Made by a program: the position numbers and the translations under genes. A stretch of 58,385 nucleotides of DNA from Desulfonatronum sp. (GTDB taxonomy: Bacteria > Desulfobacterota > Desulfovibrionia > Desulfovibrionales > Desulfonatronaceae), in the NCBI GenBank assembly GCA_011049455.1, contig DSBL01000005.1, positions 1 to 58,385 on the forward strand, in the 5' to 3' direction. Under the pieces are notes generated by a model. The model did not search any database and was not told where the DNA came from. It saw only the letters and a program-made list of their open reading frames with translations. Shown in pieces: positions 1 through 58,385 of the stretch (positions are counted from its first letter, which is position 1; each line of letters starts with the position of its first letter).

Positions 1-1
1 C

Positions 2-925
2 CCCCCCAGGTGCGTGTTCAACACCCAAAAACTGATCAATGAGGACAAGGTCTTCGCCCTGTTCAATTACGTAGGCACGCCCACATCGGTCAAAATCATC
101 CCCATTGTGGAGGAGGCCAAAATCCCGCTTCTGGGCCTGTTCACCGGGGCAAATGCCTTGAGAGAACCCTTCAAGCGCTACATCATCAATGTCCGGGCCT
201 CCTATTATCAGGAAACCGGTGCGATGGTGAAACACTTTGTGGAAGATCTGGGGATAGCAAAGATAGCGGTCTTCTTCCAGGATGACGACTATGGGTTCGA
301 CGGCCTTGCCGGGACGGAGATCGCCCTGCAAAAATACGGCCTTGCCCCGGTTGCCACGGGCAGTTACGTCCGGGGGACCCTGGATGTGGAGGACGGGCTG
401 GACAAGATTATCGCCTCTCAGGCCCAGGCGGTGATCATGATCGGCACCTATGACTCCTGCGCCAAGTTCATCAGGTTGGCCAAGTCAAAAGGCTTCAACC
501 CCATCTTCCACAACGTCTCTTTTGTGGGTTCCGAGGAATTGGCCAGGAGATTGGGCAAGGAAGGGGACGGGGTCATTATCACCCAGGTGGTTCCACCACC
601 CCAGGAGAGGATCCTGCTGCCGGCTGCGGAGGACTATGCCCGCCTGCTGGATAAATACTTTCCGCAATATACCCCCACCTTCGCGGGATTTGAAGGATTC
701 CTCAATGCCAAAATCCTGATCGAGGGGTTGAGGCGGGTCGGAAAAGAGCTGGCCAGGGAAGACTTCATCAGTGCCATAGAGACGTTGGACATATACTTTG
801 TGGGTATCGGCGCCAAGGTATCCTTTGGTCCCAATGACCGCCAGGGATTGGATCAGGTATACTTCAGCAGGATTGAAGACGGCAAGGTCACCATGTTTAC
901 CGACTGGACGCATTTCAAGAGATAG
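2..925 (+). CDS. ABC-type branched-chain amino-acid-like substrate-binding protein, 5' truncated
   Basis: The 3' part of a type-1 periplasmic binding protein of the LivJ/LivK (Peripla_BP_6) kind. The reading frame is open to the left edge of the window, so the signal peptide and the first part of lobe 1 are missing; the GTG at 14 is probably an internal Val, not the start. What remains (about 305 residues) shows the family's alternating Rossmann-like pattern, including a segment reading VGTPTSVKIIPIVEEAKIPLLG and the VKHFVEDLGIAKIAVFFQDDDYG segment of the lobe hinge. The gene ends 10 bp before the next gene, a membrane histidine kinase. This suggests that the protein delivers a ligand to that kinase, or is a sensor in its own right, instead of serving an ABC importer; no permease genes are visible here. 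The ligand cannot be told from sequence. Confidence 0.8.
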   Translation, partial: PPRCVFNTQKLINEDKVFALFNYVGTPTSVKIIPIVEEAKIPLLGLFTGANALREPFKRYIINVRASYYQETGAMVKHFVEDLGIAKIAVFFQDDDYGFDGLAGTEIALQKYGLAPVATGSYVRGTLDVEDGLDKIIASQAQAVIMIGTYDSCAKFIRLAKSKGFNPIFHNVSFVGSEELARRLGKEGDGVIITQVVPPPQERILLPAAEDYARLLDKYFPQYTPTFAGFEGFLNAKILIEGLRRVGKELAREDFISAIETLDIYFVGIGAKVSFGPNDRQGLDQVYFSRIEDGKVTMFTDWTHFKR

Positions 926-935
926 TTTCTGGAAC

Positions 936-2918
936 ATGGAAACACTTCGCAAGCTGAGTTTTCAGAACAAGGTTTTGTTCAGCACCACATTCATCGTGGT
1001 TCTTCTGGCGATAGCCGTGGTTATTGTGATCCGCTGGGTGCTCCTGCCCAGCATGACCTCAGAGCTTACCAGAAGGGGGGTGGCCGTTGCCCAGAGCATA
1101 GCCCGTCTGAGCACGGCCTACATCCTGATAGGCAACAAGCCCATGCTGACCGGCTTGATCTTTGATGAAATGCAGCTCGAAGAGAGAAGACTCATTATAT
1201 CCTACATCGTCATCCTTGATAACAACCAGGAATTGCTGGCCCATACGTTTATCGGCGAGTTTCCCTCGTGGGTTATGCAAGCCAACAGCATTGGGCCGGA
1301 TCAGATCCGGAGCATCAAGTCCGTCAAGACCCCTGAAGGATATATCTACGACATTGCCGTGCCTGCGAAAGAGGGTTTTTACCGGGTCGGAACGGTTCGT
1401 GTGGGGGTGAATAAAGCCGTCATCGACCGGCTTATCGGAAAACTCTTCATCATATTGCTGGGAGCCGTTTCTGCGGTCATTGTGGGGGGCATTTTTATCA
1501 GTCAACGCCTGTCCAAGTATATTACCCGCCCTGTTACGCAACTCACCCGTCTCGCAGACGAGATCAGCCGCGGGAACCTGGATGTCACCTTTGACTTCGG
1601 CCCGAAGGTCAAGTGTTGGGAGATTGAGAAATGCGACAAAACCCATTGCCCGGCCTTTGGCAAAACCGAGGAAATGTGCTGGTTTATCGAGGGGACCCTG
1701 TGCACCGGGGCTCCCATGGGAAAGTTTACAGAGAAACTTGATGCGTGTCAAAAATGCAGGGTGTACAAGATGCATGGCGGTGACGAGATCGTCAGGCTTG
1801 CGGATGCTTTTTCCAACATGACCAGGAATCTAAAAGTCTCCAGGGATGAATTGCGCAGGGTCTACGATTTCCAGAGAAATCTCATTGAGGGTTCCATTGA
1901 TGGGATCGTGGCCACGGATGATCGAGAAAACATCGTCATCTTCAACCAGGGTGCGGAAAAGATCTTTGGATACGCATGCGGGGAGGTTGTTGGCAAGATG
2001 GATGTGGCCAGGCTCTATCCGCGCGGCCAGTCCAAGAGAGTATGGGAAGTCCTGAACGGGGATGGATACGGGGGGCCCGGCAAACTGGCCGACTATGAGA
2101 CCACCATTGTCAACAGTGCCGGCAACGAGGTGCCCGTGTGGCTTTCGGCAAGCATCATCTATGATCAGGGAAAGAGCCTGGGGACCGTGATGTTCTTTCA
2201 GGATTTGACCGAACGGAAGAGATTGGAAAAAAAGGTTCTGGAATCGGAAAGATTGGCCTCCATCGGTCTCGGGGTGGCCTATATCTCCCATGAAATCAAG
2301 AACCCCTTGATGGTCATCAGCGGCTTTGCCCAACAGGTTCTTCGCGGCATGGGCCAAGACGACAAAAACAGAGAAAAGTTGCAAATCATCATCACTGAAG
2401 TCAAAAGATTAGAGGAGTTCCTTACGGATATCAGCGACTTTACCAAGCTGTCCAAGCCAAAAAAGAGCATGGCTCGCATCAACAGCGTGGTAGAGGAAGT
2501 CTCCGCCTTTTTTGAGCAGGAATTTGACGATCATCATATAGCATTGGTCAAAACCGTTGATCCCCATATTCCGGAGAGCTTTTTTGATCCAAAGCAGATT
2601 AAACAGGTTCTCATAAATATCGTCAAGAATTCGGTGGAAGCCATGCCCCAAGGGGGGAAGCTGTCCCTTGAAACACGCCTCAAGGACGGCTGCGTCGAAA
2701 TCCTTGTCAGTGACACCGGGAAAGGAATCGCCCCGGAGAACTTGAAGGATATTTTCAACCCGTTCATCACCACCAAAACCAAAGGGACAGGCCTTGGGCT
2801 GGCCCTTTCCCGCACGATTATCGAAGATCATCAAGGCGAAGTGTTCATTCACAGCCAAGTGGGCGAAGGAACCGTCTGTACCATCGTTCTTCCTGTTCTC
2901 CGGGAGAGTTGCGTTTAA
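936..2918 (+). CDS. Membrane sensor histidine kinase with Cys-rich module in the HAMP region and a PAS domain
   Basis: A 660-residue sensor kinase. The ATG at 936 is chosen because the N-terminal membrane segment (about residues 14-36) follows directly; the open frame extends further upstream but only in antisense-like sequence over the preceding gene. Order: TM1, a periplasmic sensor of about 130 residues, TM2 (168-189), HAMP (from about 190), a cysteine-rich insert with Cys 227, 233, 238, 248, 256, 271 and 274, HAMP end, PAS (about 315-430), HisKA with SHEIKNPL (phospho-acceptor His452), and a HATPase domain with an N-box (NSVEAM), DTGKGI and GTGLGL. The Cys-rich insert resembles the 'two-CW' module I recall from deltaproteobacterial sensors; it may bind metal or a cofactor. 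No response regulator gene is adjacent. It follows a periplasmic binding protein gene by 10 bp, so that protein is a likely input partner. Confidence 0.9.
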   Translation: METLRKLSFQNKVLFSTTFIVVLLAIAVVIVIRWVLLPSMTSELTRRGVAVAQSIARLSTAYILIGNKPMLTGLIFDEMQLEERRLIISYIVILDNNQELLAHTFIGEFPSWVMQANSIGPDQIRSIKSVKTPEGYIYDIAVPAKEGFYRVGTVRVGVNKAVIDRLIGKLFIILLGAVSAVIVGGIFISQRLSKYITRPVTQLTRLADEISRGNLDVTFDFGPKVKCWEIEKCDKTHCPAFGKTEEMCWFIEGTLCTGAPMGKFTEKLDACQKCRVYKMHGGDEIVRLADAFSNMTRNLKVSRDELRRVYDFQRNLIEGSIDGIVATDDRENIVIFNQGAEKIFGYACGEVVGKMDVARLYPRGQSKRVWEVLNGDGYGGPGKLADYETTIVNSAGNEVPVWLSASIIYDQGKSLGTVMFFQDLTERKRLEKKVLESERLASIGLGVAYISHEIKNPLMVISGFAQQVLRGMGQDDKNREKLQIIITEVKRLEEFLTDISDFTKLSKPKKSMARINSVVEEVSAFFEQEFDDHHIALVKTVDPHIPESFFDPKQIKQVLINIVKNSVEAMPQGGKLSLETRLKDGCVEILVSDTGKGIAPENLKDIFNPFITTKTKGTGLGLALSRTIIEDHQGEVFIHSQVGEGTVCTIVLPVLRESCV

Positions 2919-3092
2919 TTGGCAACCTTTTCCCTGGCATAAACCGAAGATGACGCAGATTAAAAGAGAATAATAAAATAGGAATCACAAAAAATCCGCA
3001 AAAATCGGCGCGGTTTGCGGATAAAAATCTTTGATCCACAGACTACGCAGGCTGCAAAGATTCCGGACGGAAAATGATGGGTTCCTGAAGTT

Positions 3093-3365
3093 TCACGGAA
3101 TTCGATCATGCCGCCTGCCCGGCACTGCCGCAACGATTGCATTCAGTAAGGGTTTGGGCTTGCACGGGCAGATGGTCAGAAAATCCCCTCGCATGATGGT
3201 CTTGGAGAACTTTCTGCGGACATCGGAGAAGGCAAAATGCTTGCGGCCTCTAACTGCGTGTCGGCGATTCGGGGCTTTCTCGAGTTGCATGGCGTAGGTC
3301 CCGATTGTAGTGGCCATCATGCAAAAATTGAGGTGGTTGATGACTGCGCGGGGTCCCCTAATCAA
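3093..3365 (-). pseudogene. Possible transposase-like C-terminal remnant in a gene-poor stretch
   Basis: The 443 bp between the kinase (ends 2918) and the permease gene (ends 3362) hold no intact gene. On the minus strand there is a 90-codon frame rich in Arg/Lys and Cys (with FAFSDVRRKFSK and GDFLTICPCKP) that has the feel of the C-terminal tail of an IS transposase. It has no ribosome-binding site and overlaps the end of the permease gene by 4 bp. No inverted repeats or target duplication were seen. The family assignment is a guess; the frame could equally be chance. Confidence 0.2.
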
Positions 3366-5092
3366 TCATCAATGCAAAAGGAAATGTAGGTATTCCCGGA
3401 AAGGTGAAAGTGCAGCACGTTGCGGGCCGTCCTGGCCAGCAAAAACAGCCCCAGCCGTGAAAGCTCCCGGTCGTCCGCGCAGGAGGGGTGGACCGGAGGG
3501 AGGCACTGGTCCACGTCTTCGACCTGTGAACCGCAGATAATCTCCACGAACATGCCGTCCTCCTTACGCTGGATATCGAACAGACAGGTCTTGTCCTCGT
3601 CGGCGATGTGCTCGCAAAGATGGCTGAACGTCTCTTCGCAGGCCAGACGCAGGCGGTGAAAGCTTGTATCGCTCATCTTGAATCTATGCCGGACGTGCTC
3701 CAGCGTGGCCAACAGTTTGGGCATTTCCTCTCGTCGGGGTAAAAGCCGGAACGTCATCCGAGGTTTGGGAAAGAGGGCCAGCAAGAGGCTCATGAACATG
3801 GCCACGAATCCGCCCATGGCCACGCCGTTTTGCAGCATCGGGGCCAAGGCCACAGGCATTACGTCCGGAAAGAAGTTGCGGGTCTCGGCCACAAGTCCGG
3901 CGCAAAGGGACAGTCCCAGAATCAGCCCGACCTGGAAACCCAGTCCGGAGCTGGTGATCAAACCGATGCCCGCGGCAAAGAGCATCCCGCAGATGATCAC
4001 GAGCATGCCGCCGATGACCGGGGCGGGCAGGTCCAGCAGAAAACCGGAAATCTTAGGCAGGAAGGCCAGGGCGAACAGGATGGCTGCGCCCGACAAACCG
4101 ACGCGGCGGGACGCCACGCGGGTCATCTTGAGCAGCGGCAGATTGTCGCAGAACGTGGCCACAGGCGCGGCCCCGCATAATCCGGCCAGCCCCTTGGCCG
4201 CGGCGTCGCCGTAAAGTCCGGCCTGGACTTGCTGGTAGTCCACCTTGCGAAACCGGCGCAGCGAGAACTGCTGAACGAGCATAATGTTTCCGGTGCCTTC
4301 CATGGAGCTGACCAGCGCGGCCATAAGGAATGCCGCCAACAGCGGCATATGGCCCAGCCCCAGTTCCAGTTCCAGGCCGGGCCAGACCCATTGGGGCAAC
4401 CCGATCCAGGGCGCGGAAAGGGTCTGTTCAAGCCGGAGAATTCCGAAAAACCAAGACGCCGCACACCCCGCGCATAGTCCCAGAAGCGGGGTCCAGAGCC
4501 GCAGCGTGGTGTTGCCGAAAAGCATCAACAGCACGAGGGCGGTCATGGTGATCACACCCACGACATAGTTGGGATACGACCCGAAACCGGGGCGGTCTGG
4601 GAAGCCGCCCTGCCACAGCTCGATGGCGATGGGCATCAGGCTTAGCGCCACGAGAATGATCATGATCCCGCCGATTTGCGGGGTGACGATATGGCGTAAA
4701 AACCGCAAGAAATAGGAATAGAAAAAAACCACCGGCGCGCTGAGCATGGTCATGGTAGCCATCAGTTCCAGCCCGCCCATGCGCACGGCGCCCAGGGCGC
4801 AGGCCAGAAAGGCGGAATAGGAGCCCATGAAGAGCACGAACCCGCAGCCAATGCGCCCCACGCGCAGGGTCTGGATCAGGGTGCCCAGGGCCGCAACCAT
4901 GATCGTGGCGAAGGTGACGAAGGCCACCTGATCTGGCGGCGTGGGCGTGGCCTTGCCGATCATGATGGGCAGAAAGATGATCCCGTCGAAAATCAGGGTA
5001 ACATGGGTCAGGCCCAAAAGCAGGCACAGCCCCCAGCCGGGCTTGTCGTTTACGGCGTGAAGAATACTGTCTGAATCGGCGCGTGGGGTCAT
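3362..5092 (-). CDS. NCS2-type xanthine/uracil permease-like protein with C-terminal GHKL (anti-sigma/HATPase-like) domain
   Basis: A 576-residue protein. About 12 hydrophobic segments fill residues 20-445 in the pattern of nucleobase:cation symporter-2 (xanthine/uracil permease) proteins, including the SSMEGTGN and GAAPVATFCDN segments that correspond to the substrate-binding core. The last 130 residues are soluble and resemble an RsbW-type HATPase: a helix with LACEETFSHL at the N-box position and a SRLGLFLL stretch like the second glycine motif. The D-x-G-x-G motif is not visible, so ATP binding may be degraded. The start ATG at 5092 is supported by a 4-bp ATGA overlap with the stop of an upstream 62-codon gene; the open frame continues upstream but without family-like sequence. 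Substrate is unknown; a permease whose tail signals, or is gated, by the GHKL domain is an inference. Confidence 0.8.
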   Translation of the reverse strand: MTPRADSDSILHAVNDKPGWGLCLLLGLTHVTLIFDGIIFLPIMIGKATPTPPDQVAFVTFATIMVAALGTLIQTLRVGRIGCGFVLFMGSYSAFLACALGAVRMGGLELMATMTMLSAPVVFFYSYFLRFLRHIVTPQIGGIMIILVALSLMPIAIELWQGGFPDRPGFGSYPNYVVGVITMTALVLLMLFGNTTLRLWTPLLGLCAGCAASWFFGILRLEQTLSAPWIGLPQWVWPGLELELGLGHMPLLAAFLMAALVSSMEGTGNIMLVQQFSLRRFRKVDYQQVQAGLYGDAAAKGLAGLCGAAPVATFCDNLPLLKMTRVASRRVGLSGAAILFALAFLPKISGFLLDLPAPVIGGMLVIICGMLFAAGIGLITSSGLGFQVGLILGLSLCAGLVAETRNFFPDVMPVALAPMLQNGVAMGGFVAMFMSLLLALFPKPRMTFRLLPRREEMPKLLATLEHVRHRFKMSDTSFHRLRLACEETFSHLCEHIADEDKTCLFDIQRKEDGMFVEIICGSQVEDVDQCLPPVHPSCADDRELSRLGLFLLARTARNVLHFHLSGNTYISFCIDD

Positions 5093-5277
5093 GGGTGGCT
5101 TTCTTGGTGAGAAAGTGGGTCGGAATAGATGTTGTCGCTGGTCAGCGTAAGTGTGTTTTTGCTGATTTCCTTGCCCAGGGCTTTGCAGGTCACGACATAG
5201 CTGGTGAACAGGGTTGTGGCCAAGGCACCCAGCAGCAGGGCGGTCATCAGCGCGATGGTCCAGGATCTCTCTATCAT
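5089..5277 (-). CDS. Small single-span membrane protein, translationally coupled to the permease
   Basis: A 62-residue protein starting at the ATG at 5277. Residues about 6-30 form one hydrophobic span, followed by a polar tail rich in Ser, Thr and Asn that should lie on the far side of the membrane. Its stop codon overlaps the start of the permease gene as ATGA, the usual sign of translational coupling, and a good promoter lies about 50 bp upstream. A longer open frame exists upstream but crosses the promoter and is not credible. I recognise no family. The tight linkage suggests an accessory subunit or a regulator of the permease-GHKL protein. There is no strong Shine-Dalgarno sequence. Confidence 0.6.
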   Translation of the reverse strand: MIERSWTIALMTALLLGALATTLFTSYVVTCKALGKEISKNTLTLTSDNIYSDPLSHQESHP

Positions 5278-5324
5278 TTGGATGTGTCTGTATTGTTCGG
5301 CGCGAGTGTATCCTGAATATATAA

Positions 5325-5353
5325 ATTTTACGAAAAATCCCGGACTGATGCAA
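5325..5353 (-). promoter_or_regulatory. Sigma-70-type promoter for the small membrane protein / permease pair
   Basis: On the minus strand TTGCAT (5348-5353) and TAAAAT (5325-5330) are separated by exactly 17 bp, and they lie about 50 bp before the ATG at 5277. This is one of the best sigma-70-like matches in the window. Confidence 0.55.
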
Positions 5354-5571
5354 CTGCTCTCAGCAAAGATCGAGCGTGCTTCCCCTGACGGCGTAATGTG
5401 GTAATCTGGCGGACAAATTCTTGGGCGGCGAAAAAGATCACCCCCCCTCCTGGCCATGGCCCGCCGGGAGTTATCATAAGACTGGCGGTCGGGTAGTATT
5501 GCACGGTCCGGGAAAAGCGTCGGGCTGCCAAGAAGCCGGGCTTTCCGCGTTTCTCATGGCGGCGTTTTTCT

Positions 5572-5599
5572 TTGACAAGCCCTGGAACCTTTTATTAAA
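5572..5599 (+). promoter_or_regulatory. Candidate promoter upstream of the iron-type ABC operon
   Basis: TTGACA at 5572-5577 is followed after 16 bp by ATTAAA (5594-5599), or after 15 bp by TATTAA. It lies in the 462-bp intergenic stretch 5278-5739, which otherwise holds only the divergent promoter at 5325-5353. The 5' untranslated region would be about 130 nt. I saw no convincing Fur box. Confidence 0.3.
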
Positions 5600-5739
5600 G
5601 CATTGTCCGTAACAGTGAGAATGCCCCATCCCCGCCAGGATGCACGCCGGCTTTGAAGAGCGGGTCGAGGAGGACGAGAACGGCAAAGGATTGTTTCGGA
5701 CTTTTCCTGATGGTTCCACAAACCCATGGAGAAAAACGT

Positions 5740-6738
5740 ATGAAAAAATTCTTGCTTTTGCTCATGGCTTCGTTGTTGTCTTCCTCGGCGTTTGCCCAGG
5801 ACGCCTCCCTGGCGGAACAGGCCAAGGCCGAGGGCAGGGCCACATTCTACGCCAACATCACCGCCATTGAGCCGATCATGGAGGCCTTTTCCGCGGCCAC
5901 CGGGGTCAAGGGCGAGTATACCCGGATTTCCACGGCCAAATTCGTGGCCACGGTGCTCACCGAGTTTGAAGCCGGGAAACTGATGGCCGACGTGGTCCAG
6001 GCCCCGCTGCCCGTGCTGGAGATGCTCCGGGAGCGCGGCGTGCTGGCCGACTATTCCTCCCCGGCCGCTGCCGGCTATGAGGAATGGACGCGCAAGCAAG
6101 GCGGCATCCAGCTGTTCGGGATTGAATACGTGGGCCTGATCTACAACAAGGAATTGGTCCAGGCCGCTGATGTGCCCAAGCGCTATGAGGACCTGGCCGA
6201 CCCGAAATGGAAGGACAAGATCGTGATGGCCAATCCCGCTTCCCACGCCACGACCATCTCCTGGCTCATCGGGCTGAAGGAGAACGTCTTTGCCAGCGAG
6301 GACGAGTGGAGGGATTTTCTCAAGGGCTTGGCGGCCAACAATCCGATGTTCGTGGCCTCCTTCGGCCCCACCCCGGCTCCGGTGGAAAGCGGGGAAAAGC
6401 TGATCGCCATTTCCATGCCCAAGTACATCATCACCAAGGCCCCGGCCCCGCTGGACTGGGCCAGGGTGGAGCAGCCCCTGCTGGGCACGCCGCGGGCCAT
6501 CGCCATCACCTCCAAGGCCCCGCACCCCAACGCGGCCAGGCTGTTCGTGGATTATTGGCTGTCCAGCGAGGCCATGACCATGCTGGCCAGGGATGTGGGC
6601 GAGTACGTGCTCCATCCCGGGATTTTCCCGCCAATTGAAGACATGGACACGGCCCGGGTCCTGCCCATTCGGGAGCTGACGGACGAGGAAATCCAGAAAT
6701 GGGGCGAGGAATTCCAGAAGATATTCAAGGTGTCGTAA
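5740..6738 (+). CDS. ABC transporter substrate-binding protein, iron(III)/AfuA-FbpA type
   Basis: A 332-residue periplasmic protein of the Fe(III)/extracellular solute-binding family 1 kind. It starts at the ATG at 5740 with GGAG 9 bp before it; a classical signal peptide follows (KKF, a leucine-rich core, cleavage after SAFA). The mature protein reads like FbpA/AfuA proteins, which bind iron or small organophosphates: an NITAIEPIMEAF opening, YVGLIYNKELV in the middle and a DYWLSSEAM helix near the end. It is the first gene of a complete importer followed by an ATPase and a fused permease. A perfect 13-bp hairpin just behind its stop could protect this message end, giving more binding protein than membrane components. 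Ligand assignment to iron is by family only; thiamine, 2-aminoethylphosphonate or similar ligands cannot be excluded. Confidence 0.85.
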   Translation: MKKFLLLLMASLLSSSAFAQDASLAEQAKAEGRATFYANITAIEPIMEAFSAATGVKGEYTRISTAKFVATVLTEFEAGKLMADVVQAPLPVLEMLRERGVLADYSSPAAAGYEEWTRKQGGIQLFGIEYVGLIYNKELVQAADVPKRYEDLADPKWKDKIVMANPASHATTISWLIGLKENVFASEDEWRDFLKGLAANNPMFVASFGPTPAPVESGEKLIAISMPKYIITKAPAPLDWARVEQPLLGTPRAIAITSKAPHPNAARLFVDYWLSSEAMTMLARDVGEYVLHPGIFPPIEDMDTARVLPIRELTDEEIQKWGEEFQKIFKVS

Positions 6739-6763
6739 GGCGTCCAGTCCCACGGAAACTATC

Positions 6764-6794
6764 GTTGCCCGGCCTGGTCTTCAGGCCGGGCAAC
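6764..6794 (+). promoter_or_regulatory. Perfect intercistronic hairpin (13-bp stem, 5-nt loop)
   Basis: GTTGCCCGGCCTG at 6764-6776 is mirrored exactly at 6782-6794. It sits 25 bp after the binding-protein stop and 110 bp before the ATPase start, and no T-run follows. It is therefore more like an RNA-stabilising or partial-attenuation hairpin than a full terminator, as known between binding-protein and permease genes in other importer operons. Confidence 0.6.
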
Positions 6795-6904
6795 GTGTTG
6801 TCCGACAGACGAGGTCCCCTGCGCCCGTCGAGAGCCTGGGAACCTTGTCTCTCCCTGCCCCCGCTTTGGGCCTTTTCCGCCGCCGCAGGCAATGAAAGAG
6901 CGCC

Positions 6905-7990
6905 ATGGAAATACGAATCAGCAAGGTCAGCAAGCATTATTTTTCCGAGGGCAAGACCATCAAGGCCCTGGACGACGTGGATCTGACCATCCCGGCCAAC
7001 CAGATCTTCACCCTGCTGGGACCCAGCGGATGCGGCAAAACCACCCTGCTGCGGAGCATCGTCGGCCTTGAAACGCCGGACAGGGGGGAAATCAGCATCG
7101 GCGACGAGGTGGTCTGGTCCGGCCAGCGGCATGTCTTTGTTCCTCCGGAACGCCGGGGGCTGGGGATGGTCTTCCAGACCTATGCCATCTGGCCGCACAT
7201 GAATGTTTTCGACAACGTGGCCTATCCCCTGCAGACCCGCAAGATGTCCAGGGAGGTCATCCGCCGGAAGGTGGAAAAAACCCTGCAGTTCGTCCACCTG
7301 GCCGGCTTTGCAATGCGGCCGGCAACCAAGCTCTCTGGAGGCCAGCAGCAGCGGGTGGCCCTGGCTCGGGCCCTGGTGGCCGAGCCCAAGGTGATTCTTT
7401 TTGACGAGCCCTTGAGCAACCTGGACGCCAAGCTGCGCGAGGAAACCCGCAAGGAACTGCGCACATTCTTGACCGGGCTGAACATCACCGCGGTGTACGT
7501 GACCCACGACCGCATCGAGGCTCTGGCCCTGTCCGACAGCATTGCGGTGATGCGGGAGGGCAGGATCATTGAAATAGGCAGTCCCAAAAAGATTTATTTT
7601 GACGCTGATCATCGCTTTGTGGCCGATTTCATCGGCCGGGCCAACCTGATCAAAGCCCGGGTCACGGCCCAGGATAAGGAAACCACGCTCGTGGACTCGG
7701 CGCTGGGGCGCCTGACCTGCCAGAAGCGGGACATTGCTCCGGGCAGCGAGGTCACATTATGCATCCGGCCGGAGTTCTTTCAATTTTTGCCGGAAGGGGA
7801 GCAGACAAGCACCAATATCGTCCACGGACGGATCGAGTCCCTGGTCTTCGTGGGCGAGGCCTACGAAGCTGAAATCCGGGTCAAGGAGGAACGGTTGATC
7901 TCCAAGATCGATCCCGACGCCTCCCTGAGCGAAGGCGACCCCATCACCTTTCACGTGGCCCCTGAACATTGCCTGCTGATCACTCAGTAG
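6905..7990 (+). CDS. ABC transporter ATP-binding protein, iron/spermidine/sulfate (FbpC/PotA/CysA) class
   Basis: A 361-residue ATPase. Walker A GPSGCGKTT (39-47), Q-loop in FQTYAIWPHMNV, signature LSGGQQQR (143-150), Walker B ILFDEP (about 164-169), D-loop SNLDAKL and the switch His in VTHD are all intact. Residues after about 240 form a TOBE-type regulatory domain that is typical of the FbpC/PotA/CysA group. The ATG at 6905 has a GAAAGAG element upstream. It energises the permease encoded 93 bp downstream; together with the upstream binding protein this is a complete importer. Confidence 0.93.
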   Translation: MEIRISKVSKHYFSEGKTIKALDDVDLTIPANQIFTLLGPSGCGKTTLLRSIVGLETPDRGEISIGDEVVWSGQRHVFVPPERRGLGMVFQTYAIWPHMNVFDNVAYPLQTRKMSREVIRRKVEKTLQFVHLAGFAMRPATKLSGGQQQRVALARALVAEPKVILFDEPLSNLDAKLREETRKELRTFLTGLNITAVYVTHDRIEALALSDSIAVMREGRIIEIGSPKKIYFDADHRFVADFIGRANLIKARVTAQDKETTLVDSALGRLTCQKRDIAPGSEVTLCIRPEFFQFLPEGEQTSTNIVHGRIESLVFVGEAYEAEIRVKEERLISKIDPDASLSEGDPITFHVAPEHCLLITQ

Positions 7991-8083
7991 CGGCCGGCCC
8001 GCGGAACAAGCTGGCGCAACGCCTCCAAACGGCCTGAACAGGCCGGTGCGGGGTGTCGCGGCCGGATCACGGATAACTGGAAG

Positions 8084-9769
8084 ATGTTCAAAACACGATC
8101 CGTCCTGACCTATAGCCTGATCCTCGTGGTCGGCTTCCTGACCATCTGTCCGGTGGCCATGCTGTTCTTCGGCAGCTTTTCCAAGGGGCTGGGCGCCTTC
8201 GGGGTCTTCACCTTGGACAAGTATGTCCGGGCGTATACGGATCCGGCCCTGGCCAGGATCATTGTCAACACCGCGATTTTCGTCTTCGGCTCGGCCTCGG
8301 TGGCCACGTTCCTGGCCCTGTTTCTGGCCTACCTGAACAACCGCACCGATATTCCGGGCAAGTTCATGTTCAAGGTCATCTCCATCATCCCGATGATGAT
8401 CCCGCATGTGCTCTTTTCCGTGAGCTGGGTCCTGCTTTTGAACCCCACCAACGGCCTGCTCAACCTCATTTTCAAGCAGATCCCGCTGCTACAGGACTTT
8501 TCCCTGAACATTTACAGCCTGTGGGGCATGATTCTGGTGGAGGGCCTGTTGGACCTGCCCATTGCCTACCTGATCATCGCCCCGGCCATGGCTTCCTTTG
8601 ACGTGGCTCTGGAGGAATCCTCAAGGGTGAGCGGCGCCTCGACCTGGCGGACCCTGTTCCGGGTGACTCTGCCGGTGCTCCGGCCGGCTATCCTGGCCGC
8701 CTTCATCCTGGGCATCGTGCGCAGCCTGGCCTCTTTTGCCGTGCCTTCGGTGATCGGCATGCCCGGGCGGGTGCAGGTTCTGGCCACGCACATCTACCAG
8801 ATGATCTCCACGGGCTTCGCCCCTGACTACGGCAAGGCCGCCGCGGTGGGCATGAGCGTTTTGGCGACCTCGGTGACCTTGATTTTCCTGTACCGTTACC
8901 TGACCTCGGAAAGTGAAAAATTCGTGACCATTTCCAGCCGGGGCTACCGGCCCACGGTGGTTGAACTGAAAAAGGCCAGGTATCCCCTCTTTGCCGTGGT
9001 GGCCCTGCTTTCCGTGATCCTGATCGTTCTTCCGGTTCTGGTCCTGTTCTATACCTCCCTGGTGCCCTACAGCATGGTCCCCAGCGCCAGGGCTTTTTCC
9101 ATGATCAGCTGGAAGCATTGGGCCGACGTGCTGAGCGACCCAGTTTCGTTGCTTTCCCTGAAAAACAGCGTCTTTCTGGGCGTTGTCGGGGCCAGCCTGG
9201 GCGTGAGCCTGTCTTTGCTGGTGGCCTACGTGATCGTCAAGGTTCGCACCAAGGCCGCGGGCATCCTGGATTCCTTGAGCTTCCTCTCTTTTTCCTTTCC
9301 GGGAATCGTCATTGGCGTGGGCTTCATGTGGTTCTTCGTGCGCACCCCGCTGTACGCCACGATATGGGCCCTGCTCATCGGGTACATCGCCACTTACCTG
9401 CCCTACGGGATCCGCCCCCTGGCCAGCGCCTTTGTTCAGGTGCACAGCCATCTGGAGGAGTCCTCCCAGGTCTGCGGCGCCGGGACCTTCACCACCCTGC
9501 GCAGGATCGTGATTCCCCTGCTCGTTCCGGGCTTGGTCTCCGGCTGGATACTGATGGCCACCATGTTCGTGCGGGAGCTGACCCTCTCCGTGGTCCTTTC
9601 CCGGCCCGGCACCGAGGTGTTGGCCGTGCAGATTCTGCGTTTCGCCGAGGATGGCCTGTGGGGCAGACTGTCCGCCCTGGGCATCATCATGATTTTCATT
9701 TCCACGACACTGGTGATTCTGGCGACCCTCGTCGGGGCCAGGTTCAAGCCCGTGGAGGGCGGCGGATGA
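8084..9769 (+). CDS. ABC transporter permease, fused two-domain iron(III) type (FbpB-like)
   Basis: A 561-residue inner-membrane permease made of two BPD_transp_1 (MetI-like) halves in one chain, as in FbpB/SfuB proteins. There are about 12 membrane spans. Each half carries the EAA loop that docks on the ATPase: EESSRVSGASTWRTL in the first half and EESSQVCGAGTFTTL in the second, both followed by the usual LP or IP turn. GGAAG lies directly upstream of the ATG at 8084. Third and last gene of the importer; the stop at 9769 is followed by 127 bp before the next gene. Confidence 0.92.
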   Translation: MFKTRSVLTYSLILVVGFLTICPVAMLFFGSFSKGLGAFGVFTLDKYVRAYTDPALARIIVNTAIFVFGSASVATFLALFLAYLNNRTDIPGKFMFKVISIIPMMIPHVLFSVSWVLLLNPTNGLLNLIFKQIPLLQDFSLNIYSLWGMILVEGLLDLPIAYLIIAPAMASFDVALEESSRVSGASTWRTLFRVTLPVLRPAILAAFILGIVRSLASFAVPSVIGMPGRVQVLATHIYQMISTGFAPDYGKAAAVGMSVLATSVTLIFLYRYLTSESEKFVTISSRGYRPTVVELKKARYPLFAVVALLSVILIVLPVLVLFYTSLVPYSMVPSARAFSMISWKHWADVLSDPVSLLSLKNSVFLGVVGASLGVSLSLLVAYVIVKVRTKAAGILDSLSFLSFSFPGIVIGVGFMWFFVRTPLYATIWALLIGYIATYLPYGIRPLASAFVQVHSHLEESSQVCGAGTFTTLRRIVIPLLVPGLVSGWILMATMFVRELTLSVVLSRPGTEVLAVQILRFAEDGLWGRLSALGIIMIFISTTLVILATLVGARFKPVEGGG

Positions 9770-9896
9770 GGTCGGAGGTTTTTGTTCACGGACCGCCGAG
9801 CCGTTCAACCCTGCCCATGCGCTGCGCTTTGTATCGCCCTGGACACGTTGAGGGCAGCCCAGGTTGGGCCGAAATCCGGCGCATGACAGGCCAGCC

Positions 9897-11513
9897 ATGA
9901 CCGTCATGTTTTTCAAGCTCTTCGGCGGCCTGGGGTTGTTCCTGCTGGGCATGGCCTTGTTCATTGACGCCCTGAAGGCCTTGGCCGGGCAGGCCTTGCG
10001 CAGGGCCCTGGCGCGGTTCACGGGCACTCCGCTGAAGGCCTTTGTTTCCGGAGCTCTGGTAACGGCCCTGGTCCAGTCCTCCAGTGCGACCACGGTCACG
10101 GTGATCGGCTTTGTCAGCGCGGGGCTGTTGACCTTTCCCCAGGCCGTGGGAGTGGTCTTCGGCGCCAGTCTGGGTACCACGGGCACGGGATAGATCGTGT
10201 CCGAATTGGGACTCAAGGTGAGCATCGGCCTGTATGCCTTGCCTCTGGTGGGCTTGGGCGCGTTCTTGAAACTGTTGGCCCAGGGACGCTGGGCGGTTCT
10301 GGGTCTCGCCCTGGCCGGCTTCGGCCTGATTTTCGTCGGCATTGATGCGCTGCAGGAAGGGATGCAGGAGGTCGCGGGACTGCTCAATCTGGCGCAGCTG
10401 CCGTCCATCGGCTTGCAAGGGCACGTGCTGGCCATGTGTATCGGGTTGGCCATGACCGTGATCATGCAGTCTTCAAGCGCGGCCGTGGCCACCACTCTGA
10501 CGGCCCTGTACGCGAACGCGGTGAGCTTCGAGCAGGCTGCCTCGCTGGTGATTGGCGCGGCCGTAGGCACCACGGTGACCGGCATGCTCGCGGCCATCGG
10601 CGCCAGTGTTCCGGCCAAGAGAACAGCCCTGGCCCACGTGCTGTTCAACCTGGCCACCGGACTGATCGCGGTGTTGCTGCTGCCGTTGTTTCTGTGGGCC
10701 ATTCGGCTGATGCAGGTCCATTTTGGCCTGGATCCCGGCGCAACCAGTCTGGCTGCCTTTCACACCTTCTTCATCGCTGCGGGCGTGGCTGTTTTTCTGC
10801 CGATGGTCGATCGGTTCGCCAGCGGAATCGAGCGGCTTTTGCCGGACAAAGGCCCGAAGCTGGCGCGCCATCTGGATGACACCCTGCTCCACGCGCCCGC
10901 GGTGGCCCTGGAGGCCACGCGACGCGCCCTGGAACAAACGGCGTGCGAGTTGTTTGCCACTATCCGCTCCATCCTGGCAGGCCGCTTTGCCAGACAGGCG
11001 GAGGCTTCTTGCCAGATTGAGGAGGCCCTGGACCGGACCCAGCGCTTTTTCGTGAAAATTCCCCCTGTGTCCGGGGAGGAGACGCTGTCAAAATCGCGGG
11101 TGGCCCTGATGCATGCCATTGACCATCTGTTCCGGCTGACATCGCATCATTTTCCGCCGCCTGGAGTGAGGCAGGTGCTGGGTGCGCAGGGCTTGCAGCA
11201 GGCGGCGCGGCAGACCCGGGAGCTGCTCGAGCTGGGGGAATCGGGATTGCAAGGGCGGGAAGCAGACGGATGGGAAAGGGAGGTGGAGCGCAAAGCCCAG
11301 GAACTGGCGGAACTGCGTCGGCAGGAACGTCCTCTTGTGCTCAGCCAAACAGTGGGCGGCGAATGGGAACCGTCCCTGGCCCTGCATTTTCTGGACGCCA
11401 TGCGCTGGCTGGACCGATTGGGCTACCACGCATGGCGCATCTGTCATTATCTGGGCGACGAAGACCGTAGCGAGGCCGCCCTGAACAAGGTCCAGGGCGA
11501 TCCAGGGCAGTGA
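9897..11513 (+). pseudogene. Na/Pi cotransporter family protein interrupted by an in-frame TAG
   Basis: Two frames, 9897-10193 and 10197-11513, are the same frame separated by one TAG at 10191-10193. Together they give a normal 538-residue Na+/phosphate cotransporter (PF02690 kind): two copies of the QSSSA signature (VQSSSATTVT and MQSSSAAVAT), about eight membrane spans, and a C-terminal PhoU-like helical domain of about 200 residues. The TAG falls in GTTGTG-stop-IVSELGLKV, where I recall relatives having Trp, so TGG to TAG is the simplest change. If the stop is real, the first 98 residues alone cannot transport; a restart at GTG 10197 would lack the first repeat. Alternatives are a sequence error or stop read-through. 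The start ATG at 9897 sits just before the first membrane span. Confidence 0.75.
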
Positions 11514-11638
11514 TGCGATGCCATGGGAGCGGTCCGGGACTCGTGACGCTTCCGGCCTGGTTTTTTCGCGGTGCTTATGCGATCCGGCAAATCAGGCTCG
11601 TTATGCATGGAAGCCATCTTCTGGGCACACGGAAGCGC

Positions 11639-11666
11639 TTGACTTGGAGCATTATTTTATTCAATA
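11639..11666 (+). promoter_or_regulatory. Candidate promoter for the MucR-family gene
   Basis: TTGACT (11639-11644) with TCAATA (11661-11666) after 16 bp, in an AT-rich island (11651-11700) inside otherwise GC-rich DNA. MucR/Ros proteins bind AT-rich DNA and often control their own genes, so the island may also be an operator. Weak -10 match. Confidence 0.3.
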
Positions 11667-11710
11667 AGTTATTTTGCGCAAAGACTTTTTTCATGAAAAA
11701 GGAGCATGCA

Positions 11711-12142
11711 ATGGATGAATTTGTGGCACAGGCGCTGGAAATCGTAAAGGCGCAGGCAGGAATTCGGATCATGACGGAAACGGAAATGACCTCCATGGTG
11801 GCGAAGATCGCCGCCAGCTTGAGAAGCATGTCAGAGCCGGGCGTTATTGCAGGGACAGTGATTGATTCTTCCCCTGCTCAGCACATTGACCCCAAAAGGG
11901 CGATCAAGGAAAAATCCATTACCTGTCTGGAGTGCGGAAAGAGCTTCAAAGTGCTGACCAAAAAGCATCTTGCCGCCCACGATCTGACGGCTGACGAGTA
12001 CCGCGAAAAATACGGCTACAAAAAAGGCGCCGCCCTTGTTGCCAAAGCGCTCTCCAAGGCCAGACGCAGGAAGATGCAGGAGATGCAGCTTTGGAAAAAA
12101 AAAGGCATGAAGCTTGATCAATCATCGACAATAAAGCCATGA
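11711..12142 (+). CDS. MucR/Ros-family zinc-finger transcriptional regulator
   Basis: A 143-residue regulator. The C-terminal half carries the prokaryotic Cys2His2-type zinc finger of the Ros/MucR family: Cys72 and Cys75 (CLECGKSFK) with His86 and His90 in KKHLAAHDLT, followed by the conserved EYREKYG and a basic tail. The ATG at 11711 is chosen because AAGGAG ends 6 bp before it; an in-frame ATG at 11693 has no such signal. MucR proteins act as repressors or nucleoid organisers for surface polysaccharide, motility and biofilm genes in alphaproteobacteria; the target here is unknown. It ends 7 bp before gpmI, but a shared transcript need not mean shared function. Confidence 0.85.
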   Translation: MDEFVAQALEIVKAQAGIRIMTETEMTSMVAKIAASLRSMSEPGVIAGTVIDSSPAQHIDPKRAIKEKSITCLECGKSFKVLTKKHLAAHDLTADEYREKYGYKKGAALVAKALSKARRRKMQEMQLWKKKGMKLDQSSTIKP

Positions 12143-12149
12143 GGCCGCA

Positions 12150-13796
12150 ATGACCATTCACCCGCTTGCTCCTCTGGCCGGCGTGCAACGCAGCCCCGGG
12201 CCGGTGGTGCTCGTAATCATGGACGGCATTGGTCTTGGGACGCGGGACGAGCGCGACGGCGTCTTTGTCGCGCATACTCCCGTGCTCGACGCGCTGCTGC
12301 AAGAGCCCTTGACGGTGCGTCTCAAGGCCCACGGGACGGCCGTGGGACTGCCCACGGACGACGACATGGGCAACTCGGAGGTTGGGCACAATGCCCTTGG
12401 CGCGGGCCGGGTTTTTCCCCAAGGGGCGAGACTCGTCAATGAAGCCATCGCGTCCGGTAAAATCTTTCAGGGAGATGCCTGGCAACGGGTCATCCAGGCC
12501 GGCCTGAACGGCAAAACCATCCATTTTATCGGCCTGGTCTCCGACGGCAATGTGCACAGCCATATCGATCAGCTCAATGCCCTGCTGGACAGGTGCGCGG
12601 AGGCCGGCGCAGGCAGGGTCAGGGTGCACGCGTTGCTGGACGGCCGCGACGTGGAGCAGAAAAGCGCCTTGCGGTACATTGAGTCGCTTGAAGCCAAGCT
12701 TTCCGGCCTTTCAACGGACACTCGGGACTTCCGGATAGCCTCGGGCGGCGGTCGGATGGTGACCACCATGGATCGCTACAATGCCGACTGGCGGGTGGTG
12801 GAAAGGGGCTGGAAGGCGCATGTTCTGGGGCAAGCCAGGCAGTTCGCTTCGGCCTCGGAGGCCGTCCGGACATTCTACCGCGAGGATCCGGGGATCACGG
12901 ACCAGTACATGGACAGTTTCGTGATCGTGGACGCCAAGGGACCTGTGGGCACGGTGGAGGACGGGGACGCCGTGGTCTTTTTCAATTTTCGCGGTGACCG
13001 GGCCATAGAGATTTCCAGGGCCTTCGAGGAGCCGGAGTTCACGGAATTCGACAGGGTTCGCGCACCCCGCGTCTTCTATGCCGGCATGATGCAATACGAC
13101 GGCGACGCCTTGATTCCGAAGAACTTCCTGGTGGAACCGCCGGTCATCGACAGAACCCTCGGGGAATATCTGTGCCGCACCGGGGTCCCTTCCTTCGCCG
13201 TCTCGGAAACCCAGAAGTACGGCCATGTCACCTATTTTTGGAACGGCAACAAATCCGGGTACATTGACGAGGCTCTGGAAACATACGAGGAGATCTTGTC
13301 GGACAGGATCGCCTTTGATCTGCGGCCCTGGATGAAAGCGGCCGAGATCACCGACAGGGTCCTGGCCGCCGTGACAAGCGGCCGTTACCGCTTCATTCGG
13401 CTGAATTTCGCCAATGGCGACATGGTCGGCCATACCGGGGTGGAGCCGGCCATCAGGATTGCCGTCGCGGTCGTGGATCTCTGCCTGAACAGGATCCTGG
13501 CCGCGGTTTCTCAGGCCCGGGGCATTGCCGTGATCACCGCGGACCACGGAAACGCCGACTGCATGTGGACGGAAAACAAGGGCGTGATCACCCCGATGGT
13601 CGCCCACACCTTAAACCCGGTCCCCTTCATCATCAAAGACTTCAGCGCACAAAACGCCTTCGCCCTGACCAACGTGGCCACGCCGGGGCTGGCCAACGTG
13701 GCCGCGACCATGTGCACGCTTTTGGGCTATGTTCCGCCAAAGGAATATGAACCGTCCCTGGTGGCTGTGAACGCACCCGGCTCCAAGGCTCGGTGA
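12150..13796 (+). CDS. gpmI: 2,3-bisphosphoglycerate-independent phosphoglycerate mutase
   Basis: A 548-residue cytosolic enzyme that interconverts 3- and 2-phosphoglycerate in glycolysis and gluconeogenesis using two metal ions. The metal-binding DG of VIMDGIG (Asp25), the catalytic Ser76 in MGNSEVGHN, the DGRD and RMVTTMDRYN motifs, and the late NFANGDMVGHTG and TADHGNAD metal motifs are all present. Length is near the usual 510-550. GAGG precedes the ATG at 12150, 7 bp after mucR. It converges on hypF, with only 11 bp between the two stop codons. Confidence 0.96.
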   Translation: MTIHPLAPLAGVQRSPGPVVLVIMDGIGLGTRDERDGVFVAHTPVLDALLQEPLTVRLKAHGTAVGLPTDDDMGNSEVGHNALGAGRVFPQGARLVNEAIASGKIFQGDAWQRVIQAGLNGKTIHFIGLVSDGNVHSHIDQLNALLDRCAEAGAGRVRVHALLDGRDVEQKSALRYIESLEAKLSGLSTDTRDFRIASGGGRMVTTMDRYNADWRVVERGWKAHVLGQARQFASASEAVRTFYREDPGITDQYMDSFVIVDAKGPVGTVEDGDAVVFFNFRGDRAIEISRAFEEPEFTEFDRVRAPRVFYAGMMQYDGDALIPKNFLVEPPVIDRTLGEYLCRTGVPSFAVSETQKYGHVTYFWNGNKSGYIDEALETYEEILSDRIAFDLRPWMKAAEITDRVLAAVTSGRYRFIRLNFANGDMVGHTGVEPAIRIAVAVVDLCLNRILAAVSQARGIAVITADHGNADCMWTENKGVITPMVAHTLNPVPFIIKDFSAQNAFALTNVATPGLANVAATMCTLLGYVPPKEYEPSLVAVNAPGSKAR

Positions 13797-13807
13797 ACAA
13801 AGACGCC

Positions 13808-16141
13808 TCACCCCCGTGCGAGCAGCAGTCGGGCCCAGACGGCCTGGCCCAGGGAGATGCAGGCGTCACCCGGCGGCAGCAGGGTATGCACCAGGGGGGT
13901 CAGACCTCTGGAAACCAGGGCCCGAGGCAGTTCCACGCTCACGGTCAGATTGTGCATCACCCCGCCGCTTAAGGCCACATGGTCCACCCCGATTTTGGCG
14001 GCCAGGGCTTCGGACAGGTCGGCCAGCCCCTGGACAAGACCCAGGTGGAAACGGCGGCTGATCAGGCCCGGGCTCAGACCGCGCCGCCAGTCGTCATGCA
14101 CCTGTCGAAACAGCTCCAGCGTGTCCAGGACCAGCGGCTCCGCGCCGGCCAGGACCGGACAGGCATAGCTTTTTTGTTCATCCAGGTTTTGGATGCGCTC
14201 CAGGGCCACTGCGGCCTGCCCCTCGTAGGCCATCACCAGCTTGACGCCCAGCAGGCCGGCCACCGCGTCAAAGAGCCGGCCGCAGCTGGTGGTCCAGGGA
14301 CTGTTGATGCCCCGTTCCAGCATGGCCGGAACAATGGCGTCGGCCTGCGCAAAGTCCGCAAGCCATGGCCAGGGCCTTGCTGAGGGTTTTTTTTCGCCGA
14401 TGCCCCATAAATAGCCGCGGGCCATGCGCCAGGGCTGCCGGGCCGCCTGTTCGCCGCCGGGCATGGGCACAGGGGTGAGATGGCCAAGGCGATGATATTC
14501 CGGACGATCGGGATGAACCAGCAAGGCCTCTCCGCCCCAGACGGTCCGGTCGTCGCCCAGACCGGCCCCGTCCAGAGCCAATCCCAGGACCGGTTTTTGA
14601 TGGCGGTTTTCAGCCAGCACGGCGTGGATGTGGGCTGCGTGGTGCTGAACCTGGAAAAGCGGCAACTCCTGCCGCTGCCGACCAAAATCCGTGCTCATGT
14701 AGTCCGGGTGCAGGTCGCAGGCCAGGGCCTCGGGCCGGACCTGCAACACCTCCTGGAAATAGGCCATGCTTTCCCGATAGAACTGAAATGTTTCCAGGTT
14801 TTTCAGATCCCCCAGGTGTTGGCTGACAAAAGCCTGGTCCTTCTTGGTCAGGCAGATGGTGGCCTTCAGTTCCGGTCCCAGACCCAGGACGCAGGGACCC
14901 GGTCTGGCCAGAAAAATCGGAGAGGGCGTGTAGCCGCGGGCGCGGCGAAAGAATTCGGTCCGGCTGGACACGGGATGGACGCGGACCACGGAATCGTCGC
15001 AGCGGATCAGGATGTCCCGGTTGTGCAGCACGAACAGATCCGCAACAGCCCCCAGCCGGGCCAGGGCCTCGCGGTTGCCCAGGGCAATGGGCTCGCTGCT
15101 CAAATTGCCCGAGGTGGCCACCAACACCGGGATCTGGTCCAAAGCGATGCAGTCCCGGTAATGGGCCAGGAGCACATGATGCAAGGGGGTGTAGGCCAGC
15201 ATCAGGCCGATGCGGTCCGTGTCCGGGGCCAGATGCATGGAAAGCGGCGCGTTTTCCCTGGCAGTCAGCAGCACAATGGGCCGTTGCGGCGAGACGAGCA
15301 GGTCTTGTTCCGCGGATGAGGCCCGAGTCAGCGCCAGGGCGGCGCCCAAATCCGGGACCATCACGGCCAGGGGTTTTTCCCAGCGGTGCTTGCGGCGGCG
15401 CAGCTCGGCCACGGCCGGATCGCTGTTTGCGGCGCAGGCCAGGTGAAATCCGCCCAAGCCCTTGATCGCTAGAATTTGGCCCTGGGCCAGGGCCCGTGCG
15501 GCCAGGACCAGGGTTTCATCGCCCGCAGCCAGTTTTTCTCCGCGGTTGTCCGCCAGCCAGACCTGGGGCCCGCAGGCCGGACAGGCATTGGGCTGGGCAT
15601 GGAAGCGGCGATCCAAGGGGTTTTCATATTCGCGCCGGCAGTCCGGGCACATGGAAAAGCAGGCCATGGAGGTCTGGGGCCGGTCGTAGGGAATGGCCGC
15701 GGTGATGGTCAGCCTGGGGCCGCAATTGGTGCAGTTGATGAATGGGTAGAGGTGGCGACGGTCCCGGGGATCGAAAAGTTCGCGCAGACAATCAGCGCAG
15801 GTGGCCGTATCCGGGCTGATCAGCACCTGGTGATCCCGGCCCGGGGCGCTTTCCAGAATGCGAAAACCCTGCTCTTCGGCTACCAGGGGCAAGGGTTCGC
15901 GGTTCAGGGAGGTGATTGCGGCCAACGGCGGCAGGCTGTCCCGGAGCCGGCCCGGAAAGGCCAGCACCTCCGTGTCGGGCCCCTGGATTTCAACGACCAC
16001 CCCTGCCGGTGCGTTGCGCACAAACCCGGTCAGGCCCAGCGAGCCAGCCAGCCGAAAGACCGCGGGACGAAAGCCCACGCCCTGGACCTGGCCGGCAATG
16101 GTCACCTTGTGGCGAAGGATGGCAGGCAATGAAGATGTCAC
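13808..16141 (-). CDS. hypF: Carbamoyltransferase HypF, [NiFe]-hydrogenase maturation
   Basis: HypF makes the thiocarbamate on HypE that supplies the CN ligands of [NiFe]-hydrogenase. All modules are present: acylphosphatase domain with GQVQGVGFRP (residues 17-26), two paired zinc fingers (Cys115/118/137/140 and 165/168/187/190), a YrdC/Sua5 domain (about 200-390), and a Kae1-like C-terminal domain with HHAAHIHAV, the WGGEALL motif and the SGGVMHN motif. I start it at the GTG at 16141, giving 777 residues, the family norm; the open frame runs about 155 codons further but only in sequence antisense to the receptor gene. No good ribosome-binding site is visible, and TTG at 16129 is an alternative. 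It follows a terminator, so it probably has its own promoter or depends on read-through. No other hyp genes are in the window. Confidence 0.93.
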   Translation of the reverse strand: MTSSLPAILRHKVTIAGQVQGVGFRPAVFRLAGSLGLTGFVRNAPAGVVVEIQGPDTEVLAFPGRLRDSLPPLAAITSLNREPLPLVAEEQGFRILESAPGRDHQVLISPDTATCADCLRELFDPRDRRHLYPFINCTNCGPRLTITAAIPYDRPQTSMACFSMCPDCRREYENPLDRRFHAQPNACPACGPQVWLADNRGEKLAAGDETLVLAARALAQGQILAIKGLGGFHLACAANSDPAVAELRRRKHRWEKPLAVMVPDLGAALALTRASSAEQDLLVSPQRPIVLLTARENAPLSMHLAPDTDRIGLMLAYTPLHHVLLAHYRDCIALDQIPVLVATSGNLSSEPIALGNREALARLGAVADLFVLHNRDILIRCDDSVVRVHPVSSRTEFFRRARGYTPSPIFLARPGPCVLGLGPELKATICLTKKDQAFVSQHLGDLKNLETFQFYRESMAYFQEVLQVRPEALACDLHPDYMSTDFGRQRQELPLFQVQHHAAHIHAVLAENRHQKPVLGLALDGAGLGDDRTVWGGEALLVHPDRPEYHRLGHLTPVPMPGGEQAARQPWRMARGYLWGIGEKKPSARPWPWLADFAQADAIVPAMLERGINSPWTTSCGRLFDAVAGLLGVKLVMAYEGQAAVALERIQNLDEQKSYACPVLAGAEPLVLDTLELFRQVHDDWRRGLSPGLISRRFHLGLVQGLADLSEALAAKIGVDHVALSGGVMHNLTVSVELPRALVSRGLTPLVHTLLPPGDACISLGQAVWARLLLARG

Positions 16142-16233
16142 AATGGAGAAGTATCTTTCCGCAATGAGCAGGATGCTGTCAGTATCGCGGGCTGACTCAT
16201 GGTATTGCAAGACCGCGGGTATTGTAAATCTCC

Positions 16234-16273
16234 AAAAAAAAGCCCCCGAAGGCCGCGAAGGGCATCCGGGGGC
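16234..16273 (-). terminator. Rho-independent terminator of the cheW-chemoreceptor operon
   Basis: Read on the minus strand: GCCCCCG (16267-16273), a loop of 18 nt that can pair further, CGGGGGC (16242-16248), then eight T residues (16241-16234). It lies 25 bp after the receptor stop and 93 bp before the hypF start. Confidence 0.85.
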
Positions 16274-16298
16274 GCAATAACGGAGAAAGGAGAAGGGA

Positions 16299-18326
16299 TC
16301 AGGATTCCTTGAGCCGGTGCACCAGGTTCTGCAGGTCCGCGGCCTGTTTGGCCAGATCGGAAATGGCCTGGGCCGATTGGACCATGACCTCGCTGGTTTC
16401 CGAGGCGATGCGGTTGATGTCCTCCACCCCGCGATTGATTTCCTCGCTGGTGGCCGACTGCTCCTCGGCGGCCGTGGCAATGGAGCGGACTTGATCCGCG
16501 GCCTGTTCGGCCAAGGTGACGATCTCACGCAACTCCTGACCTGATTTCGCGGCCAGCCGCGTGGCGCCCTTGACCGACTCCACGGTTTGATCCACGCTGC
16601 CGGCATTGGTGCGGACTTCCTCCTGGATCACGGAGATGTAGTCGCCGACTTCCTTGGTGGCGGACATGGTTTTTTCAGCCAGTTTGCGTACCTCGTCGGC
16701 CACCACGGCAAAGCCGCGGCCCGCGTCTCCGGCCCGGGCAGCTTCAATGGCCGCGTTCAAGGCCAGCAGGTTGGTTTGGTCGGCAATATCCTCGATGACG
16801 TTCATGATCTTGCCGATGCCCTCGGCCTTTTCTCCCAGTGCCGTGATTTTTTTCTTCAACTCCAAGACATTGCGCTGCACATCCGCGATGCCCTTGACCG
16901 CTTCCTGCACGATCCTGGCGCCGGTCTGGGCCTTGGACTTGGCTTGGTCCGAGGCTTCAGCGGCCTGGGAAGCATTTTTGGCCACTTCCAGAACCGTGGC
17001 ATTCATTTCCTCCATGGCCGTGGCCGTTTCGCCGGTGCGGTTGCGCTGTTCCTCGGAGCCGCGGCTGGCCTGCTCCACCTGGGCCGCGAGCTGCTCCGAG
17101 GCCGAGGTCATCTGCTCCACAACGCCGTCAATTTGCCCGGCGGCCTGGAGCATGCCGTCGCGTTTGGCCTGTTCTGCCCGGCGTTTGGCTTCCTCGGCTT
17201 CCCGGCTGGCCAGGGTGGCTTCTTGGGCTTTTTGTTCGGCCTCCCTGGCTTTTTCATCCGCCTCCTGAATCTTGGTCTTCAGATTGGCGACCATGGATTT
17301 CAGGGCCTGGGCCAGGGTGCCGATCTCGTCCTTGTTCGTGATCTCCAGTTGTTCATCCAACCGTCCCTGGGCCACCAGAGAGGCGAAATTGGTGGCCCTG
17401 GCAATGGGCCGGGCCAGGGTCCGGGCAAAGAGGATTCCGGCCAGGATCATCACGGCGCCGACAATCAGGCTGACCACCAGAATGGACATCAGGATGCTGT
17501 TTTGGGCTTCCTCGATCACGCGTCGTTCCGCGCCGATGAAGAACATGCCCGCGGTGTTGCCCGCAGGATCAATGATCGGCCAATAGGCCGTGTCGTAATT
17601 TCTGCCCAGGATTTGGTTGCGGTCGAAAAAAACCTGGGACTTTTGCAGGACCGTTTCCAGGACCTGTGGGTTGTCCATTTTCGTGCCCACCACTCGCTGG
17701 CCGTCGCGCATGATGGTCGTGGACAGGCGGGTGTCCTTCTCGAAAATGGTGGCTTCCACGGCAAAGCGTTGCTTGATTTTGTCCACAAAGGCAAATGAAC
17801 CCAGGTCCATGCCCAGGATGGCCACGCCCACGATGCGGTCGCCCATCTTCACGGGATAGCCGGCGCGCTGGGAAAACTTGACCGCGCTTCCGTATTCAAT
17901 GCCCACGCTGGGTTGATTTTGCAAAGCTTTTTGGACAATGACCTGATTGCTGACGCTGTCGCCGAATTCGGGCGAATGGCCGCGGGCCAGCACCGTGCCT
18001 TGCTGATCCGCCATAGTCACGATATCAACGCCGGTTTGTCGCATCAATTCCCGGGCATATTCCTGGAGAAAGAGCCTGCGGTTGTCGAACATGCTCTGGG
18101 CCACCTCGGTGTTTTGGGCGATCAGGGAGGCGATGGCCAGCAGATACTCTTCCTGGTCCTTAACCTGAGCCTCCACCGCGCCCTTGGCGATCTCGAGTTC
18201 GGCCAGGGCCTGTTCATCAAAGCCCTTTGTTACGAAATGGTTGGTGGTGTAAAACAGGACGCTGCTGGTCAGCAGGACCGCAAGGACGACAATGCCGATC
18301 AGTTTGCCGAAGATCGAGATGCGCAT
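16299..18326 (-). CDS. Methyl-accepting chemotaxis protein with periplasmic Cache-type sensor
   Basis: A 675-residue chemoreceptor. TM1 spans about residues 8-27, a periplasmic sensor of about 245 residues looks like a single Cache domain (with [20 protein letters not shown]), TM2 is at about 280-300, then HAMP, a long Ala/Glu-rich coiled coil, and the signalling tip with [19 protein letters not shown], which binds CheA and CheW. No C-terminal CheR/CheB pentapeptide is visible. GAGAGGA precedes the ATG. It follows cheW by 61 bp and ends in a strong terminator, so the two form a small operon. The stimulus cannot be read from sequence; small organic acids are common for this sensor type. Confidence 0.93.
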
Positions 18327-18387
18327 ATGTTCCTCTCTTGTTCCGTCTATAATCTTATAGATGAAGCCATTGCCCGGACAAGGCCGG

Positions 18388-18870
18388 CTAGATGCCCGAG
18401 AGCATGTGCTGTTCGCCCTTGCTCAGCAGACGATCCAGGTCCAGCAGGATCAGCAGGCGGTCGGCCAGCTTGCCCACTCCGCTGATGTATTCGGACTCGA
18501 TTCCGGAAATGATGGCCGGCGGCGGTTCCACGGTGTTCGCGGGAATGCGCAACACCTCGGAGACCGAATCCACCACAAAACCGACAATGACCTTGTTGAT
18601 CTCGATGACAATAATCCGGGTGTGCTTGTCGTGCTCCTGGGCTGTCATGCCGAAGCGTTTGCGCAGGTCGATGATCGGGATGACCTTGCCGCGCAGATTG
18701 ATCACGCCCTCCACGAAATCCGGCGCCTTGGGCACCCGGGTGATGCCCATCATCCGGATGATTTCCTGGACCGTGAGGATTTCCACCCCGAATTCCTCTT
18801 CGCCAATGTGAAACGTGACCAATTGCAGCAGGTCGTTTTCGCGGTCCTTCTGGTGGTGTTCACTGGCCAT
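18388..18870 (-). CDS. cheW: Chemotaxis coupling protein CheW
   Basis: A 160-residue CheW, which couples chemoreceptors to the kinase CheA in the polar array. It shows the family's double beta-barrel sequence: [34 protein letters not shown] (the most conserved motif) and [14 protein letters not shown]. The ATG at 18870 has CAGGAG 9 bp upstream; an earlier in-frame ATG at 18915 lacks this. It is transcribed ahead of a chemoreceptor gene in the same direction, and probably feeds that receptor. Confidence 0.95.
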
Positions 18871-19262
18871 GATGGTCAACTCCTGATGCTGCGATGTTTG
18901 TCGGACTTCAGGCAAAACCCGCAGGAATTCGGTCTGTCCGAGCCTGCAACCATGCGAAACGTTTTTGTGAAGAATATCTCATCGAGCATCCTACGGCAAG
19001 TCTGCCTGCATATTCATGCCGTTTCCAGGGAATCGTCGACTGCCAGGAAAAAAACGACAGTGCCAATTAAAAAAACTGCATGCCGCACAGGATCGGTCCG
19101 GCACTGAAATCCGTGCAAAAGGCTTTCCCGGAGCGGCTCGCCGCAAATACTCCAGGTGTCTTGGGGCCAGCCGCTTTCAGGCAAATCCCGGCAATGGCCC
19201 TCCAGGATTGTGATAATGCCCCTAATGGAGAGTGGACAGAGGAATCTAAGCGAAAAAAGGAC
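18871..19262. other. Intergenic region between divergent cheW and rpsU
   Basis: About 390 bp with no gene I can support. It must hold the cheW promoter (minus strand), for which I found no convincing sigma-70, sigma-28 or sigma-54 match. The plus-strand frame that runs into rpsU from 19080 is an artefact of the open rpsU frame. Confidence 0.5.
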
Positions 19263-19291
19263 TTGTCATCGATATGTTTTTTAAGTAAAAT
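19263..19291 (+). promoter_or_regulatory. Sigma-70-type promoter of the rpsU-rpoD operon
   Basis: TTGTCA (19263-19268) and TAAAAT (19286-19291) with an optimal 17-bp spacer, in an AT-rich stretch 59 bp before the rpsU start codon. The strong match fits a highly expressed ribosomal protein operon. Confidence 0.65.
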
Positions 19292-19349
19292 AATTTTTTT
19301 GATAATCATGCGCGCCACGCCATGGCGCTTGCCGGGAGGTGAACAGAAC

Positions 19350-19553
19350 TTGCCAGGAATTGTCTTGAATGACAACGATCATTTTGATTTTGCATTACGT
19401 AAATTCAAGAAACAAGTGGAAAAGGCCGGCATCCTTTCCGAGTTGAAAAAGAGGCAGCACTACGAAAAGCCCAGCGTCCAGAAGAAGAAGAAAGAGGCCG
19501 CGGCCCGGAAAAGAGCAGTCAAAAAATTCAGGAAGATGAATTTAAACAGATGA
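19350..19553 (+). CDS. rpsU: 30S ribosomal protein S21
   Basis: A 67-residue S21. The family pattern is unmistakable: PGIVLNDND start, [30 protein letters not shown], and a Lys/Arg-rich tail. S21 helps the 30S subunit select mRNA starts. The start is a TTG at 19350, placed by a strong GGAGGTGA about 9 bp upstream and by the expected N-terminus; no ATG or GTG fits. The stop overlaps the next start as ATGA. This is the head of the classic rpsU-dnaG-rpoD macromolecular-synthesis operon, here expanded with yqeY and mutS2. Confidence 0.95.
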
Positions 19554-19997
19554 GCCTTGTTCAGCGGATCGAAAGCGATTTCGTCGCCGCCTACAAGAAC
19601 AGAAATGAACTCCTGGTGGCTGTCTTGAGATCTCTCAAGACAGCCATTAAAAATCGCCAAGTGGAACTGAAGCGGTCCCCCGGACGAGGGCGAGGTTCTG
19701 GACTTGGTGCTTAAGCAAATCAAGCAGCGTCAAGAGTCCATCGACATATTCACCACGGCCGGGCGGAACGAGCTGGCCGCGAAAGAGGCCCGGGAGCTTG
19801 AACTGTTGCGGGCCTATCAACCCCAACCCCTGTCTTCCGAGGAACTGGCGGAACTTGTGGATCAAGCCATTGCCGATCAAGGCGCCGCGACCATCAAGGA
19901 CATGGGGCGCGTCATCCAGGCCGTCATGCAATCCCACAAGGGGCGGGTGGACGGAAAAGCCGTCAGCGAACTGGTGCGGACCCGCCTGATTCCCTAA
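19550..19997 (+). pseudogene. yqeY: YqeY/GatB-related protein, reading frame broken by +1 in a C-run
   Basis: The 149-residue-equivalent gene is a YqeY family member, a small protein related to the C-terminal domain of GatB and often found beside rpsU. The first 44 codons ([11 protein letters not shown] to VELKRSP) are in one frame, and the remainder (from DEGEVLDLVLKQIKQRQESI to the end) is in the next. Dropping one C from the run CCCCC at 19677-19681 restores one continuous YqeY sequence. As written, frame one ends in TAA about 20 codons later. It is either a real frameshift, a sequence error in the homopolymer, or a slippage site. The ATG at 19550 overlaps the rpsU stop. The conserved tail (IKDMGRVIQAVMQSHKGRVDGKAVSELVR) is fully intact, which argues for a recent event or error. 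Confidence 0.8.
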
Positions 19998-20018
19998 ACG
20001 CCCGGTTCCATTTTTTCA

Positions 20019-22313
20019 ATGGAATCTCGTACATTTACCCTCCTGGAGTTCCCAAAAGTCATCGAGGCCCTGGCCTCCTGTTGCCGGTCCGAGCCGGGCA
20101 GGCGGGCGGCGTCGGCTTTGTTTCCGGCCAGGGACATCCAGGAGGTGGCGCGTCGTCAGCAACGCCTGCGCCAATCCATGACCTGGGCCGAGGAAAGCCG
20201 TGTCCAGTGCCCCGACTTTCCCGACCTGGACGGGGTTTTTGGTTATCTGGCCTCTCCGGCCCGGATGCTGGACCTGGATGCGGCCTGGGTCCTGGGGCGA
20301 TTCATCACGGCGGCGCGCCATTTGAAGGGGCAGGTGCTGGCCTCGGACAGCGCCCGTTGGCCGCTGATTCGCGCGGAGGCCGAAACCTGCGCCTGGCCGG
20401 AACAGACGGCCGCGGCCCTGAAACGCTGCGTCAGCGACGACGGTCAGCTCAAGGATGAGAGCTCTCCGGAGCTGTGGTCTCTGCGCCAGGACATCCGCCG
20501 GATTCATCAGCAATGCATCAGGCGAGTCAAGGAATTTGTGAAGGATCAGGGCATTGACGGGTATCTCCAGGACGATTTCATGACCATTTCCTCGGACCGC
20601 TATGTTTTGCCGTTGAAAAGCAATTTCAAGGGCAAGGTCGCGGGGATCATTCACGACTACTCCCAGACCGGGGAAACATGCTATATCGAGCCGCTGTTTC
20701 TGGTGGAAATCAACAACGGCCTGCAGGAACGCAGGCAGCAGGAACGGGAGGCCGAGGCCAGGGTCCTGGCCTATCTCGCGGGTCTGGTGCGCCAGGAATC
20801 GGATTCCCTGCAGCAACTCTATGGATGGCTGGTGGACATGGATCTGCTTCTGGCCAAGGCGCGTCTGGGCGTGCTTTTGCAGGCCCAAGCCATTGACGTT
20901 GCCCCGGATGCGGAGCTGCGCCTGAAAAATGCCCGCCACCCGCTTTTGGTGCTAAGCGGGCAGCAGGCCCAGCCCATGGATCTGGAACTCAAGGAAACGC
21001 AGCGGGTGCTGATTATCAGCGGAGGCAATGCCGGCGGCAAGACCGTGGCCCTGAAAACAACAGGGTTGCTGGCCCTGATGGCCCTGGCCGGTCTGCCCGT
21101 GCCCGCGGACGAAGGCAGCACCCTGCCGCTGTGGCACAGCGTGTTCGTGTTCATGGGCGACGAGCAAACCCTGGAGGGGCAGCTGAGCACCTTTTCCGCG
21201 CAGATTCGCCACCTGTCCAAGGTTTGGGAGGACATTGACGAAAAGAGCCTGGTGCTTTTAGACGAGTTCGGCGCGGGCACGGATCCCAGCCAGGGCGCGG
21301 CCTTGGCCCAGGCCGTGGTGGACGGGCTGCTGGAAAAGGGCGCCTGGACCTTGGTGGCCACGCATTTCCCGGCGCTCAAGGCCTACGCTTTGGGCCAGCC
21401 CGGGGTGCGTTCGGCGTCGGTGCTGTTTGATCCCGGAACCAACAAGCCCTTGTACCGTCTGGCGTATGATCAGGTGGGCGCGAGCCAGGCCATGGAAGTG
21501 GCCCGGGAGTATGGCTTGCCAGAGGCTGTTTTGGCCAGGGCCGAGCACTATCTCTTGCTGGATGGAGCGGATTCGCAGCAGTTGATCAGCCGCCTCAACG
21601 AACTTGCCGCAGCCCGGGAGGTGGAATTGGCCGGGGCGCGGGAGCAGGGACGTTTGTTGAGCGAACAAAGGGCCAAATTGGCGGAGGAACATGAGCGCGG
21701 CAAGACCGCCTTGCTGGCGGACCTTAAAAAGCAGTCCCAAGATATCCTGCGCCAGATGCGCGAGGAAAAAATCAGCCGGCGTCAGGCCCTGCGCGAGCTT
21801 GCCCGGACGCGGCACATACTGGAGCAAAGTCGGCACCGGCCCGAACCTGAGGAGCATGCCTCCTGGGAAGCGTATCATCCGGGAGAGCGGGTGGTCTATC
21901 CGGCTTGGGGCAAGTCCGGCACGATCCTGGAGCGGGATGAGCGACGCAAGGCCCTGAAGGTGGATCTGGGCGGGGTGTCCTTGTGGCTGCCCTTCCAGGA
22001 CTTGGCCAGGATTTCCGAGCAGGCGGCCGTTTCCCGTCCGGCGGCCGTGCGCAATATTTCCAGCCGGCCCGTTGAATTGCGCCTGGACCTAAGGGGTCTG
22101 CGCGTGGACGAGGCCCTGGGTCGACTGGCTGCGCATCTGGATCGGGCCATTCTTTCCGGCGTGTCCCAGGTGGATATCATTCACGGCCGGGGGACCGGGG
22201 CGCTGCGCCGGGAGGTGCATCAATTTTTGAAGGACTTCCCCGCAGTGACCTCCTTTGTCGTGGCCAACGAGGATGAAGGCGGAGATGGAGTGACCCAGGC
22301 GAGGATGCGATGA
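20019..22313 (+). CDS. mutS2: MutS2 family ATPase/endonuclease
   Basis: A 764-residue MutS2. In order: core/lever helices, the MutS-type ATPase with Walker A GGNAGGKTV (about residues 336-344), Walker B LVLLDEFGAGTDP, a long charged coiled coil (about 520-620), a KOW-like linker, and a C-terminal Smr domain with DLRGLRVDEAL and HGRGTGALR, the Smr nuclease signature. MutS2 has been linked to suppression of recombination and to rescue of collided ribosomes. The start ATG at 20019 has no clear Shine-Dalgarno sequence, 21 bp after the yqeY stop. It overlaps dnaG by ATGA and sits inside the rpsU-dnaG-rpoD operon. Confidence 0.95.
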   Translation: MESRTFTLLEFPKVIEALASCCRSEPGRRAASALFPARDIQEVARRQQRLRQSMTWAEESRVQCPDFPDLDGVFGYLASPARMLDLDAAWVLGRFITAARHLKGQVLASDSARWPLIRAEAETCAWPEQTAAALKRCVSDDGQLKDESSPELWSLRQDIRRIHQQCIRRVKEFVKDQGIDGYLQDDFMTISSDRYVLPLKSNFKGKVAGIIHDYSQTGETCYIEPLFLVEINNGLQERRQQEREAEARVLAYLAGLVRQESDSLQQLYGWLVDMDLLLAKARLGVLLQAQAIDVAPDAELRLKNARHPLLVLSGQQAQPMDLELKETQRVLIISGGNAGGKTVALKTTGLLALMALAGLPVPADEGSTLPLWHSVFVFMGDEQTLEGQLSTFSAQIRHLSKVWEDIDEKSLVLLDEFGAGTDPSQGAALAQAVVDGLLEKGAWTLVATHFPALKAYALGQPGVRSASVLFDPGTNKPLYRLAYDQVGASQAMEVAREYGLPEAVLARAEHYLLLDGADSQQLISRLNELAAAREVELAGAREQGRLLSEQRAKLAEEHERGKTALLADLKKQSQDILRQMREEKISRRQALRELARTRHILEQSRHRPEPEEHASWEAYHPGERVVYPAWGKSGTILERDERRKALKVDLGGVSLWLPFQDLARISEQAAVSRPAAVRNISSRPVELRLDLRGLRVDEALGRLAAHLDRAILSGVSQVDIIHGRGTGALRREVHQFLKDFPAVTSFVVANEDEGGDGVTQARMR

Positions 22314-24012
22314 ACCCGCAGAGCATCCGCATGATCAAGGACAGGCTTGACTTTGTCGAACTTGTGGGCAGGTACGTGCATTTGCGTCCGGCCGGGGAAC
22401 GATGGGTGGCGCCGTGCCCGTTTCACCACGAGACCAAGCCCTCTTTTCACGTCAATCCCGGGCAGGGTTTTTATTATTGCTTCGGCTGTCAAGCCTCAGG
22501 CGACATCATTGATTTTTACGCCCGGATCAACGGCCTGGATTTCAAGCAGGCCGTGGTGCAATTGGCCAGGGAAACCGGAGTGGAGCTGGACTTCGGGCCC
22601 ATGGACCCCCGGGAAAAAAAGAATCTGGAGGACCGCCAGATTTTTTTGCGGATGTATGCCCAAAGCGCCGAGCATTTTCAGCGAAATCTGGAGTCGAATC
22701 GAGGGGAGAATTCGCGCAGGTATCTGCGAGAGCGGAGGGTGAACGCGGAAATGCTCGCCGAATTCGGCATTGGCTGGAGCCGGCCGGACTGGCACGGGCT
22801 GGAGGGATTTCTGCGCTCCAGGGGATACGCCAAGGAGCAGGCCGTGACCTGCGGCCTCCTGGTGCAAAACGAGCAGGGCCGGATCTATGATCGGTTTCGG
22901 GATCGGATCATGTTTCCGATTCACGACCTGGCCGGAAGGATCGTTGCCTTCGGCGGTCGGGCCATTGACAGCAGTGAACCAAAATATATCAACACTAGTG
23001 AAACGCCGATCTATACCAAGGGTGAGCACCTATACGGGCTGCATCAGGCGCGGCGGGCCGTGGTACGGGACAAGCGCGCCCTGTTGACCGAGGGCTACCT
23101 GGACGTGGTGGCCTTGCATCAGTTCGGTTTTGCCCAGGCCGTGGGCGTATTGGGAACGGCTCTGACCCACAGTCAGGTCAAACGTTTATCCGGATTCTGC
23201 TCCCGGGTGGACCTCGTCTTTGACGGGGACCAGGCCGGGCTCAAGGCTGCGGTGCGCGCCGCGGAAATGTTGCTGGCCCGAGGCGCGCAATGCGCGGTGG
23301 TGACCTTGCCGGAGGGCGAAGACGTGGACAGCCTGCTGCACGGTCAAGGGCCGGACGTATTGCGAACAATGATCAGTCAGGCCCGAGACGGTCTGGATTT
23401 TTGCCTGCAGACCATCCAGGGGTATTCACCCAGAGAGGTTGTCGACTGGGCGGGCCGTTTCCTGGGTGCCGTGGAAACGGAGGCCCTGCGGGCATTTTAT
23501 TTGCCGCGAGTGGCGTCCGGCCTGGGCATGTCCGAGTTGGAACTGCGACGTATCCGCCGGAAACCGGACGCGCCTTCCCCGGAACCATCGCCCGCGGTGA
23601 AAGACCCGGTCCGGACCCTGACCGCCAAGGAACGCCAGCTGCTGGCTTTTGCGGTGTGTTGCCCGCAGTGGCGGGAACAGCTGGCTTGCGGCGGCATTGC
23701 CGGGGTTCTGGAAAACGATTGGGCCAAGGCTTTCTGGGAGAAATTGTCCGGGCTTGGGCAAAACCAGGACCCCTCGGGATTCAGCGCGGAGGAGAAACGT
23801 TTTTTCTTCCAGGTCCTGGCCCATGATTCAGCGTCGACAGGCCGGGAAGACGCAGCGGCCTGGGAGGAAGTGCGGGCCTTTTTGGACAAACATCAATTGC
23901 GGAACAGACAAAAGAAAATGCTGCAGGCCCTTCGTCAGGCCCAGAATCAAGGCGACGAACGGTCGGTGTCCGAGCTTCTTAAAGCCTATCAAGATCTCGC
24001 CAGGGAGGCATG

Positions 24013-24013
<1 letters not shown>
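22310..24013 (+). CDS. dnaG: DNA primase
   Basis: A 567-residue primase that makes RNA primers at the fork. N-terminal CHC2 zinc-binding domain with Cys36, His39, Cys57 and Cys60 ([10 protein letters not shown] and YYCFGC), the catalytic core, and a Toprim domain with [11 protein letters not shown] (metal-binding Glu) and VFDGDQAG (metal-binding Asp), then a helicase-binding C-terminal domain that looks shorter and divergent. The start overlaps the mutS2 stop as ATGA, and its end overlaps the rpoD start region, so the three are translated as a coupled series. Confidence 0.96.
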
Positions 24014-25779
<1,766 letters not shown>

Positions 25780-25782
25780 ACC

Positions 25783-26436
25783 ATGTTTTTCCGTGCTCAA
25801 AGCCTGTTGGTGTGCGTGGTATGCATGCTGTGGGCCGCGTTGCTTCATGCCCAGGAGGCCCGAGTAAGGTGGGTGCCGGACGGCGACACGCTGCATTTGG
25901 CGGACGAACGCAAGGTGCGCCTGATGGGCATTGACGCACCGGAGATGGCCACGGACCGCGACCCGGAGCAATACTACGCCCGGGAGTCCCGGGAGTTTCT
26001 GCAGCGCCTGGTGGAGGGACAGGAGGTTCGTCTGGAAACGGACACCCGGGAACAGGATCGCTACGGTCGGATTTTGGCTTACGTGTATTTGCCTGACGGC
26101 CGGATGGTGAACGAGGTGCTGGTGGAGCAGGGTTTTGCCTTTTTTTATCATCATGCCCATCAGGACAGGATACTACAGAAGAAATTGCTGGAGGCCCAGA
26201 ACCGGGCTATTTTTGCGCGCAAAGGCTTCTGGCCGCGTCTTCTGAGCCTGCCCCAGCCGCCGACCGGCTGGGTTGGCAATCGCCGCAGCAAGCGCTTCCA
26301 CGACCCGGAAAGCTTTCACGCACAGCAGGTCAGCCAGAAAAACCGGGTGCTGTTTTTTTCCCTGGAACAGGCCTTTCGCGAGGGGTATGCTCCGGCCAGG
26401 AACAGTTTTGACTGGCCCGAGGCGGTCAGCAGGTAG
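25783..26436 (+). CDS. Secreted thermonuclease-like (SNase) protein with Cys-less Ada-type C-terminal domain
   Basis: A 217-residue exported protein. A signal peptide (about residues 1-23, ending ALLHAQ) is followed by a staphylococcal-nuclease-like OB fold: DGDTLHL, VRLMGIDAPE (catalytic Arg46 and Asp51), and DRYGRILAYV. The last 50 residues (from WVGNRRSKRFHDPES) match the layout of the Ada-type metal-binding domain that often closes such proteins, but the four expected Cys positions are replaced (ESFHA for C-x-x-A and PARNS for P-C-K-x-C), so it should not bind zinc the usual way. It begins 3 bp after rpoD, and ends convergent with apbE, 29 bp away. Confidence 0.85.
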   Translation: MFFRAQSLLVCVVCMLWAALLHAQEARVRWVPDGDTLHLADERKVRLMGIDAPEMATDRDPEQYYARESREFLQRLVEGQEVRLETDTREQDRYGRILAYVYLPDGRMVNEVLVEQGFAFFYHHAHQDRILQKKLLEAQNRAIFARKGFWPRLLSLPQPPTGWVGNRRSKRFHDPESFHAQQVSQKNRVLFFSLEQAFREGYAPARNSFDWPEAVSR

Positions 26437-26465
26437 TGCTCAAAAAAGGCTTACAGGATATCCGC

Positions 26466-27551
26466 TCAAGGTGTTTCCAGGCCCGCGGCAACCGCGAAAC
26501 CCGAACTCATTTGCGACACAAACGTTCCATCTGTGTTTCTGAGCAGAAACAGGGCCTCCACTTCGGGCAGCTCCTCCACCAGCTCCATTCCCTGCGGCAT
26601 CCCCAGAACCATCAGGCCGGTGGCCAAGGCGTCGGCAAAAGCAGCTGTCTGGGCGGTGACCGTAACGCTGGCGACGTTGTTTTGCGTCGGCTGTCCGGTG
26701 CGCGGGTCGAGAACATGGCTGTAGGTGTGCCCGGCATGGATGAAAAATTTGCGGTAGTCCCCGCTGGTGACCACGGCCGTGTCCCGGGGGTGAAGGACCA
26801 TAAGCACATCGTCCCAGGCCGCGTCCGGAGCCGGCCGGTTCAGACCTACCCTCCATGCCTGGCCGTCCCTGTTGTTTCCGGAAGCCAAGAGGTCTCCGCC
26901 GATGTCCACCAGGAAATTGTCAATGCCTTTGAGGCGCAGCAACTCTGCAAGCTGGTCGACGGCATAGCCCTTGGCCACGGCTCCGAAGTCCAGTTGGACG
27001 CGGAGGTCTGTTTTGCGCAGCTGCTCAGAGCTCGAGAAATCGATGCGGTCCAGACCGACTGCCTGTAAAATTTGCTGGACATCTTTCAAATCCGGCGGCT
27101 GCCACGGCCGGGAATAATCGCGTACAGGGCCGAAGCCCCAAAGGTCCAACAACGGCTTGACCGTGGGGTCAAAAGCGCCTCTGGTCAGTTCATGGACGTG
27201 GATCGAGGCGCCAAGGACATTTTGAAAGTCCCGGGAGACGGTAAAGGGCAGGCCGGTTTCAGTGAGGGCGTTGAAGCGCGAGAGTTCGCTGTCAGGGAGG
27301 TACACGGACAAAAGGGCATTGATTTCCTCAAGCCGGCGATCAATGTCCGCCTTGAGCTTGGAGCAAGCACCCGCCGGCGCCCCTGTTGCGCGGACAACGA
27401 AGACCGTGCCCATGGTCGTGCCCTGGACCAGGAAGTCCTCGTTTTGACGGCATCCCTGTAATCCCGGCAGCAGCAAGACCGCCAGCAGGATTGCTGCGGG
27501 ACAGAGGCGGCGCGGCGGACTGCCCCGCAGCTCGGGATGAAGAAAGCGCAT
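26466..27551 (-). CDS. apbE: FAD:protein FMN transferase (ApbE family lipoprotein)
   Basis: A 361-residue ApbE, which attaches FMN to Thr in NqrB/RnfD-type subunits on the periplasmic side. An N-terminal lipoprotein signal (hydrophobic core then LPGLQGC lipobox) is followed by the family motifs TTMGTVF, a DFGAVAKGYAVD core, DIGGDLLASG and TDALATGLMV-like C-terminal residues. Located 17 bp after an upstream hypothetical membrane gene in the same direction, with which it is likely co-transcribed. No Rnf genes are in the window, though the enzyme's targets (Rnf or Nqr) are common in sulfate reducers. Confidence 0.92.
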   Translation of the reverse strand: MRFLHPELRGSPPRRLCPAAILLAVLLLPGLQGCRQNEDFLVQGTTMGTVFVVRATGAPAGACSKLKADIDRRLEEINALLSVYLPDSELSRFNALTETGLPFTVSRDFQNVLGASIHVHELTRGAFDPTVKPLLDLWGFGPVRDYSRPWQPPDLKDVQQILQAVGLDRIDFSSSEQLRKTDLRVQLDFGAVAKGYAVDQLAELLRLKGIDNFLVDIGGDLLASGNNRDGQAWRVGLNRPAPDAAWDDVLMVLHPRDTAVVTSGDYRKFFIHAGHTYSHVLDPRTGQPTQNNVASVTVTAQTAAFADALATGLMVLGMPQGMELVEELPEVEALFLLRNTDGTFVSQMSSGFAVAAGLETP

Positions 27552-27568
27552 GATCAGGGCACCTTTGC

Positions 27569-28060
27569 TCAGTTCATATACCAGCCCAGCACCCGCCAGG
27601 AAATTCGCCCATCCGGCCCCACGTCATATTCCAGCCAGAGGTTTCCCCGGACGTGGCCGTCCTCGAATCCGGCCAGAACCCAGCGGTCCGTAAGCACATA
27701 AGACTCGCCGGGAATGATGTGCATGGTTCCGCCGAAAAAGGCATCCGCCGGGATCAAATCCGCACGCGAAGCCAGGTCCTGCAACAGATCAAAGACCGGG
27801 TTGCGAAGACCCCTGGCCTGTAGCCGGCGCAATTCGAAGTCGCTCAGGCTGGGCTGGACCCGACGCTGGCTCTGCAGCAACGGAGCCATGTTGGCCACAT
27901 CCAGCTGCTCCCGCAAATTGGCGTTATCCGCCTCGCAGGTCTCCAAGACGTTGTGGGTCCGGCCCAGTTTGAGGGCCAGGACCAGGCAGACAATGGCCAG
28001 GGCCGCGGCGGTGGGCCAGGCCGGATTGCTTTTCAAGTGCGATAACAGTGTCTTCATCAT
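27569..28060 (-). CDS. Conserved-looking membrane-anchored protein of unknown function
   Basis: A 163-residue protein with an N-terminal single membrane span (about residues 16-32), a short coiled-coil-like linker (ETCEADNANLREQLDV), and a C-terminal globular part with many aromatic and Gly residues (WVLAGFEDGHVRGNLWLEYDV). It should face the periplasm. I recognise no family. Two ATG codons stand in a row at its start (28060, 28057). It precedes apbE by 17 bp; 59 bp separate it from the GH57 gene upstream. The context suggests an accessory to ApbE flavinylation or to the cell envelope, but this is weak. Confidence 0.6.
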   Translation of the reverse strand: MMKTLLSHLKSNPAWPTAAALAIVCLVLALKLGRTHNVLETCEADNANLREQLDVANMAPLLQSQRRVQPSLSDFELRRLQARGLRNPVFDLLQDLASRADLIPADAFFGGTMHIIPGESYVLTDRWVLAGFEDGHVRGNLWLEYDVGPDGRISWRVLGWYMN

Positions 28061-28119
28061 TGTGGATTGCTGGCAGGCAATTTCAGGGGATCATTCACCC
28101 TTGAGCATTTGTTGACTGT

Positions 28120-30372
28120 TCAACAGCGAAACCAGAGTCGTCCGGCCAGGTCCCGGACTTCCGGGCGCTTGAGACCCATCTCCCAAAGCCGGTTTTCAAC
28201 GGCCCATAGATTGATCGACACGCCAAGGGCGCGAATGCGGTCCATGATCCGGCCCAAAAACGGCCAGTCCGGCTTCTTCTCTGCCAACATGGTCAGGAGA
28301 TGTTCGTTCAGGCGGGCGTTGAACACTTCCAGCGGCTGCCAATGCCGGCGAACGAAATAAAGAAATTCATCAGGCTCTTGAAGCGGCTGGCTGCCCAGCA
28401 CAAAGGACCAGACCAGGCCGGGGAGATGCGCGCGCCAAAGAGGTTCCTGATTCTGCCCGTCCTGATCCTCCTGCCATTTCAGAAAATGCCCCAGGGCCCT
28501 GGCCCCGAATGCCCGCTGAATTTTCCACCACTGCCGGTCCTGCTGCTCCAGCCAGGACAGAACGATCAATTCCTTTCTGTTCCAAGCCAGATCCTTGGCC
28601 GTGAAAACGATTTCCGAGACTTCGCCCCGTTCATTGGCGGAAGGACGGACATAAATCGTGTCCGACCATGGACGGTTCAACGGTCCTTCCTCCCAGCGCC
28701 AATGAAAGGCTTTGCCCTGATCGTTCCGGAGATGATGCAAACGCCCTTTTCCCAAGCGTTCCGTTGCGGTGGATTTTTCAATGAACAGGGCCAATTGCGT
28801 ATCAGGCCAGGCCACGGTCAGTTCTTTTGATTCTTCCAGCCGATCCTGGGCCCTGAGCAGCAGCAGACCCAGGAGGGTCCATGCTCCCAGGTTCATGCTC
28901 CGGGGCAAAACATGGCTGTCCCAAAGGTCTGCACCGCTGCCCTTGTCCGGAAGATTGGACTGGGCCTGAGCAATGATCCGCAGGAAATCCGGGGCAAAGT
29001 CCTCAGCTCCCGTGGCCCTTGCCAGTTCCATGGCCCGCAGGGCGTAGGTCATGGCGTTTAGGGGTTCCACCCGGCTGATCTCATCAAAGAACCAAGCGCA
29101 GCTGGCCAGGGAACACATGGCCCATTCCTGCATGGTTAAAAGGTTAAAACCCTGTTGGCGGCGCAAAGGAGACAACCCGGGTTGAAAATAGTCACGGACA
29201 AAGTGCTGTGTGTCCATGCCGTCTGCCAGCAATCGACCATACTCCAAAAGTGCCTTGTGCGGGTCCTTGAAAAATTGTCCGCCCGAGGCGAAATAATGGT
29301 CATCAATCCGGGCTTTGCAGACCTCCAGGGCATGACGCAGGGGGGTACGCCAGCGCTGGTTCCAGCCCGGGTGCCCTCCATCGGTGCAGCCGCAGTCCGC
29401 GCGCCAACGCTCCACCCCGTGGACGCAGCTCCAGGAGGAGGGTTCGTGCAGGAAGACTTGGCGGGTGGGCGGATTCTCGGCCAAGTAGACAGCGTAATTG
29501 GTCAATTCCAGACCGTCGCGGCCTTGTTTGGCCTGTTCCAGGGCATAGGCCAGGGCCATTTCTCCAAAGGGAAAATGGTGGCCGTACGTCTCTCCGTCCG
29601 TGGCCAGGGACAGCAGACCCGGCCGGGCAGCCTTTGCCAGTCGCTGCCAGAACTGTTCTCCGTTTTCCAGCAACCGTTCAAAAGCCACGGCCCGGGACAG
29701 GGGGCCGTGGTAGAAAAACACGGACATGTTGCGGCCGGAGGGCAGAAGGACTGTGTATGGAGAATGGATGTCCAGGCTGGATTCGTTCACTTCAATGCGG
29801 TTGTCGCCGTCCAGGTCGGCCACGGCCGCGGCCTGCCTGGGGGCCAGGACCACAAAGCGAAAGCCGGTCTGAACCACGGCTTCCAGGGTGACGGTGTCCA
29901 CGGCGGCCTCGGGGAGCCACAGCCCCTCCGGATCACGGCCGAAGCGGGTCTGGAAATCGGCTTTGGCCCAGGCCAGCTGGACTTCCTGGTCCAAAGAGGA
30001 GGCCAGGGGCATGATCATGTGATGGTGGCATTGGGCCATGGCATTGCCATGGCCCCACCGGCAAACGCTTTGCCGGTCGGCTTCCAGGATCCGGGCGTAG
30101 CAGACCGGATCGGCCGTTTCCAGCCAGGAAAGCAGAGTTGGTCCGCAATTGAAGCTGATCCACTCGTAGCAATTGACCATGTCCGTGATCAGTCCGTGGC
30201 CGTCCCTGCGCCTGGCCCAGGCCAATGGGGCATACGACGCCGCGAGGATCCGCTGGTTCCAGTTCACGCCGGGAGCCGCGCTGCCTTCGGGCAGAACTTC
30301 GCGCAGCCAGGGGTCAATGCGCGGAGGCTGGTAAAAATGTCCGTGGATGCAGATTTTTTTAGGTCCGGTCAT
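28120..30372 (-). CDS. Glycoside hydrolase family 57 protein with DUF3536-like C-terminal region
   Basis: A 750-residue GH57-type enzyme (alpha-glucan family: alpha-amylases, 4-alpha-glucanotransferases, branching enzymes). The N-terminal motif HGHFYQPP (10-17), nucleophile Glu155 in GLWLPEAAV and acid/base Asp259 in ATDGETYGHH are all visible; the family's usual five motifs are accounted for. The C-terminal half is helical and resembles DUF3536, a partner region of many GH57 proteins. No signal peptide, so it is likely cytosolic and acts on intracellular glucans. The start overlaps the tsaB stop by 14 bp, placing it at the tail of the rpsB-tsaB run. Exact substrate cannot be read from sequence. 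Confidence 0.85.
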   Translation of the reverse strand: MTGPKKICIHGHFYQPPRIDPWLREVLPEGSAAPGVNWNQRILAASYAPLAWARRRDGHGLITDMVNCYEWISFNCGPTLLSWLETADPVCYARILEADRQSVCRWGHGNAMAQCHHHMIMPLASSLDQEVQLAWAKADFQTRFGRDPEGLWLPEAAVDTVTLEAVVQTGFRFVVLAPRQAAAVADLDGDNRIEVNESSLDIHSPYTVLLPSGRNMSVFFYHGPLSRAVAFERLLENGEQFWQRLAKAARPGLLSLATDGETYGHHFPFGEMALAYALEQAKQGRDGLELTNYAVYLAENPPTRQVFLHEPSSWSCVHGVERWRADCGCTDGGHPGWNQRWRTPLRHALEVCKARIDDHYFASGGQFFKDPHKALLEYGRLLADGMDTQHFVRDYFQPGLSPLRRQQGFNLLTMQEWAMCSLASCAWFFDEISRVEPLNAMTYALRAMELARATGAEDFAPDFLRIIAQAQSNLPDKGSGADLWDSHVLPRSMNLGAWTLLGLLLLRAQDRLEESKELTVAWPDTQLALFIEKSTATERLGKGRLHHLRNDQGKAFHWRWEEGPLNRPWSDTIYVRPSANERGEVSEIVFTAKDLAWNRKELIVLSWLEQQDRQWWKIQRAFGARALGHFLKWQEDQDGQNQEPLWRAHLPGLVWSFVLGSQPLQEPDEFLYFVRRHWQPLEVFNARLNEHLLTMLAEKKPDWPFLGRIMDRIRALGVSINLWAVENRLWEMGLKRPEVRDLAGRLWFRC

Positions 30373-31162
30373 GGGTTGTCTCCAGACCTGCGGATAATCG
30401 GTGTCGGGCCTCCTGCGGGTTCAGGCCGCGCCTGGCCGCGATGGCCTCCAGGTTCTCTTCGGCGTCGCTGGGTCGAAGATAGAGTGGATCAATGGGATCA
30501 AGGGAAAAATGCGCCGCCAGGGCCGCTTCGATTAACTGTTCGGGCCTGGGATGGTCCCAGACCGGATCCAGGATGCGGGCATGCGAAAGGTTCGCGGTCA
30601 TCAGACTCATGTTGCGGCGCACCCCGCTGCCCAGCACGAAGAGCGACGTTTCAGCCATGCCTGTAAGCAGGCTTGGGGCGTCCATGGACATGACCTGGGG
30701 AGGGCACACGGGAACCAGGTTCGGGACGGTGAACACCTGGACGTGCACCAGGCATTGGCGGGCATGGGTGAGCACGGCCAGGCGGCCTTGCAGCAGCAAG
30801 GCCGGGCCAGAGGCCAACAGGGGCAGGTAGTCCAGTCCGGCCAGGGGCAAATTCGCGCCAAAAGCAAGTCCGTAAGCCGTGGCCAGGCAGAGCCGCAGGC
30901 CGGTGAAGCCGCCTGGACCGCGCACGCAGGCAACGCCTTCAAGATCAAAGATCTTCAGCTTCAGCGAAGTCAGGATTTGATCCAAGGCCGGCGCCAAGTG
31001 GCGCATGGCCCGGCCGGGCACTACCCAGTCCTGGTGCGCCAGAAGGTCACCGTCCCTGGCCAGGCAGAGCTGCAGGCGATCCTCGGCGCAGTTCAGGATC
31101 AGCAAAAGGCCGGCGAATTTTCGCGGCCGGTCGGGGTCATTTGAAAAAACGGTGGATGTCAT
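30359..31162 (-). CDS. tsaB: tRNA threonylcarbamoyladenosine biosynthesis protein TsaB
   Basis: A 267-residue ASKHA-fold protein that partners TsaD and TsaE in making t6A on ANN-decoding tRNAs. The GPGGFTGLRL motif (bacterial TsaB signature GPGSFTGLRIG), RAMRHLAPALDQIL and the AYGLAFG helix identify it; the N-terminal strand (LLLILNCAEDRL for the usual LALDTAT) is divergent. I start at ATG 31162, which overlaps the rseP end by 26 bp; no Shine-Dalgarno sequence is evident and the true start may be further in, for example a TTG near residue 23. It is followed by a GH57 gene overlapping by 14 bp. Confidence 0.85.
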   Translation of the reverse strand: MTSTVFSNDPDRPRKFAGLLLILNCAEDRLQLCLARDGDLLAHQDWVVPGRAMRHLAPALDQILTSLKLKIFDLEGVACVRGPGGFTGLRLCLATAYGLAFGANLPLAGLDYLPLLASGPALLLQGRLAVLTHARQCLVHVQVFTVPNLVPVCPPQVMSMDAPSLLTGMAETSLFVLGSGVRRNMSLMTANLSHARILDPVWDHPRPEQLIEAALAAHFSLDPIDPLYLRPSDAEENLEAIAARRGLNPQEARHRLSAGLETTHDRT

Positions 31163-32201
31163 TGAACACGGCAAAGGTCATCAGCGTCACCAGAAAAGCG
31201 ATTCCGATCTTATAGGCGATGGCCTGCAGCCTGGGGCTCAAGGGTTTGCCCATAATGGTCTCCAGCGTGTAGAAAAGAATGTGACCGCCGTCCAGTACCG
31301 GCACGGGCAGCAGGTTGAGCAGACCCAGGTTGATGCTGATCAGAGCGGTCAGAGCCAGCAGGCTGGCCAATCCCATGGAGGCCTGCTCGCTGACGAGCTG
31401 GGCGATGAGGATGGGGCCGCCGATGGTGTCCACGGGGATGATCCGTTCAATGAGCTTGATGATCCCCTGTACTGTCAGCGCAACAATGGCCCAGGTCTGG
31501 TGCAGCCCCGCCACCAGCGCGGTTCCCGGGCCCATGGGGATGAAGCGGGAGTCGCCCGAGGCGGTGATCCCCAACATGGCTACCTTGACGTCTTCGCCGA
31601 AAATGTTGTGGCGCGTCTCCACGCGGGGTCGGGCCGCGATTTCCAGCTGCTTTTCCTCCCGGAGCACGGTCAGCGTGAGGGGTTGGGCCTCTGATTGCTG
31701 GATGATTTCGGAAAGTTCTCGGAAGAAGGCAATCTCCTGGCCGTCAACGGCCAGGATTGCGTCGCCGGGTCGCAGGTCCGCTGCCTCGGCCGGGCTGTTT
31801 TCCATGACCTGACCGACCACGGGCAGAAGCTCCTGCTGGCCGTGAAACCAGAACAGCCCCCAGTAGATGAGAAAGGCCAGGACAAAATTGAAGATCGGTC
31901 CGGCCGCGACCACCAGGATGCGCTGCCAAGGCGGCCGCAGGCTGAAGCTCTCCTCGGGGCGGATGCCCGCAGGCAGTTCCTCGTCCGGATTGTCTCCGGC
32001 CAGCTTGACATATCCGCCCAAAGGCACTGCTGAAAGGCGGTATTCCGTTCCCTTGCGCAGAAAACCGAAAATCTTTGGTCCAAAGCCCAGAGAGAACACG
32101 GGCACGCCGATGCGTAACAACCGGGCCACGAGAAAATGCCCCAGTTCGTGAAAAAAAATCAGCAGACCCAGGACAAGAACAACAGCGAGAACACTTTGCA
32201 T
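31137..32201 (-). CDS. rseP: Site-2 protease RseP (RIP metalloprotease)
   Basis: A 354-residue intramembrane zinc metalloprotease. The zinc motif HELGH (residues 18-22) lies in TM1, the PDZ domain occupies about residues 105-200, and the second motif PVLDGGHIL supplies the third ligand near the C-terminus. RseP cleaves anti-sigma factors in the envelope stress response. ATG at 32201. Downstream of dxr by 26 bp, as in the conserved frr-uppS-cdsA-dxr-rseP order of proteobacteria. Overlaps tsaB by 26 bp. Confidence 0.95.
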   Translation of the reverse strand: MQSVLAVVLVLGLLIFFHELGHFLVARLLRIGVPVFSLGFGPKIFGFLRKGTEYRLSAVPLGGYVKLAGDNPDEELPAGIRPEESFSLRPPWQRILVVAAGPIFNFVLAFLIYWGLFWFHGQQELLPVVGQVMENSPAEAADLRPGDAILAVDGQEIAFFRELSEIIQQSEAQPLTLTVLREEKQLEIAARPRVETRHNIFGEDVKVAMLGITASGDSRFIPMGPGTALVAGLHQTWAIVALTVQGIIKLIERIIPVDTIGGPILIAQLVSEQASMGLASLLALTALISINLGLLNLLPVPVLDGGHILFYTLETIMGKPLSPRLQAIAYKIGIAFLVTLMTFAVFNDIHRFFK

Positions 32202-32227
32202 GCGATGAACTCAATTTTCAAGAATCG

Positions 32228-33442
32228 TTAGGGGTTGGCCATGGATTGCACATATGCCCGGGTGCGCGCGCTCAGTTCCAGAATGGCTTCCAGATCGTCG
32301 ACCGCATGCCCGGAATGGCGGTCCAGGGCTTTTTGGATCAGGTTGGCCACCTCCAGATAGCGGATTTTTTCCTGCAGAAACAACTCCACGGCGGCCTCGT
32401 TGGCGGCATTGAGCACCACGCAATGGCTTTGCCCGGCTAAAAAGGCCTGTTTGGCCAGATCCAGACACGGAAAGAGTGTGGACCGAGGCGCTGCAAAGGT
32501 CAAGGATGCGGTCTGCAGCAGATTCAGCGGTGCAAGACTCAAAGCCATCCTGTGGGGATATCCCAGGCAGTGGGAGATAGGCACGCGCATGTCCGGCGGC
32601 CCGAGGTGCGCCAAAAGGGAGCGGTCGATGAATTCCACCAGGGAATGGATCAGGCTTTGCGGATGGATCACGACATCCACATCCTCCAGGGACAGGCCGA
32701 ACAGGTGGCAGGCTTCAATGACTTCCAGGCCCTTGTTCATCAGGGTGGCCGAGTCCACGCTGATTTTGGCGCCCATGGACCAGTTGGGATGGCTCAAGGT
32801 CTGCTTTACGGTGACTATGGCCAATTCCTGCTCGGACAGGTCCCGAAACGGACCGCCGGATGCGGTGAGGATGATGCGCCGCAAATCCCTGGCCTGTTCG
32901 CCGTGCAGGGCCTGGAACACCGCGTTGTGTTCCGAGTCCACGGGCAGGATCGCGGCCCCGGTTCTGGCGCAGATGTCACGGAACATCCGGCCCGCCAGGA
33001 CCAGGGATTCCTTGTTGGCCAGGGCGATGATTTTCCCGGCCCGGGCCGCAGCCAGGGTCGCGGGTAAACCGGCCGCCCCCACCTGGGCGCTGAGCACCAT
33101 TTCAGCTTCAGGCAGACAGGCAAGACGCTCGTATCCTTCCCGGCCATGGACGATTTCAGGGCAATAGTCTTGGGGCAACATACCTGCAAGCCGGGCGGCG
33201 ACGTCCTGGTTCAGGACCGCCAAAAGCGGCGGGCGCCAGGTCAGGGCCTGGGAGACCAGCAGGCGGGCATTGCGGCCGGCGGCCAGTCCAAGAATCTGAA
33301 ATTGCTTCGGGTGTTCGGTCAGGACCTGCAGGGCGCTCTGTCCGATGGAGCCAGTGCTGCCGAGGATGACCAGCTTGCGAGGGACCTGGAAATCATCCGG
33401 CGGCAACGGGCTGATGTATTGGGAACCGGTGTGCTGGGGCAT
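32228..33442 (-). CDS. dxr: 1-deoxy-D-xylulose 5-phosphate reductoisomerase
   Basis: A 404-residue enzyme that converts DXP to MEP, the committed step of the non-mevalonate isoprenoid pathway. NADPH site LGSTGSIGQS near the N-terminus, LANKESLVLAG, the metal site PVDSEHNAVFQ, the SGGPFRD loop, and HPNWSMGAKISVDSATLMNKG are all present. ATG at 33442 gives a slightly long N-terminus before the nucleotide-binding strand; the ORF extends to a GTG further up which is unlikely. It feeds the undecaprenyl chain made by UppS in the same operon. Confidence 0.96.
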   Translation of the reverse strand: MPQHTGSQYISPLPPDDFQVPRKLVILGSTGSIGQSALQVLTEHPKQFQILGLAAGRNARLLVSQALTWRPPLLAVLNQDVAARLAGMLPQDYCPEIVHGREGYERLACLPEAEMVLSAQVGAAGLPATLAAARAGKIIALANKESLVLAGRMFRDICARTGAAILPVDSEHNAVFQALHGEQARDLRRIILTASGGPFRDLSEQELAIVTVKQTLSHPNWSMGAKISVDSATLMNKGLEVIEACHLFGLSLEDVDVVIHPQSLIHSLVEFIDRSLLAHLGPPDMRVPISHCLGYPHRMALSLAPLNLLQTASLTFAAPRSTLFPCLDLAKQAFLAGQSHCVVLNAANEAAVELFLQEKIRYLEVANLIQKALDRHSGHAVDDLEAILELSARTRAYVQSMANP

Positions 33443-33570
33443 GAGGGAACGGGTGCAACAGTTATAAAGGCAGCGGTTCACAAACCCGTGTTTCGCTGGG
33501 GCGGGCTTTCGTGTTTGTGCGCGTTCTTGCGCTCAACGGGCATCTGGTCTTTGGAGCTTGATCATGTTCA

Positions 33571-34368
33571 TCATCCGAAAAAAGGATGAAAAAGACGCAG
33601 CAGAGCATAGGCCGGCAGGACGAAAAGCAGGCTGTCGATGCGGTCCAGCAGGCCCCCGTGGCCGGGCAGAATTGTACCGGAATCCTTGATTTCCCGGGAG
33701 CGTTTCAAGGCGGATTCAAAAAAGTCGCCTGACTGGGCCGCCAGGTTCAAGGTCAGGCCCAACCCCAGCAGAGGCAGCACCCCGGCCTGGCCCCAGATTT
33801 TCCCGATGACCAGGCAGGCCAGCATGCATGCTGCAAGGCCGGCGACACTGCCGATCCAGGTTTTTTTCGGACTGATGGCCGGCCAGATGCGTGTTTTGCC
33901 CCAGGAGGATCCGGCGTAAAACGCAGCTGTGTCCGAGACAAAGGCCGCGGCAATGACCAGAAGCAGTTCCGGCCAGAAAAATCCAAGGGCCAAGTGCAGC
34001 AAAAGCGGCACGTAACAGCATCCCAAAAAAAGGGTTTGCACTTGCCTGAAATCACAGTTCTCAGGAGCGCGGCTGTAGGCGACAAGAAAGACAAGACTGA
34101 ACAGGCAAAATGCCAAAGCCAGGGCGAGCAAAGGCTCCAGACCCAGACCTGCGGTCAGTAAAAAAAGACTCCCGACCCCGATGCCGGCCAGTTTCCAAGC
34201 GATCCTTTCATGAGGCCAGAACATGGAGTAGAACTCCCATTGTCCCAGCGCGGAAAGAAGCAATATGAGCAGGAGAAGGGGCGTTCCCCCGTGAAAAAGC
34301 ACCCAGAGCAGCAGGGGCAGCGGCAGCAGTGCGGTGAGCAGCCGCTTATGGTGGGAGGAGAGGATCAT
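33571..34368 (-). CDS. cdsA: Phosphatidate cytidylyltransferase
   Basis: A 265-residue integral membrane enzyme (about eight spans) making CDP-diacylglycerol for phospholipids. The family signature SPKKTWIGSVAG and the C-terminal GHGGLLDRIDSLLF with its DR-x-D are present. The start overlaps the uppS stop by ATGA (34365-34368). Downstream, 128 bp separate it from dxr. Confidence 0.95.
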   Translation of the reverse strand: MILSSHHKRLLTALLPLPLLLWVLFHGGTPLLLLILLLSALGQWEFYSMFWPHERIAWKLAGIGVGSLFLLTAGLGLEPLLALALAFCLFSLVFLVAYSRAPENCDFRQVQTLFLGCCYVPLLLHLALGFFWPELLLVIAAAFVSDTAAFYAGSSWGKTRIWPAISPKKTWIGSVAGLAACMLACLVIGKIWGQAGVLPLLGLGLTLNLAAQSGDFFESALKRSREIKDSGTILPGHGGLLDRIDSLLFVLPAYALLRLFHPFFG

Positions 34369-35084
34369 GGGGCCTCATTGTTTGCGTCGGCATGGTCCAG
34401 TCCACCGAAGCGCCGCGAGCGTTGCGCGTATTCCTCCAGGGCTTCGTGCAGACGGGTTTCGTCGAAATCCGGCCAGTGTACAGGGGTGAAGTAGAATTCG
34501 CTGTACGCTGCCTGAAAGAGCAGAAAATTGCTTAAGCGCTGCTCCCCGCTGGTGCGGATGATCAAGTCCGGGTCAGGCTGTCCGGCTGTGTCCAGGCTGT
34601 CGGCAAAGCGCTGGATGGTGATGTCCGCCGGGGTTGCTCCCTGTTTAAGAAGCCGGACGCAGGCTCGGACGATCTCGTCGCGTCCGGAGTAGTTCAGGGC
34701 CAGGTTCACGGTCATGGATTGGCAGTGTCCTGTTTTTGCGCACACGTGTTTCAACGCTTGGCGCAGGGCAAAAGGCAGGGCCGACCATTCCCCGAGCACA
34801 TGAAGGCGGATGTCTTGCTCCACCAGGGAATCCATCTCCTCGTGCAGGTATTTGACAAGCATGTCAAAGAGAAACGCCACCTCTTCCCTGGGACGGCGCC
34901 AATTTTCCCTGGAAAAGGTATAAAAGGTGATAAACGGGATGCCTAATTTACGGCAGGCCGTAACAATAGCCCGGGCTGACCTGGTGCCGGCTTTATGGCC
35001 TTCGGTGCGCGGCAGGCCGTGATGCGCGGCCCAGCGGCCATTGCCGTCCATGATGAAGGCAATGTGTTCAGGAAGTCGAGGCAC
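34365..35084 (-). CDS. uppS: Isoprenyl transferase, undecaprenyl pyrophosphate synthase
   Basis: A 239-residue cis-prenyltransferase. MDGNGRWA with catalytic Asp13, HKAGT, the TFYTFSRENWRRP motif, NLALNYSGR and IRTSGEQRLSNFLL-W-type C-terminal motifs (here LLFQAAYSEFYF) are all in place. It makes the lipid carrier for peptidoglycan and O-antigen. Its stop overlaps the start of cdsA and 7 bp follow frr. Confidence 0.96.
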   Translation of the reverse strand: MPRLPEHIAFIMDGNGRWAAHHGLPRTEGHKAGTRSARAIVTACRKLGIPFITFYTFSRENWRRPREEVAFLFDMLVKYLHEEMDSLVEQDIRLHVLGEWSALPFALRQALKHVCAKTGHCQSMTVNLALNYSGRDEIVRACVRLLKQGATPADITIQRFADSLDTAGQPDPDLIIRTSGEQRLSNFLLFQAAYSEFYFTPVHWPDFDETRLHEALEEYAQRSRRFGGLDHADANNEAP

Positions 35085-35091
35085 AAGCAGT

Positions 35092-35646
35092 TCAGATCTC
35101 CATGATTTCCTTTTCCTTGGAGCTCAAGGCGGCATCGGCCCTGGCAATGTATTCATCGGTCAATTTTTGCACATCGTCCTGGAACTTGTGCAGCTCGTCC
35201 TCGGTGATTTCCTTGTTTTTTTCCTGCCTTTTCAAGTCATCGTTGGCGTCCCGGCGGACATTGCGTATGCCGATCTTGGTGTCCTCGGTGAATTTCTTGG
35301 CCACCTTGGCCAACTCCTTGCGGCGTTCCTCTGTCAGTGGAGGAATGTTCACCCGGATGGCCTTGCCGTCATTGATGGGATTGAGCCCCAGTTCGGACCT
35401 TTGAATGGCCTTTTCCACGTCCTTGAATGCGGCCCGGTCCCATGGCTGGATGGAGATGGTCCTGGAGTCCGGCACGGAAATGGAAGCCAGTTGTTCAATG
35501 GGAGTGAGCGTCCCGTAATAGTCGACCTTGATTCCTTCAAGCAGGGCCGCTGAGGCGCGGCCGGTGCGCAGACGTCTGAATTCCCTGTCCAGTCCCTGCA
35601 GTGTTTTTTCCATTCGCTGTCTGCTGTCGTTGAGTACGGATGCCAT
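35092..35646 (-). CDS. frr: Ribosome recycling factor
   Basis: A 184-residue RRF that splits the post-termination ribosome together with EF-G. The RTGRAS-LLEGI-V-YYG N-terminal helix, [21 protein letters not shown], and [11 protein letters not shown] motifs are complete. AAAGGAGGGG stands ahead of the ATG at 35646. Two bp separate it from pyrH. Confidence 0.97.
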
Positions 35647-35648
35647 GG

Positions 35649-36371
35649 CTATTCCCCTCCTTTAACCAGAGTTCCGGTGGTCTCTCCGAGAACCACGCGC
35701 TTGATGTTGCCCTTGGTGAAAAGGTTGAAAACCACGATGGGCAGGGCATTGTCCATGGCCAGGGAAATGGCCGTGGAGTCCATGACCCGCAGCCGTTTTT
35801 TGAGCACGTCAATATAGGTGATCCGGGTGAACAGGCTGGCGTCTTCAAACTTTTGGGGGTCCTTGTCAAAGACGCCGTCCACCTTGGTGGCCTTGAGGAT
35901 GGCCTGGACCTTGAGTTCAGCCCCCCGGAGCACGGCGGCCGTATCCGTGGTGAAAAAAGGATTGCCTGTCCCGGCCGCGCAGATGACCACCCGTTTTTTC
36001 TCCAAATGGCGGATGGCCCGGCGGCGGATGTAGGGCTCGGCCACCTGCTGCATGGGAAAGGCGGTCATAACCCTGGTGCTCAATCCGAGTTTTTCCAGGC
36101 CGTCCTGTACGGCCAGGGAGTTGATAACCGTGGCCAGCATGCCCATATAATCCGCCCCGGCCCGATCCATCCCCTGGGAAGCAGCGGCCAGGCCGCGAAA
36201 AATGTTGCCCCCACCGATGACCAGGGCTAATTCAATACCCAATCCGGCGACGTCCACGATCTCCTGGCAAAAGGTATCAATGGTCGACGGGTCAATGCCG
36301 AAATTGTTGGGGCCGGCCAGGGCCTCGCCGCTGATTTTGAGCAACACCCTGGGATAGCAGAGGTCCGGCAT
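35649..36371 (-). CDS. pyrH: UMP kinase
   Basis: A 240-residue amino-acid-kinase-fold UMP kinase. [11 protein letters not shown] (Lys and Gly loop), [27 protein letters not shown], and [12 protein letters not shown] motifs are intact. The ATG at 36371 is selected because the ORF before it lies in the tsf tail and because it fits the usual N-terminus; GGGG lies about 9 bp upstream. Starts 5 bp after tsf. Confidence 0.96.
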
Positions 36372-36376
36372 GGGAA

Positions 36377-36979
36377 TTACCCCGCGTCCTCGCCCAGGCA
36401 CAGCCGGATGATGCGACCAACCTGAATATTTTCTCCCAAGATCGCGATGGTTTCAGTGATCAGGTCCTTGACCCTTTTGGAATCGTCTTTGATGTAGGGC
36501 TGTTCCAGGAGGCAGACTTCCTGAGTGAACTTTTTTATGCGGCCTTCAACGATTTTGGGGATGATGTTTTCCGGCTTGCCCTCGTCGCGGGTTTGCTGGG
36601 TGTAGATCTGACGTTCCTGTTCCAGCACGTCCACGGAAATGTCCTCCGGTGCAACGCATAATGGCGTGGTGGCCGCAACCTGCATGGCCAAATTCTTGGC
36701 CAATTCCAGGAATGTTTCGTTTTTGGCCACAAAATCGGTTTCGCATTTCAGTTCCACCAGTACTCCGATTTTCCCGGTGGAGTGAATATATGAACCGATA
36801 AACCCCTGGGTAGTGGCCCGCCCGGATTTTTTATGGGCCTTGGCCAGCCCTTTTTCCCGCAACCACAGGAGGGACTTTTCCTGGTCCCCGCTGCATTCCT
36901 GCAAGGCTTTTTTACAGTCCATCATGCCGGCGCCGGTTTTCTCGCGCAGCTCTTTTACCGATTGTGCTGAAATGCTCAT
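36377..36979 (-). CDS. tsf: Translation elongation factor EF-Ts, short form
   Basis: A 200-residue EF-Ts, the nucleotide exchange factor for EF-Tu. The N-terminal UBA-like segment ([19 protein letters not shown]) and the core TDFVAKN motif are plain. It is much shorter than the 280-residue enteric form and resembles the compact form (about 196 residues) known from Thermus; only one core repeat is present. The ATG follows the rpsB stop directly (TAA-ATG), with GGAGGA inside the rpsB end. Confidence 0.96.
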
Positions 36980-37768
36980 TTAGTTTTCCTCCGTGCTCAT
37001 TGCTTCGCCGGTGATCGTTCCGGCTTCAGGTGCTTCGGCCTCTGCTTCTTCCTTCGCCTTTTCGGCCGCGCCGGCCATGTCGCTCATCCGGGCGGCTCCC
37101 TCGATGCAGGCTTCGGCAATGCTGGAGGAAAACAGCTTGATTGCCCGGATGGCGTCGTCATTGCCGGGGATGATGAAGTCGATGATGTCCGGGTCGCAGT
37201 TGGTGTCCACCACGCCGACCACGGGGATGTTCAGCTTGCGGCATTCCTGGACGGCGATGGCTTCCCGGTTGGGGTCGATGACAAAGGCGGCCTGGGGCAA
37301 AGATTCCATGTCCTTGATGCCGCCCAGGGCAAGATTGAGCTTTCCGACCTCGCGCTCCATGCGCACGATTTCCTTTTTGACGAAGCGATTGATGGTGCCG
37401 TCCTCGAACATGGCTTCCAGCTTCTTGAGGCGGGCGATGCTGCTGCGAATGGTCTGGAAGTTGGTCAGGGTGCCGCCCATCCAGCGGTGAGTAACGGAGA
37501 ACATACCGCCACGGACTGCTTCCTGCTTGATGGTTTCCCGGGCCTGAGGCTTGGTGCCCACGAAAATGACCTTGCCTCCTTGGGCCACGGTTTCAGCGAT
37601 GAAATCGTAGGCCTTCTGGAACATTTTCACGGTCTGCTGCAGGTCGATGATATGAATCCCGTTGCGCGCGCCAAAGATGTAGGGCCGCATTTTTGGATTC
37701 CAGCGCCGGGTCTGGTGACCGAAATGTACGCCGGTTTCCAGCATCTGCTTCATTGTCACATACGCCAT
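36980..37768 (-). CDS. rpsB: 30S ribosomal protein S2
   Basis: A 262-residue S2. [43 protein letters not shown] and the [13 protein letters not shown] motif are all typical. The ATG at 37768 has AAAGGAG 6 bp upstream, making it certain; the open frame extends 22 codons further without support. The C-terminal 30 residues are Ala/Glu-rich, a common extension. Head gene of the rpsB-tsf-pyrH-frr-uppS-cdsA-dxr-rseP-tsaB-GH57 series. Confidence 0.97.
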
Positions 37769-37883
37769 GGTTGACTCCTTTCCGAATGGGTTTGCCTCCA
37801 TCCCCGGCCTTGAACCCGTCCGCTTCCGCCCCAAGCGAAAGACCCCCGGGCCACTCGAGGATGTGTGAATTTTGAAACGCGTG

Positions 37884-37912
37884 TCAATAAGTCATATTCG
37901 CGTTGGTGGCAA
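37884..37912 (-). promoter_or_regulatory. Candidate promoter of the rpsB operon
   Basis: On the minus strand TTGCCA (37907-37912) and TATTGA (37884-37889) with a 17-bp spacer, giving a leader of about 110 nt before rpsB. The leader may host S2 autoregulation; I could not fold it by eye into the known rpsB leader motif. Confidence 0.35.
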
Positions 37913-38254
37913 GTGCAGGGACAAGGCGAACAGACCTTCGTGAAAGTCGTTTGCAAGTGTTTCAACATGGCCAAAAAGAGGTCTGCCCTGAATATGTTTA
38001 TCTCGCACTGCAAACTTCCTTGCTGCCTGCGCAGGCCAAACCAATGCGATCAATAATACCGGAGATCAAGGGAAATCGTCAGGCTTTGTTTTTGCCAATG
38101 CAGGACAAGTTCGGTCAGGCACTGCCCGCCGGAGAGGGGAAGGACGTCCGCGACCACGGATCAGTTTTCCAGCCGTGCCGGGTGCAGCCCCGCATGGTTT
38201 GGAAACATCCTATGAACGGGCAAGTCCCCCTGATCCCGGACGCACCCCAGGAGG
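37913..38254. other. Intergenic region between the sugar-nucleotide dehydrogenase and rpsB
   Basis: About 340 bp without a supported gene. It follows the stop of the dehydrogenase gene (minus strand). I saw no clean Rho-independent terminator, tRNA, or repeat in it. Confidence 0.4.
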
Positions 38255-39562
38255 CTAGGCCCGGTAGATCCTGCCAGGGGAATCCGGAAAAAATCCGCGG
38301 GTGTCCAGCAGGGGAGCATTTAAGGCGGAAAGATTGATGTCCTTGTACTGGGCGTGCCCCGTACACAGGATGATCAGGTCGTAATCGTCGGAAACAGGAC
38401 TGGATCTGCGTCCAGCGTAGCATGCATACTCCCGGCTTGGTCGAATTTCCGGCACATGAGGATCGTTGTACATCACCTGCGCTCCCTTCTGCTCCAGCAG
38501 GGACATGATGCGGTAAGTGGGAGACTCGCGGTCATCATCCACCCCGGCCTTGTAGGCCAGCCCCAGGAGCAATATTCGGGCTCCCTTGAGCGCTTTGTGC
38601 CGGTCGTTGAGCACATCCGCAGCCCGCTGCACGACGAAATAGGGCATGGATGTGTTGATTTCCCCGGCCAATTCGATGAATCGCGTGGCCACATCGTATT
38701 CCCTGGCCTTCCAGGTCAGGTAGAACGGGTCGATGGGGATGCAATGACCGCCCAGACCGGGGCCCGGATAAAAGGGCATATAGCCGAAAGGCTTGGTGGA
38801 CGCAGCCCGGATGACCTCGAAGATGTCGATGTCCATCTTCATGAATGCGACCTTCAATTCATTGACCAGGGCGATGTTCACGCTCCGAAAGATATTCTCC
38901 ATGAGCTTCACCGCTTCGGCGGCCTTGGTGGAAGATACAGGCACTACTTGGTCGATGACCTGACCGTAGAGTGCCAAGCCCGCTTCCAGGCAGGCCGGAG
39001 TGCTGCCGCCGCAGACCTTGGGAATGGTCCGGGTCCGGAAGTCCGGATTGCCGGGATCTTCGCGTTCCGGGGAGTACACCAGAAAAATATCCCGGCCCAC
39101 GGAAAAGCCGGCCTTCTCGATGCGCGAACGCAGTTCTTCCTCCGTGGTTCCGGGATAGGTGGTGGACTCCAGGCAGACCATCTGCCCGAGACGCAGATGG
39201 GGCAAAATTTCATCAAGGGAAGCGATGACATAGGAAAGGTCCGGCTCGCGATGGCTGTCCAGGGGAGTGGGCACGCAGAGGATCAGAACGTCCGCCTCCC
39301 TGGCCCGGGAAAAATCCGTGACAGCCTCGAAACGGCCTTTCTGCACGGCCTGTTTGATCGGCTGCGAGGGGATGTGCCGGATATAGCTCTGCCCTGCCAT
39401 CAACTGGACTGTTTTTCGTTCATCAACGTCCAGTCCCAGCACGGGGTAGCCTACTTCCAGGAAACGCAAAGCCAGTGGCAGTCCGACGTAGCCCAGGCCG
39501 ATGACGCCGATGACGGCTTGTCGCTCGGCAATGCGGGTTTTGAGATCTTCAAGGATGTTCAT
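38255..39562 (-). CDS. UDP-N-acetyl sugar (GlcNAc/ManNAc-type) 6-dehydrogenase, WbpA-like
   Basis: A 435-residue nucleotide-sugar dehydrogenase that oxidises C6 of a UDP-sugar to the uronate with two NAD+. GLGYVGLP (NAD site, residues 22-29), [17 protein letters not shown], an [26 protein letters not shown] active-site loop with the catalytic Cys, and the C-terminal [16 protein letters not shown] region are all there. The start at 39562 gives the same length and N-terminus layout ([22 protein letters not shown]) as Pseudomonas WbpA. Alternative starts at 39598 and 39619 have no ribosome-binding site. Probably serves surface polysaccharide; no glycosyltransferase genes are adjacent. Confidence 0.88.
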   Translation of the reverse strand: [435 protein letters not shown]

Positions 39563-39957
39563 GGGATTGTTTGTCTGGGGTTGGGGCAATGCTTTCATGG
39601 TTGGACAGCCATGGGCCACGGGCAGCTGCCCAGGGGCATGTCCGACGGCTTGTCGTTCGCGAATAACGAATAACCCTTTATATTGTCTGAAAAAACATGT
39701 CGTACAATATATGTGAGGGGTCCTAGATCGAAACCAGGAAAGGTGTCAAGACGGAGGCAACGATCTCCGGGACGATCATGGCGTGAAAAGGCTCGGTCTG
39801 ATCCGCTTGGTGATCATTGCAGCCCAAACAGTTTCAGACATATCCAGCAAAAGGAGGCCGCGAGAGCCTGATGCGAACTTGGCTGAGCCGCGATGGAAAA
39901 TTGTTGGTCAACCGTTTTCCCGGCCGGACAGAGGAGATTTGCCAGATACGAACAAGG
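39563..39957. other. Intergenic region with AT-rich island and a hairpin
   Basis: About 395 bp. An AT-rich island (39660-39715) holds weak promoter-like elements on both strands (minus: TTGTAC at 39702-39707) and the imperfect palindrome ACATGT...ATATGT. A hairpin with GGAAAA/TTTTCC arms and an inner GTT/AAC pairing sits at 39895-39920, 38 bp after the stop of the minus-strand hypothetical gene, and could end its message; no T-run follows. A plus-strand frame from 39871 looks like chance. Confidence 0.35.
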
Positions 39958-40455
39958 CTAGATGTAATCCCCGCGGTCAAACTTGATGCGTTCGGTCACG
40001 GCCAACACTTCCAGCTCGTCAAGCATGCTTCGCAATCCCGTTTCAGAGGCTGCTCCGCCGCTTTGAGGCCAGTTTTCCTTCAGCTCCCCGATTTCAGTGG
40101 ATATGCGACTGAGCAGATCATGGGCCCCGCGCAGTCCTTGAGGCGCCGACGCCAGCTGGTGGGCATAATTTTCCCATTGCGAGAGCAGATTGTCGATGGC
40201 ATCCATGGCCTTGGTCTCGGATTCCGGGGGGGTGGCGAGAGGGAAAAGCATTTGTGTCGCGTGCGGGTGCATGGCCGGTCCGGATCCCGACAACCGGTCC
40301 GAAGTTTTTGATGCCTGTTCCCGTGGCACGGACGCAGCTTTCTTGGCGGCCCGGGAAAGCAGCTCATCAAAGGATTCGCCAGCCTTGCCAATTTTATGAA
40401 CATCCCTTTCCGCATCTGGTTTGAGGGCCGCTAAGTGATCAGGATTGATCTTCAT
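39958..40455 (-). CDS. Hypothetical soluble protein
   Basis: A 165-residue protein with no signal peptide or membrane span. The N-terminal third is charged and Ala/Ser-rich, likely disordered; the rest predicts as two to three amphipathic helices (DAIDNLLSQWENYAHQL, HDLLSRISTEIGEL, LRSMLDELEVLAVTERIKF). CAGGAG 8 bp before the ATG at 40455 supports expression. It follows pilD by 85 bp in the same direction. I do not recognise a family; a helical partner or chaperone-like role would be speculation. Confidence 0.6.
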   Translation of the reverse strand: MKINPDHLAALKPDAERDVHKIGKAGESFDELLSRAAKKAASVPREQASKTSDRLSGSGPAMHPHATQMLFPLATPPESETKAMDAIDNLLSQWENYAHQLASAPQGLRGAHDLLSRISTEIGELKENWPQSGGAASETGLRSMLDELEVLAVTERIKFDRGDYI

Positions 40456-40540
40456 GGGATAGACTCCTGTGAAGGTGAAACCAATATGCTTAAAGCGAAT
40501 GCAAATTGATTGCCAATTGTTCTATGACGGTGCCTTTGAT

Positions 40541-41317
40541 TTACACCGGGGGCATGAACAGACCCGTCAGCCACGAACCGTAGAGAATGTAAATCATGGC
40601 GCCAAGACTCAAAAAAGGGCCAAAAGGGATTCTGGTTTGCATGCCCTGATGGGCATTTTTTGCCATATAACCGAGGCTGGCTGCAAGGGCAGTGAACGCG
40701 GCCAGGAAAATGAGCAGGGGCAAACCCTGCCAGCCCACCAGGGCTCCGAGCAAGAGCATCAGTTTGATGTCGCCGGAACCCAGTCCCTCCACGCGGCGGA
40801 TCAGGTAATACCCCTGTTGCAACAGCCAGAAGCCGCCTGCTCCGATGACCGCGCCGAGCAGAGAGTCCTGCCAAGGCATGCCCACCAAAAAAACCATGCC
40901 GCAAAAGGCCAGCACGGCGCCAGGCAGGGTGAACACGTCCGGCAGGATGTACTCGGCAAAATCGATGAAGCTCATGATAATCAAGAGTCCCCCGACGACC
41001 ATGTATACAAGCCAATCCCAGCCCAGGCCGAACTGGAGGGCAAGAAGCAGGGCCCACAGCCCGGAGAGGCCTTCCACCAGTGGGTAGCGCAGACTGATGG
41101 GACTGTTGCAACCGCGGCACCGGCCTCGCAAAAGCAGATAACTGAGAAGGGGGATGTTTTCCCACCAGACCAAGCTGTGCCCGCATTTTGGACAATGAGA
41201 GGCCGGCCGGACAATGGACTGGCCGGTCAGGTAGCGATGGATACAGACATTGTAGAAACTGCCCAGCACCAGGCCGAGAAACATGGAGGCAGTGGAGAAA
41301 AAAGAAATATCAACCAT
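40541..41317 (-). CDS. pilD: Prepilin peptidase / N-methyltransferase (type IV pilin processing)
   Basis: A 258-residue polytopic membrane enzyme that cleaves prepilin leaders and methylates the new N-terminus. It has the N-terminal cytoplasmic zinc domain with Cys42, Cys45, Cys67 and Cys70 (CPKCGHSL and CRGCNSPISLRYPLVE), and both catalytic Asp motifs, SFIDFAEYILPD and GSGDIKLM. Eight hydrophobic segments. Starts 7 bp after argC. No pilin genes are in the window, so it acts on genes elsewhere (type IV pili or type II secretion). Confidence 0.95.
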   Translation of the reverse strand: MVDISFFSTASMFLGLVLGSFYNVCIHRYLTGQSIVRPASHCPKCGHSLVWWENIPLLSYLLLRGRCRGCNSPISLRYPLVEGLSGLWALLLALQFGLGWDWLVYMVVGGLLIIMSFIDFAEYILPDVFTLPGAVLAFCGMVFLVGMPWQDSLLGAVIGAGGFWLLQQGYYLIRRVEGLGSGDIKLMLLLGALVGWQGLPLLIFLAAFTALAASLGYMAKNAHQGMQTRIPFGPFLSLGAMIYILYGSWLTGLFMPPV

Positions 41318-41324
41318 AGGACGG

Positions 41325-42395
41325 TCACGGCACCATGGGGGCGGCTGAAAGCCCTAATTCTGGGGCCAAGCCGAGCATCAGGTTGGCGTTGGCCAGGGCC
41401 TGGCCGGACGCGCCGCGGCAAAGATTGTCAATGGCGCTGACGATAATCAGGCGGTTGGTGCGCGGGTCCACCAGAATACCGAGATCGCAGAACATGGTCC
41501 CGCGCACGTTCCGGGTTTCCGGCCACGTGCCCAGGGGCAGTACGCGCACCCAGGAGGCGCCTAGGGCAGCGCCATGCATGGCATAAAAATCGCTGTATAT
41601 TGCCAGCACCTCTTGGGCGTTCACGGACCTGGCCAAGCGGGTGTACACCGTGGACAAAATGCCCCGGCCAAGGGGCAGGATGTGCGGATTGAAAGACAGG
41701 TTTATCTGGACTTGGGCCAGCCGGCCTGCTTCCTGCTCCATCTCCGGGGTATGGCGGTGGTGGCCCAGATTGTAGGCCCGGAAGGAGTCGTGCATCTCGC
41801 AGAACATGGTGGCCGTAGACGGCTTGCGGCCCGCGCCCGTAGCCCCGGACTTGGAGTCTGCCACGATTCCGTCGGCTTCCGCCAGACCGTTGTTCAGGGC
41901 CGGGGCCAGGGCCAGGATAACGCTGGTGGGGTAGCAACCGGGGTTGGCCACCAGTTTGGCCTGGGCGATATCATGATGATACAGTTCGGGCAGGCCGTAC
42001 ACGGCCTGGGCCAAGAGGTCGGCGTGACGGTGTTTCAGGTTGTACCATTGAACATAGACCTGAGGATCGCGGAGACGAAAGTCCGCGCTCAGGTCCACGA
42101 CGCACACGTTTTTGGCGACCAGCTCCGCGGCCATGTCCATGGCAGTGCCGTGGGGCACGGCCAGAAAGACCAAGTCGCAGTTTGCGGCCAACTCGTCCAT
42201 GTCCGGAGCGGTAATGGTCAAGCCGGCCAGCTTTGTGCAGCCCAGGTGGGGCAAAACGTCAGCGAGAAGCTTGCCGGCCTCGGAACGCGAGGTGGCCTTG
42301 ACCAACTCCATTCTCGGGTGTCCGGCCAACAACCGGCACAATTCCATACCCGTGTACCCGGCCACGCCCACGAGTCCCACAGCAATTGGTTTCAT
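41325..42395 (-). CDS. argC: N-acetyl-gamma-glutamyl-phosphate reductase
   Basis: A 356-residue ArgC, third step of arginine synthesis. GVAGYTGMELCRLL (NADPH site), FLAVPHGTAM, DLSADFRLRD, ANPGCYPT with the catalytic Cys, and the DSKSGATGAGRK loop are complete. GAGAG stands ahead of the ATG at 42395. Upstream lies a strongly structured leader (42449-42513). Pairs with pilD 7 bp downstream. Confidence 0.96.
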   Translation of the reverse strand: MKPIAVGLVGVAGYTGMELCRLLAGHPRMELVKATSRSEAGKLLADVLPHLGCTKLAGLTITAPDMDELAANCDLVFLAVPHGTAMDMAAELVAKNVCVVDLSADFRLRDPQVYVQWYNLKHRHADLLAQAVYGLPELYHHDIAQAKLVANPGCYPTSVILALAPALNNGLAEADGIVADSKSGATGAGRKPSTATMFCEMHDSFRAYNLGHHRHTPEMEQEAGRLAQVQINLSFNPHILPLGRGILSTVYTRLARSVNAQEVLAIYSDFYAMHGAALGASWVRVLPLGTWPETRNVRGTMFCDLGILVDPRTNRLIIVSAIDNLCRGASGQALANANLMLGLAPELGLSAAPMVP

Positions 42396-42448
42396 GTTTT
42401 TCTCTCAATCATCATGTGTTTTTGAAACGTTGGAAAGAACAGTTGCCA

Positions 42449-42513
42449 GGGCGCAAGAATAACACTTGACCGAAACGCATTGTGCGTCCAAGGGTTGGGA
42501 TTTTCTTGCGCCC
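42449..42513 (-). promoter_or_regulatory. Structured leader upstream of argC
   Basis: An 11-bp perfect inverted repeat, GGGCGCAAGAA (42449-42459) with TTCTTGCGCCC (42503-42513), encloses a smaller hairpin ACGCA-TTG-TGCGT (42475-42487) flanked by CTTG and CAAG. It lies between the DUF1844 gene and argC, 54 bp before the argC start. It may be an arginine-linked regulator, a terminator for the upstream gene (no T-run), or an operator. Confidence 0.45.
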
Positions 42514-42542
42514 ACGCTGCCTGGGAATGCTGAACAATTTTA

Positions 42543-42926
42543 TCATGAGGCTTTCTGGACATATTTCATTCGCAGCTCGAACAGCATGTCCTTGAGCAGC
42601 TTGGCTTCCTCGGCGTTTAAATTGCCCCTGGTCTTCTCCGCAAGCATGGCCAGAATGTCGATGGTGTGCTTGGCCATGAGAATGTTTTCCATGGGCTTGC
42701 CGGTTTCCGGGTCCGGCACTTCGCCCAAGTGCATCAGGGCCGAGGAACTCAGGGACAAGACAAACGTGGGAAAGCAGACCTGGGGCATGGTGCACCCCGC
42801 AAACGCTCCCCGTCCGGCTTTTTCATCGGCCCGGGCCCGGTTCACGGCGGATTCTCCCTGTTCTTGCTCCTGGGCCCCTTTTTCATCCATTTGTATGCGG
42901 CGATCCACAACCTTGAATTCTTCCAT
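42543..42926 (-). CDS. DUF1844 domain protein
   Basis: A 127-residue soluble protein. From about residue 50 it follows the DUF1844 pattern: FPTFVLSLSSSALMHLGEVPDPETG, TIDILAMLAEKTRGNLNAEE, LLKDMLFELRMKYVQ. The N-terminal 45 residues are charged. DUF1844 proteins are common in deltaproteobacteria and have no established role that I can name. It stands between polA and argC in the same direction, 110 bp after polA. Confidence 0.85.
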   Translation of the reverse strand: MEEFKVVDRRIQMDEKGAQEQEQGESAVNRARADEKAGRGAFAGCTMPQVCFPTFVLSLSSSALMHLGEVPDPETGKPMENILMAKHTIDILAMLAEKTRGNLNAEEAKLLKDMLFELRMKYVQKAS

Positions 42927-42978
42927 GGCGCACCTTCCTTTGAATCATGAACATTGCGATAATACTTGATCAAGCCAC

Positions 42979-43002
42979 AGGGGCGTTAAGACATGCGCCC
43001 CT
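42979..43002 (-). terminator. Hairpin after polA, possible terminator
   Basis: AGGGGCG (42979-42985) pairs with CGCCCCT (42996-43002) over a 10-nt loop, 35 bp after the polA stop. No T-run on the minus strand, so a weak or Rho-assisted terminator at best. Confidence 0.35.
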
Positions 43003-43036
43003 TATTTCACTTTGTGCCACGGCCCGACAATGCCGT

Positions 43037-45661
43037 CTACTCATGGGCTAGGGCCCAGTTGGCGCCAGCCCCCCAATCCACAGCCAGGGGGACCTTCAAC
43101 TTCGTTACGGACGACATCAATTCCTCCACTCGAGCCCCGACCTGCTCGGCCGTTTGCTCGGGCGCTTCCAATACCAATTCGTCATGCACCTGGAGAATCA
43201 TGCATGCCTGGAGATTTCTCAAAACCTGATCCTGGTGAACGCGGATCATGGCCATCTTGATCACGTCCGCGGCGCTGCCCTGGACCACGGTGTTGATGGC
43301 CATGCGCCGGGCGGCCTGGACTAAATTTTCGTTGCGCGAATGAATGTCCGGCAAGATCCGTCTGCGTCCGGCCAAGGTAAAGACGGCACCTTGCTGCTTG
43401 GCTTCATCCACGACCCGGTCGTAAAATTCCCGAACCTTGGCCAGTCTGCTGAAGTATAATGCAATAAAATCCTTGGCTTCCCGCAGGCTGATGTTCAATT
43501 CACGGCCGAGTTTTTGCGGACCCATGCCGTAGAGCAGTCCGAAATTGATGGTTTTGGCTTTACGCCGTTCATCCGTCGTTACTTGCCCGGGTTCCTTGGC
43601 GAACAGGATGGCGGCGGTGCCGGCATGAATGTCCGTGCCCTGCGCAAAAAGTTTAAGCAGATGCGGATCCTCGGAAAGATGGGCCAGAATGCGCAGTTCG
43701 ATTTGCGAATAATCCGCGCTGACCAGGTGATGCCCATGCGGTGCGGTGAAGCAGGCCCGCATCCGACGGCCATGGAGACCTCGGATGGGAATATTTTGCA
43801 GATTGGGGTTGCTGCTGGACAAGCGGCCCGTGGCTGTGGCCAGCTGATTGAAGGTGGTGTGCAGGCGGCCCGCGGCATCGGTCAATTTGGGCAAAGGCTC
43901 CAGGTAGGTGGAGCGCAGCTTCTCCAGTTTCCTGTATTCCAGGATCTTCGGGACAATGGGGTGGGCCGAGGCCAGTTTTTCCAAAACTTCATTGTTGGTG
44001 GAGCGGCCTCCGCCGGGTGTTTTGCGACCGGTCTTCAGACCCAGACATTCGAACAGAACCTCGGCCAATTGCTGGCTGGAGCGCAGGTTGAACGGTTTGC
44101 CGGCATGGTCAAAGACGGCTTGAGAAGCGCGCTTAAGATTTATGCGCACTTCATCCAGAAAGGCGTTCAGCGCATGCTGGTCAAGCATGATGCCGGCCTG
44201 CTCCATGTCCACAAGCACCGGGATGAGCGGCATTTCCAGACTGGTCAGAAGATTGCGGAATCCGGTCTGATTGGTTTTTTGTTCCAGAATCGCACCCAAA
44301 CTGAGCAGCAGCAAGGCCGGTAGATCCGAGTCAGACCGGTTTGGGATGTCAGGGAGTTCGTGTTGAAAGGCGCGGGCCAGGGAATCCAACCCATAGTCCC
44401 GCTCTGCGGGTTGGAGCAGGTAGGCGGCCAGGCTGACGTCGAAGCGGTGGTCCATGCCCACTTCGGCCCAGGCCGGGTTGGAATGGAGCAAATCCTTCCA
44501 GGAAAGGGCGATCACCAAGTCGGCGCGGCACAGTGCGCCGGCCAGGGCTTTCGTCGCCGCGGCCATGGTTTGATCTTTGGTGGCGGACCAGGAGCGCTCC
44601 GCGTTGTCGAACGCCAGACGCCATTCCTTTGCCTCGGGCCATATGGCAACCCGCTTGCCGGAAAAATCCGGCAACTCGGACAGTGGAATACGCGGGATGG
44701 CGGGGGAGGGCGAGGTCTTTTGCGCTTCAAGGGCTGGATTATCCGCGACAATGCGAGGAGATTGCGTGATTGCCGGCTTTGAATCAGGCAAGACTTCACG
44801 TACCAGGGATCGGAACTCATATTCCTGGAAAAATTGGCGCAATGCTTCAGCCTGCATGGGGCGGCAACGGTAGGCGGAAAGATCAGTGGCGGCATCCAGG
44901 TCCGTGCGAAGTCGGGTCAATTCGCGATACAGAAAAATATTTTCCAGGTTGGGGCTGATTTTTTTCAGCTCCTTGGGCGAGAGCCGGGCCATGCCGTCTT
45001 GCAGATCTTCCAGCCCAGGGAAGCGCTGCATCAATGCCTGGGCCGTTTTCGGGCCGATTCCGGGGATGCCGGGGATGTTGTCGCTGCTGTCGCCGACCAG
45101 GGCTTGATAGTCCGGCCATTGTTCCGGACGCATGCGAAAGGTTTGATCAAAGGATTCCAGGGTGATCAGCTTTTCATTTTTATGACCAGGATCCCAGATG
45201 GCCACGTTGCTGTCCAGGCATTGCAAGAGGTCCTTGTCCGAGCCGACAATGACCACCGGACGTTCCCGCTTGAAACGCGCACAGGCGCTGGCAATGAGAT
45301 CGTCGGCCTCCGTCCCCTCGGAAACCACGGTGGTCAAACCCAAAAGATCAACGCCCTGCAAAAGTGGTGCTATTTGTTTGATCAGATCCTCCGGGGCCTT
45401 GAGACGCTGGGCTTTGTAGGCGGGAAAACGCTTATGACGGAAGGTGGGACCGGGACCGTCCATAAAAAAGCCGGCATATGCGGGGCGTTCCTCGCGGCGG
45501 AGTCGCAAAAGCATGCGCAGCACGATGAACAGAGCGTTGGTGGGGAAGCCGTCGGAGCGTTTCAGGTCCGGGTAGGCATAAAACCCTCTGTATAAAAATG
45601 ACGTGCCGTCGATTAAAAAAATCGGATCCTTGTCCAAATTCAGGCGTTGGGCCAACAACAT
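43037..45661 (-). CDS. polA: DNA polymerase I
   Basis: An 874-residue Pol I for Okazaki fragment processing and repair. The 5' nuclease domain (residues 1-290) is complete (LIDGTSFLYRGF, GTEADDLIA, VGSDKDLLQ, GDSSDNIPGIPGIGPKTA). The polymerase domain is intact (DYSQIELR, RRKAKTINFGLLYG, QVHDELVLE). The middle domain keeps the fold but lacks the Exo I D-x-E motif (KRVAIWPEAKEW instead) and the Exo III Y-x-x-x-D, so proofreading should be absent, as in Taq and Bacillus enzymes. Starts 6 bp after the nrnA-like gene. Confidence 0.96.
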   Translation of the reverse strand: MLLAQRLNLDKDPIFLIDGTSFLYRGFYAYPDLKRSDGFPTNALFIVLRMLLRLRREERPAYAGFFMDGPGPTFRHKRFPAYKAQRLKAPEDLIKQIAPLLQGVDLLGLTTVVSEGTEADDLIASACARFKRERPVVIVGSDKDLLQCLDSNVAIWDPGHKNEKLITLESFDQTFRMRPEQWPDYQALVGDSSDNIPGIPGIGPKTAQALMQRFPGLEDLQDGMARLSPKELKKISPNLENIFLYRELTRLRTDLDAATDLSAYRCRPMQAEALRQFFQEYEFRSLVREVLPDSKPAITQSPRIVADNPALEAQKTSPSPAIPRIPLSELPDFSGKRVAIWPEAKEWRLAFDNAERSWSATKDQTMAAATKALAGALCRADLVIALSWKDLLHSNPAWAEVGMDHRFDVSLAAYLLQPAERDYGLDSLARAFQHELPDIPNRSDSDLPALLLLSLGAILEQKTNQTGFRNLLTSLEMPLIPVLVDMEQAGIMLDQHALNAFLDEVRINLKRASQAVFDHAGKPFNLRSSQQLAEVLFECLGLKTGRKTPGGGRSTNNEVLEKLASAHPIVPKILEYRKLEKLRSTYLEPLPKLTDAAGRLHTTFNQLATATGRLSSSNPNLQNIPIRGLHGRRMRACFTAPHGHHLVSADYSQIELRILAHLSEDPHLLKLFAQGTDIHAGTAAILFAKEPGQVTTDERRKAKTINFGLLYGMGPQKLGRELNISLREAKDFIALYFSRLAKVREFYDRVVDEAKQQGAVFTLAGRRRILPDIHSRNENLVQAARRMAINTVVQGSAADVIKMAMIRVHQDQVLRNLQACMILQVHDELVLEAPEQTAEQVGARVEELMSSVTKLKVPLAVDWGAGANWALAHE

Positions 45662-45667
45662 GGAGAA

Positions 45668-46660
45668 TTATCTCCTTGGGAGGCGGGATTTGCAGGAGCG
45701 GAGGCGTTCCCAGACAAATTCCTCGGGACTGTTTTCCGCGAGGGCTTCCAGAGGAATTTCAGCCCTGGCCATGGTCGCGTGACCTCCGGCCGACCCTATG
45801 TCGTCGAACAGGGCCGAAGCAATTTGGCCCATGTCCTTGCGCAGACCGTCGCCCCGGAAAATCAAAACCAGGGTGTCGTTGTAGATGCCGCAAGCCAAGG
45901 TCCAGGAGATGCCATAGACCCGTAAGAGGAAGTCCGCCAAAATGACCAGGATGTCCGGCGAGTCCAGTTGCCCCATGAATACGTGCAGACAGTCGCGGGA
46001 GACGCGCAGCTTTCGAAAGGCCAGGGAAAAATATTTCAACCACTCCAGCCGGAATTCGCTACGGGAGATCTTGCGCAACAGGGAGTGGTTGGCGAATCGG
46101 CTTAGATAACGGAAGGCGCGGACGTCAGAGTCCAGAAATTGGCGCTCAAAGCTCTGGGTATCGGTCTTGATGCCGTAGAGCAGGGCTGTGGCCAGCAGTT
46201 CGCCGGGACGGATCTTGAGGCTTTGCAGATATTCCGTAAGCAGGGAACTGACCGCGCCGTAGGCAGGCTGAATTTCCACGAATTCGGCCTGCACCGGGTA
46301 CTGTTCCGACAAGGGGTGATGATCGAAGACCAGGCTGAAGTCGTATCCCTGGAAACCGGAGTGATGATGGGGCTGGGAATCAACCAGGGCGAAACGATCA
46401 TACTGGGCCGCGACGTTGGGCGTCAATCGCTGCACAGGAATGCGCAGGGTTTTGATCATGGTCAGGTTGTCCGGCCGGGAGATCTCGTTGACCTGGGCGC
46501 AGTCCACGGCAGCCACGCGCCGGGCCATGATTCTGCGCAGAGCCATGGCCGAGGCGAGAGCGTCGGGATCGGCGTTCATCATGATCAGCCAGCGGTCTGT
46601 CTTGCGCAGCAACCCAAGCAGTTGACTGGTCCGGGCTTCCAGTGCTCTGATGGAGGCCAT
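45668..46660 (-). CDS. DHH-family phosphoesterase, NrnA-like (oligoribonuclease / pAp phosphatase)
   Basis: A 330-residue DHH/DHHA1 protein. The DHH motif (VFDHHP), NADPDALASAMAL (metal-binding Asp), the DTQSF loop and the C-terminal GGHATMARAEI glycine motif of DHHA1 define it. NrnA members degrade nano-RNA and pAp. ATG at 46660, preceded by AAGGGGGG; the longer frame to 46699 overlaps cobU and is unlikely. Six bp before polA, one bp after cobU. Confidence 0.88.
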   Translation of the reverse strand: MASIRALEARTSQLLGLLRKTDRWLIMMNADPDALASAMALRRIMARRVAAVDCAQVNEISRPDNLTMIKTLRIPVQRLTPNVAAQYDRFALVDSQPHHHSGFQGYDFSLVFDHHPLSEQYPVQAEFVEIQPAYGAVSSLLTEYLQSLKIRPGELLATALLYGIKTDTQSFERQFLDSDVRAFRYLSRFANHSLLRKISRSEFRLEWLKYFSLAFRKLRVSRDCLHVFMGQLDSPDILVILADFLLRVYGISWTLACGIYNDTLVLIFRGDGLRKDMGQIASALFDDIGSAGGHATMARAEIPLEALAENSPEEFVWERLRSCKSRLPRR

Positions 46661-46661
46661 T

Positions 46662-47174
46662 TCAGGATCCCCCCTTGAGTCGCATGGTCTGACCGGCAAC
46701 CACCAGCAGAACCTCCTGGGCCAATGCGGCTACTTCTTGATTGAGCAGGCCCAGGGAGCGAACAAAAGCCCTGCTCTGGGCGGCCGCCTGAAGGGGCCCC
46801 AGACCAACTTCCAGGCTGACCATGATCAGGTCGATGGGCAGACCACTATCGAGCAGTTCCAGCAGATCGGATTTGCGGGCGTGTTCCTGTTTTTTTTGGA
46901 TGCAGGAAAACAGCCAGAAATCCAGGCTGTCCACGAGGATCGTCCCCCCTTGGGAAGCTTCGTCACGCAACACGCGAGCCAGATCCACGTCCGACTCCCT
47001 GACCGGGATGTGCGGCGGCCGGTTTTTACGATGCGCATTGATCCGGCGGCGCATTTCCATGTCCTGGGCCACGGCCGTGCCCACGAATGCATGCGGTGCC
47101 GGGGATTGCTGAAGATACTCAAGGGCTGTGGCTGATTTTCCGGATTTTTCTCCGCCCAGGATCAAGGTGATCAT
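46662..47174 (-). CDS. cobU: Adenosylcobinamide kinase / adenosylcobinamide-phosphate guanylyltransferase
   Basis: A 170-residue CobU, which phosphorylates adenosylcobinamide and then adds GMP to give AdoCbi-GDP for nucleotide-loop assembly. The P-loop GGEKSGKS (7-14), RRRINAHRKNRP with guanylylated His48, and a LVDSLDFWL Walker-B-like segment are plain. Its ATG overlaps the stop of the upstream cbiR gene (ATGA, 47171-47174), so the two are translated together. Confidence 0.92.
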   Translation of the reverse strand: MITLILGGEKSGKSATALEYLQQSPAPHAFVGTAVAQDMEMRRRINAHRKNRPPHIPVRESDVDLARVLRDEASQGGTILVDSLDFWLFSCIQKKQEHARKSDLLELLDSGLPIDLIMVSLEVGLGPLQAAAQSRAFVRSLGLLNQEVAALAQEVLLVVAGQTMRLKGGS

Positions 47175-47965
47175 ACGCAAGCCATTTCCCAATCGTGCAA
47201 TACGGTTAATGATTCCAGAAAAGCATTGGGGCTGAAGACCTCAAGCATCAGGACGCAATCCTGGTTGGCTTGGGCCAGGAGGCCTTCCAGGCGTTTTCGG
47301 CCTGTTTGGTCCAAGAGCCGCAAAGAGCGGTGTTCACCCGCTGGCCCCGGCGCGCTGAGGTGAAGCATGCCCACGTGCGGCCAGATTCCTGGTATTTTGT
47401 CTGTTTTCTGGGAAAAAGCCAAGAGATGACCCAGATCAAGGCATATGCCCACGCCGAAATACCGTATCAGGGGCCACGCCGCAACGAGGTCGTTGTCCCT
47501 GATATTCTCCAGCAACAGCTTCGTGGCCGGTCTTGCTTCGTTCCAGAGGGCTATAAAAAGCCGGAGCTTTTCACAGGCGTGAGGAGTCGTTATCCGGTTT
47601 TGCGGTTCCGGGCAAACCCGGATGGGGGGCGGATGCAGGACGACGGCCCAGGGTTTGAGAAAAGCACACTTGCTCAGTAGAGCGATGGCTACTTCCAATA
47701 CAGCCTCGGGGCTTTCCTCCCAAGGCAGATTCAAGGGCAGGTGAACATGAAACCGCAGACCTAGACGCGCCAGTAAGAGAGGCAAATCTTTTTCCGTATA
47801 GGCCAAGCAGGAGTCGGTTTCAAAAAAAAGCAGACCCACCTCGGAAACCATGCTGGCCAAGCGATTGCAGTTTTCGGCGATGTCCGCGGGCCAGACGAAT
47901 GAAGGCGCGGCAATGGTCCGCAGGCGTTTTTGGCGCATGACGTGGTTGCTCTGCTTGTACCGCAT
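47171..47965 (-). CDS. cbiR: Cobamide-remodelling phosphodiesterase CbiR-like (TIM-barrel)
   Basis: A 264-residue TIM-barrel protein of the xylose-isomerase-like superfamily. The segment SFVWPADIAENCNRLASMV and the HVHLPLNLPW, VLHPPP, LLLENI and ICLDLGHLLAF metal-type motifs fit CbiR, the enzyme first described in Akkermansia that hydrolyses a cobamide to adenosylcobinamide-phosphate, so that a new lower ligand can be fitted. The ATGA coupling to cobU, whose product uses exactly AdoCbi-P, strongly supports this role. The start may be 47965 or the in-frame ATG at 47938. No cobalamin riboswitch (no B12 box) is visible upstream. The assignment rests on recalled motifs plus context. Confidence 0.75.
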   Translation of the reverse strand: MRYKQSNHVMRQKRLRTIAAPSFVWPADIAENCNRLASMVSEVGLLFFETDSCLAYTEKDLPLLLARLGLRFHVHLPLNLPWEESPEAVLEVAIALLSKCAFLKPWAVVLHPPPIRVCPEPQNRITTPHACEKLRLFIALWNEARPATKLLLENIRDNDLVAAWPLIRYFGVGICLDLGHLLAFSQKTDKIPGIWPHVGMLHLSAPGPAGEHRSLRLLDQTGRKRLEGLLAQANQDCVLMLEVFSPNAFLESLTVLHDWEMACV

Positions 47966-48235
47966 TGCCTGTTTAAGAGAACCAGGCGCCGCAGGTCGAC
48001 ATTGTCAAAGGCATGGTGAATGTATCCTTGGTTCAACGGATTCAATGGCCGCGTCGTTACGACCTTGGGGAAAGGGTCGCGTTGGTGCAAAAAAGGTAAA
48101 CAGATTATCCGATACAATACACCGGTACGGGAGCATTATTTTTTGTGAAAAAAATGACGAAATCAAGGCGAAAGCTCTTGACATGGGGTATGTTTCCCTG
48201 CAGAAGAGCCCAACGCTTTATTTACGTGGTGCGAG
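47966..48235. other. Intergenic region between cbiR (minus) and the sigma-54 promoter (plus)
   Basis: 270 bp with no gene. It must hold the cbiR promoter and any enhancer sites for the sigma-54 promoter. I saw AT-rich tracts at 48136-48165 but no clear palindromic activator site. Confidence 0.4.
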
Positions 48236-48251
48236 CGGCACGATCCTTGCT
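48236..48251 (+). promoter_or_regulatory. Sigma-54 (-24/-12) promoter
   Basis: CGGCACGATCCTTGCT matches the consensus TGGCACG-N4-TTGCW at every defined base but the first: GG at 48237-48238 and GC at 48249-48250 with the required 12-bp step. It lies 44 bp before the ATG of the small ORF at 48296, a normal 5' UTR length. The needed enhancer-binding protein would act from upstream. Confidence 0.65.
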
Positions 48252-48295
48252 AAATTTTTAACAACCGATCACATTTGCCTGCCAGCGAGTTTTGG

Positions 48296-48442
48296 ATGCG
48301 AAACATCCGGTTGTATTTTCAGCACGTTTTCAACCCATTGCACGTCTACTGCCGTCTGCGTCAAATCGGGATGGAAACCGCCAGCGCGCAACGAGTCTGC
48401 TTCGTCTACGAACGCTACGTCTATCGCATTCTCAAATTCTGA
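48296..48442 (+). CDS. 48-residue basic small protein under the sigma-54 promoter
   Basis: An ATG at 48296 opens 48 codons to a TGA at 48440. The product is basic and aromatic (Arg, Tyr, Phe), has HVFNPLHVYCRLRQIGM in its first half and a VCFVYERYVYRIL helix at the end, and lacks a membrane span or signal peptide. I recall short proteins with a similar FNPLHVYCRL core in Desulfovibrio-type genomes, but could not check. The weak GCGAG element upstream is the only ribosome-binding signal. Supported mainly by its position 44 bp after a sigma-54 promoter and by its protein-like composition. Confidence 0.55.
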   Translation: MRNIRLYFQHVFNPLHVYCRLRQIGMETASAQRVCFVYERYVYRILKF

Positions 48443-48568
48443 CTTTCCCAGCACAGCCTTGGCGTCATGCCTGGCCCTCGTGGAATAATCACGGGGCATT
48501 CCGGAGACGTGCGTAAGATGTCTCGCCGCGGGATCGCCTTGAATGTTGGCACGTGAGGACATGGTCTA

Positions 48569-48753
48569 GGCGAATCAACCATTCGCCACAGCACATCGTT
48601 CTGGAGCCGGCTGTTATACGCAACGTCGTAAAACTTTGCGTATGCAGGTGACAGGACGTCACCCCGACGATCGTGGGATCGTCGAGAGGCCAACGGAAAA
48701 CCGCGCTTTTCCGTTGGCCGAAACGTCGAAAATACAGGACGGATTTTCGACGT
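48569..48753. repeat. Cluster of six perfect inverted repeats
   Basis: Six non-overlapping perfect hairpins in 185 bp: 48569-48587 (7-bp arms, loop 5), 48616-48643 (8, loop 12), 48647-48663 (6, loop 5), 48665-48684 (8, loop 4), 48688-48719 (13, loop 6), 48723-48753 (11, loop 9). All arms were checked base by base. A weaker stem with one G-U pair lies at 48476-48496. The last reaches the stop of the helicase gene on the minus strand. No T-runs flank them. The 310-bp stretch 48443-48752 holds no other gene. Possible roles: 3' end structures for both convergent transcripts, a structured RNA from the sigma-54 promoter, or a recombination site. Confidence 0.75.
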
Positions 48754-51700
48754 CATGTATAACAAGTATCATCCGGGAAAAGCGGAATGCGTTTTTCCAG
48801 GCGCACGATCTGGTGGATGACCTTGCTGCAGTGCATGTCTTCTCGCGGCAATCCCTGCAAAAAACGAGACGGCTTGAGTCGCAGGTTGCGGCCAAAAAGG
48901 ACGCGTTTTTCGGCGTGGCTCAGAAAAAGCAAGCGCTTGGCCCTGGTCATTCCGACATAGAAGAGGCGGCGCTCCTCTGCCTCGTCAGTTTTGGAGTCCA
49001 TGGCCATGGACTGGTTTCCGAGGATTTCCAGACCGGCCATGGGCAGCAGTCCATCTTCCAGGGCCGGGAGAAAAACGGCCTCGAACTCCAGCCCTTTGGA
49101 GGCGTGGATGGTCATTATTTGGATTTTTTCCGAGCGTTGGCGGACCAGTTCCAGTTCGGACTGAAAATGTATCCAGGAAAGCAGTCCTGTCCAGCCTTTG
49201 TGCTTGGCATAGGCCTCTTTGAGCTGCAAGTATTCCCGGCTTTGCCAGAACAGGCGGTCAAAGGGGGGCACATCCTGGAGATAGCCGGCAAGGCCGACTG
49301 GACCTTGCACCAAAATATGTTCTGGACAATGCAGTCCGGAAACATCCTTGTCCGGTCCCAGTCCGAGAAGACTGGACGCGGCCTGGAGCAAGATCGCGAT
49401 CCTGGGCTCTTTCCAGAAGGGTTCGGCTTCGGGGGCGCAGCTGGGCAGACCCATGCGGTGCAGGGTCTGCAGAATCTGGGGAATCAATGGTTTCATTCGT
49501 ACCAGAACGGCGATGTCACCGGGGCCGAGTTCCCCGCGCAGTCCCTGGTCGGCCTGCCAGTGAGCGGTCCCGCCCAGAAGTCCTCGGATTTGTTCTCCAA
49601 TCCAGGCGGCTTCCCGTCCCGAGGTGGACGCTTGAAAAAGGGAAATCCGTCCTTCCTGGACTGAGTTGGCTTGCGGCAATGGATCCTCGGGAAACAAGGA
49701 AGCTGCGACATTGATCAGGTTTTGGGTCGAGCGGTAGTTGACGCGCAACGGGATGATTTCCAGGTTGTCCCACTGGGCCTGGAGCTGCTCGGAAAGCCCC
49801 TGAAGCGCACCTCTGAAGCCGTAAATGGATTGTTTCGGATCGCCGATGGCCCAAAAGCCGTTGCCCTTTCCCGGTGTCAGAGCCTTGAGCAGTTCCCATT
49901 GCAGCGGGGAGAGGTCTTGGGCTTCATCCACGAGGACATGCGTGTACGGCTGCGGAAAATGACCGCCGGATGTCTGCTCCAACCAGAATTCCAAAAGATC
50001 CGTATAGTCGGCCAGATTCCAGTTCTGTTTTTGCCTGGAAAATTTTTGGGCGTATTCGGAAAGTTCTTCGGGGAGATTTCTCGTTTCCCTGGCCCGGGAG
50101 AGATCCGTCCACAGGCTTTTCATTTTGGCAGTCGAAAGGCTCGGGTTGGCAACGGAGAAAACACGCCGCGCTGCGTCTTCCGACAACAGGACCGGTGCCT
50201 CACCCTGGGTTCGCATCCAAAATTCATAAGCCATGGCATGCAGGGTGTCTGCATGAGGCAAAGCCTCGTTTTCCCCCTGGATGTACAGGAGACGGTCACG
50301 CAGTTCATTGGCCGCCCGGCGGGTAAAGGTGACCACCAACAGGCGGCGGGGATGGTCTCCCCTTTTGAGCAGGTGTACAATGCGACCCATCAGGGTTCTG
50401 GTCTTTCCCGTGCCCGGTCCGGCCAGGACAAGGACGGGATGGGGCCCGGCCTGGAGAGCCTGGATCTGTTCCTGGTTAAACGTCAGATGCTGGGCTTCCT
50501 GGGTGGATTCCGGCAATGCAGGAGATTGTTCAAGGATTCGGGCGGACTTGTGTTTTATGCATTCAGGGCCATGCCCAGGAACGTAAAAGAGGCGTCCATG
50601 CCGAAGTTCGTCCAGCTCCCTGGAACTGAACATGGAAATTTTTCCATAGTGGCCGTCATAGCCGGGTTGGCGTACGATCTGCCCTTGACGCATCCGGCGC
50701 AAAGCCTCGGCCAGCAATGGATGTGAGCTTTCCAGGACGTCCACCGGCACGTCCCCAAGAACAGCCAGTTCCGGACCGAACGCAGCCAGAATGCGGGCGT
50801 ATTCCTGACGAACCTTTTTTGTGCCTGGTCCTGTTCCGACAATCTCCGCGAGAAGTTCGGTCAATGGAACCAAGGATAAAAATCCCGGAGAATGCAAAGG
50901 TTTCTGGGGCTGATCCCTGTCCGCCAGTTCGAGCACTCGATGCAGAACACCCAGGGTCAACGGTTGGCCGCACACCGGGCAGATGTTTTTTTTGGCGATG
51001 GATTCTTGGGGATCAAGCACTACTCCGCACTTGCGGTGTCCGTCCAAATGATACTTACCTTCTTCCGGGAAAAATTCCACGGTGCCCAGAAATTTGTGGC
51101 TGAGGCCCTGGCCGCGCAAGGCCCGATAAATACCCTCGAAACTGGGCTCACCGCTGAAGAGATTGGCCTCCCGGGCCAATTTTTCCCCGGAATGGGCGTC
51201 GGAATTGGATATCAGGCGGCATCGATCAAGGGCGCTCCACATCCAGTTCATGTCCGGGTCGGATGAAAGGCCGGTTTCCAGGGCGAAGATTTCTGAAGCC
51301 AAATCGCCGTAGCATTCCTCGATGGAATCGAAGCCTGACTTGGAGCCAAAGAGCGAAAACCAGGGTGTCCAGATGTGGGCCGGCACGAGAAAGGCCAGGG
51401 GATCGGTCAGCAGGACCATTTCCAGCAGATGCCGGGAGTCCAGTCCCAGGATGGGACGGCCATCCGAACTCAGGTTGCCTATTTGCGCCAGCTTGGTATT
51501 GAGCGCCCGAGCCTGCTCCAGTCCCGGAACATAAACCAGGTGGTGCACCTTGCGCACCTTTCCGGCCCGCTTGTAAATGGTGCTGATTTCCGCGGAAAGC
51601 ATGAACCGTACGCGGCCCTGGGGCGGACTTTTCTGGAGCCACGGGATTTCAACGGCAGCAGGTTGCGGATGTTTCAGGGTCAGCAGGCCGGTTTCATCCT

Positions 51701-51881
51701 GTTCCAAGGCATCTTCCAATTCACTCAACCATCCAGGATGGGTGAAATCCCCCGTGGCCACGACATCAAGTCCCTTGATCTGGGCCCAGGCCGCAAGATG
51801 CTCCGGAGTCAGACTACGGCTGGTGGCTCTGGAGTGTCGGGAGTGGATGTGCAGATCAGCGCGGAAAAGGTCTTGGCCCAT
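48753..51881 (-). CDS. EndoQ-like PHP nuclease fused to a UvrD/PcrA-type SF1A helicase
   Basis: A 1042-residue fusion. Residues 1-430 match the EndoQ (endonuclease Q) family, which nicks DNA 5' of deaminated bases (uracil, hypoxanthine, xanthine): PHP metal motifs DLHIH (His11, His13), TGDFTHP (Asp45), SAEIS (Glu98), PAHIWTPW (His169), SNSDAHS (Asp228), and the EndoQ zinc motif (Cys285, Cys301, Cys304 with CPVCGQPLTLGVLHRV). From about 465 a complete SF1A helicase follows: Q-motif FNQEQIQAL, Walker A AGPGTGKT (487-494), TFTRRAANELRDR, VDEAQDLSP, GDPKQSIYGFRG, VNYRST, TIHASKGLEFE and VGMTRAKR. The start at 51881 (ATG) has no Shine-Dalgarno sequence but fits the family N-terminus. Follows a MogA-like gene by 103 bp. 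The fusion suggests nick-and-unwind repair of deaminated DNA. Confidence 0.92.
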   Translation of the reverse strand: MGQDLFRADLHIHSRHSRATSRSLTPEHLAAWAQIKGLDVVATGDFTHPGWLSELEDALEQDETGLLTLKHPQPAAVEIPWLQKSPPQGRVRFMLSAEISTIYKRAGKVRKVHHLVYVPGLEQARALNTKLAQIGNLSSDGRPILGLDSRHLLEMVLLTDPLAFLVPAHIWTPWFSLFGSKSGFDSIEECYGDLASEIFALETGLSSDPDMNWMWSALDRCRLISNSDAHSGEKLAREANLFSGEPSFEGIYRALRGQGLSHKFLGTVEFFPEEGKYHLDGHRKCGVVLDPQESIAKKNICPVCGQPLTLGVLHRVLELADRDQPQKPLHSPGFLSLVPLTELLAEIVGTGPGTKKVRQEYARILAAFGPELAVLGDVPVDVLESSHPLLAEALRRMRQGQIVRQPGYDGHYGKISMFSSRELDELRHGRLFYVPGHGPECIKHKSARILEQSPALPESTQEAQHLTFNQEQIQALQAGPHPVLVLAGPGTGKTRTLMGRIVHLLKRGDHPRRLLVVTFTRRAANELRDRLLYIQGENEALPHADTLHAMAYEFWMRTQGEAPVLLSEDAARRVFSVANPSLSTAKMKSLWTDLSRARETRNLPEELSEYAQKFSRQKQNWNLADYTDLLEFWLEQTSGGHFPQPYTHVLVDEAQDLSPLQWELLKALTPGKGNGFWAIGDPKQSIYGFRGALQGLSEQLQAQWDNLEIIPLRVNYRSTQNLINVAASLFPEDPLPQANSVQEGRISLFQASTSGREAAWIGEQIRGLLGGTAHWQADQGLRGELGPGDIAVLVRMKPLIPQILQTLHRMGLPSCAPEAEPFWKEPRIAILLQAASSLLGLGPDKDVSGLHCPEHILVQGPVGLAGYLQDVPPFDRLFWQSREYLQLKEAYAKHKGWTGLLSWIHFQSELELVRQRSEKIQIMTIHASKGLEFEAVFLPALEDGLLPMAGLEILGNQSMAMDSKTDEAEERRLFYVGMTRAKRLLFLSHAEKRVLFGRNLRLKPSRFLQGLPREDMHCSKVIHQIVRLEKRIPLFPDDTCYT

Positions 51882-51984
51882 GAAGTTTTTGAAAATGAGA
51901 TCACGATACAGTGTTATTGTCCCGGATTATTTTTTGGTCATGCAATCAGCACAGGACGCCCGAGGCCAGGAAAAAGACCGATGT

Positions 51985-52776
51985 TCATGCGGCGCAGTCC
52001 GAAGAGTCGCCCTGCAATTTGTCCAGGGCATGGGCCAGGGCCGGGAGGAGTGCTTCCAGGTTTTCGGAAACTGCCTTGGGGGATCCTGGAAGAGTAATGA
52101 TCAGGCTTTGCCCCAGTGTGCCGGCCACGGCCCTGGAAATGACCGCGTGGGGCGTCTTGGTCAGGGAGGCCAGAAGCATGGCCGTTTCCATGCCCGGAAG
52201 GCGTTTGTCCATTATGGCCAGACACGTTTCCGGGGTCTGGTCGCGTGGACCGACTCCTGTTCCGCCGGTGGTGATAATCAGGTCAAAGCCTTGCTCCAGG
52301 GCCAGTTCTCCCAGAAGAGAGCGCAGGCGGCCGGGATCGTCAGGAAGGAGAAAACCTTGGGTCAGGCTTAAAGACAGGGCCTTGCCGATCAGTTTCGCAA
52401 TCAGCGGACCGGCCGTGTCTTGGCGTTCTCCGGCATAGCCCTTGTCGCTCAGGGTGACCCAGGCCAGAGTCGTCCCTTCTTTGCACACGTCCAAGCGCAG
52501 GCCTTGAGGGCCCACCTGCAGGGTGGTCCGGGATTCGACCCAGCAGCCTTCCAGGCAGGGTGCACCGTTTTCCCCGGGCCAGCGAAAGCGGGAGAGGGCC
52601 TGCAGGGCCTCTCCCAGATCAGGATGAGTGAATACTGTTCCCACGCGGGGCAGGGGTGCATCGTCCGCCAGAAGATAGCGACATGCGCAGCGGCTTGGCG
52701 GTTTGCCCCAAAAAACGGGGCATCTTTGTCCAGGCGCAAGACTATCGTGCTGAGTGGACAAAAGGGTCAAGGCCAT
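51985..52776 (-). CDS. MogA/MoaB-family molybdopterin adenylyltransferase-like protein with Cys-rich N-terminal extension
   Basis: A 263-residue protein. Residues about 105-260 are MogA/MoaB-like: AWVTLSDKGYAGERQDTAG, IITTGGTGVGPRDQTPE (the GGTG loop), and LPGSPKAV. These proteins act in molybdenum cofactor synthesis. The first 100 residues carry at least six Cys (RCPVFWGKPPSRCAC and CLEGCW) and have no family I know. The ATG at 52776 has GGAG 8 bp upstream and is preferred to a GTG at 52794. Sulfate reducers need Mo/W cofactors for formate dehydrogenase, which fits. Confidence 0.85.
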   Translation of the reverse strand: MALTLLSTQHDSLAPGQRCPVFWGKPPSRCACRYLLADDAPLPRVGTVFTHPDLGEALQALSRFRWPGENGAPCLEGCWVESRTTLQVGPQGLRLDVCKEGTTLAWVTLSDKGYAGERQDTAGPLIAKLIGKALSLSLTQGFLLPDDPGRLRSLLGELALEQGFDLIITTGGTGVGPRDQTPETCLAIMDKRLPGMETAMLLASLTKTPHAVISRAVAGTLGQSLIITLPGSPKAVSENLEALLPALAHALDKLQGDSSDCAA

Positions 52777-52876
52777 GTCTTGCTCCACCCGCACGGCATA
52801 GCCTGTCGGGGGTGTTTCGGGGGATCAACAGCGATGCATTTCCCCTGGGAACAGTTCAATCAGGGTGCCGGGCGGT

Positions 52877-53035
52877 TTAGTGGTCCATGTGCTTGCCCTG
52901 TTTGATGCGGATCAGGGCGGTGACGACGATGACCGTTAGATAGGTAAAAATGAACCCGACGCCAATGATGCTGGACGGATGAGCTTCCTTGGCCATGTTG
53001 CTGATCAGGGTGGGGATGATTTCAGTGATGCCCAT
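52877..53035 (-). CDS. Small single-span membrane protein
   Basis: A 52-residue protein beginning at the ATG at 53035 with a strong GAGGAG 8 bp upstream. Residues about 22-43 form one hydrophobic span (IIGVGFIFTYLTVIVVTAL), followed by a short basic end (IRIKQGK). Too short to assign. It lies between mqnE and the MogA-like gene, all in the same direction (gaps of 83 and 100 bp). Possible membrane partner of a respiratory or transport complex. Confidence 0.65.
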   Translation of the reverse strand: MGITEIIPTLISNMAKEAHPSSIIGVGFIFTYLTVIVVTALIRIKQGKHMDH

Positions 53036-53118
53036 GGTGCGGTCTCCTCTGTGGAAATGTTCACAAATGATTTTTGTGTTTGGCCAATGAGCCTGGAAAA
53101 GTCAAGGCTGTCAGTGAA

Positions 53119-54183
53119 TCAACAAATAACGGCCCGGAAACGACTGTCCCGCTCCACGGGCGCGAAACCGGACTGGGAAATTGCCTGGACAAGTTTTGTC
53201 CGGGTCAATCCCTTGGGGCTTTGCGCTCCGGCGGCGTGCCCGATGCGTTCCTCGGTCACGGTTCCATCCATGTCGTCTGCGCCATACCAGAGGGCCATCT
53301 GGGCCGTCTTGACCCCGGTCATCACCCAGTAGGCCTTGAGGTGCGGGATGTTGTCCAGAAAAATTCGCGAGACGGCCATCATCCGCATGATGTCCAGACC
53401 GTCAGGCCCCTGGGCGCCGAGGGCATTGTTGCGAGGCTGATAGGGCAACGGGATGAAACAGAGAAACCCCCCGGTTTGATCCTGCAGGTTGCGCAGGGCA
53501 AGCAGGTGGCTGATCCTGTCCTCCCAGGATTCCACATGACCGAAGAGCATGGTCGCGTTGGAGGGGATGCCAGCCTGGTGCGCGATACGGTGAATGTTCA
53601 GCCACGCCTCGCCGGAGATTTTTTCAGGACAAAGCTGTTTGCGCAAGGCCGGAGAAAAAACCTCGGCCCCTCCGCCGGGCAGGGCGTCCAGCCCAGCTCG
53701 ACGCAGATCCTCCAGTACCTGGTACGGCGTCATTTTGCCTCGTTCGGCCAGAAAGGCCACCTCCACGGCGGTAAAGGCCTTGACTGAGGCCTCGGGCCGG
53801 GCCTGCTTCACAGCCTGAACCAGACTTGGATAATAGGTATACGGCAGATCCGGATTCAGTCCACCGACAACATGGAGTTCACGGATCGGTTCGCTGGAAC
53901 GGGATTGAACTTCCCTGACGACTTGATCTATACTTAGAACATAGGCGCCTTTATCGCCGTGGCGGCGGCTGAAAGCGCAGAACCGGCAGGCGTTCTGACA
54001 AATATTGGTATAGTTGATGTGCTGGTTGTAGACAAAAAAAGCCTTGTCGCCATGACGCCTGCGGCGGACCTGCAAGGCCAACCTGCCCAGGTCATGGATG
54101 TCCCCTTCCATGACCAGTGTCATGGCCTCGTCCGCCGAGAGCCGGACATTTTGGGTGACTTTGTCGATGATGCTCGCCAGCAT
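53119..54183 (-). CDS. mqnE: Aminodeoxyfutalosine synthase (menaquinone, futalosine pathway)
   Basis: A 354-residue radical SAM enzyme. The cluster-binding Cys62, Cys66 and Cys69 (C-x3-C-x2-C in ICQNACRFCAF) follow HINYTN. GGLNPDLPYTYY, VKAFTAVEV, GLDALPGGGAEVF, NATMLFGHVE and IPHLKAYWVMTG are MqnE-like, as distinct from MqnC. It joins the enolpyruvyl part to a 5'-deoxyadenosyl radical in menaquinone synthesis. ATG at 54183 with GGAAGA upstream. No other mqn genes are in the window. Confidence 0.9.
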   Translation of the reverse strand: MLASIIDKVTQNVRLSADEAMTLVMEGDIHDLGRLALQVRRRRHGDKAFFVYNQHINYTNICQNACRFCAFSRRHGDKGAYVLSIDQVVREVQSRSSEPIRELHVVGGLNPDLPYTYYPSLVQAVKQARPEASVKAFTAVEVAFLAERGKMTPYQVLEDLRRAGLDALPGGGAEVFSPALRKQLCPEKISGEAWLNIHRIAHQAGIPSNATMLFGHVESWEDRISHLLALRNLQDQTGGFLCFIPLPYQPRNNALGAQGPDGLDIMRMMAVSRIFLDNIPHLKAYWVMTGVKTAQMALWYGADDMDGTVTEERIGHAAGAQSPKGLTRTKLVQAISQSGFAPVERDSRFRAVIC

Positions 54184-54277
54184 TATGGTCTTCCATTTTG
54201 TGACTGCAACTTGCTGTGTCTCTGTTTCGGCGATGTCGCAGGCCGGATGCGCCGATTAATTCGTTGCGTCTTTTCCG

Positions 54278-55171
54278 TCACCGATATGCCCACATTGGGC
54301 CCAGGGCGCGCAACTCGCCCTCCACCGCCCCCAGGACCTTTTTCCACAAAGGAGCGTCCAAGGAGGGATCTTTGATCAGTTGAACCTTTTCCTCGATCTT
54401 TGCAAGTTTTTTGAGCATCTCCAGCGCCTCTTCCTGGCCGCCGAGCGCATCCACCAGACCGTACTCCACGGCTTGCAGGCCAGTCATGATCCGGCCGTCG
54501 GCCAACGCCTGCACCTCTTCCAGAGACATTTTCCGGCCGCGGGCCACGTCCCGCACGAATTGCGAATGCATGTCCATGATCACGGCCTGGAAGTAGTCCC
54601 GTTCTTCCGGCGTCAGTTCCTTGAACGGGGAGCCCGTGGTTTTGAATTGGCCGCTACCCAAGGATTCCCGGGTAATGCCCAATTTTTCCATGAGCCCTTG
54701 CAGGTTGGTTAATTCGAGCTTGACACCGATGCTGCCAGTGAGTGTGCCGGGATTGGCCATTATGGTATGGCCGGCGGTGGCAACATAATATCCGCCGGAA
54801 GCCGCCACCGCCCCCATGGACACAACCAGTGGTTTTTCCCGGGCAGCTCGCTCCAATCCTCGATGCAGCTCCTGAGATGGGCCGACTACTCCGCCAGGGG
54901 AGTTGATGCGCACCAGGATGCCCTTCACGGAAGGATCTTCACGCAATCTGCGGATCCATTGGAGGGCGTCCGTGGCGTCCAGGATCATCCCTTCCACAGA
55001 CACCAGACCGATTTTCGGCTTGGCAAACACCTGAAATGTCTCGGGATGCTTGTCGACCCAGGAACGCCAAACGGCCATGGCCCCGGAAAACAGGGCCACG
55101 GCCGTGAACATCAGCAACAATCCGAAGAGAAAGGGATGACGCTGGCTGAATCGTTGTTTATTCAGTTCCAT
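54278..55171 (-). CDS. sppA: Signal peptide peptidase SppA, short form
   Basis: A 297-residue inner-membrane serine protease. One N-terminal membrane span (about residues 14-35) and then the S49 domain with catalytic Ser125 in AVAASGGYYV and Lys177 in GSGQFKTTG, the short bacterial form of the Ser-Lys dyad; NSPGG and GSIGV flank them. ATG 55171 overlaps the rpsA end by 14 bp; a TTG at 55177 is an alternative. It clears cleaved signal peptides. Confidence 0.93.
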   Translation of the reverse strand: MELNKQRFSQRHPFLFGLLLMFTAVALFSGAMAVWRSWVDKHPETFQVFAKPKIGLVSVEGMILDATDALQWIRRLREDPSVKGILVRINSPGGVVGPSQELHRGLERAAREKPLVVSMGAVAASGGYYVATAGHTIMANPGTLTGSIGVKLELTNLQGLMEKLGITRESLGSGQFKTTGSPFKELTPEERDYFQAVIMDMHSQFVRDVARGRKMSLEEVQALADGRIMTGLQAVEYGLVDALGGQEEALEMLKKLAKIEEKVQLIKDPSLDAPLWKKVLGAVEGELRALGPMWAYR

Positions 55172-56891
55172 CCTCAATATTTTGCCGGATCAGTTCGCCC
55201 AGGTTCGTGCTGGCCGCTTGGGTTGTTGCTGAGCCTGGAGTGTGAAACTCCCTGCCCTTTTTGAGCTCATCGTCTTCCAGGGCTTTGATGGACAGTCCGA
55301 GGCGACGTTCGTCGGCGCTGACATGGATGACCTTGGCCTGGATGACTTGGCCTTCCTGAAATAATTCGCTCGGCTTCTTGACTTTTTTCCGGCTGACCTC
55401 GGAAACGTGGACCAAACCTTCAATGCCTTCTTCAACCTCAATGAACAGCCCAAAATCCGTGATGTTGGTCACTGTGCCTGAAATCGTCGCGCCCACGGGG
55501 TAGCGTTGCGGTACCAGGGACCAGGGATCCTCGGAAAGCTGTTTGATGCCCAAAGTGAATTTTTCGCTGTCCTTGTCCACGGTGAGCACTTTTGCTTGAA
55601 CCGTGTCCCCGACCTTGAAGATCTCGCTGGGATGGCGCACTTTTTTGGTCCAGGAAATATCTGAAACATGAATCAAACCGTCGATTCCGTCTTCAATGCC
55701 CACGAACATGCCGAATTCGGTGATGTTCTTGATGGTGCCCTCCAGCACGGTGCCTTCAGGATATTTTTCACCGACCACGTCCCATGGATTGGGGGCGACC
55801 TGTTTCATACCCAAAGAGATGCGTTTCTTTTCCTGATCCACACCCAGGACAATAACGTCCACGGCGTCTCCGACCCTGACCATCTGTGAGGGATGCCGCA
55901 GTTTCCTGGTCCAGGACATCTCGGAAATATGCACCAATCCTTCAACACCGGGTTCCAATTCCACAAAGGCGCCATAATCCACCAGGTTGGTCACCTTGCC
56001 GGTTAGGCGGGTACCCTCGGGGAATTTTTCAGCGATATTCGTCCATGGATCAGGAACCAGCTGCTTCAATCCCAGGGACACCTTCTGGTTCTCGCGGTCG
56101 AAGTTAAGGACCATCAATTCCAGTTCTTCGCCTATTTGAACCATTTCCTTGGGGTGCCGGATACGTTTCCAGGCCATGTCCGTGATGTGCAGCAGGCCGT
56201 CCAGGCCGCCTAGGTCCACGAACACACCGTAATCCGTGATGTTTTTGACCTTGCCTTGAACCTTCTGCCCTTCCTCGATGTTCTGGAGCAATGCTTGACG
56301 CATGCTGTCACGTTCCTCTTCCAAAAGGACCCGACGGGAGACAATGACATTGCTGCGACGGCGGTTGACCTTGAGCACCCGGAACTCAAATTCTTGGCCC
56401 ACCAGGGCGTCCATGTCCGGCACGGGCCGCAGGTCCACGTGAGAACCGGGCAAAAAGGCTTCCACTCCGTCCAGATCCACATGGTAGCCGCCTTTGATGC
56501 GCCGGATGATCTGACCTTTGATGACCTCATTGGAATCCAGAATGCCTTCCAACTTGTCAAACAGCTGCATTCGCTTGGCCTTTTCCCTGGACAGCAGGAT
56601 CGAGCCCTCTCCCTCGTTCTTTTTGATGACGTAGACGTCGATCTTGTCGCCCATTTTGACCATCAGTTGGCCTTCATGGTCATGGAATTCCTGAATCGGA
56701 ATTTGGCCTTCGGATTTGAAATTCACGTCCACCAGAATGTGTTCGCCGTCGATCTTAACAACCTCGCCCTTGACAATGCAGCCTTCCTCGACATCCCCGA
56801 AATCGGCGTTCAGATACTGCTCCAACTCCGCTTCAAAGTTGAGGTCAACTTCCTGGTCCTGGCTGTTCCGCATTTCTTCCGTGTTGGTCAT
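55158..56891 (-). CDS. rpsA: 30S ribosomal protein S1
   Basis: A 577-residue S1 with six S1 (OB) repeats; repeats 3-6 are close, each with the pattern GTVTNI-DFG-F-V-EGLVHVSE. S1 binds mRNA on the 30S subunit. AGGGGG precedes the ATG at 56891. It overlaps sppA by 14 bp, so the protease is probably co-transcribed. Confidence 0.97.
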   Translation of the reverse strand: MTNTEEMRNSQDQEVDLNFEAELEQYLNADFGDVEEGCIVKGEVVKIDGEHILVDVNFKSEGQIPIQEFHDHEGQLMVKMGDKIDVYVIKKNEGEGSILLSREKAKRMQLFDKLEGILDSNEVIKGQIIRRIKGGYHVDLDGVEAFLPGSHVDLRPVPDMDALVGQEFEFRVLKVNRRRSNVIVSRRVLLEEERDSMRQALLQNIEEGQKVQGKVKNITDYGVFVDLGGLDGLLHITDMAWKRIRHPKEMVQIGEELELMVLNFDRENQKVSLGLKQLVPDPWTNIAEKFPEGTRLTGKVTNLVDYGAFVELEPGVEGLVHISEMSWTRKLRHPSQMVRVGDAVDVIVLGVDQEKKRISLGMKQVAPNPWDVVGEKYPEGTVLEGTIKNITEFGMFVGIEDGIDGLIHVSDISWTKKVRHPSEIFKVGDTVQAKVLTVDKDSEKFTLGIKQLSEDPWSLVPQRYPVGATISGTVTNITDFGLFIEVEEGIEGLVHVSEVSRKKVKKPSELFQEGQVIQAKVIHVSADERRLGLSIKALEDDELKKGREFHTPGSATTQAASTNLGELIRQNIEDGTE

Positions 56892-57290
56892 TGTGGTTAC
56901 CCCCTAACCTCGTCCTTAGACGACATTTTTTTGCTTGCCCCTAGCAGATCAATGCGGCAATGACAACAGGGGACGACGGGTTTCAAAAAAGCAGACACGG
57001 ACGCGAGCGGATTCGTTCCCTTACAGTTCCGATATTTGGAAACCTGCAACAACCAGTCAGGCTGGAATCCCTTACGCTGTTTCGGCCGTGCAGGGCATCG
57101 TCGAGGTCCTTTTCCTCTTGTTCCGGAAAGTGAATGACGGTTTTCAAGGCCGGTCCTCTTTCCGGCGACGTTGAAACCCTTGCGAGTGATTTTGACGGGA
57201 TCCTGTCTGGCTGTGCCCAGGTCTTGATATCCTTCTTTTGACCACGCATTGCCTGCCCTGAAGAAGCGCTCAGGTCCGCAGAAAAGACAA
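56892..57290. other. Intergenic region between rimO and rpsA
   Basis: About 400 bp. It should hold the rpsA promoter and leader (rpsA is often autoregulated), but no element stood out; the best, TTGCAG near 57040, has a poor -10. One 88-codon minus-strand frame (56983-57249) has no ribosome-binding site or family likeness. Confidence 0.4.
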
Positions 57291-58385
57291 CTAAACCAGG
57301 GCCACCAGATCGTAGGTCTTGGTCTCCTCGATACGTGCTTTGACCATGCGTCCTGGACGCACGCCCTCGCCGCTGACATAGGTCAGTCCGTCCACTTCCG
57401 GAGCCTGGAACCAGACTCTGCCTTCATGGAGGCCCGGCCATTCCGGGCTGGATCGATCCACCAGGACGTCCATGTCCTGATCCTGCCATCGGGCCAGGTC
57501 CTCCGCGCTGATTTGGGCTTGCAGCATCATCAGAGTGTCGCGGCGCCTGCGTTTTGTCTGTGGACCAACCTGTCCGGGCAGTTTCGCCGCAGCTGTTCCG
57601 GCTTCCTGGGAGTACATGAACACACCGAGATGATTGAAGCGGGCCTTGCGTGTGAATTCGCAGAGAGTCCTGAAATGGTGTGGCCGTTCGCCTGGGAATC
57701 CGACAATTAGGCTGGTGCGCAGGCTGGGTTTTGCAAAGTGATGCCGAATGCGGTCGATGACTATTCGGGGATCCTTGGCAAAGGGGCGGCCCATGGCTGA
57801 GAGCATATCCGGGTGAACATGCTGCAACGGCAGATCAAAATAGGGCAAAAGCGGCGGTCCGAGGTCTGCCAGAAAACGCAGCGTTCTGGGCGACAGGCCG
57901 GCCGGATAGAGATACATAAGTCTCAGCCAGCGCAATCCGGGAAGCTTGGCCAAACCGGAGAGCAGGGATTCCAGACCGTGGCGCATGTTCAAGTCTCGGC
58001 CATAGGAGGTCACATCCTGGGCCACCAGCACAAGTTCGCTGATGCCCAGGTCCAGGATGGCCCGGGCTTCCTCCAGGAGAGGAGAAACAGGGCGGCTGGA
58101 GAGTCTTCCGCGGATGGAGGGGATGGTGCAAAACCTGCAACGGTGATTGCATCCTTCGCCGATTTTCAAGTAGGCATACGAAGGTTTGGTGCTCGGCACC
58201 CTGGTCCCGGTCGGTCGTTTCAACCCTGGATATGTGCCCAGCAAAGCGGCCATCTTGGCCGGCAATGTCCCTTCTTCGTGGACACCGAGCCAGAGGTCCA
58301 CCTCCGGCAGAGACTTGACGAGTTCGTCTCCGTAGCGACTGACCAGGCACCCAGCAACCACCAGATACGGTCTGGGTTTAATACC
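57291..58385 (-). CDS. rimO: Ribosomal protein S12 methylthiotransferase RimO, 5' truncated
   Basis: The window end cuts the gene: the frame stays open to 58385 (IKPRPYLVVAGCLV), so about 70 residues are missing. The remaining 364 residues hold the Cys of the N-terminal UPF0004 domain (AGCL), the radical SAM motif GCNHRCRFCTIPSIRGRLSSR, LVAQDVTSYGRD, the LPLQHVHPDML motif and a C-terminal TRAM domain. It adds a methylthio group to Asp88 of S12. SRPVSPLLEE and the TRAM pattern favour RimO over MiaB. Confidence 0.93.
   Translation of the reverse strand, partial: GIKPRPYLVVAGCLVSRYGDELVKSLPEVDLWLGVHEEGTLPAKMAALLGTYPGLKRPTGTRVPSTKPSYAYLKIGEGCNHRCRFCTIPSIRGRLSSRPVSPLLEEARAILDLGISELVLVAQDVTSYGRDLNMRHGLESLLSGLAKLPGLRWLRLMYLYPAGLSPRTLRFLADLGPPLLPYFDLPLQHVHPDMLSAMGRPFAKDPRIVIDRIRHHFAKPSLRTSLIVGFPGERPHHFRTLCEFTRKARFNHLGVFMYSQEAGTAAAKLPGQVGPQTKRRRRDTLMMLQAQISAEDLARWQDQDMDVLVDRSSPEWPGLHEGRVWFQAPEVDGLTYVSGEGVRPGRMVKARIEETKTYDLVALV

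Follow-up and report, generated by a model that had tools for sequence, protein, structure and literature searches.

Endonuclease Q (EndoQ) cuts the bond 5' of a lesion, as has been established for its characterised members (PMC4357722, PMC6202378). In the archaeal enzyme PfuEndoQ, residues E76, H84 and H139 are reported to bind zinc and to be indispensable for cutting; H139, G169 and S171 serve to exclude normal T and A (PMC8307549). The steps that follow the EndoQ nick are unsettled, and removal of the cut strand by a helicase was put forward as one option for EndoQ repair (Shiraishi 2015; PMC4357722). EndoQ has been listed in Bacillus and Desulfovibrio (PMC4357722, PMC8438529), and since Desulfovibrio was already on the 2015 list (PMC4357722), an EndoQ homologue in this group of sulfate reducers is not new in itself. 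The text of the literature searched holds no mention of a helicase fused to EndoQ, although Figure 9A of PMC4357722, a drawing of domain structures, may show a long protein, figures being outside the search. Likewise, the main text of a transposon-fitness paper on D. vulgaris mentions neither a helicase nor DNA repair.

Here we describe a gene in a window of 58,385 nucleotides from a Desulfonatronum contig that encodes an EndoQ homologue joined by a flexible linker to a helicase of the UvrD/PcrA type (superfamily SF1A; Table 1). What is new is a conserved combination of known enzymes that arose once, together with its nested origin, its spread, its association with a polA gene string, and the scarcity of uracil-DNA glycosylase (UDG) and EndoV in the order concerned. 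The fusion shares with PfuEndoQ (PDB 5zb8, 7k30-7k33) and Bacillus pumilus EndoQ the fold, the metal ligands, the base pocket and the position of the zinc domain. It differs from them by the added helicase, a His-Cys-Cys-Cys zinc site and a score below the cut-off of the EndoQ-type model TIGR00375, and its activity is predicted. EndoV and the UV-damage endonuclease of alternative excision repair likewise incise beside a lesion without a glycosylase, but their folds are unrelated to that of the fusion, they have no fused motor, and EndoV cuts 3' of the lesion. AddA, RecB and AdnAB also carry an SF1A motor and a nuclease in one polypeptide; in these enzymes a RecB-type domain at the C terminus serves as the nuclease and acts on double-strand ends, whereas that of the fusion is an N-terminal PHP domain of the lesion type. 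A nuclease also works with a UvrD-like helicase in Gabija (GajAB), which consists of two proteins, uses an OLD/TOPRIM nuclease and has the patchy distribution of a defence system.

When solved structures were searched with phmmer, PfuEndoQ (5zb8/7k30) was the top match of residues 8-417 (E about 1e-59), and the rest of the protein matched UvrD, PcrA and Rep. In NCBIfam and Pfam, residues about 465-1027 match the UvrD-helicase, UvrD_C and PcrA/UvrD/Rep models. An AlphaFold model built from 43 fused sequences (mean pLDDT 86.5) superposes on PfuEndoQ over residues 4-435 (Z 47.0, rmsd 2.4, 391 aligned residues) and on Rep over residues 467-1020 (Z 40.3). Residues 461-1031 give Z of about 40 to Rep, PcrA and UvrD, and adopt a two-RecA-domain fold with UvrD-type insertions. 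The placing of the two halves relative to each other is unreliable in this model (pTM 0.56). All 43 fused sequences, which are 36-82% identical to the window protein, share the whole architecture; a chance origin is thereby excluded, and the identical single frame in many independent genomes rules out an assembly artefact.

Table 1. Positions of the fusion gene, its parts and its neighbours in the window.
Feature	Position	Strand	Basis or remark
EndoQ-UvrD fusion gene	48753..51881	-	1042 aa, from ATG to stop codon; conserved among the 43 fused sequences
EndoQ half, residues 4-435 (PHP nuclease, zinc-binding and C-terminal domains)	50577..51872	-	PfuEndoQ match
PHP metal residues H11, H13, D45	51747..51851	-	align with PfuEndoQ H8, H10, D42; invariant
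E98, H113, H169	51375..51590	-	equivalent to PfuEndoQ zinc ligands E76, H84, H139; invariant in 43 fused sequences
G204, S206 (base pocket, equivalent to G169, S171); D228, H230 (metal)	51192..51272	-	alignment
Zinc-site ligands H282, C285, C301, C304	50970..51038	-	alignment columns invariant
Disordered linker, residues 430-462	50496..50594	-	AlphaFold pLDDT below 50
UvrD/PcrA-like SF1A helicase half, residues 462-1023	48813..50498	-	profile and fold matches
Walker A motif AGPGTGKT, residues 487-494	50400..50423	-	invariant or nearly so
Motif II DEAQD, residues 652-656	49914..49928	-	D652, E653, D656 invariant
polA, encoding DNA polymerase I with a 5' nuclease domain; last gene of string on the downstream side	43037..45661	-	TIGR00593, 813.9 bits
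DHH-family phosphoesterase gene of string	45668..46699	-	PF01368, 28.7 bits
cobU-like gene of string	46662..47192	-	NF004469, 127 bits, below cut-off of 161
cbiR (cobamide remodelling) of string	47171..47965	-	NF041277, 187 bits, over cut-off
Molybdopterin adenylyltransferase-like gene upstream of fusion	51985..52794	-	PF00994, 98.9 bits

We consider it reasonably probable that the fusion is a chromosomal repair enzyme for deaminated bases or AP sites whose motor acts at the nick. The EndoQ half would flip out a uracil, hypoxanthine or abasic residue and cut the bond just 5' of it, which would leave the lesion as the 5'-terminal residue of the strand downstream. SF1A helicases translocate 3' to 5', and on this family polarity the UvrD-like half, loading on the intact strand at the nick made by EndoQ, would move away from the new 3'-OH and under the downstream strand, and the damaged strand would be peeled off as a 5' flap. 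Synthesis from the 3' end and trimming of this flap could then fall to DNA polymerase I, with ligase sealing the strand; because PolA has both a polymerase and a 5' nuclease, the geometry suits extension and flap cutting by this enzyme. Lesion specificity, ATP-driven unwinding from the protein's own nick, the direction of the flap and the hand-over to PolA are all what we infer in this scheme. The fusion would thus supply, within one protein, a candidate for the helicase partner of EndoQ.

The helicase half contains the Q motif and motifs I, II, III, IV, V and VI, and every residue checked in it is invariant across the 43 fused proteins. It shares all SF1 motifs and the overall fold with UvrD, PcrA and Rep, which bears out the initial annotation of this part as a full SF1A helicase. 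However, it scores far below the equivalog cut-offs of this group (198 bits against 911 for PcrA, 188 against 1144 for UvrD) and stands in a clade apart from the PcrA/UvrD of its own genome. The 1B and 2B segments are also shorter, by about 27 and 60 residues relative to free PcrA in the fused proteins of the order, so that unwinding may be weak or altered.

This shortening, the distinctness of the helicase half from PcrA/UvrD and the long disordered linker would also suit a protein whose halves are both active but uncoupled, the EndoQ half being a nuclease for AP sites or deaminated bases and the motor a scanner that delivers it, for example as it tracks along single strands behind forks or travels with RNA polymerase. 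In line with such a role, single-stranded DNA that contains U or Hx is likewise cleaved by PfuEndoQ (PMC11354406). We regard this as unlikely, although worth keeping in view: one ancient fusion in which both active sites are intact fits tight coupling at least equally well.

In the EndoQ half, the set of PHP metal ligands is complete: E98, H113, H169, D228 and H230 align with PfuEndoQ E76, H84, H139, D193 and H195, and with the three N-terminal residues of Table 1 make up the eight that match the ligands of the archaeal enzyme, as the initial annotation had it in finding every PHP metal motif here. Its further claim that the catalytic residues of both halves are intact also holds. E98, H113, H169, G204 and S206 are invariant in 43/43 fused proteins, and the single departure among the residues checked is D228N in one relative (L080). 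The zinc Cys that it noted lies at the right position, where the tetrad of PfuEndoQ (positions 249, 252, 268 and 271) is filled, but the first ligand is a histidine, giving His-Cys-Cys-Cys (H282, C285, C301, C304) as against four Cys in the archaeal enzyme. This His is found in every homologue of the phylum with a readable column, stand-alone or fused. Better scores against other PHP families, such as PolX or HisK, were looked for and none was found, the sole other PHP match being to CehA/McbA (18 bits).

UvrD models match the C-terminal half, but the fusion reaches 170 bits with TIGR00375, below the curated cut-off of 326.6, so that automatic annotation would show a 'UvrD helicase' alone. The cut-off is reached in 0/199 genomes of the order and in 0/395 of those sampled across the phylum. 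This low score and the identity of about 34-36% to PfuEndoQ might point to an EndoQ-fold nuclease that has changed its substrate and recognizes another lesion or structure, which would make the protein a structure-specific nuclease-helicase. We think this quite improbable, since no sampled homologue, fused or stand-alone, departs from H169, G204 and S206, the equivalents of the residues that exclude T and A, and the stand-alone relatives score similarly low on the same model.

The initial annotation placed the described EndoQs in archaea and in a small number of bacteria. The distribution of EndoQ is wider, as it was matched in 255/395 genomes of a phylum-wide sample and in 238/378 genomes of the phylum outside the order Desulfovibrionales: EndoQ is common among bacteria of the Desulfobacterota and no rarity. 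In the order itself, 193/199 genomes and 43/43 genera have a match, nearly always fused; among the matches listed, nearly all lie in frames of about 980-1400 codons, with six shorter ones of 420-791 codons (G066, G071, G123, G149, G186 and G191). Across the phylum, most frames fall into two classes, stand-alone (about 410-480 codons) and fused (about 950-1170 codons). Both halves were confirmed in one frame at 43 fused loci inside and outside the order, and the domain pair, surveyed across the genomes of the phylum, occurs in at least 21 family-level groups. No helicase was found beside stand-alone EndoQs in the loci of 9-15 kb that were read. In the source genome, the fusion is the one gene that matches TIGR00375. 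A search of genome contigs with the single protein gave one true relative, and the nearest named relative is that of Desulfonatronaceae bacterium UBA663, with 82% overall identity; the name Desulfovibrionales for the order is taken from this record and general taxonomy.

In a tree of the EndoQ half, all fused sequences and one secondary stand-alone protein (L067, G533) form a single clade (bootstrap 100, SH-aLRT 97); in a tree rooted on PfuEndoQ, the fused sequences are nested among the stand-alone EndoQs of the phylum. For this half, several independent fusions are thus rejected. The helicase half agrees more weakly: fused helicases are separate from the housekeeping PcrA/UvrD of their own genomes (support 99), and a branch with a suggestive support of 86 divides them from every free helicase, in a tree that omits two long-branch sequences, one of them RecB-like, which broke the group in an earlier tree. 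The simplest history that these trees suggest would be a single fusion that was then inherited vertically, with the helicase lost at least once.

The fusion is also embedded in a conserved string of genes. In 17 of 19 loci read in the order, a DHH phosphoesterase gene and polA lie downstream of it in the same orientation, mostly separated from it by cbiR and cobU, and in 12/19 the molybdopterin gene lies upstream, again on the same strand. The string is not kept at the loci read outside the order. As it includes cobalamin and molybdopterin genes, it does not represent a dedicated repair operon, and synteny with polA is weak functional evidence.

It is very improbable that the protein serves in defence as a Gabija-like nuclease and UvrD-type helicase directed against foreign or modified DNA, for example phage genomes that contain uracil: a defence role has been suggested for Bacillus EndoQ (PMC8307549) and the helicase half matches the GajB models of PADLOC (best 201 bits), but these are the matches of any UvrD relative, the EndoQ half has no match to any defence family, and the gene is inherited vertically, occurs in nearly all genomes of the order and lies within a housekeeping string. 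Nor does the locus have the Gabija arrangement of gajA beside a stand-alone GajB, since here the helicase forms one protein with EndoQ, and those neighbours that are annotated have housekeeping roles. No match to the fusion was found in phages or plasmids, so that an origin from either is rejected, and viral contigs gave helicases only.

With respect to other repair genes, the source genome has no match to the UDG superfamily. UDG is present in 54/199 genomes of the order, several of these matches being weak, compared with 352/378 genomes of the phylum outside it, and EndoV in 4/199 compared with 170/369; these contrasts are large, but the genomes are related and not independent, and the p-values are not to be read literally. 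Poor genomes are an unlikely cause of the absence of UDG, as HhH-GPD glycosylases were found in 101/101 genomes of the order. For these sulfate reducers, which mostly do without UDG and EndoV, the fusion offers a possible answer to how uracil is handled. We tentatively raise, as possible but somewhat doubtful, the wider proposal that it is a self-contained motor that locates a deaminated base, incises on its 5' side and starts unwinding at the nick so made, and that this motor, formed once in an ancestor of many families of the Desulfobacterota, has in the Desulfovibrionales supplanted both UDG and EndoV as the chief protection from deamination.

The initial annotation's proposal of an alternative to repair that begins with a glycosylase is partly borne out: the low numbers of UDG and EndoV in the order lend it indirect support, but outside the order the fused gene coexists with UDG, so that the fusion is not simply a UDG substitute. 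Outside the order, EndoQ occurs in 5/26 UDG-lacking genomes, which does not support EndoQ as a general replacement for UDG there. In the order, both UDG and EndoV are nevertheless rare. Moreover, the rarity of these two enzymes within the order is no general loss of repair genes, and glycosylase routes are still present, since ExoIII is kept in 92/101 genomes alongside the HhH glycosylases. Uracil or hypoxanthine could also be dealt with by other enzymes of the order, for example an HhH glycosylase or an ExoIII active on uridine.

Among the homologues that carry both halves, the closest relative (L010) has about 112 additional residues separating the EndoQ from the helicase half, and its Walker A motif lies at residue 604 versus 487 in the window protein. 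A second fused homologue (L080) carries the substitution D228N, at the site where PDB chain 7k31 also shows a D-to-N difference; its nuclease is possibly inactive or altered.

A stand-alone EndoQ of genome G533 (L122, the same gene as L067) falls inside the fused clade. No helicase gene was found in the flanks of L122 as read, and this protein apparently represents a secondary loss of the motor. A free UvrD-like helicase (L156) clusters with the fused helicases and not with PcrA/UvrD. Its genome, G545, belongs to the sister group and has a stand-alone EndoQ, and it is possible that this helicase is related to the unfused ancestor. Finally, four genomes of family f61 (G298, G499, G516, and G569) each give two to four weak matches to TIGR00375; perhaps the gene is split there, or a PHP family is present in several copies.

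The spacer 3' of the fusion gene contains at least five successive perfect or near-perfect hairpins (z = -4.1 for the DNA fold), with no match in Rfam or plasmid searches; blastn detected this part in none of the relatives' spacers. A neighbouring block is shared with sister loci L010, L085, L086, and L087, and weakly with L076 (69-73% identity over 99-198 bases), and is a candidate coding or RNA element. Further downstream, the gene for CbiR, involved in cobamide remodelling, adjoins a cobU-like gene, and this small cluster is kept beside polA throughout the order.

Coordinates of the features discussed
Feature	Location	Strand	Remarks
Stand-alone EndoQ gene	L122 6753-8045		same gene as L067; genome G533
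Fusion homologue, closest relative	L010 6001-9465		extra segment between the two halves
Fused homologue with D228N	L080 6161-9283
Free UvrD-like helicase	L156 (G545:C1)		544 aa
Hairpin array	window 48330-48760	-	between fusion gene and cbiR, directly 3' of fusion gene
Conserved spacer block	window 48267-48460		adjoins hairpins; blastn against sister loci
Cobamide cluster	window 46662-47965		CbiR gene and cobU-like gene
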